35,601 nt of DNA from Gammaproteobacteria bacterium (lineage in GTDB: Bacteria; Pseudomonadota; Gammaproteobacteria; JACCXJ01). Position 1 is the stretch's first letter, and every line of letters begins with the position of its first letter. The position numbers were made by a program, and so were the translations under genes. The notes beneath the pieces are model-generated. The model ran no database searches, was not told the origin of the DNA, and saw only the letters and a program-made list of their open reading frames with translations. Location: the NCBI GenBank assembly GCA_013697045.1, contig JACCXJ010000154.1, positions 1 to 35,601 on the forward strand, written 5' to 3'. Positions 1-35,601 of the stretch are shown here, one piece after another.

Positions 1-1
1 G

Positions 2-352
2 GCCCTCCCCGCGTCGGCTTTGTTCGCGCAAGCGGCGATGGAGATGTTTATTCCCATTGGCGATTCGCACGGAGTTTCTAACATCTACAGTATCATCGGG
101 AAAATCGCCACCGTAAATCAAGAGAACGGAAGCCTGACCGTGAGCGATTCCTCGGGGGTTACGTATCTGGTCACAATCCCGAATGAGGCCCCCGTGTGGC
201 TGGATCGGAGCAAAGCGCAAGGTAAGAACGAAGTTGGCTCGCTCGCTGATCTTCAACCGGGCCGGACGGTGGAGGTGAAATACAAGGGCGACCCTACGAA
301 TCGCGGAACCTCGCTCACAGCGGATTGGGTCAAGGTCGACGTGACAAGCTAG
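2..352 (+). CDS. Exported hypothetical protein, 5' end outside the window
   Basis: The ORF track starts this protein at a TTG (20), but the frame is open to the window edge. The residues before it (ALPASALFAQA) look like the end of a signal peptide with an A-Q-A cleavage site, so the true start probably lies upstream. The mature part is about 100 residues and rich in alternating beta-type segments (IGKIATVNQENGSLTVSD, GRTVEVKYKG), ending in WVKVDVTS, which suggests a small periplasmic beta-barrel or OB-like domain. I do not recognise a named family and assign no function. It stands alone, followed by about 380 bp without a convincing gene. Confidence 0.6.
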   Translation, partial: ALPASALFAQAAMEMFIPIGDSHGVSNIYSIIGKIATVNQENGSLTVSDSSGVTYLVTIPNEAPVWLDRSKAQGKNEVGSLADLQPGRTVEVKYKGDPTNRGTSLTADWVKVDVTS

Positions 353-729
353 CGCCCGTGGGGTGCATAATCCTTTGGTGGAATAAGGGAGCGTAGTCCA
401 TCCCCCGCCGCCACTCGCGACGCTCTAACGACAGGGAGTGCAAGGATGCGGCGGCGAGCCCAACGGTCTTGACGGTCTGCCGCAAACGCTCGTCCCGGTC
501 AATGCCACCGAACCGGCGCGCCATCTCGGAGGCTCGGGTGTCAGCCCCGCGTGCTGCTCTTTCGCCCGTGATGGGATTGACAGTGCGTTCGGTACGAAAA
601 CACCAAGAGTGTGGCTATCATGAGCATCATGATGAGGCGCACGGCCCGTTCTCCGATCAGTGCAACAAGCGCGTGAAACGGTCCCGCTCGTGGGGATTCC
701 GGGCATAGCGTCCGTGCTCGTGAGCCATG
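353..729. other. Intergenic region, nothing recognised
   Basis: The short overlapping ORFs here on both strands (for example 330-524 minus and 469-708 plus) have arginine- and proline-rich translations typical of antisense GC-rich DNA. I saw no RNA gene, hairpin array or transposase motif. Confidence 0.5.
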
Positions 730-961
730 CTATTTTGGCTTAGAGTAGTCTCGCCGCACCGCCGGGTCTTCCTCCTTTGCACGCTCTTTGCCAGCCCTTT
801 TCGGCTTCTTCAAGTTCGCGCTCCTCTTCTGGAGAGATTTTCGCCGTTGTCTCTGCTTGTTTTTTGACTTTGCCTGATTCTACGAAGGCCTTAGTGGCCT
901 CGTCATAGCGACGAGCAGAGTCCCGATCGCCCTCGCCCTGCAACTTGTCTTTAGCACCCAT
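730..961 (-). pseudogene. Small conserved hydrophilic protein with a one-base frameshift
   Basis: The ORF begins MGAKDKLQGEGDRDSARRYD and continues with a charged helical region, as in a small uncharacterised proteobacterial family (from memory: ..GEGDY.AARRYD..). After residue ~55 the listed frame turns into an unlikely tail (WQRACKGGRPGG). Removing one G from the GGG run near 796 restores KAGKERAKEEDPAVRRDYSKPK-type sequence ending at a TAG at 730, with the acidic-basic composition of the first part. The gene is therefore either recently frameshifted or carries a sequencing error. An AGGAG-like site lies about 9 nt upstream of the ATG. Its two upstream minus-strand neighbours are also frameshifted. 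Function unknown; it is probably cytoplasmic. Confidence 0.6.
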
Positions 962-1121
962 TGAACGTGTCTCCTCGCTAACTTCATAAACCCTGGCATG
1001 TCCCTCGCATCACCCTTTTTCGGCTCACCTTCTTTTAAACCTTCCTTCCAAGCAGCTCTTTCGTGATAGACATGCTTTTAGGAGCCGGGAGCCCATTACC
1101 CCAGAATCGCGGTATTACCTG
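962..1121 (-). other. Short gap with a possible broken micro-gene
   Basis: On the minus strand an ATG near 1074 gives MSITKELLGRKV then stop. A shift of one base gives AAWKEGLKEGEPKKGDARD and then DMPGFMKLARR, which has protein-like composition. This could be a fourth frameshifted small gene in the series, but the evidence is weak. Confidence 0.25.
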
Positions 1122-1713
1122 TTACGGCATATCCTCGCGCGCGTGTTCCGCGCGCGCTGCGCCAATGGCGGTTTTCACGTCTTTTTCTTCTTCGGGAGGC
1201 GGCAGGACCGCGGGCATTCCGAGCGACTGGATCCCCAGTTCGCGGCACCAGCCTTTGCTGTGGTAGATGTGCTCGTCTTCTTCATCTTCAACTTCTTCGC
1301 ACGCTGCTGTTAACGCCTTTTGCTCGCCGCCTTTGGCTTTCTCAGCGCATTTCGAAAGCAGTTCCCAGATTTTGATGGTCCTTGGTTTCGGCGAGCACCA
1401 CACACTCACAGGCGACAAGCTCGGCGGCTTCCCGCTTACCGCTTTCTTTTGCGATTTGTATTGCCTGCACCAGTCCTTCGCCGAGATGGTGAACGACCTG
1501 GCGTCCTGGTGTTTGCTGTTCCGGGTCGAGACCGAGCTTCTCAAACAGATCGCGAACGACTTCGATATGATGCTTCGTCTGTTCAAGGTAGTCCGTCCAT
1601 TCTTCCTTCAAGTCCTTGTTGACCACGCACTGCAAGGCAGTCGTATAAACCTGCTCGCCACCCATCTCGGTTTCCAACATCTGATATAAAAGTTCTTTAA
1701 GCTGCCCGTTCAT
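1122..1713 (-). pseudogene. Ferritin-like helical-bundle protein, split by a one-base frameshift
   Basis: Two overlapping ORFs make one protein. The first (1342-1713) starts MNGQLKELLYQMLETEMGGE and gives about 115 residues of amphipathic helix with E..H/E patterns (Y-TTALQCV, TKHHIEVVRDLFEKLG) expected of a ferritin-like or DUF892-type bundle. It ends in TKDHQN-LGTAFEMR. The second frame (ORF 1122-1586) continues as WELLSKCAEKAKGGEQKAL then EEVEDEEDEHIYHSKGWCRE and finishes DMP-stop at 1122. Removing one base in CATCAAAATCTGGG near 1370 joins the halves (about 196 residues). A good Shine-Dalgarno (AGGAGACGATAA) precedes the ATG. Such proteins are usually cytoplasmic stress or metal-handling proteins. 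Calling it broken assumes that the extra base is real. Confidence 0.65.
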
Positions 1714-1980
1714 TTATCGTCTCCTCAAGGTCGTGCGTGTGCGTTTAAAAATCAGCCGGTAGAGCGAGGCCAGTACCCATCGCGCCAATCACTACACCGA
1801 TGGAGCCGGCGGGCTCACCAGCGTCGCACAGAAATTGCCGGTTTAAAAGTCAGTTGCGAGAAACGAGCCCGCTATTACCGACCAGGATGGTGATAACCGT
1901 CGGGGTCCTTTTTTCGGCATAAGCAGCTTGGCGACGATTCCGACCAGCAGCCCTATCACGATCGTTCCGACGATTTCCAT
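1714..1980 (-). pseudogene. GlsB/YeaQ/YmgE-family small membrane protein, multiply frameshifted
   Basis: The minus strand starts MEIVGTIVIGLLVGIVAKLL, the first TM helix and loop of the GlsB/YeaQ/YmgE family (also called transglycosylase-associated). The rest of the family can be followed only by changing frame several times: VITILVG, then RQFL-DAGEPAG-IG-VIGA, then LYRLIFKRT. Intact members are about 80 residues with three TM helices and are often stress-induced. The reading frame ends one base before the ATG of the ferritin-like gene, so the two were probably co-transcribed. At least three indels make this a pseudogene more convincingly than its neighbours. Confidence 0.65.
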
Positions 1981-2538
1981 TGCGGTTGCTCCTTTCGGCA
2001 GCGAGGGGAGCAACTAGCGCGCCAGGCCGAATGGCTGAAACTAGCGCTCGCGCGGGAAGGGTAGGATATTCAATGCCGTGTCGCAGGCGGGGGCTGTCTT
2101 CTCGGTCTACGATTTCCTTCGCCTGCCTCTTGCGCCGTATAGGCTACGACCTCGCGCGCAGCGCTTAACCCCGGCACTCGCTGTAAGGCTTACAAGGGGT
2201 AAGGGTAATCTTTACCTGATCTCCTGCGGCGTGGGGTGCTGCTATGCACACCGGTCGGTCCGCGTCGACACTACTGCGGCCACTGCCCTACCGCAACCGC
2301 GGGTTGCTTTAGAGTCTTGACTTTCGTATAGTTGACTATTACGGATAGCGACACGTGTGGGGTACGCCCCTTTGAAGGCAGAGACTCCGGGCAAGTGGAG
2401 CACGGTAGCTTGAATCGAGAATGAAACCCGGGCATGCAATCCGGATTGTGCCGGGCATCGCGCTACTACTCCCGGCCGAGGCGCCGTTGCGAGGTCAGTT
2501 CGGGCGTTGCATACTGATAATGGGGAGGGTACTCCATC
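1981..2538. other. Intergenic region, nothing recognised
   Basis: The ORFs here on both strands (1980-2168, 2078-2320, 2242-2802 minus) have low-complexity translations without motifs. The region presumably holds the promoter for the plus-strand run starting at 2539, preceded by a GGGAGGG Shine-Dalgarno-like sequence. No repeat or RNA was seen. Confidence 0.5.
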
Positions 2539-3108
2539 ATGGCACTCAATGAGATGATCTCCGCTAAGCTCATCACCATCAAGGACAAGCTCGATATCTT
2601 CCCGTTCGCCAATGATGCCGTGGTGCTCGGGGCATTGATCGGATTGTCCTATATCGGTATCGCCCTCACGCGCGTCTCCCCACAGGCGGGCCATCTCTAT
2701 TGGATGGTCATGATCCCGGTCTTCGGGCTCATCAGCCTCCTGGCGCAGTGGCAGGTCGTGCGGGCGAACCGTGAGAAATGGAGTCGGCTCCTGCGCAGGC
2801 AACTATTCCATTGGCTCGCATTATGGGTGGCCGTGCACTTAACGTACAGGCTCCTGAATGTGGGTCTCCTGACCCACGAGTCGGTAGGTTTCGTCGTCTT
2901 CCTGCTCTTGGCGTTCTCGTTCTTTCTTCAAGGAGTCTACGTCGACTGGCGCTTCTACATCTTGGGGGGGTTTCTCGCCGTCAGCCTCGTGGTGGCTATG
3001 TATGTTACGACCTTTCTATGGGTCATGCTTTTCCTGGCCATCGCATTTGTGGCCGTTGGCGTGTGGTACAGCAGAGCGCAGAGCCGCGCGCCGGAGGCCT
3101 CTACCTGA
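2539..3108 (+). CDS. Multi-pass membrane protein of unknown function
   Basis: The 189 residues have a soluble N-terminus (MALNEMISAKLITIKDKLD) and about five hydrophobic segments: roughly 28-46, 55-72, 88-106, 113-133 and 140-172. A short polar tail (YSRAQSRAPEAST) follows. A GGGAGG motif lies about 12 nt before the ATG. It is the first gene of a same-strand run with another membrane protein, a YidB-family protein, a small ORF and a cytochrome P450. Spacing (about 70 bp to the next gene) allows one transcript. I do not recognise a named family; an inner-membrane location is inferred from hydrophobicity alone. Confidence 0.7.
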   Translation: MALNEMISAKLITIKDKLDIFPFANDAVVLGALIGLSYIGIALTRVSPQAGHLYWMVMIPVFGLISLLAQWQVVRANREKWSRLLRRQLFHWLALWVAVHLTYRLLNVGLLTHESVGFVVFLLLAFSFFLQGVYVDWRFYILGGFLAVSLVVAMYVTTFLWVMLFLAIAFVAVGVWYSRAQSRAPEAST

Positions 3109-3177
3109 GAGCGCTCAGGAAGCACGACCGGTGTTTCTGCATCAGGGCCCTGCCGATTGCTTAGACGGGTAGTCACG

Positions 3178-3795
3178 GTGGAACGCTTCAGCCTGATCAC
3201 GGTTCTCAAATACCTAGCGGGGATCCTCCTCGCCCAGGCCGCGGCCGTCGTCATGACGATTGCGGTGTTGCAGACACGCTCGGTGGAGCATTGGGGTGTG
3301 TTCGCCGTGTTCGCATTGCTGATCGCCATATTCGCCGCGCTTTGGTTCGCGTCGATCGCCAACGGTACCAGGCACCACGCCGTCGCTCGCGTGAAGGACG
3401 ATTTTGCCCGGGAGCGGGAAAAGATCCGTGTACAATCAGAAAAAGACAAGAGCAAGCTGATAGCACAGACCCACCGCGAGACCCTCAAGACCATTCGCCG
3501 CGTGCAGGCCGGGGCGAGCTTCAAGGTCGGTCTGGGTTTCGCGGCGCTCTTGGGCCTGGGTGGCATTCTGTTGGTGAGCCAATTCGTGACGGTCGGTTTA
3601 CTGACCCTGTCCACGGCCGGTGGTGCCTTGCTCGGCTACGTGGTGCGGGCTCGCCAGGAGTATACAGGCCGTCAGCAGGCCACGGGTGAGCGCATGTTCC
3701 GCAGGTCTGGGCGATCGGGGATCATCGAGGATCAGACATTACCGCTGACCCTGGATGGTCTGGTCGAGAAGCACACACCCACAACGAGGACATGA
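3178..3795 (+). CDS. Membrane protein with a central coiled coil
   Basis: The track starts at TTG 3157. I prefer the in-frame GTG at 3178 (VERFSLITVLKYL), which puts the first TM helix at the N-terminus, but neither start has a strong ribosome site. About 205 residues: two TM helices near 12-30 and 40-60, then a charged stretch (VKDDFAREREKIRVQSEKDK) likely to form a coiled coil, then two more hydrophobic segments near 120-155 and a basic tail. Such a hairpin with a cytoplasmic coil suggests a structural or scaffold role, but no family is recognised. It is 12 bp upstream of the YidB-family gene, so the two are probably co-transcribed. Confidence 0.65.
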   Translation: MERFSLITVLKYLAGILLAQAAAVVMTIAVLQTRSVEHWGVFAVFALLIAIFAALWFASIANGTRHHAVARVKDDFAREREKIRVQSEKDKSKLIAQTHRETLKTIRRVQAGASFKVGLGFAALLGLGGILLVSQFVTVGLLTLSTAGGALLGYVVRARQEYTGRQQATGERMFRRSGRSGIIEDQTLPLTLDGLVEKHTPTTRT

Positions 3796-3807
3796 GGAGG
3801 AAACCCT

Positions 3808-4245
3808 ATGAGCATGTGGAAAACCCTATCTGCTTTGGCGGGCGGGGCGGTTGCCGGTCCGGTAGCCGGCAAGGTCGTCGATGCGGCCATCACCTTGCTC
3901 AATAACCCGCAAACGGGCGGGCTGGCGGGTCTGGTGCAGACGTTTCGGGACAAGGGCTTGGACGATGTCGTCTCGTCCTGGATCGGCACCGGAGAGAACC
4001 GCGCGGCCTCCGCGGAAGAGATGCACCAAGCCCTGGGTGAAAACCGCATCCAACAGGTAGCCCAATCGGCGGGCGTCACCAACCACGAGGCCAGCCAGGG
4101 CCTGGCGGCCCTCCTGCCCCAGCTCATCGATATGCTCACGCCCGACGGCAAGTTGCCCGAGGGTGCGGGTACACAGGGCGGTGGGGCACAGACCGACGGG
4201 ATCGCGCAGGCCCTCGCCGCGATCCGCAACAAGCTTATGGCGTGA
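3808..4245 (+). CDS. YidB/DUF937-family protein
   Basis: The 145 residues match the DUF937/YidB family. A glycine- and alanine-rich N-terminus is followed by LVQTFRDKGLDDVVSSWIGT, the family's core: a helix followed by a G-x-G-turn where many members read SWVGTG-N. Next come EEMHQALGENRIQQVAQSAG, LAALLPQLIDMLTPDGKLP and a short C-terminal tail. The family is widespread in proteobacteria; its biochemical role is not established. A perfect AGGAGG lies 8 nt before the ATG, the best ribosome site of this run. Length is close to E. coli YidB (about 130). Confidence 0.85.
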   Translation: MSMWKTLSALAGGAVAGPVAGKVVDAAITLLNNPQTGGLAGLVQTFRDKGLDDVVSSWIGTGENRAASAEEMHQALGENRIQQVAQSAGVTNHEASQGLAALLPQLIDMLTPDGKLPEGAGTQGGGAQTDGIAQALAAIRNKLMA

Positions 4246-4285
4246 ACGGCATGACCGATAGGCAGGGCCGGCGGGTGATGTCCTC

Positions 4286-4519
4286 ATGTGTCGACGCATC
4301 CCCTCCCTGTTCGCGGCGATCGTCGCGACCGATCATGCTAAAGAAGCGCTGGCGGTCTTAGAACAGGCCGGCGCCCACGAGAGCTGGCGGCCCTTGTACG
4401 AAGCCCTGCGCGCTGCCGCCGAGGGATCGGCGAAGTATCTGCGCCAAGTCGCGCCCGAGGTGCGGGTCGTCGCCGAGGAGATCCTTCGCGAAATCGCACC
4501 CCATCTGTACGAAACATGA
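4286..4519 (+). CDS. Small helical protein upstream of the cytochrome P450
   Basis: The 77 residues are almost wholly helical by composition (ATDHAKEALAVLEQAGAHE, YEALRAAAEGSAKYLRQVAP) and have no cysteine pairs or TM segment. The stop overlaps the P450 start by four bases (ATGA), a sign of translational coupling. The upstream YidB-family gene ends 40 bp earlier. There is no strong Shine-Dalgarno. It could be a small partner or chaperone-like factor, but no family is recognised. Confidence 0.6.
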   Translation: MCRRIPSLFAAIVATDHAKEALAVLEQAGAHESWRPLYEALRAAAEGSAKYLRQVAPEVRVVAEEILREIAPHLYET

Positions 4520-5871
4520 CGGCCACACCCGGACCGAAGGGCAGCCTCCTCCTCGGCAACCTGCGCGAGTTTTCGCAGGACATGCTGGGCTTCTTCACGC
4601 GCTCGGCCCGCGACTACGGCGATGTGGTACGCCTGCGGCTCGCGGATCGTACCGCCTTTCTCGTGAACCACCCCGCGCATATCGAGACGGTGCTCGTCCG
4701 GCAGCATGAGCGGTTCATCAAGCACCGTTTCTTCTGGAGCCGGGTGCGGGCGCTGTTCGGCCAGGGCCTGGTGGCGAGCGAAGGGGCGTACTGGCGCCAG
4801 CAGCGGTTGCTCATGCAGTCGTCGTTCAACCGCGAGCACCTGGCGCGCTATACGCAGATTATGGTCGCAGAGGCCGAGGCGACGCTCGCCCGCTGGAGAG
4901 ATGGAGAACTGCGCGATCTGCACGAGGAATTCACTCGCCTCACCCTGCACATCGCGCTACGGGTGTTTTTCAGCGCGGAGCCAACGCAACGCACGCTCGG
5001 GCTCGCCCGGGCCTTCACGGCGGCGGCCGAGGAGATCATCCTGCGCCTGCGTATGCCGATGCCTCTGCCCGATTGGGTCCCGACGGCCGGCAACCGGCGC
5101 TATCTCGATGCGGTCCGGCAACTCGAAGCGGCGGTCTATGCCATCATCGCCGAGCGCCGCCGTAGCCCCGATGTCCGCAGATTCAAGACCGAGCGTTCCG
5201 ACCTCCTGGGCGCCCTCCTCGCCGCTCGCGACGAAGCGGGCCGGCCGCTCTCCGATCGGCAGTTGCGCGATGAGGCCATCACCATGCTCCTCGCCGGCCA
5301 CGAGACCACGGCCCTGGCGTTGGTGTGGACGTGGTACCTGTTGGCGCGGGATCCCGGCGCAGCCCAGGTGTTAGAGGCCGAGGCACGCGGCGTTCTGGGC
5401 GGGCGCCCGGCGGGCGCGGCCGATCTGGACGCCCTGCCCTACACCCGCGCCGTGGTCCAGGAGGGGCTCCGGCTCTACCCGCCGGCCTATACCATCGGCC
5501 GGGAGGCGCGCGCCGAGGTCCGGCTGGACGGCCATTCCATCCCGAAAGGCGCAACGGTGTTCATGAGCCCCTGGGTCATGCACCGCGACCCTCGTTACTA
5601 CGAAGAGCCCGAGGCGTTTCGCCCGGAGCGCTGGTTGGGTGATGCCCCGGCCGGCCTGCCCCGTTTCGCCTATTTCCCATTCGGCGGCGGGGCGCGGGTG
5701 TGCATCGGCAATACCTTCGCGCTAAGCGAGCTCGTGCTGGTGATGGCGACCATCGCGCGACAGGGGCGCATCTATCTCACGTCGGATCGCGCGATCGCGC
5801 CACGCCCCTTGATCACGTTGCGGCCGGCGGAGCCCATCAACGCGCGTTTTATTTTACGGGGATCGGGGTAA
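4516..5871 (+). CDS. Cytochrome P450 monooxygenase
   Basis: The 451-residue protein begins with a proline/glycine-rich lead (PGPKGSLLLGNL) and has all core P450 signatures. The oxygen-binding I-helix AGHETT is near residue 259, the K-helix ExxR (EGLR) near 316, the PERF-like FRPERW around 367, and the heme loop FPFGGGARVCIG near 387 with the thiolate Cys at about 396. There is no N-terminal membrane anchor, so it should be soluble and need separate redox partners; none are encoded nearby. The closest relatives by motif are bacterial class-I/CYP110- or fatty-acid-hydroxylase-like enzymes with eukaryote-like heme loops. The substrate cannot be told from sequence. Its start overlaps the preceding small ORF. 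Confidence 0.95.
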   Translation: MTATPGPKGSLLLGNLREFSQDMLGFFTRSARDYGDVVRLRLADRTAFLVNHPAHIETVLVRQHERFIKHRFFWSRVRALFGQGLVASEGAYWRQQRLLMQSSFNREHLARYTQIMVAEAEATLARWRDGELRDLHEEFTRLTLHIALRVFFSAEPTQRTLGLARAFTAAAEEIILRLRMPMPLPDWVPTAGNRRYLDAVRQLEAAVYAIIAERRRSPDVRRFKTERSDLLGALLAARDEAGRPLSDRQLRDEAITMLLAGHETTALALVWTWYLLARDPGAAQVLEAEARGVLGGRPAGAADLDALPYTRAVVQEGLRLYPPAYTIGREARAEVRLDGHSIPKGATVFMSPWVMHRDPRYYEEPEAFRPERWLGDAPAGLPRFAYFPFGGGARVCIGNTFALSELVLVMATIARQGRIYLTSDRAIAPRPLITLRPAEPINARFILRGSG

Positions 5872-5981
5872 TGGGGCCGCCTCCTAATACCGCAACCGCA
5901 ACGTCGGGGAACACGACCTCTCGTCGATTGGTGATGGTAGTCCGAAAGGCGTGAATGCGCCACTGTGTGTAGACTCGCATA

Positions 5982-6452
5982 TTACCACTTCGCCTGGTGC
6001 AATGCCCCTGATTCAGCCCTCCCTGAACCACGCAAGCACAGCGTATTACCTCTCAGCTCTCCGTGCGCAGTAACGACATTCGGATCAACCACTACCGGAA
6101 GATTGCCGAATGCCGTAGGATGAAAAAGCAACCCGGAGGCTTGTATGCTATTCCCATGTATTGTGCCCGTTATAGGTCCTGCTGCAAAAGGCGAACCTTC
6201 CAGGCTGATTTGACATCCATTTTGTTCAATCGTGATTCCGATCGGCTGAGAAGGAGGATCTATAGTTACTCCAACGATGCCTTCGCACACAGTGCGGAAA
6301 TCCCCTGTACCACCCCAGGGTCCAGCTATCTGCTCGCAGTCCTGTTGTTGCGCGGGAACCTCGGCCGCTGTGGGAGTGATGTATAGATTCACGATGAGAA
6401 AGATGAAGAGCGCCATGGGGTAACGTTTGAGCACTTTTCTCTCGAAAGACAT
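5982..6452 (-). CDS. Secreted hypothetical protein
   Basis: The track starts at TTG 6479. The in-frame ATG at 6452 gives a better signal peptide (MSFERKVLKRYPMALFIFLI, then a small-residue cleavage region near TPTAAEV). The mature part of about 120 residues has four or five cysteines (DCEQIAG, TVCEGIVG, NGCQIS, TLCLRG) and glycine-rich beta segments (GPWGGTGDF, GTIHGNSIQASG), suggesting a small disulfide-stabilised periplasmic or surface beta-sandwich. The DNA is clearly lower in GC than its neighbours, a sign of separate origin. An overlapping frame downstream (ORF 5849-6031) could be a frameshifted C-terminus. No known family. Confidence 0.6.
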   Translation of the reverse strand: MSFERKVLKRYPMALFIFLIVNLYITPTAAEVPAQQQDCEQIAGPWGGTGDFRTVCEGIVGVTIDPPSQPIGITIEQNGCQISLEGSPFAAGPITGTIHGNSIQASGLLFHPTAFGNLPVVVDPNVVTAHGELRGNTLCLRGSGRAESGALHQAKW

Positions 6453-6596
6453 GACCGCGATAAAAGATAAGAAATTCAATGCCGTGGGAATGCGAATAGG
6501 GACTTTAAACGCCCTTTCTCGTCACGACGTAGAGTACTGCTGGGCTCGTGAGCTGTCAAGCATACGGGTCCGCGGCCGGTACCGTCCAGACACATA

Positions 6597-6637
6597 GGTA
6601 ACAGTTTATTTAGTCCACGGACTTGGGTAACAGTTTG
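6597..6637. repeat. Two direct copies of GGTAACAGTTT
   Basis: GGTAACAGTTT occurs at about 6597 and 6627, 30 bp apart, just downstream of the PIN gene stop. The layout resembles an insertion-sequence terminal region, but no transposase is adjacent. The rest of 6453-6643 shows nothing else. Confidence 0.4.
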
Positions 6638-6643
6638 TTCACA

Positions 6644-7063
6644 CTAGCGCTCGGCGAACCAGTTTTCGATACGCAGGCCCTCGATAGGCTTGAAGTGGCG
6701 CATATTCCGCGTGACCAGGACTAGACCATGCACCATGGCAGTTGCCGCGAGCAGCGGGTCCAGATCGCCGGCCTCTCGGCCTTTGCGTCGTAGCTCAGCA
6801 CCGATTTCCCCGCCGCGCTCGGCAATTTCCGCGGTCACCAGGAGCCAGCTTGCCACCACTGGCAAAAGTTCTCGTTGCAGGCGCGCCCAAAAGAGGTCCG
6901 CGTCTTGCCGCAGGCTGGCGCCGTAGCGCAGTTCGTAGCGCGACAAAACCGAGGCAAACAAATCCCTCGTTCGCCGCTTGCCCAGAGCGGCCGCGACCCT
7001 TGCATCCGGCGCCGGACGCACAATCTCGCTCAGCACGTTGGTGTCGAGCAGATACATGCTCAA
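6644..7063 (-). CDS. vapC: PIN-domain ribonuclease toxin, VapC/FitB type
   Basis: The 139 residues have the PIN-domain layout. The N-terminal strand carries the first acid (YLLDTNVLSE), a helix carries the conserved Glu (SRYELRYG), and the C-terminal half holds GDLDPLLAATA followed by LVLVTRNMRHF. These acidic residues would coordinate Mg2+/Mn2+ for single-strand RNA cleavage. The length is normal for VapC/FitB. The start overlaps the antitoxin stop by four bases, with the antitoxin first, as in most vapBC operons. The target RNA cannot be predicted. Confidence 0.92.
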   Translation of the reverse strand: MSMYLLDTNVLSEIVRPAPDARVAAALGKRRTRDLFASVLSRYELRYGASLRQDADLFWARLQRELLPVVASWLLVTAEIAERGGEIGAELRRKGREAGDLDPLLAATAMVHGLVLVTRNMRHFKPIEGLRIENWFAER

Positions 7064-7359
7064 GGGTCGGCGAACGGATCACGCGGGGGCGAAAACCGGC
7101 TGCGGCGGCGAATGTCTTCCAATGCCTCAAAAAAAGCCGCATCGTCGATTCCATCCGGATTGGTGACGGTGCCATCTGGATGGAAGACAAGCTTCTTGGC
7201 CCAAGACTGGAGTGGATCCTCCACGCTCGGCAGCGGAGGAGTCTCTAGCCCACGTCTGATGAGTTCCGCGACTACGTCCTTCAGTTTGCGGCCGGTCGCG
7301 GTGGCTCGGACCTTCACTGCGTGCATCAAGTCCTCAGGAATCTCAAGTGTGGTCTTCAT
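7060..7359 (-). CDS. Antitoxin partner of the PIN toxin
   Basis: The 99 residues open with MKTTLEIPEDLMHAVKVRAT, a ribbon-helix-helix-like N-terminus (short strand plus two helices, with KLKDVVAELIRRGLE as the second helix) that would bind the operon promoter as a dimer. The acidic, proline-containing C-terminal half (NPDGIDDAAFFEALEDIRRR) would wrap the PIN toxin. It overlaps the toxin gene by four bases. Antitoxins of this form normally autorepress; an operator should lie in 7360-7400, but I could not define an inverted repeat there. Confidence 0.82.
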   Translation of the reverse strand: MKTTLEIPEDLMHAVKVRATATGRKLKDVVAELIRRGLETPPLPSVEDPLQSWAKKLVFHPDGTVTNPDGIDDAAFFEALEDIRRRSRFSPPRDPFADP

Positions 7360-7399
7360 GGCTCGATCTCCATAAATCTGGGTTTACGGGAAGTCTAGC

Positions 7400-7884
7400 T
7401 CAAGACTGGTATTCCTGGAATGCCGCCACCAGCCCGGCAAGGTTGTGCGGCGGGCGGGCCTCGAAGCCTTCTGATCCGCATAAACAAACCGGTAGTTGGG
7501 CCGGCCCTCCGCCCCGCTCGCGGCGCTGGCATCCGCGCACCACTGCTTGAGCCGGGCCATCTTCTGCGGCAGATCAAGTTCCGCGCGGCCCTTGATCTCG
7601 ACGATCCAGATCGCGCCATCGGTGGTCTTGACGAGAAAGTCGGGAGCATGGTTCGAGAGGTCGCCGTCGGCCTTCACGTAGTCGATCTCGAAGCGGCGAG
7701 GTAGTTCTTGGCGAAGGCGACTACATCCGGCACGTCGTCGAGAAAGCGCGCGAAGCGGGACCGAGGGTTTACTCGGGCAGCATGCTGGCGGTGGCCGAGT
7801 ACGCGCAGGCCGACGAGGGTGGTGACGTTGCGTACGTCTCAACCCTCCTTGAGGATCGGGACGGAGACGACGGCTTTGTAAGGG
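7400..7884 (-). pseudogene. Eroded C-terminal part of a type III restriction/DEAD-box helicase subunit
   Basis: Read on the minus strand with frame changes, the region gives YKAVVSVPILKEG-stop-DVRNVTTLVGLR, then AYSATASMLPE-stop-TLG, then RFARFLDDVPDVVAFAKNYL, then FEIDYVKADGDLSN and DFLVKTTDGAIWIVEIKGR, and finally GFEARPPHNLAGLVAAF with a stop at 7400. These are the helicase motif V-VI region (GWDV..., LPEQTLGRGLR) and the nuclease-like C-terminal domain (TDG.IWIVE.KGR) of type III Res subunits. Two nonsense changes (W to TGA, Q to TAA), at least three frameshifts and a large internal deletion after motif VI are visible. It cannot encode an active enzyme, and no Mod subunit remains. Confidence 0.75.
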
Positions 7885-7952
7885 CTGGCCCAGGGTCCGA
7901 GCTATGAGGCGGTCTTGACCAAGACGCGCTGGTTAAAAGCGTCCCTGGAGCT

Positions 7953-7977
7953 GAGAAACGGGCGGGCCCCCCGCCTC
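7953..7977 (-). terminator. Probable intrinsic terminator of clpSA
   Basis: Just after the clpA stop the minus strand reads GGCGGG-GGG-CCCGCC followed by CGTTTCTC. The stem is a strong 6 bp with a short, imperfect T-tract. Confidence 0.55.
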
Positions 7978-7978
7978 T

Positions 7979-10240
7979 TCAGTCCGCGACCGTGGCCTCG
8001 CGCGCGGCTACCCGCAGGGCCAGATCCTCGCCCTCGACGGTGATGACGACATGCCCCCCGCCTTCGAGCTTGCCGAACAGGAGCTCTTCGGCGAGCGGGC
8101 GTTTGACCTTGTCTTGGATCAGGCGGCCCATGGGACGCGCGCCCATGAGGAGGTCGTGGCCGTGCTCTGCGAGCCAGGCGCGGGCCTTTTCGTCGACCTC
8201 CAAACTGACATCCTTGGCATCGAGCTGGGCCTCCAACTCGGCCAGGAACTTCTCGACGACCTGGGCGATGGTCTGATCGTCCAAGGGATTGAACTGCACG
8301 ATGGCGTCCAGGCGATTGCGGAACTCGGGGCTGAAGATGCGCTTGATGGCCTCGCTCGCATCGCTCATGTGGTTCTGGACGGTGAAGCCGATGGAGGCGC
8401 GGCTGATCCGATCGGCCCCGGCATTGGTGGTCATGATGATGATGACGTTGCGGAAGTCGGTCTGGCGCCCGTTGGTGTCCGTCAAGGCCCCGTGGTCCAT
8501 GACCTGGAGCAAGAGGTTATAGACATCGGGGTGGGCCTTCTCGATCTCGTCGAGGAGCAGGACGGCATGCGGGTGCTTGTTGATCGCCTCGGTCAGAAGG
8601 CCACCCTGATCGAAGCCCACATAGCCCGGCGGCGCCCCGATGAGGCGCGACACCGTGTGGCGCTCCATGTACTCCGACATGTCGAAGCGCACCAGCTCGA
8701 TGCCCATGATGCGCGCGAGCTGGCGGCTGACCTCGGTCTTGCCGACCCCAGTCGGCCCGGCGAACAGGAACGAACCGATGGGCCGCCCCTGGTCCCCGAG
8801 CCCCGATCGCGACATCTTGATGGCCGAGGCCAGCCCCTCGATGGCCTGATCCTGGCCGAACACCACGAGCTTGAGGTCGCGGGCGATGTTCTTGAGCGCG
8901 TGCTTGTCCGAGGCCGACACGCTTTTCGGGGGGATGCGGGCGATCTTGGCGACGATGTGCTCGATATCGCCCACCCCGATGACCTTTTTCCGGCGCGAGG
9001 GCGGCACGAGCTGCTGGCTGGCGCCGACCTCGTCGATGACGTCGATGGCCTTGTCGGGCAGGTGGCGGTCGCTCAGGTAGCGCTCCGTCAACTCGGCCGC
9101 GGCGCGTAGCGACTGGTGGGTGTACTTGACCCCGTGATGGTGCTCGAATCGGGACTTGAGCCCCGCCAGGATCTTGATGGTGTCCTCGACGGAGGGCTCG
9201 CTGATGTCGATCTTCTGGAAGCGCCGTGACAAGGCCCGGTCCTTCTCGAAGATACCGCGGTATTCCTGGTAGGTGGTGGAGCCGATGCACTTGAGCTCGC
9301 CGGAGGCGAGCACCGGTTTGATGAGGTTGGAGGCGTCCATCACCCCGCCCGAGGCGGCGCCCGCCCCGATGATGGTGTGGATCTCGTCCACGAACAGGAT
9401 CGCACCGGGGTCGCGCTGCAGGTGCGCCAGGACGCCCTTCAGGCGCTTCTCGAAGTCCCCGCGATACTTGGTGCCGGCGAGCAGGGCACCCAGGTCCAGC
9501 GCATAGAGAGTGCTCCGGGCCAGAACCTCGGGGACCTCCCCATCGACGATCATCTTGGCCAGGCCTTCGGCGATGGCGGTCTTGCCGACCCCGGCCTCGC
9601 CCACATAGAGCGGGTTGTTCTTGCGGCGGCGACACAGGATCTGGATGGTCCGCTCGACCTCCTGCCGGCGTCCGATCAGCGGGTCGATCTTTCCGAGCTG
9701 TGCCTGACGGTTCAGGTTGACCGTATAGGCCTGGAGGGGATTGGCGCCGGTCTCGCCGCCGTTTTCACCTTCCGCCTCGGGCCCCCCGCCGTAGTCCTCG
9801 CCGTCGGCGGTCTTAGTGATCCCGTGGGAGATGTAGTTCACGAGGTCCAGGCGCGTGATGTTCTGTTTGTTCAGGAGATAGACCGCCTGGGACTCGCGCT
9901 CGCCGAAGATCGCGACCAGGACGTTGGCCCCCGTGACCTCTTTCCTGCCGGCGGACTGCACATGGAAGACGGCCCGCTGCAACACGCGTTGGAAGCCCAG
10001 CGTCGGTTGGGTGTCCCGGCTGTCGAGGAGCGGCAGGAGCGGTGCGGTCTCGCGGATGAAGGACGCTAGATCCTTGCGTAACTGCTGGAGATCCGCGCCA
10101 CAGGCACGCAATACCTTGGATGCCTCGCCGTTGTCGAGCAGCGCGAGCAGCAAATGCTCGATGGTGATGAACTCGTGGCGCTGCGCCCGCGCCTCCTTGA
10201 AGGCGCGGTTGAGTGTGACTTCCAGTTCCTTACTCAGCAT
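7979..10240 (-). CDS. clpA: ATP-dependent Clp protease ATP-binding subunit ClpA
   Basis: The ORF track begins 11 codons too far upstream. The family start is MLSKELEVTLNRAF at 10240, giving 753 residues (E. coli ClpA 758). Order: double Clp-N repeat (1-145), a linker rich in E/G, AAA+ domain 1 with Walker A GEAGVGKT and Walker B ILFVDEIH, and domain 2 with GPTGVGKT and LLLDEIEKAHPDV. The C-terminal D2-small domain follows. ClpA forms a hexamer that unfolds substrates and feeds them to ClpP. No clpP is in the window. It follows clpS by 11 bp on the same strand, the standard proteobacterial arrangement. All key residues are intact. Confidence 0.98.
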   Translation of the reverse strand: MLSKELEVTLNRAFKEARAQRHEFITIEHLLLALLDNGEASKVLRACGADLQQLRKDLASFIRETAPLLPLLDSRDTQPTLGFQRVLQRAVFHVQSAGRKEVTGANVLVAIFGERESQAVYLLNKQNITRLDLVNYISHGITKTADGEDYGGGPEAEGENGGETGANPLQAYTVNLNRQAQLGKIDPLIGRRQEVERTIQILCRRRKNNPLYVGEAGVGKTAIAEGLAKMIVDGEVPEVLARSTLYALDLGALLAGTKYRGDFEKRLKGVLAHLQRDPGAILFVDEIHTIIGAGAASGGVMDASNLIKPVLASGELKCIGSTTYQEYRGIFEKDRALSRRFQKIDISEPSVEDTIKILAGLKSRFEHHHGVKYTHQSLRAAAELTERYLSDRHLPDKAIDVIDEVGASQQLVPPSRRKKVIGVGDIEHIVAKIARIPPKSVSASDKHALKNIARDLKLVVFGQDQAIEGLASAIKMSRSGLGDQGRPIGSFLFAGPTGVGKTEVSRQLARIMGIELVRFDMSEYMERHTVSRLIGAPPGYVGFDQGGLLTEAINKHPHAVLLLDEIEKAHPDVYNLLLQVMDHGALTDTNGRQTDFRNVIIIMTTNAGADRISRASIGFTVQNHMSDASEAIKRIFSPEFRNRLDAIVQFNPLDDQTIAQVVEKFLAELEAQLDAKDVSLEVDEKARAWLAEHGHDLLMGARPMGRLIQDKVKRPLAEELLFGKLEGGGHVVITVEGEDLALRVAAREATVAD

Positions 10241-10251
10241 GGGTGCGTGCC

Positions 10252-10569
10252 TCAGGCCTGTTCCAGGGTGCATAACAGGGGATGTCGGTGCTCGCGCGCG
10301 AAATCATTGACTTGGGCGGTCTTGGTCTCGGCGATCTCATGGCTGAACACCCCGCAGATCCCGCGGCCGGCGATATGGACCTCGAGCATGATGCGGGTGG
10401 CGTCCTCCCGGTTCTTGGCAAAGAAGCGCTCGAGCACTTGGACCACGAAGTCCATGGGGGTGTAATCGTCATTGACCAGGACCACCTTGTAGAGGGGAGG
10501 ACGCCTGAGCCGCGGGCGGGCCTCCCGTAGCGCCACGTCACCGTGATCGTGTTCGGTCTTCTCGGACAT
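10252..10569 (-). CDS. clpS: ClpS adaptor for N-end rule substrates
   Basis: The track starts 40 codons upstream. The ATG at 10569 ([14 protein letters not shown]) gives 105 residues, matching E. coli ClpS (106). A clear TATAAT lies at 10601-10606, inside the longer ORF, which favours the shorter start. The core holds [17 protein letters not shown], the N-degron-binding loop, and [19 protein letters not shown], which contacts ClpA. ClpS delivers proteins with bulky hydrophobic N-termini to ClpAP. Confidence 0.97.
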
Positions 10570-10600
10570 CGCCTCGGCGTCCACACCGTCCGTCTCGCCT

Positions 10601-10629
10601 ATTATACGAAGCGGATCGGCAGATTCCAT
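10601..10629 (-). promoter_or_regulatory. Probable sigma-70 promoter of clpSA
   Basis: The minus strand carries a perfect -10 (TATAAT, 10606 to 10601) with a weak -35 (ATGGAA, 10629 to 10624) at 17 bp spacing. Transcription would start near 10594, leaving about 25 nt before the clpS ATG. Confidence 0.6.
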
Positions 10630-11009
10630 ATACACCGAGCGCTTCGGTACACGCGGTCGCGGGATCCCGTTCCCGGGGGCCGGGCGCAAGCGCGTTCGGT
10701 TCGCATCGCCCTCGTAGAATGTTGCGTTGCAGCGTAAGATGTCGAGGTCGCGGCGGGCCGGAACCAGGTGGCCCTCGCCATCACCCCCCGGTGGGTGTAC
10801 TTGGCGATGGCCGCAAGGTTACAATCGATTGCTCTACGGAGACCCGGGGCACGGCCCTGCCGATCCACGGCGAGATTCGGTGGGAAGCGCTTTCAGGGTC
10901 GCAGCATCGAGGACGCGGCGTCGCGGCTCGGCGAGCCCATGACCGGGACCGGGCGGGTGGCCTGTCCGGCCCTAGAGGCCCAACTGTTTGGAGTTTCGGG
11001 AGAGAAGCG
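10630..11009. other. Divergent clpS/aceA intergenic and aceA leader
   Basis: The plus-strand ORF is open upstream of aceA (from 10719), but its translation is low-complexity and not part of the isocitrate lyase family. The stretch must hold the aceA promoter; I could not assign convincing -35/-10 boxes. A GGGAGAGAAG ribosome site ends it. Confidence 0.5.
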
Positions 11010-12311
11010 ATGTCGTTCGAGAACGAAGTGAAGACGCTGGAAGAGGACTGGGCGACCAATCCTCGTTGGAAGGACGTCGAGCGCGGGTACAGCGCGGCGG
11101 AGGTCGTGAACCTGCGCGGGAGCCTGCACATCGAACATACCCTGGCCCGACGCGGCGCCGAGAGGCTGTGGGGCCTGATCCACACGGAGCCCTTCGTCAA
11201 CGCGCTCGGCGCCCTCACCGGCAACCAGGCCGTGCAGCAGGCCAAGGCCGGGCTCAAGGCGATCTATCTCTCCGGGTGGCAGGTCGCGGCGGACGCCAAT
11301 AGCGCCGGCACCATGTATCCCGACCAATCGCTCTACCCGGTGGACAGCGTGCCTTGTGTCGTGCGCAAGATCAACAATGCGCTGACCCGTGCCGACCAGA
11401 TCGAGCATGCCGAGGGCAACCACGCGATCGATTGGTTCCTGCCGATCCTGGCGGATGCGGAGGCCGGTTTCGGCGGCGTGCTGAATGCCTTCGAGCTCAT
11501 GAAGCACATGATCGAGGCGGGCGCCGCGGCTGTGCATTTCGAGGATCAACTGGCCTCGGCGAAGAAGTGCGGGCACATGGGCGGCAAGGTGCTGGTGCCG
11601 ACTCAGGAGGCGGTGCAGAAGCTCATCGCCGCACGGCTCGCGGCCGACACCATGGGCGTGCCGACGCTCATCGTGGCGCGCACCGATGCCGAGAGCGCGA
11701 ATCTGATCACCTCGGACATCGACGAGCGCGATCGGGAATTTTGTACCGGCGAGCGCACGGCGGAAGGCTTTTGCTGCGCCCGCAAGGGATTGGATCAGGC
11801 CATCGCCCGCGGCATCGCCTACGCCCCCTACGCCGACCTCATCTGGTGCGAGACCCAGACCCCGGACCTCGGTTTTGCGAGGATATTCGCCGAGAGCGTG
11901 CGCAAGGTGCACCCGAACCAGCTCTTCGCCTATAACTGCTCACCTTCGTTCAATTGGAAGCACAAGCTCGACGACGCCACGATCGCAAAGTTCCAGCGCG
12001 AGCTGGGCGCCATGGGCTACAAGTTCCAGTTCATCACCCTGGCCGGATTCCACGCCCTCAATTATTCGATGTTCAGCCTGGCGCATGATTATGCGGCACG
12101 CCAGATGTCGGCCTATGTGGAGTTGCAGGAGGCCGAGTTCCGGGCCGAGGCCCAGGGCTATTCGGCCACCAAGCACCAGCGCGAGGTCGGCACCGGTTAC
12201 TTCGATGCCGTGACCCAGGCCATCACGGGCACCTCGTCCCTCACGGCACTGTCCGGATCGACGGAAGAGGCGCAGTTCGAGACGCCCAAGGCGGCCGGCG
12301 CGGCGCACTAG
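11010..12311 (+). CDS. aceA: Isocitrate lyase
   Basis: The ORF track extends upstream to 10719, but family homology starts at [14 protein letters not shown] (11010), behind GGGAGAGAAG. This gives 433 residues, the size of E. coli AceA (434). It has the glyoxylate/isocitrate lid signature KKCGHMGGK with the catalytic Cys at about 187, the metal-binding HFEDQL region just before it, and the barrel segments LIVARTDAE and [11 protein letters not shown]. It cleaves isocitrate to succinate and glyoxylate in the glyoxylate shunt. Malate synthase is not in the window. The gene is intact; a second decayed copy of its last ~230 bp lies 425 bp downstream. Confidence 0.97.
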
Positions 12312-12430
12312 ACCGCGGGCATCCGCCTGCCAAAGCGAAGGCGGGTGGGAGGGCCGGACGCCTGGCAGTTCAGTCGACCGGACGGTCCGCCGCGGGCCGC
12401 CGATCCCGGCGTCCCTGTTTAAGGAGACCG

Positions 12431-12655
12431 CTGGCCATCAACCAAAAGCTCTAAGAAGCGCTCATTGCCGCAGGAGCTCCCGATGATCTGGCTAAACGAG
12501 CGGCCGCCAGCGTATTGAGCCGGGACGACTTTAATCAGTTGGCAACCAAGACCGACATCGCCGAGCTCAAAGCAGACCTAATCAAATGGATGGCCGGCCT
12601 CATTATTGGCTCGGTCGTGGCGATGACCGGCATCTTCGTGCGCTTGTACGGCTAA
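12431..12655 (+). pseudogene. Small coiled-coil/TM protein (DUF1640-like) with an early stop
   Basis: An AAGGAG site precedes CTG-GCC-ATC..., which reads LAINQKL-stop-EALIAAGAPDDLAKRAA and then LATKTDIAELKADLI with a C-terminal TM helix (WMAGLIIGSVVAMTGIFVRL). The pattern 'ATK.DI.EL+.DL+ ... TM' is typical of short DUF1640/CCDC90-like bacterial proteins. The TAA at codon 8 replaces a likely Tyr codon, and the start appears to be CTG instead of ATG. It is therefore probably dead. It lies between aceA and the aceA tail copy. Confidence 0.6.
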
Positions 12656-12735
12656 TGATACCAGCCTGACATTGGATGGAGTGGGATGTTGGATTAACAA
12701 AATTCAATGGTACGGTAGCCAATTAGGGGTAGTCA

Positions 12736-12968
12736 GTGGCGCACGATTACGCGGCGCGCCAGATGTCGGCCTATGTGGAGTTGCAGGAAGCCGAGTTCCG
12801 GGCCGTGGCCCAGGGCTATTCGGCCATCAAGCACCAGCGCGAGGTCGGCACCGGTTACTTCGATGCCGTGACCCAGGCCATCACGGGCGGTACCTCGTCC
12901 ATCACGGCGCCGGATCGACGGAAGAGGCGCAGTTCGAGGCGCCTAAGGCGGCCGGCGCGGCTCATTAG
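12736..12968 (+). pseudogene. Decayed duplicate of the aceA 3' end
   Basis: The stretch repeats the last ~230 bp of aceA (about 12079-12311) at roughly 90% identity: [39 protein letters not shown] and, after a small deletion near 12907 that shifts the frame, [17 protein letters not shown]-stop. Several differences are silent (AAT/GAT-type third positions), suggesting the copy evolved as coding DNA for a while. No ribosome site or 5' part of the gene is present. Confidence 0.9.
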
Positions 12969-13524
12969 GCCTAGCCCGGATTTATCACCACCACCCTGCT
13001 GCGACCGCCGATCCGCTCGGTCTGGCGGGCCGTCTTTGCGCTGCGCACTCCTGCTCCGCGCAAAGCCCGGCCCCGGCCGCCCGCTCGACGAGCCTGTCGT
13101 CCACCGGACGACAAGCTCATCCGCCTCGTCCTTCAAGCCGGCTCGACGTAGTGTCAGCTACGCCTTCGCCGTCTTCAGTCCGTGCGGCCCGCCAGACCGG
13201 CGCCTCGGCGGCCTCGCGATGGGCAGTGGTCCCGCCCATCCAGTGAAGTCGGGTGGCTGACCGCACGTCTTCCTCGGTGGCCCCCAGCCAAAGCACCAGG
13301 GTCCCGTCGGCAGAGTCGCTGAGGCTCTTCAAGCGCTTCACCGGAAACGCATCACCGCTTGTCTCCGGAGTTCCGTGGTGCGATACTTCAGGCGCCTTGG
13401 CCCAACCAGGCGTACGAAGGGGACGCCGCGAAAAGCGCGGCGTCCCTCAACCCTTTGGTTAGATGGCAAGTGTTCGACGGTACTCCAGTAGTGTTTCGAA
13501 CGCATCAACTGAGCGAGATGAGAC
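12969..13524. other. Intergenic debris with one strong hairpin
   Basis: No convincing gene. The short ORFs on both strands (13117-13341 minus, 13359-13565 plus, 13338-13541 minus) have fragmentary but partly protein-like translations (for example KRLKSLSDSADGTLVLWLG on the minus strand), possibly remnants. A perfect 11-bp stem (GGGACGCCGCG/CGCGGCGTCCC, loop AAAAG) lies at 13420-13446 with no T-run after it. Confidence 0.45.
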
Positions 13525-13926
13525 ATGGCACGACTCAGCACCAGCTACGATTCCCGTACCCGTAATGGCGGCGAACCATATATACCCATCACCAGCGACG
13601 ATTCCCGTAATGGCGGCCGACTCGCTACGGAGATCGAAGCGAAGCTGAAAGGGCGCGATCCGGTCTCGCTTGGCCTTGAGAACCAGCTACTTACTGATCT
13701 CAGTCGACACGAACTGGAATATTCGAAGTTCGGTCTTGCAACCGGGGTTGTGCTGGCGGCTCTCGGTGTTGGAACATTCGTCTGTGGAGTGCTATCGCCG
13801 ACTGAGTTGACGATGGGACTTCCGGGCTTGAAAGTGGAAGTCCTCGGAGGGGCCGGAGCTGTCCTGTTCATTCTGGGCACCGCTGTTGTCTGGATCACGC
13901 GGCGACAGGTGAAGATCAAGCGCTAG
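13525..13926 (+). CDS. Small membrane protein with two TM helices
   Basis: The 133 residues have a polar N-terminus containing an imperfect internal duplication (TSYDSRTRNGGE / TSDDSRNGGR, also visible in the DNA as ACGATTCCCGTA...ATGGCGGC twice). Next come a helical segment (EIEAKLKGRDPVSLGLENQL), TM1 near 74-95, TM2 near 103-124 and a basic tail (RRQVKIKR). This is a helical hairpin with both ends in the cytoplasm. The ribosome site is weak. No family recognised. Confidence 0.6.
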   Translation: MARLSTSYDSRTRNGGEPYIPITSDDSRNGGRLATEIEAKLKGRDPVSLGLENQLLTDLSRHELEYSKFGLATGVVLAALGVGTFVCGVLSPTELTMGLPGLKVEVLGGAGAVLFILGTAVVWITRRQVKIKR

Positions 13927-14006
13927 CTTCGTTCTTGTTGCGCTAAGCGCGGCCAGAGCACCGGGGTTCAATGGGCAAAGGAGCCCAGGGGTAGTGAGTA
14001 ACAAAT

Positions 14007-14104
14007 CCCCGGCAGAGCCGGGGGCTTTCGTTCTTGAGCCGCTCAAAGCGGCTATCCGGGGTCGCTAACGCGGCCCCAATGTTCTTGGGCCACCTAAAAG
14101 GTGG
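14007..14104. repeat. Array of four hairpins downstream of a truncated IS200-type transposase
   Basis: Four perfect or near-perfect stems follow each other: CCCCGGC/GCCGGGG (14007-14023), GCCGCT/AGCGGC (14038-14052), GGGTCGC/GCGGCCC-type (about 14058-14077) and GCCACCT/AGGTGGC (14089-14104). GTTCTTG motifs precede the second and fourth. They sit between the stop of the tnpA remnant and the end of the preceding plus gene, where an IS200/IS605 end hairpin would be expected. Confidence 0.6.
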
Positions 14105-14108
14105 CGAT

Positions 14109-14312
14109 TCAGCGCCAGAGGTTCAGATGCTCAAGACGCTGATCCTCTCGCTCCTGGTTACGGATGTACTCTCCGATCATCCCCTCATCACGACCCACCG
14201 TCGAGACGAAGTATCCCCGCGCCCAGAAGTGCTGCCCAACAAAATTGCGCTTCCGCTCGCCGTACACCCGGGCCAAGTGGATCGCACTCTTACCCTTGAT
14301 GAACCCGATCAC
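14109..14312 (-). pseudogene. tnpA: IS200/IS605-family transposase TnpA, C-terminal fragment
   Basis: The 67-residue ORF MIGFIKGKSAIHLARVYGE, FVGQHFWARGYFVSTVGRDE then IGEYIRNQE is the C-terminal half of a Y1 HUH transposase. It keeps the helix with the catalytic tyrosine (EYIRNQ) but lacks the N-terminal part with the HUH metal site, so it cannot act alone. Full-length TnpA is about 130-150 residues. The break lies immediately beside the palindrome at 14320. Confidence 0.85.
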
Positions 14313-14319
14313 TTTTGCT

Positions 14320-14368
14320 GGTTCCCAAGCTCGAGCTTGGGAACCCGGTCGGGAAGCTCAGCTTCCGG
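14320..14368. repeat. REP-like hairpin pair, copy 1
   Basis: A perfect palindrome with stem GGTTCCCAAGC/GCTTGGGAACC around TCGA (14320-14345) is followed at once by GGGAAGCT/AGCTTCC. The same kind of doublet occurs at 14622-14673. The rest of 14369-14621 holds only motif-free ORFs. Confidence 0.7.
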
Positions 14369-14621
14369 GAACTCATCCCCACGTTGGAATTTGGAAACGC
14401 ATAAATCAAGAGCCAATAGGGCCAACCGCGCGCCCCCCACCCTGAATCCACCCGTAGACCACTCGACATGCCTCGGAGCCGTTACCGTGTTCTCCAAGAA
14501 CCATGCCCACACTTCCTAGAACCCGGTCGCGTCGACCAGCCGGAACGTTAGCGGTATTCCAGTACCCGAAATGTTGCCGGGCAGCAAGGCTTGATGAGGT
14601 GGACCGGGCCTGGTGATGGGG

Positions 14622-14673
14622 GCGTGAAGCGGGAGCTTCACGCACTGGGTTCCCAAGCCGGAGCTTGGGAACC
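14622..14673. repeat. REP-like hairpin pair, copy 2
   Basis: Stem GCGTGAAGC/GCTTCACGC around GGGA is followed by GGTTCCCAAGC/GCTTGGGAACC around CGGA (14648-14673). The order of the two hairpins is reversed relative to copy 1. A third stem, TTGTCCGC/GCGGACAA, lies at about 14689-14710 next to the DUF2283 stop and may serve as its terminator. Confidence 0.7.
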
Positions 14674-14713
14674 AGCAACCGCTTGGGTTTGTCCGCTCTA
14701 TCGGCGGACAAGC

Positions 14714-14932
14714 TCACTTGGACGCCACGCTCGGCGCGGTCTCGAACACTAGTTTCCCGGTCTCCAAACGGGGAGCGCGCCTGGATAGGTGCAGAATTTC
14801 AACGCCGACCACCTGATTCTCCACGTTGTAATCCAACACGATACCTGGAGACACCTCCTCGGACTCGACGATCGTCGAGTCGTCCAAACGCAAATAGAGC
14901 GCATCGGCGTCTTGGTCTACATGTAATCTCAT
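14714..14932 (-). CDS. DUF2283-family protein
   Basis: The 72 residues begin MRLHVDQDADALYLRLDDST, the DUF2283 signature (D.DADALYI.L....), then SEEVSPGIVLDYNVENQVVG and VEILHLSRR, which matches the family core (PGI.LDYD..G..VGIEIL..S). The family is of unknown function and often occurs beside DUF4258 genes in toxin-antitoxin-like pairs. Here the start overlaps the DUF4258 stop by four bases (ATGA). Confidence 0.9.
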   Translation of the reverse strand: MRLHVDQDADALYLRLDDSTIVESEEVSPGIVLDYNVENQVVGVEILHLSRRAPRLETGKLVFETAPSVASK

Positions 14933-15180
14933 ATTTTTCCTCTCATACTCCGGTCAAAGAATACGCTGACAACGCGAACCGGTTCAACTGAGCGCTCGAC
15001 CACCACGCGGAGCACTCGCCCGCCGAATTCGGGAATGGATCGGTAACGGCGTTCCAGCGAGGCATCGTCCGGGTCGAGTCGACACAGAGCCGGCTCGTTC
15101 AGGGCGCGCTCCAGCCATTCAAGCGGGATCTCCCGCTCCGCCAGCACCTTCTTTGCGTGCTCGGTTAACGTGTAGTTCAT
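14929..15180 (-). CDS. DUF4258-family protein
   Basis: The track ORF starts 40 codons upstream in repeat DNA. The real start is MNYTLTEHAKKVLAEREIP (15180) with GGAGGGCGGGG upstream, giving 83 residues. The pattern 'T.HA...+.ER.I..EW+E.AL..P' followed by RVLRVVVERSVEPVRVVSVF is that of the DUF4258 fold, which resembles small RelE/BrnT-like ribonuclease toxins. It is coupled to the DUF2283 gene and would be the toxin-like member. Activity is inferred only from fold-type and gene pairing. Confidence 0.85.
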   Translation of the reverse strand: MNYTLTEHAKKVLAEREIPLEWLERALNEPALCRLDPDDASLERRYRSIPEFGGRVLRVVVERSVEPVRVVSVFFDRSMRGKI

Positions 15181-15248
15181 TCGTCCCCGCCCTCCGCATC
15201 CCGACCCATGCGGTACGTGATGTCGTGGTTGACGATGAAGTAGCCCGT

Positions 15249-15292
15249 AGCGCGGGTTAGCGGCTTTATCGCGTAACCCGCCTTCCGGAAGG
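15249..15292. repeat. Repetitive hairpin element (CGGGTTA...TAACCCG)
   Basis: A CGGGTTA/TAACCCG stem is followed by CCTTCCGGAAGG. This resembles common intergenic repeats of proteobacteria and explains the spurious ORF 15177-15458. Confidence 0.5.
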
Positions 15293-15366
15293 CTGCGCAT
15301 GAGGTCGGCGCCGGAAGTTCCTTAGGTGGGTTACGATGCAAACGGCGTGCGTCGCCCATATATGAA

Positions 15367-15861
15367 CTACTTGCGCCCACCGGGCGGCTTGCCGTAACGA
15401 TCGATGTAGTCGGTGGCGAGGGATTCGGCCTTGCGCAACGCATCGCCGGACAGCGCACTCGCGGCCGTCTTTTTCTCGGTCGCGGCCTGGGTATTCCCGA
15501 GATGGGCCGCTACGCCGAACCAGGCATAGGCGATCTCCATGTCCTTCGATACGCCCTGGCCTTTCGCGTATAGCTGGCCCAGGCGGTACTGGGCCTGGGC
15601 GACGCCCTGCTCGGCGGCGCTCGTGAGCCAGCGTGCCGCCTCCTTGGGGTCTGGGGCCACCCCCTGGCCGTTCAAGTACATGTTCCCGAGATAATACTGG
15701 GCGTACGGGTGGTGGGCGGTCTCGGCCAGCGGCCGCAGCATCATGAGGGCCTGATCGTAGCGGCCCTGCGCGTGGGCCATCACCGCCTCGGTGAACTGCG
15801 CCCGTGCCGGATCAGGCAGGAGGGCCGCCAGGACCAGAACCAGAAAGGGACGTCGTATCAT
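15367..15861 (-). CDS. Secreted Sel1-repeat protein
   Basis: The family-like start is MIRRPFLVLVLAALLPDPARA at 15861, a signal peptide with an ARA cleavage site. The 164-residue product then carries three Sel1/TPR-like units, with YAQYYLGNMYLNGQGVAPDP, EAARWLTSAAEQG then AQAQYRLGQLYAKGQGVSKD, and EIAYAWFGVAAHLG. Sel1 repeats form a solenoid for protein contacts, probably in the periplasm. The gene is divergent from acuI across 107 bp. Confidence 0.85.
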   Translation of the reverse strand: MIRRPFLVLVLAALLPDPARAQFTEAVMAHAQGRYDQALMMLRPLAETAHHPYAQYYLGNMYLNGQGVAPDPKEAARWLTSAAEQGVAQAQYRLGQLYAKGQGVSKDMEIAYAWFGVAAHLGNTQAATEKKTAASALSGDALRKAESLATDYIDRYGKPPGGRK

Positions 15862-15968
15862 GGCCGGCTCGGCTCCGTCTGTTACAATGCCTGCATGTTC
15901 CCCGATCCGCGTGGCGATTACCACGTGCCGCGCGCGGCTCCTCCCGCCGGCTGGCGGCGTTTCGCTCG

Positions 15969-16964
15969 ATGAGCACCTTCAGGGCGTTCCGCGTCCATCG
16001 CGAGGCCGACACCATCGGCGGGCGCATTGAATGGATCGACTTCCACGATCTCAGCCCCGGGGAGGTGGTGATCGACGCCGCCTACTCGAGCGTCAATTAC
16101 AAGGACGCCCTGGGCGCCACCGGTGCCGGGAAGATCCTCACGCGTTTTCCTTTGGTCGCGGGAGTGGATGTCGCGGGGACGGTCGAGTCGTCCGAAGACC
16201 CGCGCTTTCGCCCCGGCGATCGAGTGCTCGTGACCGGCTATGAGCTCGGTACCGGCCACGACGGGGGTTACGCCGAAAGGGTGCGGGTGCCCGCCGAGTG
16301 GGTCGTACCCCTGCCATCGGGTCTTACCCTGCGCGACGCGATGGCGCTCGGCTCGGCGGGGCTCACCGTCGCATTGTGCGTCAAACGCTTCGAGGACAAC
16401 GGCCAGGCGCCGTCCCAGGGGCCCATCGTCGTGACCGGCGCGAGCGGGGGGGTGGGCAGCCTGGCGGTGGACGTGCTGTCGGGGCTCGGTTACGAGGTCG
16501 TCGCCGTGAGCGGCAAACCCGGCGCCCGCGCGTACCTGGAGCGACTGGGGGCGGCGCGGGTCCTGGATCGCCTGAGCCTCGACCTCGGATCGCGGCCGCT
16601 GGAGAAGGCCGAATGGGCAGGGGCCATCGATAACGTCGGCGGGGACGTCCTCGCCTGGCTGACGCGCACCACGCGGTCCTTGGGGAACATCTGCAGCGTC
16701 GGGCTGGCCGGCGGCAGCGTCCTCCACACCACCGTCATGCCGTTCATCCTGCGGGGCGTGAGCCTCCTCGGGATCACCTCGGCGGGCTGCCCGACCGCGC
16801 TGCGCCATCTCCTGTGGCCACGGCTCGGTACCGATCTCCGACCTCGGCATCTCGATGCCATCGGCGCCACCGAGATTGGCCTCGGAGACCTGCCGCGAAC
16901 GTTCCAGGCCATGCTGAAAGGCGAGGTGACGGGCCGGATCCTGGTCAGGATCGCCGGTGGGTAG
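15969..16964 (+). CDS. acuI: Acryloyl-CoA reductase/YhdH-type zinc-independent oxidoreductase
   Basis: The track ORF starts 55 codons early. MSTFRAFRVHREAD at 15969 gives 331 residues, the length of YhdH/AcuI. It is a medium-chain reductase: the GroES-like part holds SSVNYKDALGATGAGKI and PLVAGVDVAGTV, and the Rossmann domain holds VVTGASGGVGSLAVDVLS for NADPH. It lacks zinc ligands. Family members reduce acryloyl-CoA to propionyl-CoA or related enoyl compounds. The gene ends 9 bp before leuC, so the three genes acuI-leuC-leuD may share a transcript. Confidence 0.92.
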   Translation: MSTFRAFRVHREADTIGGRIEWIDFHDLSPGEVVIDAAYSSVNYKDALGATGAGKILTRFPLVAGVDVAGTVESSEDPRFRPGDRVLVTGYELGTGHDGGYAERVRVPAEWVVPLPSGLTLRDAMALGSAGLTVALCVKRFEDNGQAPSQGPIVVTGASGGVGSLAVDVLSGLGYEVVAVSGKPGARAYLERLGAARVLDRLSLDLGSRPLEKAEWAGAIDNVGGDVLAWLTRTTRSLGNICSVGLAGGSVLHTTVMPFILRGVSLLGITSAGCPTALRHLLWPRLGTDLRPRHLDAIGATEIGLGDLPRTFQAMLKGEVTGRILVRIAGG

Positions 16965-16973
16965 GAGTTTGCC

Positions 16974-18368
16974 ATGACGGCCCGGACCCTCTACGACAAG
17001 CTCTGGTCGGCCCATGTGGTGCGGGAATATGACAACGGCCTGGCGCTCGTCTATATCGACCGGCATCTGATCCACGAGGTGACCTCGCCCCAGGCCTTCG
17101 AGGGTTTGAGGCTGGCCGGGCGCACGCCGTGGCGCCGGGCCGCGAACCTGGCGGTCTCGGATCACAACGTCCCGACCGTCCACCGGGAATGCATCGAAGA
17201 CCCGATCTCCAGGCTCCAGCTCGAGACCCTCGATGCCAACTGCGCCGTCTACGAGATCCGGCAGTTCAAGATCCACGACCTCCGCCAGGGGATCGTGCAC
17301 GTGATCGGCCCGGAGCAGGGCTTCTCGCTGCCGGGGACGACCGTCGTGTGCGGCGATTCCCACACCTCGACCCATGGGGCGCTGGCGGCGCTGGCCTTCG
17401 GGATCGGCACCTCGGAGGTCGAGCATGTGCTCGCGACCCAGTGTCTGCAATTAACGAAATCGCGCAATATGCTGGTGCGCGTCAACGGGCGGCTCGCACC
17501 TCCGGTCACCGCCAAGGACCTGGTGCTGTACATCATCGGGCGCATCGGAACGGCGGGGGGCACGGGCTATACGATCGAATTCGCCGGCGAGGCCGTCCAG
17601 GCCTTGTCCATGGAAGGGCGTATGACCGTGTGCAATATGGCCATCGAGGCGGGCGCCCGCTCCGGGCTCATCGCCGTCGATGATAAGACCATCGGCTACG
17701 TGGCCCAGAGGCCGTTCGCGCCGCGCGGGCCTCTCTTCGAGCAGGCGGTGGCGGCCTGGAGGGACCTGCATTCCGATCCCGGGTCGTCGTTCGATCGGGT
17801 GGTCGAGATCGAGGCCGCGGGGATCAAGCCCCAGGTTTCTTGGGGGACCTCGCCGGAGATGGTGGTCGCGGTCGATGCGCGGGTCCCGGCGCCGGAGGGC
17901 GATGCCGTGAAGCGCGACGGGATGCGGCGCGCCCTGGCCTACATGGACCTGGAAGCGGGGACGCCCATCACGGCGATCCATATCGATAAGGTCTTCATCG
18001 GCTCCTGCACCAACTCGCGTATCGAGGACCTGCGCGCGGCGGCCGAGGTCGCACGCGGCCGTCGCCTCGCCCCGAATATCAAGCAGGCGCTGGTCGTGCC
18101 GGGCTCGGGGCTCGTCAAGCAGGAGGCCGAGCGCGAGGGTCTCGACCGGGTGTTCATTGAGGCCGGTTTCGAATGGCGCGAGCCGGGGTGTTCCATGTGT
18201 CTCGGCATGAACCCCGATCGCCTGTCGCCCGGGGAGCGCTGCGCCTCGACCTCCAACCGTAATTTCGAAGGGCGCCAGGGGCAGGGTGGCCGGACCCATC
18301 TCGTGAGCCCCGCGATGGCGGCGGCCGCGGCCATCGCGGGCCACTTCGTGGACGTGCGCGAGCTCTGA
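16974..18368 (+). CDS. leuC: 3-isopropylmalate dehydratase large subunit
   Basis: The 464-residue protein begins [16 protein letters not shown] behind AGGAG and has the three cluster cysteines expected of aconitase-type enzymes: GSCTNSR (about 345) and CSMC (about 406 and 409) in [13 protein letters not shown]. With LeuD it isomerises 2-isopropylmalate to 3-isopropylmalate through a [4Fe-4S] cluster in leucine synthesis. Length is standard (E. coli 466). leuD follows after 6 bp. leuA and leuB are not in the window. Confidence 0.98.
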
Positions 18369-18374
18369 TCGGCC

Positions 18375-19016
18375 ATGGAGCCGTTCCGGAACCTGTGTGG
18401 CATCGTGGTGCCGCTCGATCGCGCCAACGTGGACACCGACGCCATCATGCCCAAGCAGTTCCTGAAGGCGATCGGGCGTACCGGTTTCGGTCCCAATCTC
18501 TTCGACGAATGGCGCTATCTCGACCGCGGTGAACCGGGTCAGGATTGCAGCCAACGCCCGCTCAATCCCGATTTCGTCCTCAACGACGCGCGTTATTGGG
18601 GTGCCCGGGTGTTTCTGGCACGCGACAACTTCGGTTGCGGGTCGTCGCGCGAGCACGCCGTCTGGGCGTTGCTCGATTATGGGATCCGCTGTGTCATCGC
18701 CCCGAGCTTCGCCGAGATCTTTTACAGCAATTGCTGCAAGAACGGGCTGCTCGCGATCCGGTTGCCGGCAGAGGTCATGGATCGGCTGTTCTCCGAGGTG
18801 CTGTCAAATCCCGGTTATGCGTTGACGATAGACCTCGCGGGACAGGCCGTGGCGATGCCGGACGGGCAGCTCTTGCACTTCGAGATCGACCCCGGGATCA
18901 AACGACGCCTGCTGCTCGGGCTCGACGATATCGCCATGACGATGCAGTCGGCGGAGGACATCCGCCGTTTCGAGGTTCGACGCCGGGCCGAGGCCTCCTG
19001 GTTGTTTCCCGAATAG
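18375..19016 (+). CDS. leuD: 3-isopropylmalate dehydratase small subunit
   Basis: The 213 residues (family 200-215) carry [18 protein letters not shown] at the N-terminus and the swivel-domain signature [15 protein letters not shown], then [16 protein letters not shown]. It forms the heterodimer with LeuC. The product is complete and ends in a short charged tail. In most relatives leuB follows; here a repeat-bearing intergenic region does. Confidence 0.98.
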
Positions 19017-19103
19017 ATACTTACGTTCCAAATGTTGAACACAAAAACTCAAACAGATTCTATTTCATGTGCAAATTCAATAAGCTGCCAGCATCAGATT
19101 ATT

Positions 19104-19205
19104 CCCTCCCCCTGGCAGGGGGAGGGCGAGGGTGGGGGTTGAGCGTCGCATAGTTCTGAGAGGCTCAACCCCCATCCTACATCCTTCCCCCTTCCAAGGG
19201 GAAGG
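19104..19205. repeat. Two G/C-tract hairpins after leuD
   Basis: CCCTCCCCCTG/CAGGGGGAGGG (19104-19126) and CCTTCCCC/GGGGAAGG (19183-19205) flank a segment with GGTTGAG...CTCAACC. This looks like a composite intergenic repeat and could end the leu transcript. The rest of 19017-19388 shows no gene. Confidence 0.55.
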
Positions 19206-19388
19206 AATCGAAAAGAGCCATACAATTTCCAATATCTTTGGCTAGGTTTCTTCAGGTGGATTATACAACGGCGGCGTTGACCCGTCTTTCGGGTGAACTT
19301 TCCGCCCGACCCTGCGTCGAAGGTGGTGGTTGGAGAAGATGGTGGCATAGCAAATGATTGAGTCAACCCTAAACGGAGAGTCGGAGTC

Positions 19389-19826
19389 ATGCTGATCAAT
19401 AAAACGAACATCGCCGGGCTTGTGCTCGCGAGCGCACTGTGGTCTCAAATCGCGATGGCGGATGTGGTGGAAGTCAAGGCGGTGGTGACCAAGTTTGAAC
19501 CCGCAGTAGTGTTTATCAAACCAGGGGATTCCGTCAAGTTCACCAACATGGCGGGTCACGACACGGTGGCGATCGAGGGGATGATCCCGGAAGGTGCGCA
19601 ACCGTGGAAATCGGCGATGGGCGAGGAGATCACCATCACCTTGGATAAGGAGGGCGCCTATGTCTATAAATGCACCCCGCACGTCGGGAACGGCATGCTG
19701 GGCGCCATTGTCGTGGGGAAGGTGCCGCCCGCCAACCTCGACGCGATCAAGGCGCACCCGGAGAACAAGGGTATGATTGGCCGTGCCGTGCGCCAGCTCG
19801 AAAAGGAATTGGAGGCGCACAAGTAG
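19389..19826 (+). CDS. Pseudoazurin-type blue copper protein
   Basis: The 145-residue protein has a signal peptide ending SQIAMA and a cupredoxin domain with all four type-1 copper ligands: His57 (FTNMAGHD), Cys95 and His98 (YKCTPHVG) and Met103. GMIPEGAQPWKS and the helical C-terminal tail (GRAVRQLEKELEAHK) separate pseudoazurin from azurin or plastocyanin. Pseudoazurins are periplasmic one-electron carriers for nitrite reductases and other enzymes. The neighbour is a XoxJ/MxaJ-like protein, so here it may accept electrons from a PQQ dehydrogenase; this is inference. A terminator follows. Confidence 0.93.
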   Translation: MLINKTNIAGLVLASALWSQIAMADVVEVKAVVTKFEPAVVFIKPGDSVKFTNMAGHDTVAIEGMIPEGAQPWKSAMGEEITITLDKEGAYVYKCTPHVGNGMLGAIVVGKVPPANLDAIKAHPENKGMIGRAVRQLEKELEAHK

Positions 19827-19868
19827 GCACGGCCGGGCGCCGGGGCTGTAGCTCTACACGACGCAAAT

Positions 19869-19910
19869 GGCGGCTGCGTTCTGCGACGGACGCAGCCGCC
19901 GTTTCGTTTT
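19869..19910 (+). terminator. Rho-independent terminator after the pseudoazurin gene
   Basis: GGCGGCTGCGT pairs perfectly with ACGCAGCCGCC across a 10-nt loop and is followed by GTTTCGTTTT. The next gene therefore needs its own promoter or read-through. Confidence 0.85.
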
Positions 19911-19962
19911 GGCGAGGGAGCGACATGGGGGAGCGCACGACAGTCAACATCAGGGGTGAACA

Positions 19963-20865
19963 ATGAGGTTCCGCTCGGTATCTGAACGCATCGTATCTTT
20001 GGGCCCTTCCGTGGCCGGCCCGCTGCTCGTCTCTGCTTTCGCATTGGCACAAGGTACCATTGATGCGGCTGGTGCAGAAGGTCCTGTGGAAGGCCCGCGC
20101 ACGGCCCTCAAGGTGTGCGCCGACCCTCACGACCTGCCGAGCTCCGACGAGGGGCTCCAGGGCTATGAGAACAAGATCGCGCAGATGTTCGCCGACGATC
20201 TCAAGCTCCCCATCGAGTACACCTGGTTTCCGCAGCGCATGGGCTTCATCCGCAATACCTTGCGCAGCACCGAAACCGCCGGTGGCGGCTTCAAGTGCGA
20301 TATCGTCATGAGCGTCCCGGCCAACTTCGAGCTGGCGGCGACCACCAAGCCCTATTACCGCTCTTCGTGGGTGATGGTATACGTGAAAGGCCGCGGCCTG
20401 GATGATGTCCGATCGGCACAAGCCCTCGCCGGTCTACTACCGGAACGCAAGAAAGCGCTGCGCATCGGGCTCTTCGACCGCAGCCCGGCCGCGCTGTGGG
20501 TGGCGCACCACGGCCTCATGGAACAGGCCGTCCCCTACCCGATAATGTCCGGCGACCCGCGCGCCTATCCCGGCGAGATCATCGAGAAGGACCTCGTCGG
20601 CGACACGATCAATGTGACCTTCGTCTGGGGGCCGATCGCGGGTTACTACGCCAAACGGGTCAAGGGGCACGAGGCCAAGGGGCACGAATTAGCCGTGATC
20701 CCGATGCCGTCCGAACCGGGGATCCGGTTCGATTTCGCCATCGCCATGGCGGTGCGCCATGGCGAGAAGGCCTGGAAGGACCAGGTCCAGGGGCTCATCG
20801 ACAAGCACCGTGCGGACATCCGCGCGATCCTGCTCGACTATGGCGTGCCGCTGCTAGAGGACTGA
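19963..20865 (+). CDS. XoxJ/MxaJ-like periplasmic protein associated with quinoprotein dehydrogenases
   Basis: The 300 residues have a signal peptide (VAGPLLVSAFALA then AAGA) and then LKVCADPHDLPSSDEGLQGY, ENKIAQMFADDLKLPIEYTW, FPQRMGFIRNTL and KCDIVMSVPANFE. These are hallmarks of the solute-binding-like proteins encoded with methanol and other PQQ alcohol dehydrogenases (XoxJ, MxaJ). They are thought to help activate the dehydrogenase in the periplasm instead of serving an ABC importer. No xoxF or cytochrome gene lies in the window, which is unusual. A MITE-like element starts at its stop codon. Confidence 0.9.
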   Translation: MRFRSVSERIVSLGPSVAGPLLVSAFALAQGTIDAAGAEGPVEGPRTALKVCADPHDLPSSDEGLQGYENKIAQMFADDLKLPIEYTWFPQRMGFIRNTLRSTETAGGGFKCDIVMSVPANFELAATTKPYYRSSWVMVYVKGRGLDDVRSAQALAGLLPERKKALRIGLFDRSPAALWVAHHGLMEQAVPYPIMSGDPRAYPGEIIEKDLVGDTINVTFVWGPIAGYYAKRVKGHEAKGHELAVIPMPSEPGIRFDFAIAMAVRHGEKAWKDQVQGLIDKHRADIRAILLDYGVPLLED

Positions 20866-21123
20866 GAGTTTGGGCAAAAACCGTCGCGAGCGAAGGGATG
20901 TCGCGTTGCATCCTCGGCGCGCCAAGCAGGGCCATTCCCTGGCCCTGGCTTTCCGCCGGAGCGCAGGACCGTTTCGCCAGGAGCGAAACGGAGCGCAAGC
21001 GCCGAAGGGGCGAGTCCCAAGGACGGGACGAGCAACCCGAGTGTATGTTGAAATACATGAGGATTCCGAGCACCGCCGGAATGCGAGATCCCGAGCGCAG
21101 TAGGTTTTTTCACAAACTCTGAG
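20862..21123 (+). mobile_element. MITE-like element, copy 1 (262 bp)
   Basis: The ends are imperfect inverted repeats: CTGAGAGTTTGGGCAAAAAC at the left, and the complement of CTCAGAGTTTGTGAAAAAAC at the right. The right ~80 bp and the left ~43 bp match the reverse complement of the element at 24815-24965. This copy has about 110 bp more in the middle. It begins exactly at the preceding stop codon and has no transposase, so it would be a non-autonomous element. The antisense ORF 20795-21073 is an artefact of it. Confidence 0.75.
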
Positions 21124-21128
21124 GCCGG

Positions 21129-21824
21129 ATGCCGGCGCCGAGCTCGTGGCTGCGCCGCGCCGCCTTCAGGCGGGTGTTTCTGCGCGCGCTGCTGGGCCTG
21201 GCCGCCCTCGTTGGGATGACGGCCACGCACGCGGGGGCGCCGGGTGCGGCCAACCCGGACGATGACCAACGGCAGCTCTCCAAGGCCGAGACCCTGCTGT
21301 GGCAGACCGACCACCTGGCCAATGTCCGCCGCCCGAGCAGGCTCCGCTATCGCTATACCAAGACCGGGACGGCGGAGGAGCAGCACACCGACGTCATCGA
21401 TCTGGAGGTGCTGCGCGTCCACCCCGACGGCCAGAAGGGCGTCCAGGTCCACTATTTCACCGGGAAGCAGGAGAAGCCCGTCCCCGAGCAGGACCCGGTC
21501 ACCGGCAACCCGGTCCTCGCGGTGTACCTGCAGGCCGAGGTCTACGCGATGAACCGGCGCACCGAAGGGGGCTGGCGCTACTTCCACCGAGCGATCAAGA
21601 CGGCGCAGCTCGGGGCACGCCGCGGCATACGCGGCGTCGCGACCACCGTTTCGAGACCGGCCGCCCCATACCGCAGCGCACCCACCAGGGGCGCTACGAT
21701 GATGGGCATTCGCCGAGACAGGGACGGGCGACCTTTCAGGACATTGCCGGGTATGATCCGCGTCATGCGGGAGCGGTGGGCGAAAGACGATGGCGGGGGA
21801 GGGGAGGGGGAGGGGTGGCCCCGT
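21129..21824 (+). pseudogene. Exported hypothetical protein lacking its own stop, running into the next gene
   Basis: The first 160 codons of ORF 21129-22652 encode a separate protein: a signal peptide (FLRALLGLAALVGMTATHAG), then LSKAETLLWQTDHLANVRRP, LRYRYTKTGTAEEQHTDVID and LQAEVYAMNRRTEGGWRYFH. This looks like a real periplasmic domain. From about codon 160 the sequence becomes arginine-rich and unconvincing until the cytidylyltransferase begins at 21825 in the same frame. The gene has probably lost its 3' end, or an indel has shifted it, and the fusion is incidental. Family not recognised. Confidence 0.55.
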
Positions 21825-22652
21825 ATGAGCAGGGCTGAATCACTCGTCGTCGTGCAGGCACGGCTGGCCTCGACGCGCCTGCCGGGCAAGGTCTTGATGG
21901 ACCTCGCCGGCGAGCCGCTCATCGTTCGCATGGTCGAGCGCGTGGCGGGCATGAAGACCCCGGTGCGGATCGTGGTGGCTACGACGACCGATCCCGCCGA
22001 CGATGGGCTAGTCTCGGTGTGCCGGGCGGCAGGGATCGAGGTCTTTCGCGGGCACCCGACCGATCTCCTCGACCGTCACCTGGCGGTGGCGCGCCGCTAC
22101 GGTGCGGAGGTGGTCGCCAAGGTGCCGTCCGACTGCCCGCTCGTCGATCCGGCGGTCATCGACGCGGTCTTCGCACGCTTCGCGGAAGGAGACAGCGATT
22201 ACACGAGCAACCTGCACCCCGCCTCTTTCCCGGATGGCAACGACGCCGAGGTCATGTCGGTCGAGGTCTTGGAATACGCCTGGCGCGAGGCCCGGTTGGA
22301 TTTCGAGCGCGAGCACACGACGCCGTTCCTCTGGGAGCAGCCCGGTCGTTTCCGATTGAGTAACGTCGCGTGGGAGGCGCGAGCCGATGGCCGCCCCGGC
22401 AGGGACTATTCGATGTCGCACCGCTGGACCATCGATTATCCCGAGGACTATGAATTCATCCGGCGGGTGTACGAGGCCCTGTATCCCGCCGATCCCGCTT
22501 TCGGGCTCTACGACGTCCTGGACCTCTTGGACCGCCGGCCGGGGCTTGCGGCGATCAATGCGAAGTACGCCGGCGTCAACTGGTCTCGCCATCACCTGCA
22601 TCGGCTCCGCACCATCGATCCGGGAGCGACCCGCGCCGTCGGATCCCTATGA
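21825..22652 (+). CDS. SpsF-like cytidylyltransferase
   Basis: The family start is MSRAESLVVVQARLASTRLP at 21825, inside the longer track ORF, giving 275 residues. The N-terminal R-x-x-S-T-R-L-P-G-K nucleotide loop, PSDCPLVDPAVIDAVF (metal-binding acids) and the later YSMSHRWTIDYPEDYEFIRR are those of the SpsF/NeuA/KdsB superfamily. These transfer CMP from CTP to keto-sugar acids. SpsF homologues commonly pair with SpsE/NeuB synthases, and one is encoded 4.8 kb downstream. The stop overlaps the next start (ATGA), so the operon begins here or just upstream. Confidence 0.88.
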   Translation: MSRAESLVVVQARLASTRLPGKVLMDLAGEPLIVRMVERVAGMKTPVRIVVATTTDPADDGLVSVCRAAGIEVFRGHPTDLLDRHLAVARRYGAEVVAKVPSDCPLVDPAVIDAVFARFAEGDSDYTSNLHPASFPDGNDAEVMSVEVLEYAWREARLDFEREHTTPFLWEQPGRFRLSNVAWEARADGRPGRDYSMSHRWTIDYPEDYEFIRRVYEALYPADPAFGLYDVLDLLDRRPGLAAINAKYAGVNWSRHHLHRLRTIDPGATRAVGSL

Positions 22653-23506
22653 TGCCCGAGGACGATAAACACCTCGAAGCGCTCGCCCATCGCGTGCGCG
22701 GCCATATCGTTCGCATGGCGACCCGCGGGGGTTGTTTCATCGGGGCCTCGCTGTCGTGCGTGGATCTCTTGACGTATCTCTATGCCCGCTGGCTCCGATT
22801 CGATCCGGCGCGGCTAGAGGACCCCGAGCGCGATTACCTCTTGCTCTCGAAGGGACACGATGTCCCCGCGTTGTATGGGCTATTCGCCGAGCTTGCGGTC
22901 CTCGATCCCGCACGCCTCGAACGGCACCTTGCGCCCGACGACGACATCTACTGGCACCCGAACCGTAATATTCCGGGCGTAGAGTTCCATTCCGGCTCGC
23001 TCGGCCACCTGCTTTCGGTGGGCCTCGGCATCGCGCTCGACGTGAAGCTACGCGGCGGCCCGAACCGCGTGGTGGTAGTCCTCGGCGACGGGGAGCTGAA
23101 CGAGGGATCGGTGTGGGAGGGGGCCCTGGTCGCGGCCGCCAAGGGTATGGACAACCTCGTGGCCATCGTGGACCGCAACGGCTTTCAGGCCAACGTCGCG
23201 ACCGAGGACCTGATCCCGCTCGAGCCGCTCGAAGAGAAGTTCCATGCCTTCGGCTGGGCGGCATTGCGCATGGACGGCCACGACTTCGATTCCATCGAAC
23301 GCGGCCTGGCGCGCATCCCGATCGATGCGGGCCGGCCGAGCGCCGTCATCGCGGACACCGTGCGCGGCAAGGGCCTGCCGAGCTTGACGGCCCGGGCCGA
23401 CCGCTGGTTCTGCAACTTCACCTCCGGGGAGGTCGAGATGCTTTTGGAGGAACTGGATGGGACCCGTCAGGCCGTGCTCGCGAGCGAGACCATCGTCGCG
23501 AGGTAG
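22649..23506 (+). CDS. Transketolase, N-terminal (TPP-binding) subunit
   Basis: The 285 residues correspond to the N-terminal half of transketolase. They include the phosphate-contacting SKGHDVPALYG, the HPNRNIPGVEFHSGSLGHLL stretch, and the TPP motif GDGELNEGSVWEGALVAAAK ending in NLVAIVDRN. GKGLPS lies near the C-terminus. It needs the C-terminal subunit encoded at 23910. Split transketolases are common in archaea and in sugar or secondary-metabolite clusters. It should transfer two-carbon units between a ketose and an aldose; the substrate here is unknown. It overlaps the cytidylyltransferase gene by four bases. Confidence 0.93.
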   Translation: MMPEDDKHLEALAHRVRGHIVRMATRGGCFIGASLSCVDLLTYLYARWLRFDPARLEDPERDYLLLSKGHDVPALYGLFAELAVLDPARLERHLAPDDDIYWHPNRNIPGVEFHSGSLGHLLSVGLGIALDVKLRGGPNRVVVVLGDGELNEGSVWEGALVAAAKGMDNLVAIVDRNGFQANVATEDLIPLEPLEEKFHAFGWAALRMDGHDFDSIERGLARIPIDAGRPSAVIADTVRGKGLPSLTARADRWFCNFTSGEVEMLLEELDGTRQAVLASETIVAR

Positions 23507-23516
23507 GGGCGGGACG

Positions 23517-23834
23517 ATGAAATCCATATCATCTCCTTCCGAAAAGCGACCAGACGTGAAACGGAAATCCTCTTCCGAAACCTCCAAGACGGATTGGGCT
23601 CGCCTGAAGACGATGAAAGACGAGGATATTGATCTCACCCCAGACCATCCCGAGGCGGATATCGATCATATCCGCAACGGTATCGTGCGGCATGGACTGA
23701 GGCCCGCGCCCGGCAAGACGTCCGTATCTCTGCGAATCGACACCGATGTATTGGAGTGGTTCAAGTCTCAAGGCCCCGGTTATCAAGTCAAGATCAACGC
23801 GGTCTTGAAGGCATTCAGGGACGCGTCGGTCTGA
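23517..23834 (+). CDS. BrnA-like antitoxin without an adjacent BrnT
   Basis: I start at ATG 23517 behind GGGGCGGGACG, giving 105 residues; the track ORF begins inside the transketolase gene. The N-terminus is a charged linker (TDWARLKTMKDEDIDL). The C-terminus SVSLRIDTDVLEWFKSQGPG then YQVKINAVLKAF is the ribbon-helix-helix DNA-binding domain of the BrnA family. BrnA normally follows brnT and autorepresses. Here it lies between the two transketolase halves, 10 bp after one and 75 bp before the other, and no BrnT-like ORF is adjacent. Confidence 0.85.
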   Translation: MKSISSPSEKRPDVKRKSSSETSKTDWARLKTMKDEDIDLTPDHPEADIDHIRNGIVRHGLRPAPGKTSVSLRIDTDVLEWFKSQGPGYQVKINAVLKAFRDASV

Positions 23835-23909
23835 CCGGGAATAGGCAGAGATCACCGCGCACCGGCCTGGCCTCATGCGTAACGCGGACGGCAAGCGGGA
23901 GACCTAAGA

Positions 23910-24818
23910 TTGCAGAGTTACGAAGACGCCCTCTATCGTCTCGCCGAAGAGGACGATCGCCTCGTCGTCATGACGGCCGAGAACCGGGCCGCGATCCGGA
24001 CGCTGCCCGAGCGCTTGGGGCCGCGCTTCATCGATGTCGGGATCGCCGAGCAAACCATGGTCGGAATGGCGGCGGGACTGGCGCTGCGCGGCCGTATCCC
24101 GGTCATCCACGCGCTCGCGACCTTTCTCACGCTCAGGGCCTTCGAGTTCATCCGCACCGATGTCGGGATCCCGGGCCTGCCCGTCAAGCTCGTGGGGAGC
24201 TTCCCGGGCTTCGTCTCGGAGGCCAACGGCCCGACCCATCAAGCCATCGAGGACGTGGGGCTCATGCGCGGCATCCCCAGCATGAAGGTCTTCTGCCCCG
24301 CGGACCTCGATGATTTGCTGATCGGGCTCGATACGGTGCTCCGCGACCCTGCACCGTATTACATCCGCTATAACGCCCAGAGCCCCGTGGTCACCCACAG
24401 CCCCGACTTCGTCTCCGGCCGTGCCGAGGTGCTGGCCGAGGGCCGGGACGCGACGTTCTTGACCTATGGCGTGCTGTTCTCGGAATGTTATAAGGCGGCC
24501 GAGCGCTTGCGGAAAAACGGCCTGTCGGTCGGGCTCGTGAACCTCCGGACCTTGAAGCCGGTGGACCGGGATCTCCTCGTCGCCCTGGCCCGTTCCTGCC
24601 GGCTTCTGGTGGTCGTCGAGGACCACTTCAAGACCGGCGGCCTGTATTCCATCCTGGCCGAGACCCTGCTCGATGCGAGGGTCACGGCCGAGACCCTGTG
24701 CCTGTCGCTCCCCGACCGCTGGTTCAAACCGGCGCTCTACCCGGCGCTCCTGGAGCACGAGGGCTACACGCCGGAGGCCCTGGCGCGCAAGGTCCTGGCC
24801 CGGCTAGAACGTCTCTGA
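23910..24818 (+). CDS. Transketolase, C-terminal subunit
   Basis: The gene starts at TTG with GGGAGACC upstream; no ATG fits. The 302 residues contain the pyrimidine-binding domain (MTAENRAAIRTLPERLGPRF, DVGIAEQTMVGMAAGLAL with the catalytic Glu, FLTLRAFEFIRTDVG) and the C-terminal domain (GLVNLRTLKPVDRDLLVALA, LLVVVEDHFKTGGL). It pairs with the N-terminal subunit to form the TPP active site. The MITE-like element begins four bases before its stop codon, so the last codons read into the element's inverted repeat. Confidence 0.93.
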   Translation: MQSYEDALYRLAEEDDRLVVMTAENRAAIRTLPERLGPRFIDVGIAEQTMVGMAAGLALRGRIPVIHALATFLTLRAFEFIRTDVGIPGLPVKLVGSFPGFVSEANGPTHQAIEDVGLMRGIPSMKVFCPADLDDLLIGLDTVLRDPAPYYIRYNAQSPVVTHSPDFVSGRAEVLAEGRDATFLTYGVLFSECYKAAERLRKNGLSVGLVNLRTLKPVDRDLLVALARSCRLLVVVEDHFKTGGLYSILAETLLDARVTAETLCLSLPDRWFKPALYPALLEHEGYTPEALARKVLARLERL

Positions 24819-24965
24819 GAGCTTGTGAAAAAATCTACTGCGCTCGGGATCTCGCCTTCCGGCGGTGCTCGGAATCCTCATGCATTTCAATATACACTCC
24901 GGTTCCTGCGCTCCGGCGGAAGGCGACCTCCCTTCGCTCGCGACGATTTTTTCACAAGCTATGAG
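24815..24965 (-). mobile_element. MITE-like element, copy 2 (151 bp)
   Basis: Left end CTGAGAGCTTGTGAAAAAAT and right end, read as complement, CTCATAGCTTGTGAAAAAAT form the inverted repeats. It matches copy 1 (20862-21123) in opposite orientation, with shared blocks TCGTCGCGAGCGAAGGGA, TTCCGCCGGAGCGCAGGA and about 80 bp at the other end. It sits tightly between the transketolase stop and the aminotransferase ribosome site. The long ORF 24865-27147 starts inside it and is not a real protein start. Confidence 0.78.
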
Positions 24966-24973
24966 GGGATCTA

Positions 24974-26335
24974 ATGCCGAACCGAGTCCAGTCCAACCCC
25001 CAACTGCCCTGCATCGAGCGCTCGGACGCCCTCTGGGCGCGGGCGCAGGGGCTCATCCCGGCGGGCACCCAGACGCTCGCCAAGGGACCCACGCAGTTCT
25101 CCCGGGGCGTCGCGCCCAAGTACCTCGCACGCGGCCGCGGCGCGCGGGTGTGGGACGTGGACGGCAACGAGTTTCTCGATTTCAACATGGGCATCGGTCC
25201 CATCATCCTGGGCTACTGCCACCCGGCGGTGGACGAGGCCATCCGCCGCCAGCTCGAAGACGGGATCACCTTCTCGCTCATGCACCCCCTGGAGGTCGAG
25301 CTCGCGGAGCTCCTGCGCGAGGTCGTGCCGCATGCCGAATCCGTGCGTTTTTCGAAGACCGGCTGCGACGCGACGAGCGCCGCGGTTCGGCTAGCGCGTG
25401 CCTACACCGGGCGCGAGCGGGTGCTGTGCTGCGGTTATCATGGCTGGCACGACTGGTACATCGCCGTGACCGATCGGGCCGCCGGCATCCCGGCCGCGAC
25501 CGCCGAGCTGACCAGCACCTTCCGCTACAACGACATCGATTCGGTGCTCTCGACGCTCGATACCGACACCGCCTGCGTGATCCTGGAGCCCTTCACCTTC
25601 GAGCGCGAGCAAGACGGTTTTCTCGCGGAGCTGCGGCGGCTCTGCGATCGGAACGGCGCGCTCCTCATCTTCGACGAGATGTGGACCGGCTTCCGCTGTG
25701 CCCTCGGTGGGGCCCAGGCGTTCCTGGGGGTGCGCTCGGACCTGTCGCTCTTCTCCAAGGCCATGGCCAACGGCATGCCGATCTCGGCCGTGACCGGCCG
25801 ACGGGACGTGATGTCGCTCCTGGAAAAAGACGCGTTTTTTTTTACCACCTTCGGCGGCGAGACCCTGTCGCTCGCCGCCTCGATCGCCTGCATCCGGCAC
25901 CTCCGCGATCACGGGGTCATCGAGCGCATCGCTGGGCGCGGCCAGTCGCTCCTGGATGGCCTGCAACGGCTCATCGGGACGCTCGGGCTCGATTACGTCT
26001 CGGTCACGGGCTATCCGTTCCGGACGCTGGTCAGTTTCGATACCCCGGCGGGCGATACCCGTGCCGGCGATTCGCTCGTCCTGAAGACGCTGGTGCAGCA
26101 GGAGCTGATCCGGCGCGGGGTCCTGTGGGCCGGCATCCACAACCTCTGCGACGCCCATACGCCCGAGGACATCGACTACACGCTCGCCGCCTACGGCGAG
26201 GCGCTCGGCGTCCTCAAGGCGGCGGTCGATGCCGGGCGGGTCTCGGAGTCCCTCGAGGGGGCGCCGATCGAGCCGGTGTTCCGCAAGACCGGTGGGTTCC
26301 ACACCAAGCCGCGGGCAAAGGCACGGGAGAGGTGA
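24974..26335 (+). CDS. Class III aminotransferase, glutamate-1-semialdehyde-aminomutase-like
   Basis: The 453 residues are a full fold-type I class III enzyme. Features are GARVWDVDGNEFLDFNMGIG, HPAVDEAIRRQLEDG, SVRFSKTGCDATSAAVRLAR, YHGWHDWY, the DE-W PLP aspartate region LLIFDEMWTGFR and the PLP lysine in LFSKAMANGMPISAV (near 260). HP-LEVELAE and the 'G-G-A' pattern are closest to HemL-like aminotransferases found in sugar clusters. It should place an amino group on a keto-sugar or move it, with PLP. The next gene overlaps by four bases (GTGA). Confidence 0.9.
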   Translation: MPNRVQSNPQLPCIERSDALWARAQGLIPAGTQTLAKGPTQFSRGVAPKYLARGRGARVWDVDGNEFLDFNMGIGPIILGYCHPAVDEAIRRQLEDGITFSLMHPLEVELAELLREVVPHAESVRFSKTGCDATSAAVRLARAYTGRERVLCCGYHGWHDWYIAVTDRAAGIPAATAELTSTFRYNDIDSVLSTLDTDTACVILEPFTFEREQDGFLAELRRLCDRNGALLIFDEMWTGFRCALGGAQAFLGVRSDLSLFSKAMANGMPISAVTGRRDVMSLLEKDAFFFTTFGGETLSLAASIACIRHLRDHGVIERIAGRGQSLLDGLQRLIGTLGLDYVSVTGYPFRTLVSFDTPAGDTRAGDSLVLKTLVQQELIRRGVLWAGIHNLCDAHTPEDIDYTLAAYGEALGVLKAAVDAGRVSESLEGAPIEPVFRKTGGFHTKPRAKARER

Positions 26336-27147
26336 CGAGCACGACGCAGCTCTTCTTGCTAGAGGGCCGGACGGCGATCGTGACCGGCGCGACAGGTTTG
26401 CTCGGCCGCGAGCACTGCCGCGCTCTGGCGGAGGCCGGGGCCCGGGTGGTGGCGACGGACCTCGATGCCGCCGCGTGCGATCACTTGGCCGCCGAGATCG
26501 GGGCCGGTGCCTTCGGCCATCGGGCCGACGTGACCATTCCGGAGTCCCTCGAAATCCTGCTGGCGGCGGTGCTCTCGATCACAGGAAGGGTGGACGTGCT
26601 CGTCAACAACGCGGCGCTGAACGACCGCTACGAGGACCCGTCCACCGCGCTGGAATCGTCGCGCTTCGAGCGTTACCCGCTCGAGCTCTGGGAACAGGCC
26701 CTCAAGGTCAACGTGACCGGGGTCTTTCTCTGCTCACAGGTGATCGGTACGCACATGGCCGAGGTCGGGCGCGGCAGCATCGTCAACATCGCCTCGACCT
26801 ATGGCGTCGTGGCCCCGGATCAATCGCTCTATCTCGACCCCGAGGGCCGCCGGCGTTTCTACAAATCCCCCTCCTACCCGACCAGCAAGGGCGCGGTGCT
26901 GGCCTTCACCCGCTTCCTCGCGGCCTACTGGGGCGCTAGCGGTGTGCGCGTCAACGCCCTTTCACCGGGCGGGGTCGAGAACGGCCAGGACGATTTCTTC
27001 GTCGCGGAATACGGCCGCCGCACGCCGCTCGGCCGCATGGCGGCGCCCACGGACTATCGAGGCGCGCTGGTGTTCCTGGCCTCCGAGGCCTCGGCCTACA
27101 TGACGGGGGCCAACCTCATCGTGGACGGGGGCTTCACCGCCTGGTAG
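26332..27147 (+). CDS. Short-chain dehydrogenase/reductase, PtmA-like
   Basis: The start is GTG 26332, overlapping the aminotransferase stop; the track's ORF from 24865 is an out-of-place extension. The 271 residues carry the NAD(P)-binding TGATGLLGREHCRALAEAG, NNAAL, the catalytic Ser/Tyr/Lys region (IASTYGVVAPDQSLY, then SYPTSKGAVLAF) and VNALSPGGVENGQ. From memory, the VAPDQ..Y segment and GGVENGQ are seen in SDRs of flagellin-glycan and legionaminate-type clusters (PtmA). It would oxidise or reduce a sugar hydroxyl or ketone in the pathway. Confidence 0.9.
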   Translation: MTSTTQLFLLEGRTAIVTGATGLLGREHCRALAEAGARVVATDLDAAACDHLAAEIGAGAFGHRADVTIPESLEILLAAVLSITGRVDVLVNNAALNDRYEDPSTALESSRFERYPLELWEQALKVNVTGVFLCSQVIGTHMAEVGRGSIVNIASTYGVVAPDQSLYLDPEGRRRFYKSPSYPTSKGAVLAFTRFLAAYWGASGVRVNALSPGGVENGQDDFFVAEYGRRTPLGRMAAPTDYRGALVFLASEASAYMTGANLIVDGGFTAW

Positions 27148-27422
27148 GTTTCACAATCCGGTAAAAGGGCTTTGCGACGATCCGCATTGGCATGCACGTA
27201 GGTACGGTGGGTTGGGCGCGCTGCGGCGCCACCCACCAACGGTGCCAAAGGCATAGCGTATTTCAAGGCATATACCAGGCACGGTCACATCGCCCTTTTT
27301 CGATCCCCACACCCTAGCCCTCTCCCGGAGGGCCCGGAGGGAGAGGGGATCCGAGAATGCGACCTGTGACCGTGGTAGCTATATCTTGCGTCCGGTAAGG
27401 CAGAGACAAGAAAGGGGGGGCC
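27148..27422. repeat. Intergenic region with two repeat-type hairpins before neuB
   Basis: GGTGGGT...GGCGC/GGCGCC...ACCCACC (27207-27237) and CCCTCTCC...GGAGAGGG (27318-27347) are hairpins typical of dispersed intergenic repeats. They could attenuate transcription into the last gene, which has its own strong GGGGGGG-type ribosome site. Confidence 0.6.
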
Positions 27423-28319
27423 ATGGCAAACGTCGATATCGGGGCGCGCAGAATAGGCGACGGCGAGCCCGTCTACATCATCGCGGAGATCGGCATCAAC
27501 CATAACGGCTCGCTCGCCCACGCCAAGGCGCTCATCGCCGGCGCCAAGCGCGCGGGGGCCGACATGGCGAAATTTCAGAAGCGCAACCCCGAGGTGTGCG
27601 TCCCCAAGGACCAATGGGGCGTGGAGCGTGACACGCCCTGGGGCCGGATGAGCTACATCGATTACCGGTTCCGGGTCGAGCTCGGGCTCGAGGATTACCT
27701 CGAGATCGACCGTTATTGCCGCGATCTCGGGATCGACTGGACGGCCTCGTGCTGGGACGAAGACTCGATCGAGTTCATGGAACGCTTCGAGCCGCCCTTC
27801 TACAAGCTCGCCAGCGCCTCCCTGACCGATCTGCCCTTACTTCGCAAGGCACGCACGACCGGGCGGCCGGTCATGATCTCGACCGGGATGTCGACGGCGG
27901 AGGAGATCCGAACCACCGTCGAGATCGTCGGTCTCCACGGTCCCGGTGGGCGGCCCGGACTCTTCATCGCGCACTCGACCTCGACCTACCCGTGCAAGCT
28001 CGAAGAGCTGAACGTGCGTATGATCCCGAGCCTGAAGGCCGCCTATCCCGAGGCCCCGATCGGCTACTCCGGCCACGAGACCGGCCTCGCCCCCACGGGC
28101 GCGGCGGTGGCCCTGGGCGCCAGCTTCATCGAGCGCCATATCACGCTCGACCGCGCCATGTGGGGCACCGATCAAGCGGCCTCGGTCGAGATCGGGGGCT
28201 TCGAGCGCCTGGTGCGAAACATCCGCGACATCGAGACGTCGCTCGGCGACGGCGTCAAGCGCGTCTACGACAGCGAGCTGCCCGCGAGGCGCAAACTGCG
28301 CCGCGTGCGTGCGCAATAA
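27423..28319 (+). CDS. neuB: NeuB/SpsE-family PEP-condensing synthase, lacking the antifreeze-like domain
   Basis: The 298 residues form the TIM-barrel part of N-acetylneuraminate-synthase-type enzymes: YIIAEIGINHNGSLAHAKAL, GADMAKFQKRN, DWTASCWDEDS, FYKLASASLTDLPLLR and STGMSTAEEIRTTVE. Then come IGYSGHETGL and FIERHITLDRAMWGTDQAAS, the PEP/metal region. Usual NeuB is about 340 residues with a C-terminal SAF domain that covers the partner's active site; this one stops at RKLRRVRAQ and lacks it. It should condense PEP with an aldose to give a 3-deoxy keto-acid, which the SpsF-like enzyme would activate as CMP-sugar. Confidence 0.92.
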   Translation: MANVDIGARRIGDGEPVYIIAEIGINHNGSLAHAKALIAGAKRAGADMAKFQKRNPEVCVPKDQWGVERDTPWGRMSYIDYRFRVELGLEDYLEIDRYCRDLGIDWTASCWDEDSIEFMERFEPPFYKLASASLTDLPLLRKARTTGRPVMISTGMSTAEEIRTTVEIVGLHGPGGRPGLFIAHSTSTYPCKLEELNVRMIPSLKAAYPEAPIGYSGHETGLAPTGAAVALGASFIERHITLDRAMWGTDQAASVEIGGFERLVRNIRDIETSLGDGVKRVYDSELPARRKLRRVRAQ

Positions 28320-28665
28320 CATGGAGTCCGCTGGGACGACTCGTTCCGCGGCCCTCGCCTCTGCTGCAGTGGGGCTAAAACGCCTCGTCCTCCTGTGGCC
28401 GCCGTATGTCTTGTGCGACCAGATCCTTCCACGCGGCGAGCACCGGCCTGATGAACGACAGCGATTTCAATGCCGGGACCCGGTCTCAGCCCCTGGGCGA
28501 TCCCAAAGCGGGGCGCAGTGCGGACTTGGATGCCTTATTCTCTGGATTCTCGCCATTAAGATCCTTGATTAGCGCCGGGAGAGAAATGTAGCGCGCACCC
28601 TACGCTGGTGGTGGCTCAGTTGGCTCGATATCCAATGTAACGACATTCCCTTCCTGCCACACGGC
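28320..28665. other. Intergenic region with a possible gene remnant
   Basis: On the minus strand the stretch 28485 to 28375 reads VPALKSLSFIRPVLAAWKD followed by LVAQDIRRPQEDEAF-stop, a protein-like C-terminal fragment with no start. I cannot name it. The plus-strand ORFs here look like shadows. Confidence 0.3.
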
Positions 28666-29616
28666 TTATATGAACGTCGCCGTGACTGGGGCATGGTCAG
28701 GGACCACCCCTCCCACTGTCGGCTGAGAGCCGATCAAGTTTGGCGTATCCTCGTTGAGGATGCTCATGGTCGGCACCCGCCGCAAACCGTTTACCCGCGG
28801 CATAAGCCCTTCGCTGGTCAGGATGTGATCCAGAAGCTCGTTTTGTCCGTTGTGCCGTCGCGACCAGCGGAGGCCTTCGGGGACGAGCTTCGTCACGTTG
28901 AACAATCTCTGAGCGTCTTGGGCATCCGCCCTCTGGAACGCCCCGTGCACGTGCGTTGCGTCGTCGGGGTCGCGTGGCTGGCTGCCTGGCGAACCGTACA
29001 AGATCTGCGTTGTCGCCGCCTCCGGTCCGTCGTTCAGATCGCCCAGGACGACCACTTTCCGACCCGCCGACAGGAGGCTCGTTACGTGCTCCCGTAGACT
29101 CGTTGCCTCAGCCGCCCGGCGCTCGAGCGCGAAGTAGGCGGTCCGCGCTCGCAGCGTCTCGTTCGTCGTCGAGAAGTTCTCTCCGAAGGTGAGCAGCTTG
29201 GACTTCAGGTGTACGGTGACGATGTCGAGCTCTCCGCCTGCGTGCGCGACGGTGATCTGAAAGGCAGGGCGGGGGAACCGCGGCAGGATACCGACGGCCC
29301 CGTTGCTGTCGAAGTCGCGAACCTTGACGCCTTGCGCGAGTTGCCACTGGTCGATCTGCTGAGGCGGTCGTGCGAGGACATTTCGGGTGAGGAATGCCAC
29401 CCGGTTACCGCGACCGTCGGGCGTGGCCGCAACGGGTTGGAAACCAAGTCTGGTGGCGAGGTCCTGCAACGCGTTCAGGTCCAGAATCTCCTGCAACGCT
29501 ACGATGTCCGAGGCGAGCGCTTGCAGGGTCCCGACGAGGAAGTCGAGCTTGTCGGCAAAGGCCGGGTCGCTCTTAGCAAGGTTCTGGACGTTCCAGGTCG
29601 TGATCGTTATTGGCAT
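28666..29616 (-). CDS. Endonuclease/exonuclease/phosphatase-fold hydrolase
   Basis: The start MPITITTWNVQNLAKSDPAF at 29616 follows AAGGAGAG; the track ORF begins 25 codons earlier. The 316 residues have the EEP motif set: TWNVQN, DIVALQEILD with the metal Glu, TVHLKSK, VVVLGDLNDGPE and LLDHILTSEG, ending PDHAPVTATF with the terminal D-H. It is probably a Mg2+-dependent nuclease or phosphodiesterase. There is no signal peptide, so a cytoplasmic location is likely. It stands alone and all catalytic residues are present. Confidence 0.9.
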   Translation of the reverse strand: MPITITTWNVQNLAKSDPAFADKLDFLVGTLQALASDIVALQEILDLNALQDLATRLGFQPVAATPDGRGNRVAFLTRNVLARPPQQIDQWQLAQGVKVRDFDSNGAVGILPRFPRPAFQITVAHAGGELDIVTVHLKSKLLTFGENFSTTNETLRARTAYFALERRAAEATSLREHVTSLLSAGRKVVVLGDLNDGPEAATTQILYGSPGSQPRDPDDATHVHGAFQRADAQDAQRLFNVTKLVPEGLRWSRRHNGQNELLDHILTSEGLMPRVNGLRRVPTMSILNEDTPNLIGSQPTVGGVVPDHAPVTATFI

Positions 29617-30306
29617 GGGAAACTCTCCTTTTGGGGTCGAATGAGCCACAAAGGATCGACGAGTCACGGGCCGCGAGCCGACGACCCACACGACGAATGC
29701 CAGGTTCAGAGACCGTCAACGACCCTCCGAATTCGGGAAATCGCCGTTTGCGCTACCCAAGCTCGCGCCGCCTAACATAGTATCGAAACCCGATCCGCCG
29801 TCTCGCTAGACGGTGGCGGCCCTGCTGGCAAAGTGTACCACACGTCACATCAATCGCTCAGCAACGCCTGGGCCCCGGTCTTACCTCTAGATAGGGGGCG
29901 AGGGAGTTGAGAGAGGCGGCCTCGATACCGTTATACGGCGGGCGTCGGCAGGGCCGCCAAGGCCTTGACGAGGAACGTGTTGTGCGGGGGGCGGGAGTCC
30001 GACCGTTAGGAAAAACGGCATGGAGAGATATCAGCATCCGCTCCAGGCGTGGGGCCAGCCCAGGCGTTGCCGGTGACCACTGGAAGTCCGTGTTGGCGGT
30101 AGGTCGGTCGTAACCAGCTTTGAAGCGGACAGATTCATCTGGTTGCTTTCAACCTCGAAGGAAACGCCCCGTGGACACGCATGCGGGGTGTTGTGGGGCT
30201 GGGGGTTAAACACCCCCGGCTACCCGATTAGGCGACGGCCCAAATAGTACTGACATGCGTCCGCTCGATGAATGGACTTGAAGACCCGCGACCGCAGTCT
30301 GCATGC
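29617..30306. other. Long intergenic stretch, possible intron-end relic
   Basis: No convincing gene in 690 bp. At about 30157-30230 an imperfect hairpin (CGCCCCGTG...CGGGGTG) is followed by GGGGGT/ACCCCC and the sequence CTACCCGATTAG. From memory this looks like the domain V-VI end of bacterial group II introns. No reverse-transcriptase ORF was seen upstream, so if real it is only a remnant. Confidence 0.3.
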
Positions 30307-30510
30307 TCAGATGCGGACGAAGTAGGGAATAGCTATGAGCGCGATCCCAACTGCGACAAGAAGAATGGTGTTGGAAATGAAATACGGGAAGACCATGAGA
30401 GCCAGCCCGCAGATCAGTGAGACAACCGCCTTCTGCTTCTTGCCGTACACGAAAAAGCCGAGGCCGACTGAGCCGAAAAGCAAGCCCCAAAGAAGCGACG
30501 ATGTGCTCAC
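30307..30510 (-). CDS. Small inner-membrane protein (67 aa)
   Basis: MSTSSLLWGLLFGSVGLGFF then YGKKQKAVVSLICGLALMVF and PYFISNTILLVAVGIALIAI gives three hydrophobic segments separated by a basic YGKKQK turn. This Y-G-K-K-x-K hairpin followed by C-G-x-x-L occurs in widespread 65-75-residue bacterial membrane proteins of unknown function. The longer ORF 30206-30586 overlapping in another frame is a shadow. Low GC relative to the window suggests separate origin. Confidence 0.8.
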   Translation of the reverse strand: MSTSSLLWGLLFGSVGLGFFVYGKKQKAVVSLICGLALMVFPYFISNTILLVAVGIALIAIPYFVRI

Positions 30511-30664
30511 TGCAGTCTCCTATATGGCCTACCGAAACAAGATCAGCCGCGCCGGGCAACAAGGCTTGGAAACGCGAGCGATCCACGGCGTCAGCTGAGC
30601 CCGATGTGCGGCGGGGCCTCGTGAACCGGGATTACATGGATGTAATGCTTTGGGGAGGTACAGG

Positions 30665-31006
30665 ATGAAGATGGGCGACAGATCCGAGGCCTTCTGCCGG
30701 GAGACGCTCATGGTGCTGGCCCAGAACACCCACCTCCTCCCGCCGAGCTTCGATCTCGCCGAGGCGTAAAAAGATCTCTCCCACCTCGACAAGATCCGAC
30801 CGCGCGCCGCGCGCTTGCGCCGCTTGCTGGAAAAGGCCGACGATGGCGAGACCGCGCTCGGCAGCGACGTGATGAGCGCGGCGTTGCAAGGCTATGCCAT
30901 GCTCAAGGTGTCCGGCAAAGGCGCGGGCCTGGACGCACTCCGGCAGGGCATGTCCGCCGGCTTCACCCGCAGGGCCAGGATCAAGGCCCTGCCCGCCGCC
31001 GCCTAG
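30665..31006 (+). pseudogene. Conserved helical protein with an in-frame TAA at codon 35
   Basis: A GGGAGG site precedes ATG 30665. The frame reads MKMGDRSEAFCRETLMVLAQ, NTHLLPPSFDLAEA-stop-KDLSHLDK, then ARLRRLLEKADDGETALGSD and MLKVSGKGAGLDALRQGMSA, ending in three consecutive TAG codons. The sequence is coherent on both sides of the TAA (113 codons in all), so one CAA-to-TAA change probably broke a small helical protein of a family I know only as hypothetical. Re-start at the ATG at 30815-30870 could give a partial product. Confidence 0.65.
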
Positions 31007-31066
31007 TAGTAGGCGACGTCGACCCGCCTCGCCGGGACCGCGACCGAGGCGCAGAGCTCCGGCCGC

Positions 31067-31234
31067 AAGGCTTTTTGCCTTGCACGCAAGCCTCGGAACC
31101 TTGCGCACAACGCTTTTTGGCTTGCACGCAAAGCTCAAAGCCTTGCGCACAAGCCCCGGACCCTCGCGCGCAAGGCTCTCCGTCCGGCGCGCGAGCCCCG
31201 GAACCTGGCCCGCGAAGCCCAGGTGCTCGCTGCC
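31067..31234 (+). repeat. Eight 21-bp tandem repeats encoding heptads
   Basis: Eight consecutive 21-bp units encode LARKPRN, LAHNAFW, LARKAQS, LAHKPRT, LARKALR, PAREPRN, LAREAQV in the frame of the broken gene just upstream, after its TAGTAGTAG. Neighbouring units alternate in similarity, giving a 42-bp higher-order period. The frame stays open to about 31398 but has no start codon. The rest of 31235-31477 shows no other feature. Confidence 0.75.
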
Positions 31235-31477
31235 GGAGTACCGGGCTTCGCGCGCGGGCAAACGGTGGGCCACCGCCCACCCATTGTCCTTGTGCCGCAC
31301 GCTCGGCCAGCCAGCCCGGATGAAATACGATGGGGTGGGAACCGGGGGACATCGGGATCCCCGAATTCCACTGCGCTCCATACGGGCTACGGATGCTGAC
31401 GGCCGACAGTTTCACCATCAGCTCCCCAATTGATCCCTGAGCGGACGTCCGGAAACATCCCCGCGGCCACGTCGAGC

Positions 31478-32112
<635 letters not shown>

Positions 32113-32224
32113 GGGTTTGTCAACCTGGATGCGCGACGCTGTTATCCTGATCTTTCTTGGTTGCCATTCTCATACCCAATTACAAAGATGTGAGAGTGCA
32201 ACATAGTGCAAGGAATCTCCCCTC

Positions 32225-32420
32225 TCAATACGTCACCTTAAACGTCGGTGAGTCCTCCGGCCGCGTCTTCCTCCGGTCGTAGATGCGCGTAGTGGCAATA
32301 TTCGCATGCCCGAGCCACTCTTGCACCTTGGCGATGTCCGCCCCGTTGTCGAGCGCGTTGGTCGCCGCGGTGGCCCTCAACGCATGCGCCCCCCCGCACG
32401 GTCTTGTAGATCCGGCGGCT
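32225..32420 (-). pseudogene. Tyrosine recombinase C-terminal fragment, copy 1
   Basis: The minus strand reads HALRATAATNALDNGADIAK then VQEWLGHANIATTRIYDRRK and ends PTFKVTY-stop at 32225. HALR is the conserved HxLR box, GH the third catalytic position and RIY the nucleophilic tyrosine of XerC/D-type site-specific recombinases. The N-terminal domains are absent. The last 115 bp recur at 32623-32738. Confidence 0.85.
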
Positions 32421-32432
32421 CTGTGCTGCCCT

Positions 32433-32516
32433 TTAGATCAACTCAAGGGTCAACCATATGACGATCAAGACTATAAGCAGTATCAGAACTTTTCTCGCTG
32501 GATGTGGTCTCGGCAT
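32433..32516 (-). CDS. 27-residue single-TM micro-protein
   Basis: This is too short for the ORF track. An AAGGAGG lies 5 nt before the ATG at 32516, the best ribosome site in the accessory region. The product MPRPHPARKVLILLIVLIVI-WLTLELI has a basic N-terminus and one long hydrophobic helix, as in small membrane toxins or regulatory peptides. The codons end in TAA just before the recombinase fragment. It lies between the two direct repeats. I do not recognise it. Confidence 0.55.
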   Translation of the reverse strand: MPRPHPARKVLILLIVLIVIWLTLELI

Positions 32517-32622
32517 ATAGTCCTCCTTACGAGGAATCAAAACAGAATAAAACCTAGAGGTAGTGCCTCACATCTCCCCCCGCAGGTGCGATGGCCGATG
32601 CCCCCTTTCACGCTGTCTGGGT

Positions 32623-32738
32623 TCAATACGTCACCTTAAACGTCGGTGAGTCCTCCGGCCGCGTCTTCCTCCGGTTGTAGATGCGCGTAGTGGCAATATT
32701 CGCATGCCCGAGCCACTCTTGCACCTTGGCGATGTCCG
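32623..32738 (-). pseudogene. Tyrosine recombinase C-terminal fragment, copy 2
   Basis: It encodes DIAKVQEWLGHANIATTRIY then NRRKTRPEDSPTFKVTY-stop and differs from copy 1 by about one base (C/T, Asp to Asn). Its upstream end is fused directly to the WD40 DNA at 32739, so the long ORF 32636-35200 runs into it out of frame. Confidence 0.85.
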
Positions 32739-32739
32739 T

Positions 32740-35119
32740 CCGACGACGCCGTGACCACGTGCCTGCCGTCGGGGCTGAAGCTGGCGGAGAGCACGCTCCC
32801 CGTGTGGTCGACGAACAGTGCGCGAAAGGTGCTGGCATCAGCCGCTCTCGCCAGCACAGGTGGTGCAGTGGCATGTGCGGACCGCAGCCACGAAGCCCTG
32901 GCCGCCAGCACGCCCAATCGAAGGCTTTGGTCGAAGCGCTTCTCGTCTACCCCGGCTTCCGCCGCGCCTGCCAGCACCAGGGAAGTCTGCAAGCTCACCT
33001 CCCGCGTCTGCATGACGATCCTGACCGACAGGCCCAGCACGAGCACCGCCGCAGTCGACAGGCCCCATGTCACGCGCCGTTGAAGTGCGGCGCGTGCAGC
33101 CTGTTGTTCAGCAATCCGCCGCGACTGATCCTCGCGCTCCTGCAGTTCCCGCCGGTCGCGCTCGCGGCAGGCGGTCAGATACTCCCCGTCGACGGGTTCG
33201 AATCGCCCCTCCAACCGCTCATCCAAGAACACTGCCTCGGCCGCCTGGAGGCGGTGCGCGGTATGCACCAGCAGCGCCTCATCGCGGTTGCTTGCATGCC
33301 AGTCCTTGGCGGATCTTCGAATCAACTCCGACGCAGACAAAACCGCGGCGAGCTCACGCAGCCAGCGCTCCAGTGTGCCCCATTGACGCAGCAAGGCCTC
33401 GTGCGCAACTTCGACCACCTCGACGGGCTCAGCGCCGTCGACCACGCGACGGGAATCGGCCAGCAGCAGCCTCTTTTCGATCAAACGCGACACCAGCGCA
33501 TCGGCCTGCGGCAGCTTCTTGCGCATGGCTTCTCGCAAGGCCACCCGACGCTTCCAGTCGCCGGTATCGGGATCGACCGTGGCGAGGTACGGAAACGTCT
33601 GGTGCAGCAGGCGCTCCTGCTGCTGCCTCTGTGCGGGAATGGCCGGCTCGCTGCCCGGCCGCTCGAAGGCGCGTTCGACCGCCATGCCGATGACACCCCG
33701 CACGCCGCCGAGCCGCTGGTACTCGTCGTAGCCGACCCGCGTGCCTTGGGCATTGGTGAACTCGCGGTACAGCCATTCCAGCGTCAATGCCAAGAGCGGT
33801 AGCGCATCGGCGCCTTGGGCGTCGACGACGAGTTGCTCGGTGAGCTGAGGGGCGATGACCAGGGGTTTGACGGTTTCGGAGTGCCGCTTGGCCGGGCCTT
33901 CGATCACGACCTTGTACTCCGACATCGGCATGGCGGGCAGGCTGAACAGCACGGGCGACATCGCCTGCAACGCTGCCTGCGCTTGCAATTTCGGCAACGA
34001 ATCGGAGCGGATCGTCAACACGAACAGGAGCCGCAGGCGCCGGCCGCCAGTAGCTGGCGATACGGTAGGCGACAGGTGCTTGCGCAACGCATCGATGTAG
34101 GCCAGGAACTGCTGGGATTCGTCTTGACCGTCGGAGGCGAACAACTCCTCGGCCTGGTCGACGGGCACGATCAACGTGGGCTCGGCCAGCCGCTGCGCGT
34201 GGTCCGCCCGCCGCACCGCGGGCTCTATTCGCCCCAGGACGCCGGCCAGGCCGATGGATGCCAACTCCGCGCGGACCTGAGCAGGGCTCATCGGCTGCCC
34301 CGCCGCGGCGAGCGCGCCCTTCAGGCTGTTCAGCAAGCCCTGAGAGCCCGAGATCGCGGCGCGCTCGGGCCGGATGGGTGGCAAGACGATGAAATGCTCA
34401 CTGTCACGCCTGAGTCGCGGCAGCAGGCCGGCACGCAGGAACGAGGATTTGCCCGCTCCGGAAGCGCCCAGAACGACAAAGAGCTGTTCGACGTCGCGCT
34501 CGCGCACCAGGCGCATCTGGTCGATGGCGCGCACGATGGAGGCCTCTCGCCCGAAGAAGACCGCGGCGTCCACCTCTTCCAGGGCGCGCAGTCCCGGGTA
34601 GGGCGATCGGTCCGGCTCGCCTTCGGGCGGCCACACGAATGTCGATGCGTCCAGACCCGCCTTCTGCAGGCCACGCGCCAGCGCCTCCAGCCCGGCGCGC
34701 GGGAAGCTCACCACCGTTTCGCGCACAAAAGGCAACCTGGCCACGCGGAACGGCATTGGGTTGGAGGCGTCCGTCAGATCGCAGACCTGCCACTCGGCGG
34801 TCATCTGCTCGGGCAACTGCGAGAGCGGTATCGGCTCGACAACGACGCCGAAGATGCGTTTGCCGAGATTCTTGGCCTGGAAAAACTCGGCGAAGCAATA
34901 CTTGGAGTCGCGCCACGCCGGCGAGACAAGAAAGATCACCGCTTCGCAACGATCCACCGCACCGGCCAGGGCGGCCATCCAACGCTCGCCAGGGGCAATA
35001 CCGCGGCTGTCATCGATGTCGAGAAAGTAGTCGCTCCAGCCCTTGGTCTCGAGCCAGCTTGCCAGCGCCAGGGCGGCCGCATTGTTGACGCTCGAGTGGC
35101 TGATGAAGATGCGCGACAT
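32740..35119 (-). pseudogene. TIR-nSTAND1-TM-WD40 signalling/defence protein, 5' part
   Basis: The start MSRIFISHSSVNNAAALALA at 35119 begins a TIR domain (about 1-135; conserved SPAWRDSKYC with a Glu in FAEFF that would be the NADase acid). An nSTAND1 NTPase follows: PYPGLRALEEVDAAVFFGRE, Walker A GASGAGKSS (Lys near 224), Walker B-like TLIVPVDQAEELF, ADALPLLALTLEWLYREF and EVAHEALLRQWGTLERWL. A coiled stretch, a TM helix near 680-702 (WGLSTAAVLVLGLSV), and the first WD40 blade (HTGSVLSASFSPDG) come next, then the insert. The intact protein would be about 1,004 residues. Such proteins sense a ligand through WD40, oligomerise and activate TIR, often in phage defence. Confidence 0.88.
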
Positions 35120-35334
35120 GGGAGTGGATTGTGCCTCTACGTACGCCCGGTATGCGAGTGTGAAATATCGCGGTGAATTGGACCCACCGCAATCATCCAA
35201 CGCTTACCGACCGCATATTCAGTCCAAGGCGTACGCAGCGAAGCCAGGTCGTGAATCTGCCGCAGCAAATCGACGAATCGGCGGGCTGCCGCTGCGGGTT
35301 GTAGTGGGGAATTTCGGGTGGAGTGAGCCCCCCA

Positions 35335-35601
35335 TCACCCCCGCTGGAGCAGGGATGCAAGCTCCCCCTTGTCGTCTGTCCTTCCCATTGCCTGCAGAAG
35401 GCCGAAGTAATTCTTCGCGACGGTGTGCGAGTTCGGGTGCTCCCTGCCTAGACTTCCGATGAAGATCTCCAGCGCCCGGCGCATCAGCGGCTCGGCCTCC
35501 TGCAGGCGGTTGGTGTCTTGAAGCAGCCCGGCCAGGTTGTTGAGGCGGATGGCGACCCTTGGGTGGTTCGCCCCGAAGCTCGCCTCGTCGATGGTCAGCG
35601 C
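35335..35601 (-). CDS. TPR-repeat protein, 3' end only
   Basis: The frame is open to the window edge and ends at a TGA at 35335. The 88 visible residues read ALTIDEASFGANHPRVAIRL, NNLAGLLQDTNRLQEAEPLM, RRALEIFIGSLGREHPNSHT and VAKNYFGLLQAMGR. These are kinesin-light-chain-type TPR units (Y/RA..I...LG..HP.VA..LNNLA.L). Many multi-domain bacterial signalling proteins carry them after NB-ARC or other NTPase modules, but the N-terminal part is outside. It lies about 215 bp upstream of the TIR gene on the same strand and is not in the ORF track. Confidence 0.85.
   Translation of the reverse strand, partial: ALTIDEASFGANHPRVAIRLNNLAGLLQDTNRLQEAEPLMRRALEIFIGSLGREHPNSHTVAKNYFGLLQAMGRTDDKGELASLLQRG

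What the first reader, a model, noticed from the sequence alone, without database searches (positions are those of the whole stretch)
20862..24965. Two inverted copies of a MITE-like element flanking the cytidylyltransferase-transketolase block
Elements at 20862-21123 and 24815-24965 share ends of about 20 bp (CTnAnAGnTTGTGAAAAAA) and inner blocks, in opposite orientation. Each begins exactly at a stop codon. Recombination between them could invert the 3.7-kb segment, or the elements could act as RNA hairpins between genes.
Basis: seen in the sequence. Interest (0 to 1): 0.6.

Follow-up and report, generated by a model that had tools for sequence, protein, structure and literature searches.

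The report
Mobile hairpin element, conserved across phyla
The two matching pieces are copies of a small transposon-like hairpin, present in dozens of copies in this genome and often inserted exactly into gene stop codons; its folded core recurs in unrelated bacteria (Proteobacteria and green sulfur bacteria), each lineage with its own end sequences.

Summary
Both elements (20866-21119 and 24819-24961, opposite orientation) are copies of one high-copy MITE: canonical length 143 bp, ends GAGnTTGTGAAAAAA, a TGA/TCA target duplication inside CTSAG. The genome has about 175 matches to the end sequence against 13 for the reversed control, and a related genome lacks the copy at 24819-24961. The element folds as one long hairpin.

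Inversion of the block is not supported. Both copies keep TGA/TGA duplications, which an inversion would turn into TGA/TCA, and the relative has the same gene order without the element. Insertion into the upstream stop codon is a family property (22 of 37 copies; expected 28%).

The unexpected part: the inner ~110 bp recurs in Gamma- and Betaproteobacteria and Chlorobiota, in elements of nearly constant size, while the ends differ by lineage (mean identity 0.38 at the ends, 0.79 in the core). 35 of 45 base pairs show compensatory changes. Rfam's Xanthomonas "sRNA" sX9 is one arm of this element.

No autonomous parent with the same ends was found. The family is a MITE by every other test made; why its folded core is conserved is inferred, not shown. 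I found no description of the cross-phylum family in the open-access library searched.

The parts
20863..20865 (+). Left target duplication TGA of copy 1; also the stop codon of the upstream ORF 19963-20865
   Evidence: sequence, ORF list, family-wide target analysis
20866..21119 (+). Copy 1, long form (254 bp) with extra internal hairpins; left end GAGTTTGGGCAAAAA (two mismatches to the consensus), right end CAAACTC
   Evidence: covariance model R1 match at 20980-21120, 44.2 bits
21120..21122 (+). Right target duplication TGA of copy 1
24816..24818 (+). Left target duplication TGA of copy 2; also the stop codon of the transketolase C-terminal subunit gene 23910-24818
24819..24961 (-). Copy 2, canonical 143-bp element; hairpin -76.2 kcal/mol on the core strand (z -9.7)
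   Evidence: R1 match 138.4 bits
24962..24964 (+). Right target duplication TGA of copy 2; the adjoining terminal base of the element is A in place of C
24867..24906 (-). Conserved apical part of the core (GGAACCGGAGTGTA..TGCATGAGGATTCCGAGC); overlaps the sub-threshold sX9 match at 24880-24928
21826..24818 (+). Gene block between the copies (cytidylyltransferase, transketolase N, BrnA-like antitoxin, transketolase C); context only, not part of the element
   Evidence: Pfam; gene order shared with G001

Best explanation
The two elements are copies of a non-autonomous miniature transposon (MITE). A DDE transposase acting in trans on the ends GAGnTTGTGAAAAAA pastes it into CTSAG and duplicates the 3-bp TSA; this enzyme step is inferred. 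TGA is both a target and a stop codon, so most insertions fall exactly into stop codons and rebuild the stop, leaving the upstream gene intact (shown for 22 of 37 copies). Each copy becomes a 143-bp hairpin directly after a gene, in these two cases on a transcript that probably continues into the next gene (inferred). The inner hairpin belongs to a family of ~140-bp mobile hairpins spread over Gamma- and Betaproteobacteria and Chlorobiota. Its core and fold are kept by selection while the terminal repeats differ by lineage, as if one structured core had been adapted repeatedly to the transposase present in each host. The adaptation step and the purpose of the core (RNA stability, protein binding, or a DNA role in transposition) are inferred.
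For: Copy number. Of 37 complete copies, 32 have both flanks; 19 of these have identical 3-bp duplications, nearly all TGA or TCA, with C just outside in 53 of 64. Empty site in G001 between the same two genes. The TSD is the stop of an ORF of at least 100 codons in 22 of 37 copies, against 12 of 43 allowed CTSAG sites, p = 6e-5. Hairpin folding. In other taxa 62 of 82 core matches lie centrally in a 122-202 bp (mostly 138-151 bp) element with lineage-specific ends. Alignment A1: 94.5% of cells paired against 71% shuffled and at most 41% when slid; 35 of 45 pairs with two-sided changes. Model R1 matches 82 of 276 gammaproteobacterial genomes at E <= 1e-4, and 20 mid-scoring matches that were read show the same architecture. 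Identity between lineages 0.38 at the ends, 0.79 in the core.
Against: No autonomous element with the same ends was found in this genome's loci, in complete X. phaseoli, in C. ferrooxidans, or in complete G111, so the transposase is inferred. The only lead is a decayed transposase remnant with PF13751 beside a GAGGTTGTGAATC end flanked by TGA. Stop-codon preference may reflect selection against insertions in genes as well as target choice. Covariation alone does not separate an RNA role from a DNA role. The gene calls behind the 28% expectation are rough.
Confidence: 0.85

Rival explanations
1. Invertible switch: recombination between the two inverted copies flips the 3.7-kb gene block.
For: The copies are in inverted orientation with 91% identity over 93 nt. 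Elsewhere in the genome 5 of 32 elements have TCA on one side and TGA on the other, the signature expected of inversion-type recombination between copies.
Against: Here both copies are TGA/TGA, whereas one inversion would give TGA/TCA and TCA/TGA. G001 carries the block's genes in the same order and orientation without the element. An inversion would break a run of co-directional genes. No recombinase was seen next to the copies.
Confidence: 0.04
2. A conserved functional RNA (sX9-like small RNA or 3'-UTR hairpin) is the primary unit, kept for a host function; mobility is secondary.
For: Strong covariation across phyla. Conserved unpaired internal loops that a purely arm-templated correction process would erase. 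The core strand folds better than its complement (-59.3 against -51.2) and has 42 G-U against 22 A-C cells. sX9 was described as an sRNA in Xanthomonas, and sX9 genes were reported as up-regulated under copper (PMC10924375).
Against: Copies vary in position, have TSDs, and are absent at an orthologous site. Orientation relative to the upstream gene is 12:10. Copy numbers of tens per genome fit a selfish element. sX9 lies on the strand opposite to the better-folding one.
Confidence: 0.2
3. REP-type palindromes mobilised by RAYT tyrosine transposases.
For: Hairpin, many intergenic copies near gene ends, CGTC/GTAG-like letters near the base of the hairpin.
Against: Length 143 bp in place of 20-40 bp, true terminal inverted repeats, 3-bp TSDs; REPs as described in PMC3733652 are 20-40 bp with an end tag.
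Confidence: 0.03
4. Deletion derivatives of one insertion sequence that spread recently between phyla by horizontal transfer.
For: A near-identical 34-bp core in distant taxa.
Against: Ends, arms and TSD type differ by lineage while the fold is kept. Recent transfer would carry the ends along.
Confidence: 0.12

Closest known systems
Rfam RF02228, sX9 (Xanthomonas sRNA)
   Same: Its 76-nt model matches one arm of the same element in Xanthomonas (93.9 and 84.5 bits) and Herbaspirillum (57.4 bits).
   Different: sX9 models only half of the hairpin, on the complementary strand, and is filed as a small RNA gene, not as part of a mobile element. The window copy scores 21.3 bits against a gathering score of 44.
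ERIC/IRU and YPAL elements of enterobacteria
   Same: Short imperfect palindromes that fold as RNA and lie between genes; ERIC affects mRNA stability (PMC2229807).
   Different: Different sequence (no match in 5,426 E. coli genomes); ERIC sits at TA, YPAL has TSDs of 3-26 bp; both are reported from enterobacteria.
QMITE1/2 of Coxiella burnetii
   Same: MITEs that give rise to small RNAs (PMC5896051, PMC10969869).
   Different: No sequence comparison was made here; core-bearing elements in Coxiellaceae MAGs (L164) may or may not be related.
IS5/IS1031-type or IS1182-type insertion sequences (candidate mobilisers)
   Same: A TNA target duplication and ends that begin with GAG are, from my own knowledge, typical of the IS1031 group. 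A decayed transposase remnant with PF13751 in this genome has a similar end next to TGA.
   Different: No intact element with the same ends was found; assignment to an IS family is untested.
GTAG/CGTC-tagged REPs
   Same: Palindromic, high copy, near gene 3' ends (PMC3733652).
   Different: 20-40 bp with a tetranucleotide end tag; many are RAYT-associated; no terminal repeats of this kind.

Membership tests
MITE | Short (<500 bp), no coding capacity | tested here: met
   143 bp canonical, 254 bp long form; no ORF of its own
MITE | Terminal inverted repeats | tested here: met
   GAGnTTGTGAAAAAA-like ends at both sides in 37 complete copies
MITE | Target-site duplication | tested here: met
   Identical 3-bp TSD in 19 of 32 copies, all TGA or TCA
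MITE | Many dispersed copies and empty sites in relatives | tested here: met
   175 end matches; empty site in G001
MITE | Mobilised in trans by a transposase of a related autonomous element | tested here: inconclusive
   No parent with the same ends found; one decayed remnant as a lead
Rfam sX9 (RF02228) | Score above the gathering threshold of 44 bits | tested here: not met
   Window copy 21.3 bits; Xanthomonas relatives of the element are above threshold
IS1031/IS5-type element | TNA target duplication | tested here: met
   TGA/TCA in this genome; TTA/TAA in several Xanthomonas copies; other lineages appear to have 4-bp TSDs
IS1031/IS5-type element | IS5-family transposase between matching ends | tested here: not met
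   None among the transposase loci examined
REP (RAYT) | 20-40 bp palindrome with a GTAG or CGTC end tag | tested here: not met
   143 bp with TIR and TSD; definition from PMC3733652
ERIC | Sequence homology to the enterobacterial repeat | tested here: not met
   No match in E. coli genomes, distant mode
Invertible DNA segment | Evidence of both orientations or a recombinase | tested here: not met
   TSD pattern and synteny with G001; reads not available

The most novel reading that the evidence does not exclude
A cross-phylum family of mobile structured hairpins in which the folded core, not the ends, is the inherited unit: the core persists over long evolutionary distances and repeatedly adopts the terminal repeats of whichever transposase is available, inserting preferentially into stop codons so that insertion is nearly neutral. 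Rfam sX9 would be a fragment of it.
Probability: 0.4. Interest if true: 0.8.

Novelty: new variant of a known kind. Interest (0 to 1): 0.62.

Why it matters
MITEs are usually thought of as short-lived, lineage-bound debris of one insertion sequence. This family keeps one folded core from Chlorobiota to Xanthomonas while its ends differ in each lineage, which asks what selects the core and how ends are exchanged. It also suggests that sX9, listed among the most abundant bacterial sRNA families in one survey (PMC9029176), counts copies of a transposable element. The exact use of stop codons is a simple, testable way for an element to insert between genes without harm.

Tried and rejected
Inversion of the gene block: rejected on TSD pattern and synteny. 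Parent insertion sequence: PF05598, PF01609 and PF13751 loci in the genome, end-pattern pairs 0.6-3.5 kb apart in held loci, and end patterns in X. phaseoli, C. ferrooxidans and G111 gave no intact element; the 679-bp pair in G111 is nested MITEs. Apparent ends next to transposases in C74 were chance matches on inspection. Rfam found only sX9. Paper searches for the core sequence as text, for sX9, and for MITEs at stop codons found no description of this family; the library holds open-access papers only, so the original sX9 paper was not read. Strand-specific RNA selection: only weak (42 G-U against 22 A-C). Only 11 candidates per genome were scored, so copy numbers in other genomes are capped.

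Full report
OBSERVATION. The two elements are real. The short one is 24819-24961 (143 bp) and the long one 20866-21119 (254 bp); each is flanked by TGA on both sides. The left TGA is in both cases the stop codon of the upstream gene. BLAST with the long copy gives 82 matches in the genome and with the short copy 48, although only 40 candidates were scored. The end motif occurs 175 times against 13 for its reversed control.

ANATOMY. From the fetched loci I extracted 37 copies with both ends. Most are 143 bp, with ends GAGnTTGTGAAAAAA. 32 had enough flank on both sides: 19 have identical 3-bp duplications, TGA or TCA; the base outside is C in 53 of 64 ends, so the target is CTSAG. A close relative (G001, same family, many copies at about 90-95% identity) has the transketolase-aminotransferase junction without the element, an empty site. 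Both strands of the short copy fold into one long hairpin with z-scores of -8.6 and -9.7, and the long copy into a branched one.

STOP CODONS. In 22 of 37 copies the duplicated triplet is the stop codon of an open frame of at least 100 codons. With rough gene calls over 247 kb of this genome, 12 of 43 CTSAG sites that do not disrupt a gene are stop codons (28%); the observed 59% has p = 6e-5. In other lineages 18 of 62 elements sit at a stop codon of a long frame, against 0.8% for random positions. Target preference and selection against gene disruption both may contribute. Orientation relative to the gene is 12:10.

INVERSION. The duplications at both window copies are TGA/TGA. An inversion of the block would convert them to TGA/TCA and TCA/TGA. 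G001 carries cytidylyltransferase, transketolase N, transketolase C and aminotransferase in the same order and orientation. The block is therefore most simply in its original orientation. Elsewhere in the genome 5 of 32 copies do have TCA/TGA mismatched duplications, so recombination between copies may have occurred at other places (inference).

A WIDER FAMILY. Among the 82 matches in the 80 listed loci, 62 lie in the middle of an element, mostly 138-151 bp, with its own inverted ends, which are lineage-specific. In the 40-sequence alignment A1 the ends are 38% identical between lineages, while the core is 79% identical. The structure explains 94.5% of cells against 71% after shuffling and at most 41% after sliding; 35 of 45 pairs have changes on both sides. 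Inner arms covary as strongly as the ends, for example G-C 17, U-A 14, A-U 5, C-G 4 at one pair with no exception. Conserved unpaired blocks (in GTAGCGAGC, CGCGCAGTAG and the GCGCAG/CGAGC internal loops) persist, so a simple arm-to-arm correction process is not enough to explain the pattern (inference). A covariance model found 82 of 276 gammaproteobacterial genomes at E <= 1e-4. I read 20 mid-scoring matches and all have inverted ends and the same layout, with further variants of the tip; that second alignment was fitted to the model and leans towards it.

RELATION TO KNOWN FAMILIES. Rfam names one relative: sX9, a 76-nt Xanthomonas sRNA family, which is one arm of the element on the complementary strand. 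The window copy itself is below the sX9 threshold. A survey lists sX9 among the most abundant bacterial sRNAs (PMC9029176), and an expression study reports several sX9 genes as up-regulated (PMC10924375). Neither passage that I read mentions mobility. Searches of the open-access library for the core as text and for related terms found no description of the family. Paywalled work was not searchable, so novelty is provisional.

MOBILISER. No autonomous element with the same ends turned up in the loci of this genome, in complete X. phaseoli, where end pairs are at MITE spacing only, in C. ferrooxidans, or in complete G111, where a 679-bp pair proved to be nested MITEs. Transposase families PF05598, PF01609 and PF13751 gave one lead: a decayed remnant on C202 with an end GAGGTTGTGAATC next to TGA. 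It is weak.

JUDGEMENT. That this is a MITE is secure apart from the missing transposase. That its core belongs to a cross-phylum family with lineage-specific ends is well supported. What the core does is open: an RNA hairpin after the stop codon that affects mRNA decay, or a DNA structure that helps transposition. The slight excess of G-U over A-C cells (42 against 22) leans to RNA of the core strand, but weakly.

Noticed in passing
window 23517-23834: A BrnA-like antitoxin gene (PF14384) sits between the two transketolase subunit genes; G001 has only about 50 bp there, and no partner toxin was looked for.
   Followed up: partly
window 21129-22652: The cytidylyltransferase domain is fused in frame to about 200 residues with a signal-peptide-like start and no Pfam match; possibly a truncated neighbour gene joined by rearrangement.
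   Followed up: no
G000 loci L005, L019, L024, L050 and one other: Five of 32 elements have TCA on one side and TGA on the other, as expected if copies recombined with inversion or exchange of flanks.
   Followed up: no
L092 2032-2069 (G000:C295): A 38-bp element made of the two terminal repeats only, with a TGA duplication; a solo-end derivative.
   Followed up: no
L161, L112 and window 20980-21120: The long form replaces the arm next to the tip by a CCCAAGGAtGGGG-type hairpin; the same replacement is seen in another gammaproteobacterial MAG, so the subtype is also shared across lineages.
   Followed up: no
G053:C1:1330236-1330354 (L104): A core match appears to lie inside a protein-coding gene rather than between genes (impression from the sequence, not checked).
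   Followed up: no
L283 1501-2180 (G111): MITEs nested inside a MITE of this family, including a different element with ends GGGCCTGTTAACACTATCCCAATGGG.
   Followed up: no
L110 (Klebsiella aerogenes LR134132.1), between dnaN and recF: A stretch 78% identical to the core lies in this intergenic region of a record labelled as plasmid.
   Followed up: no
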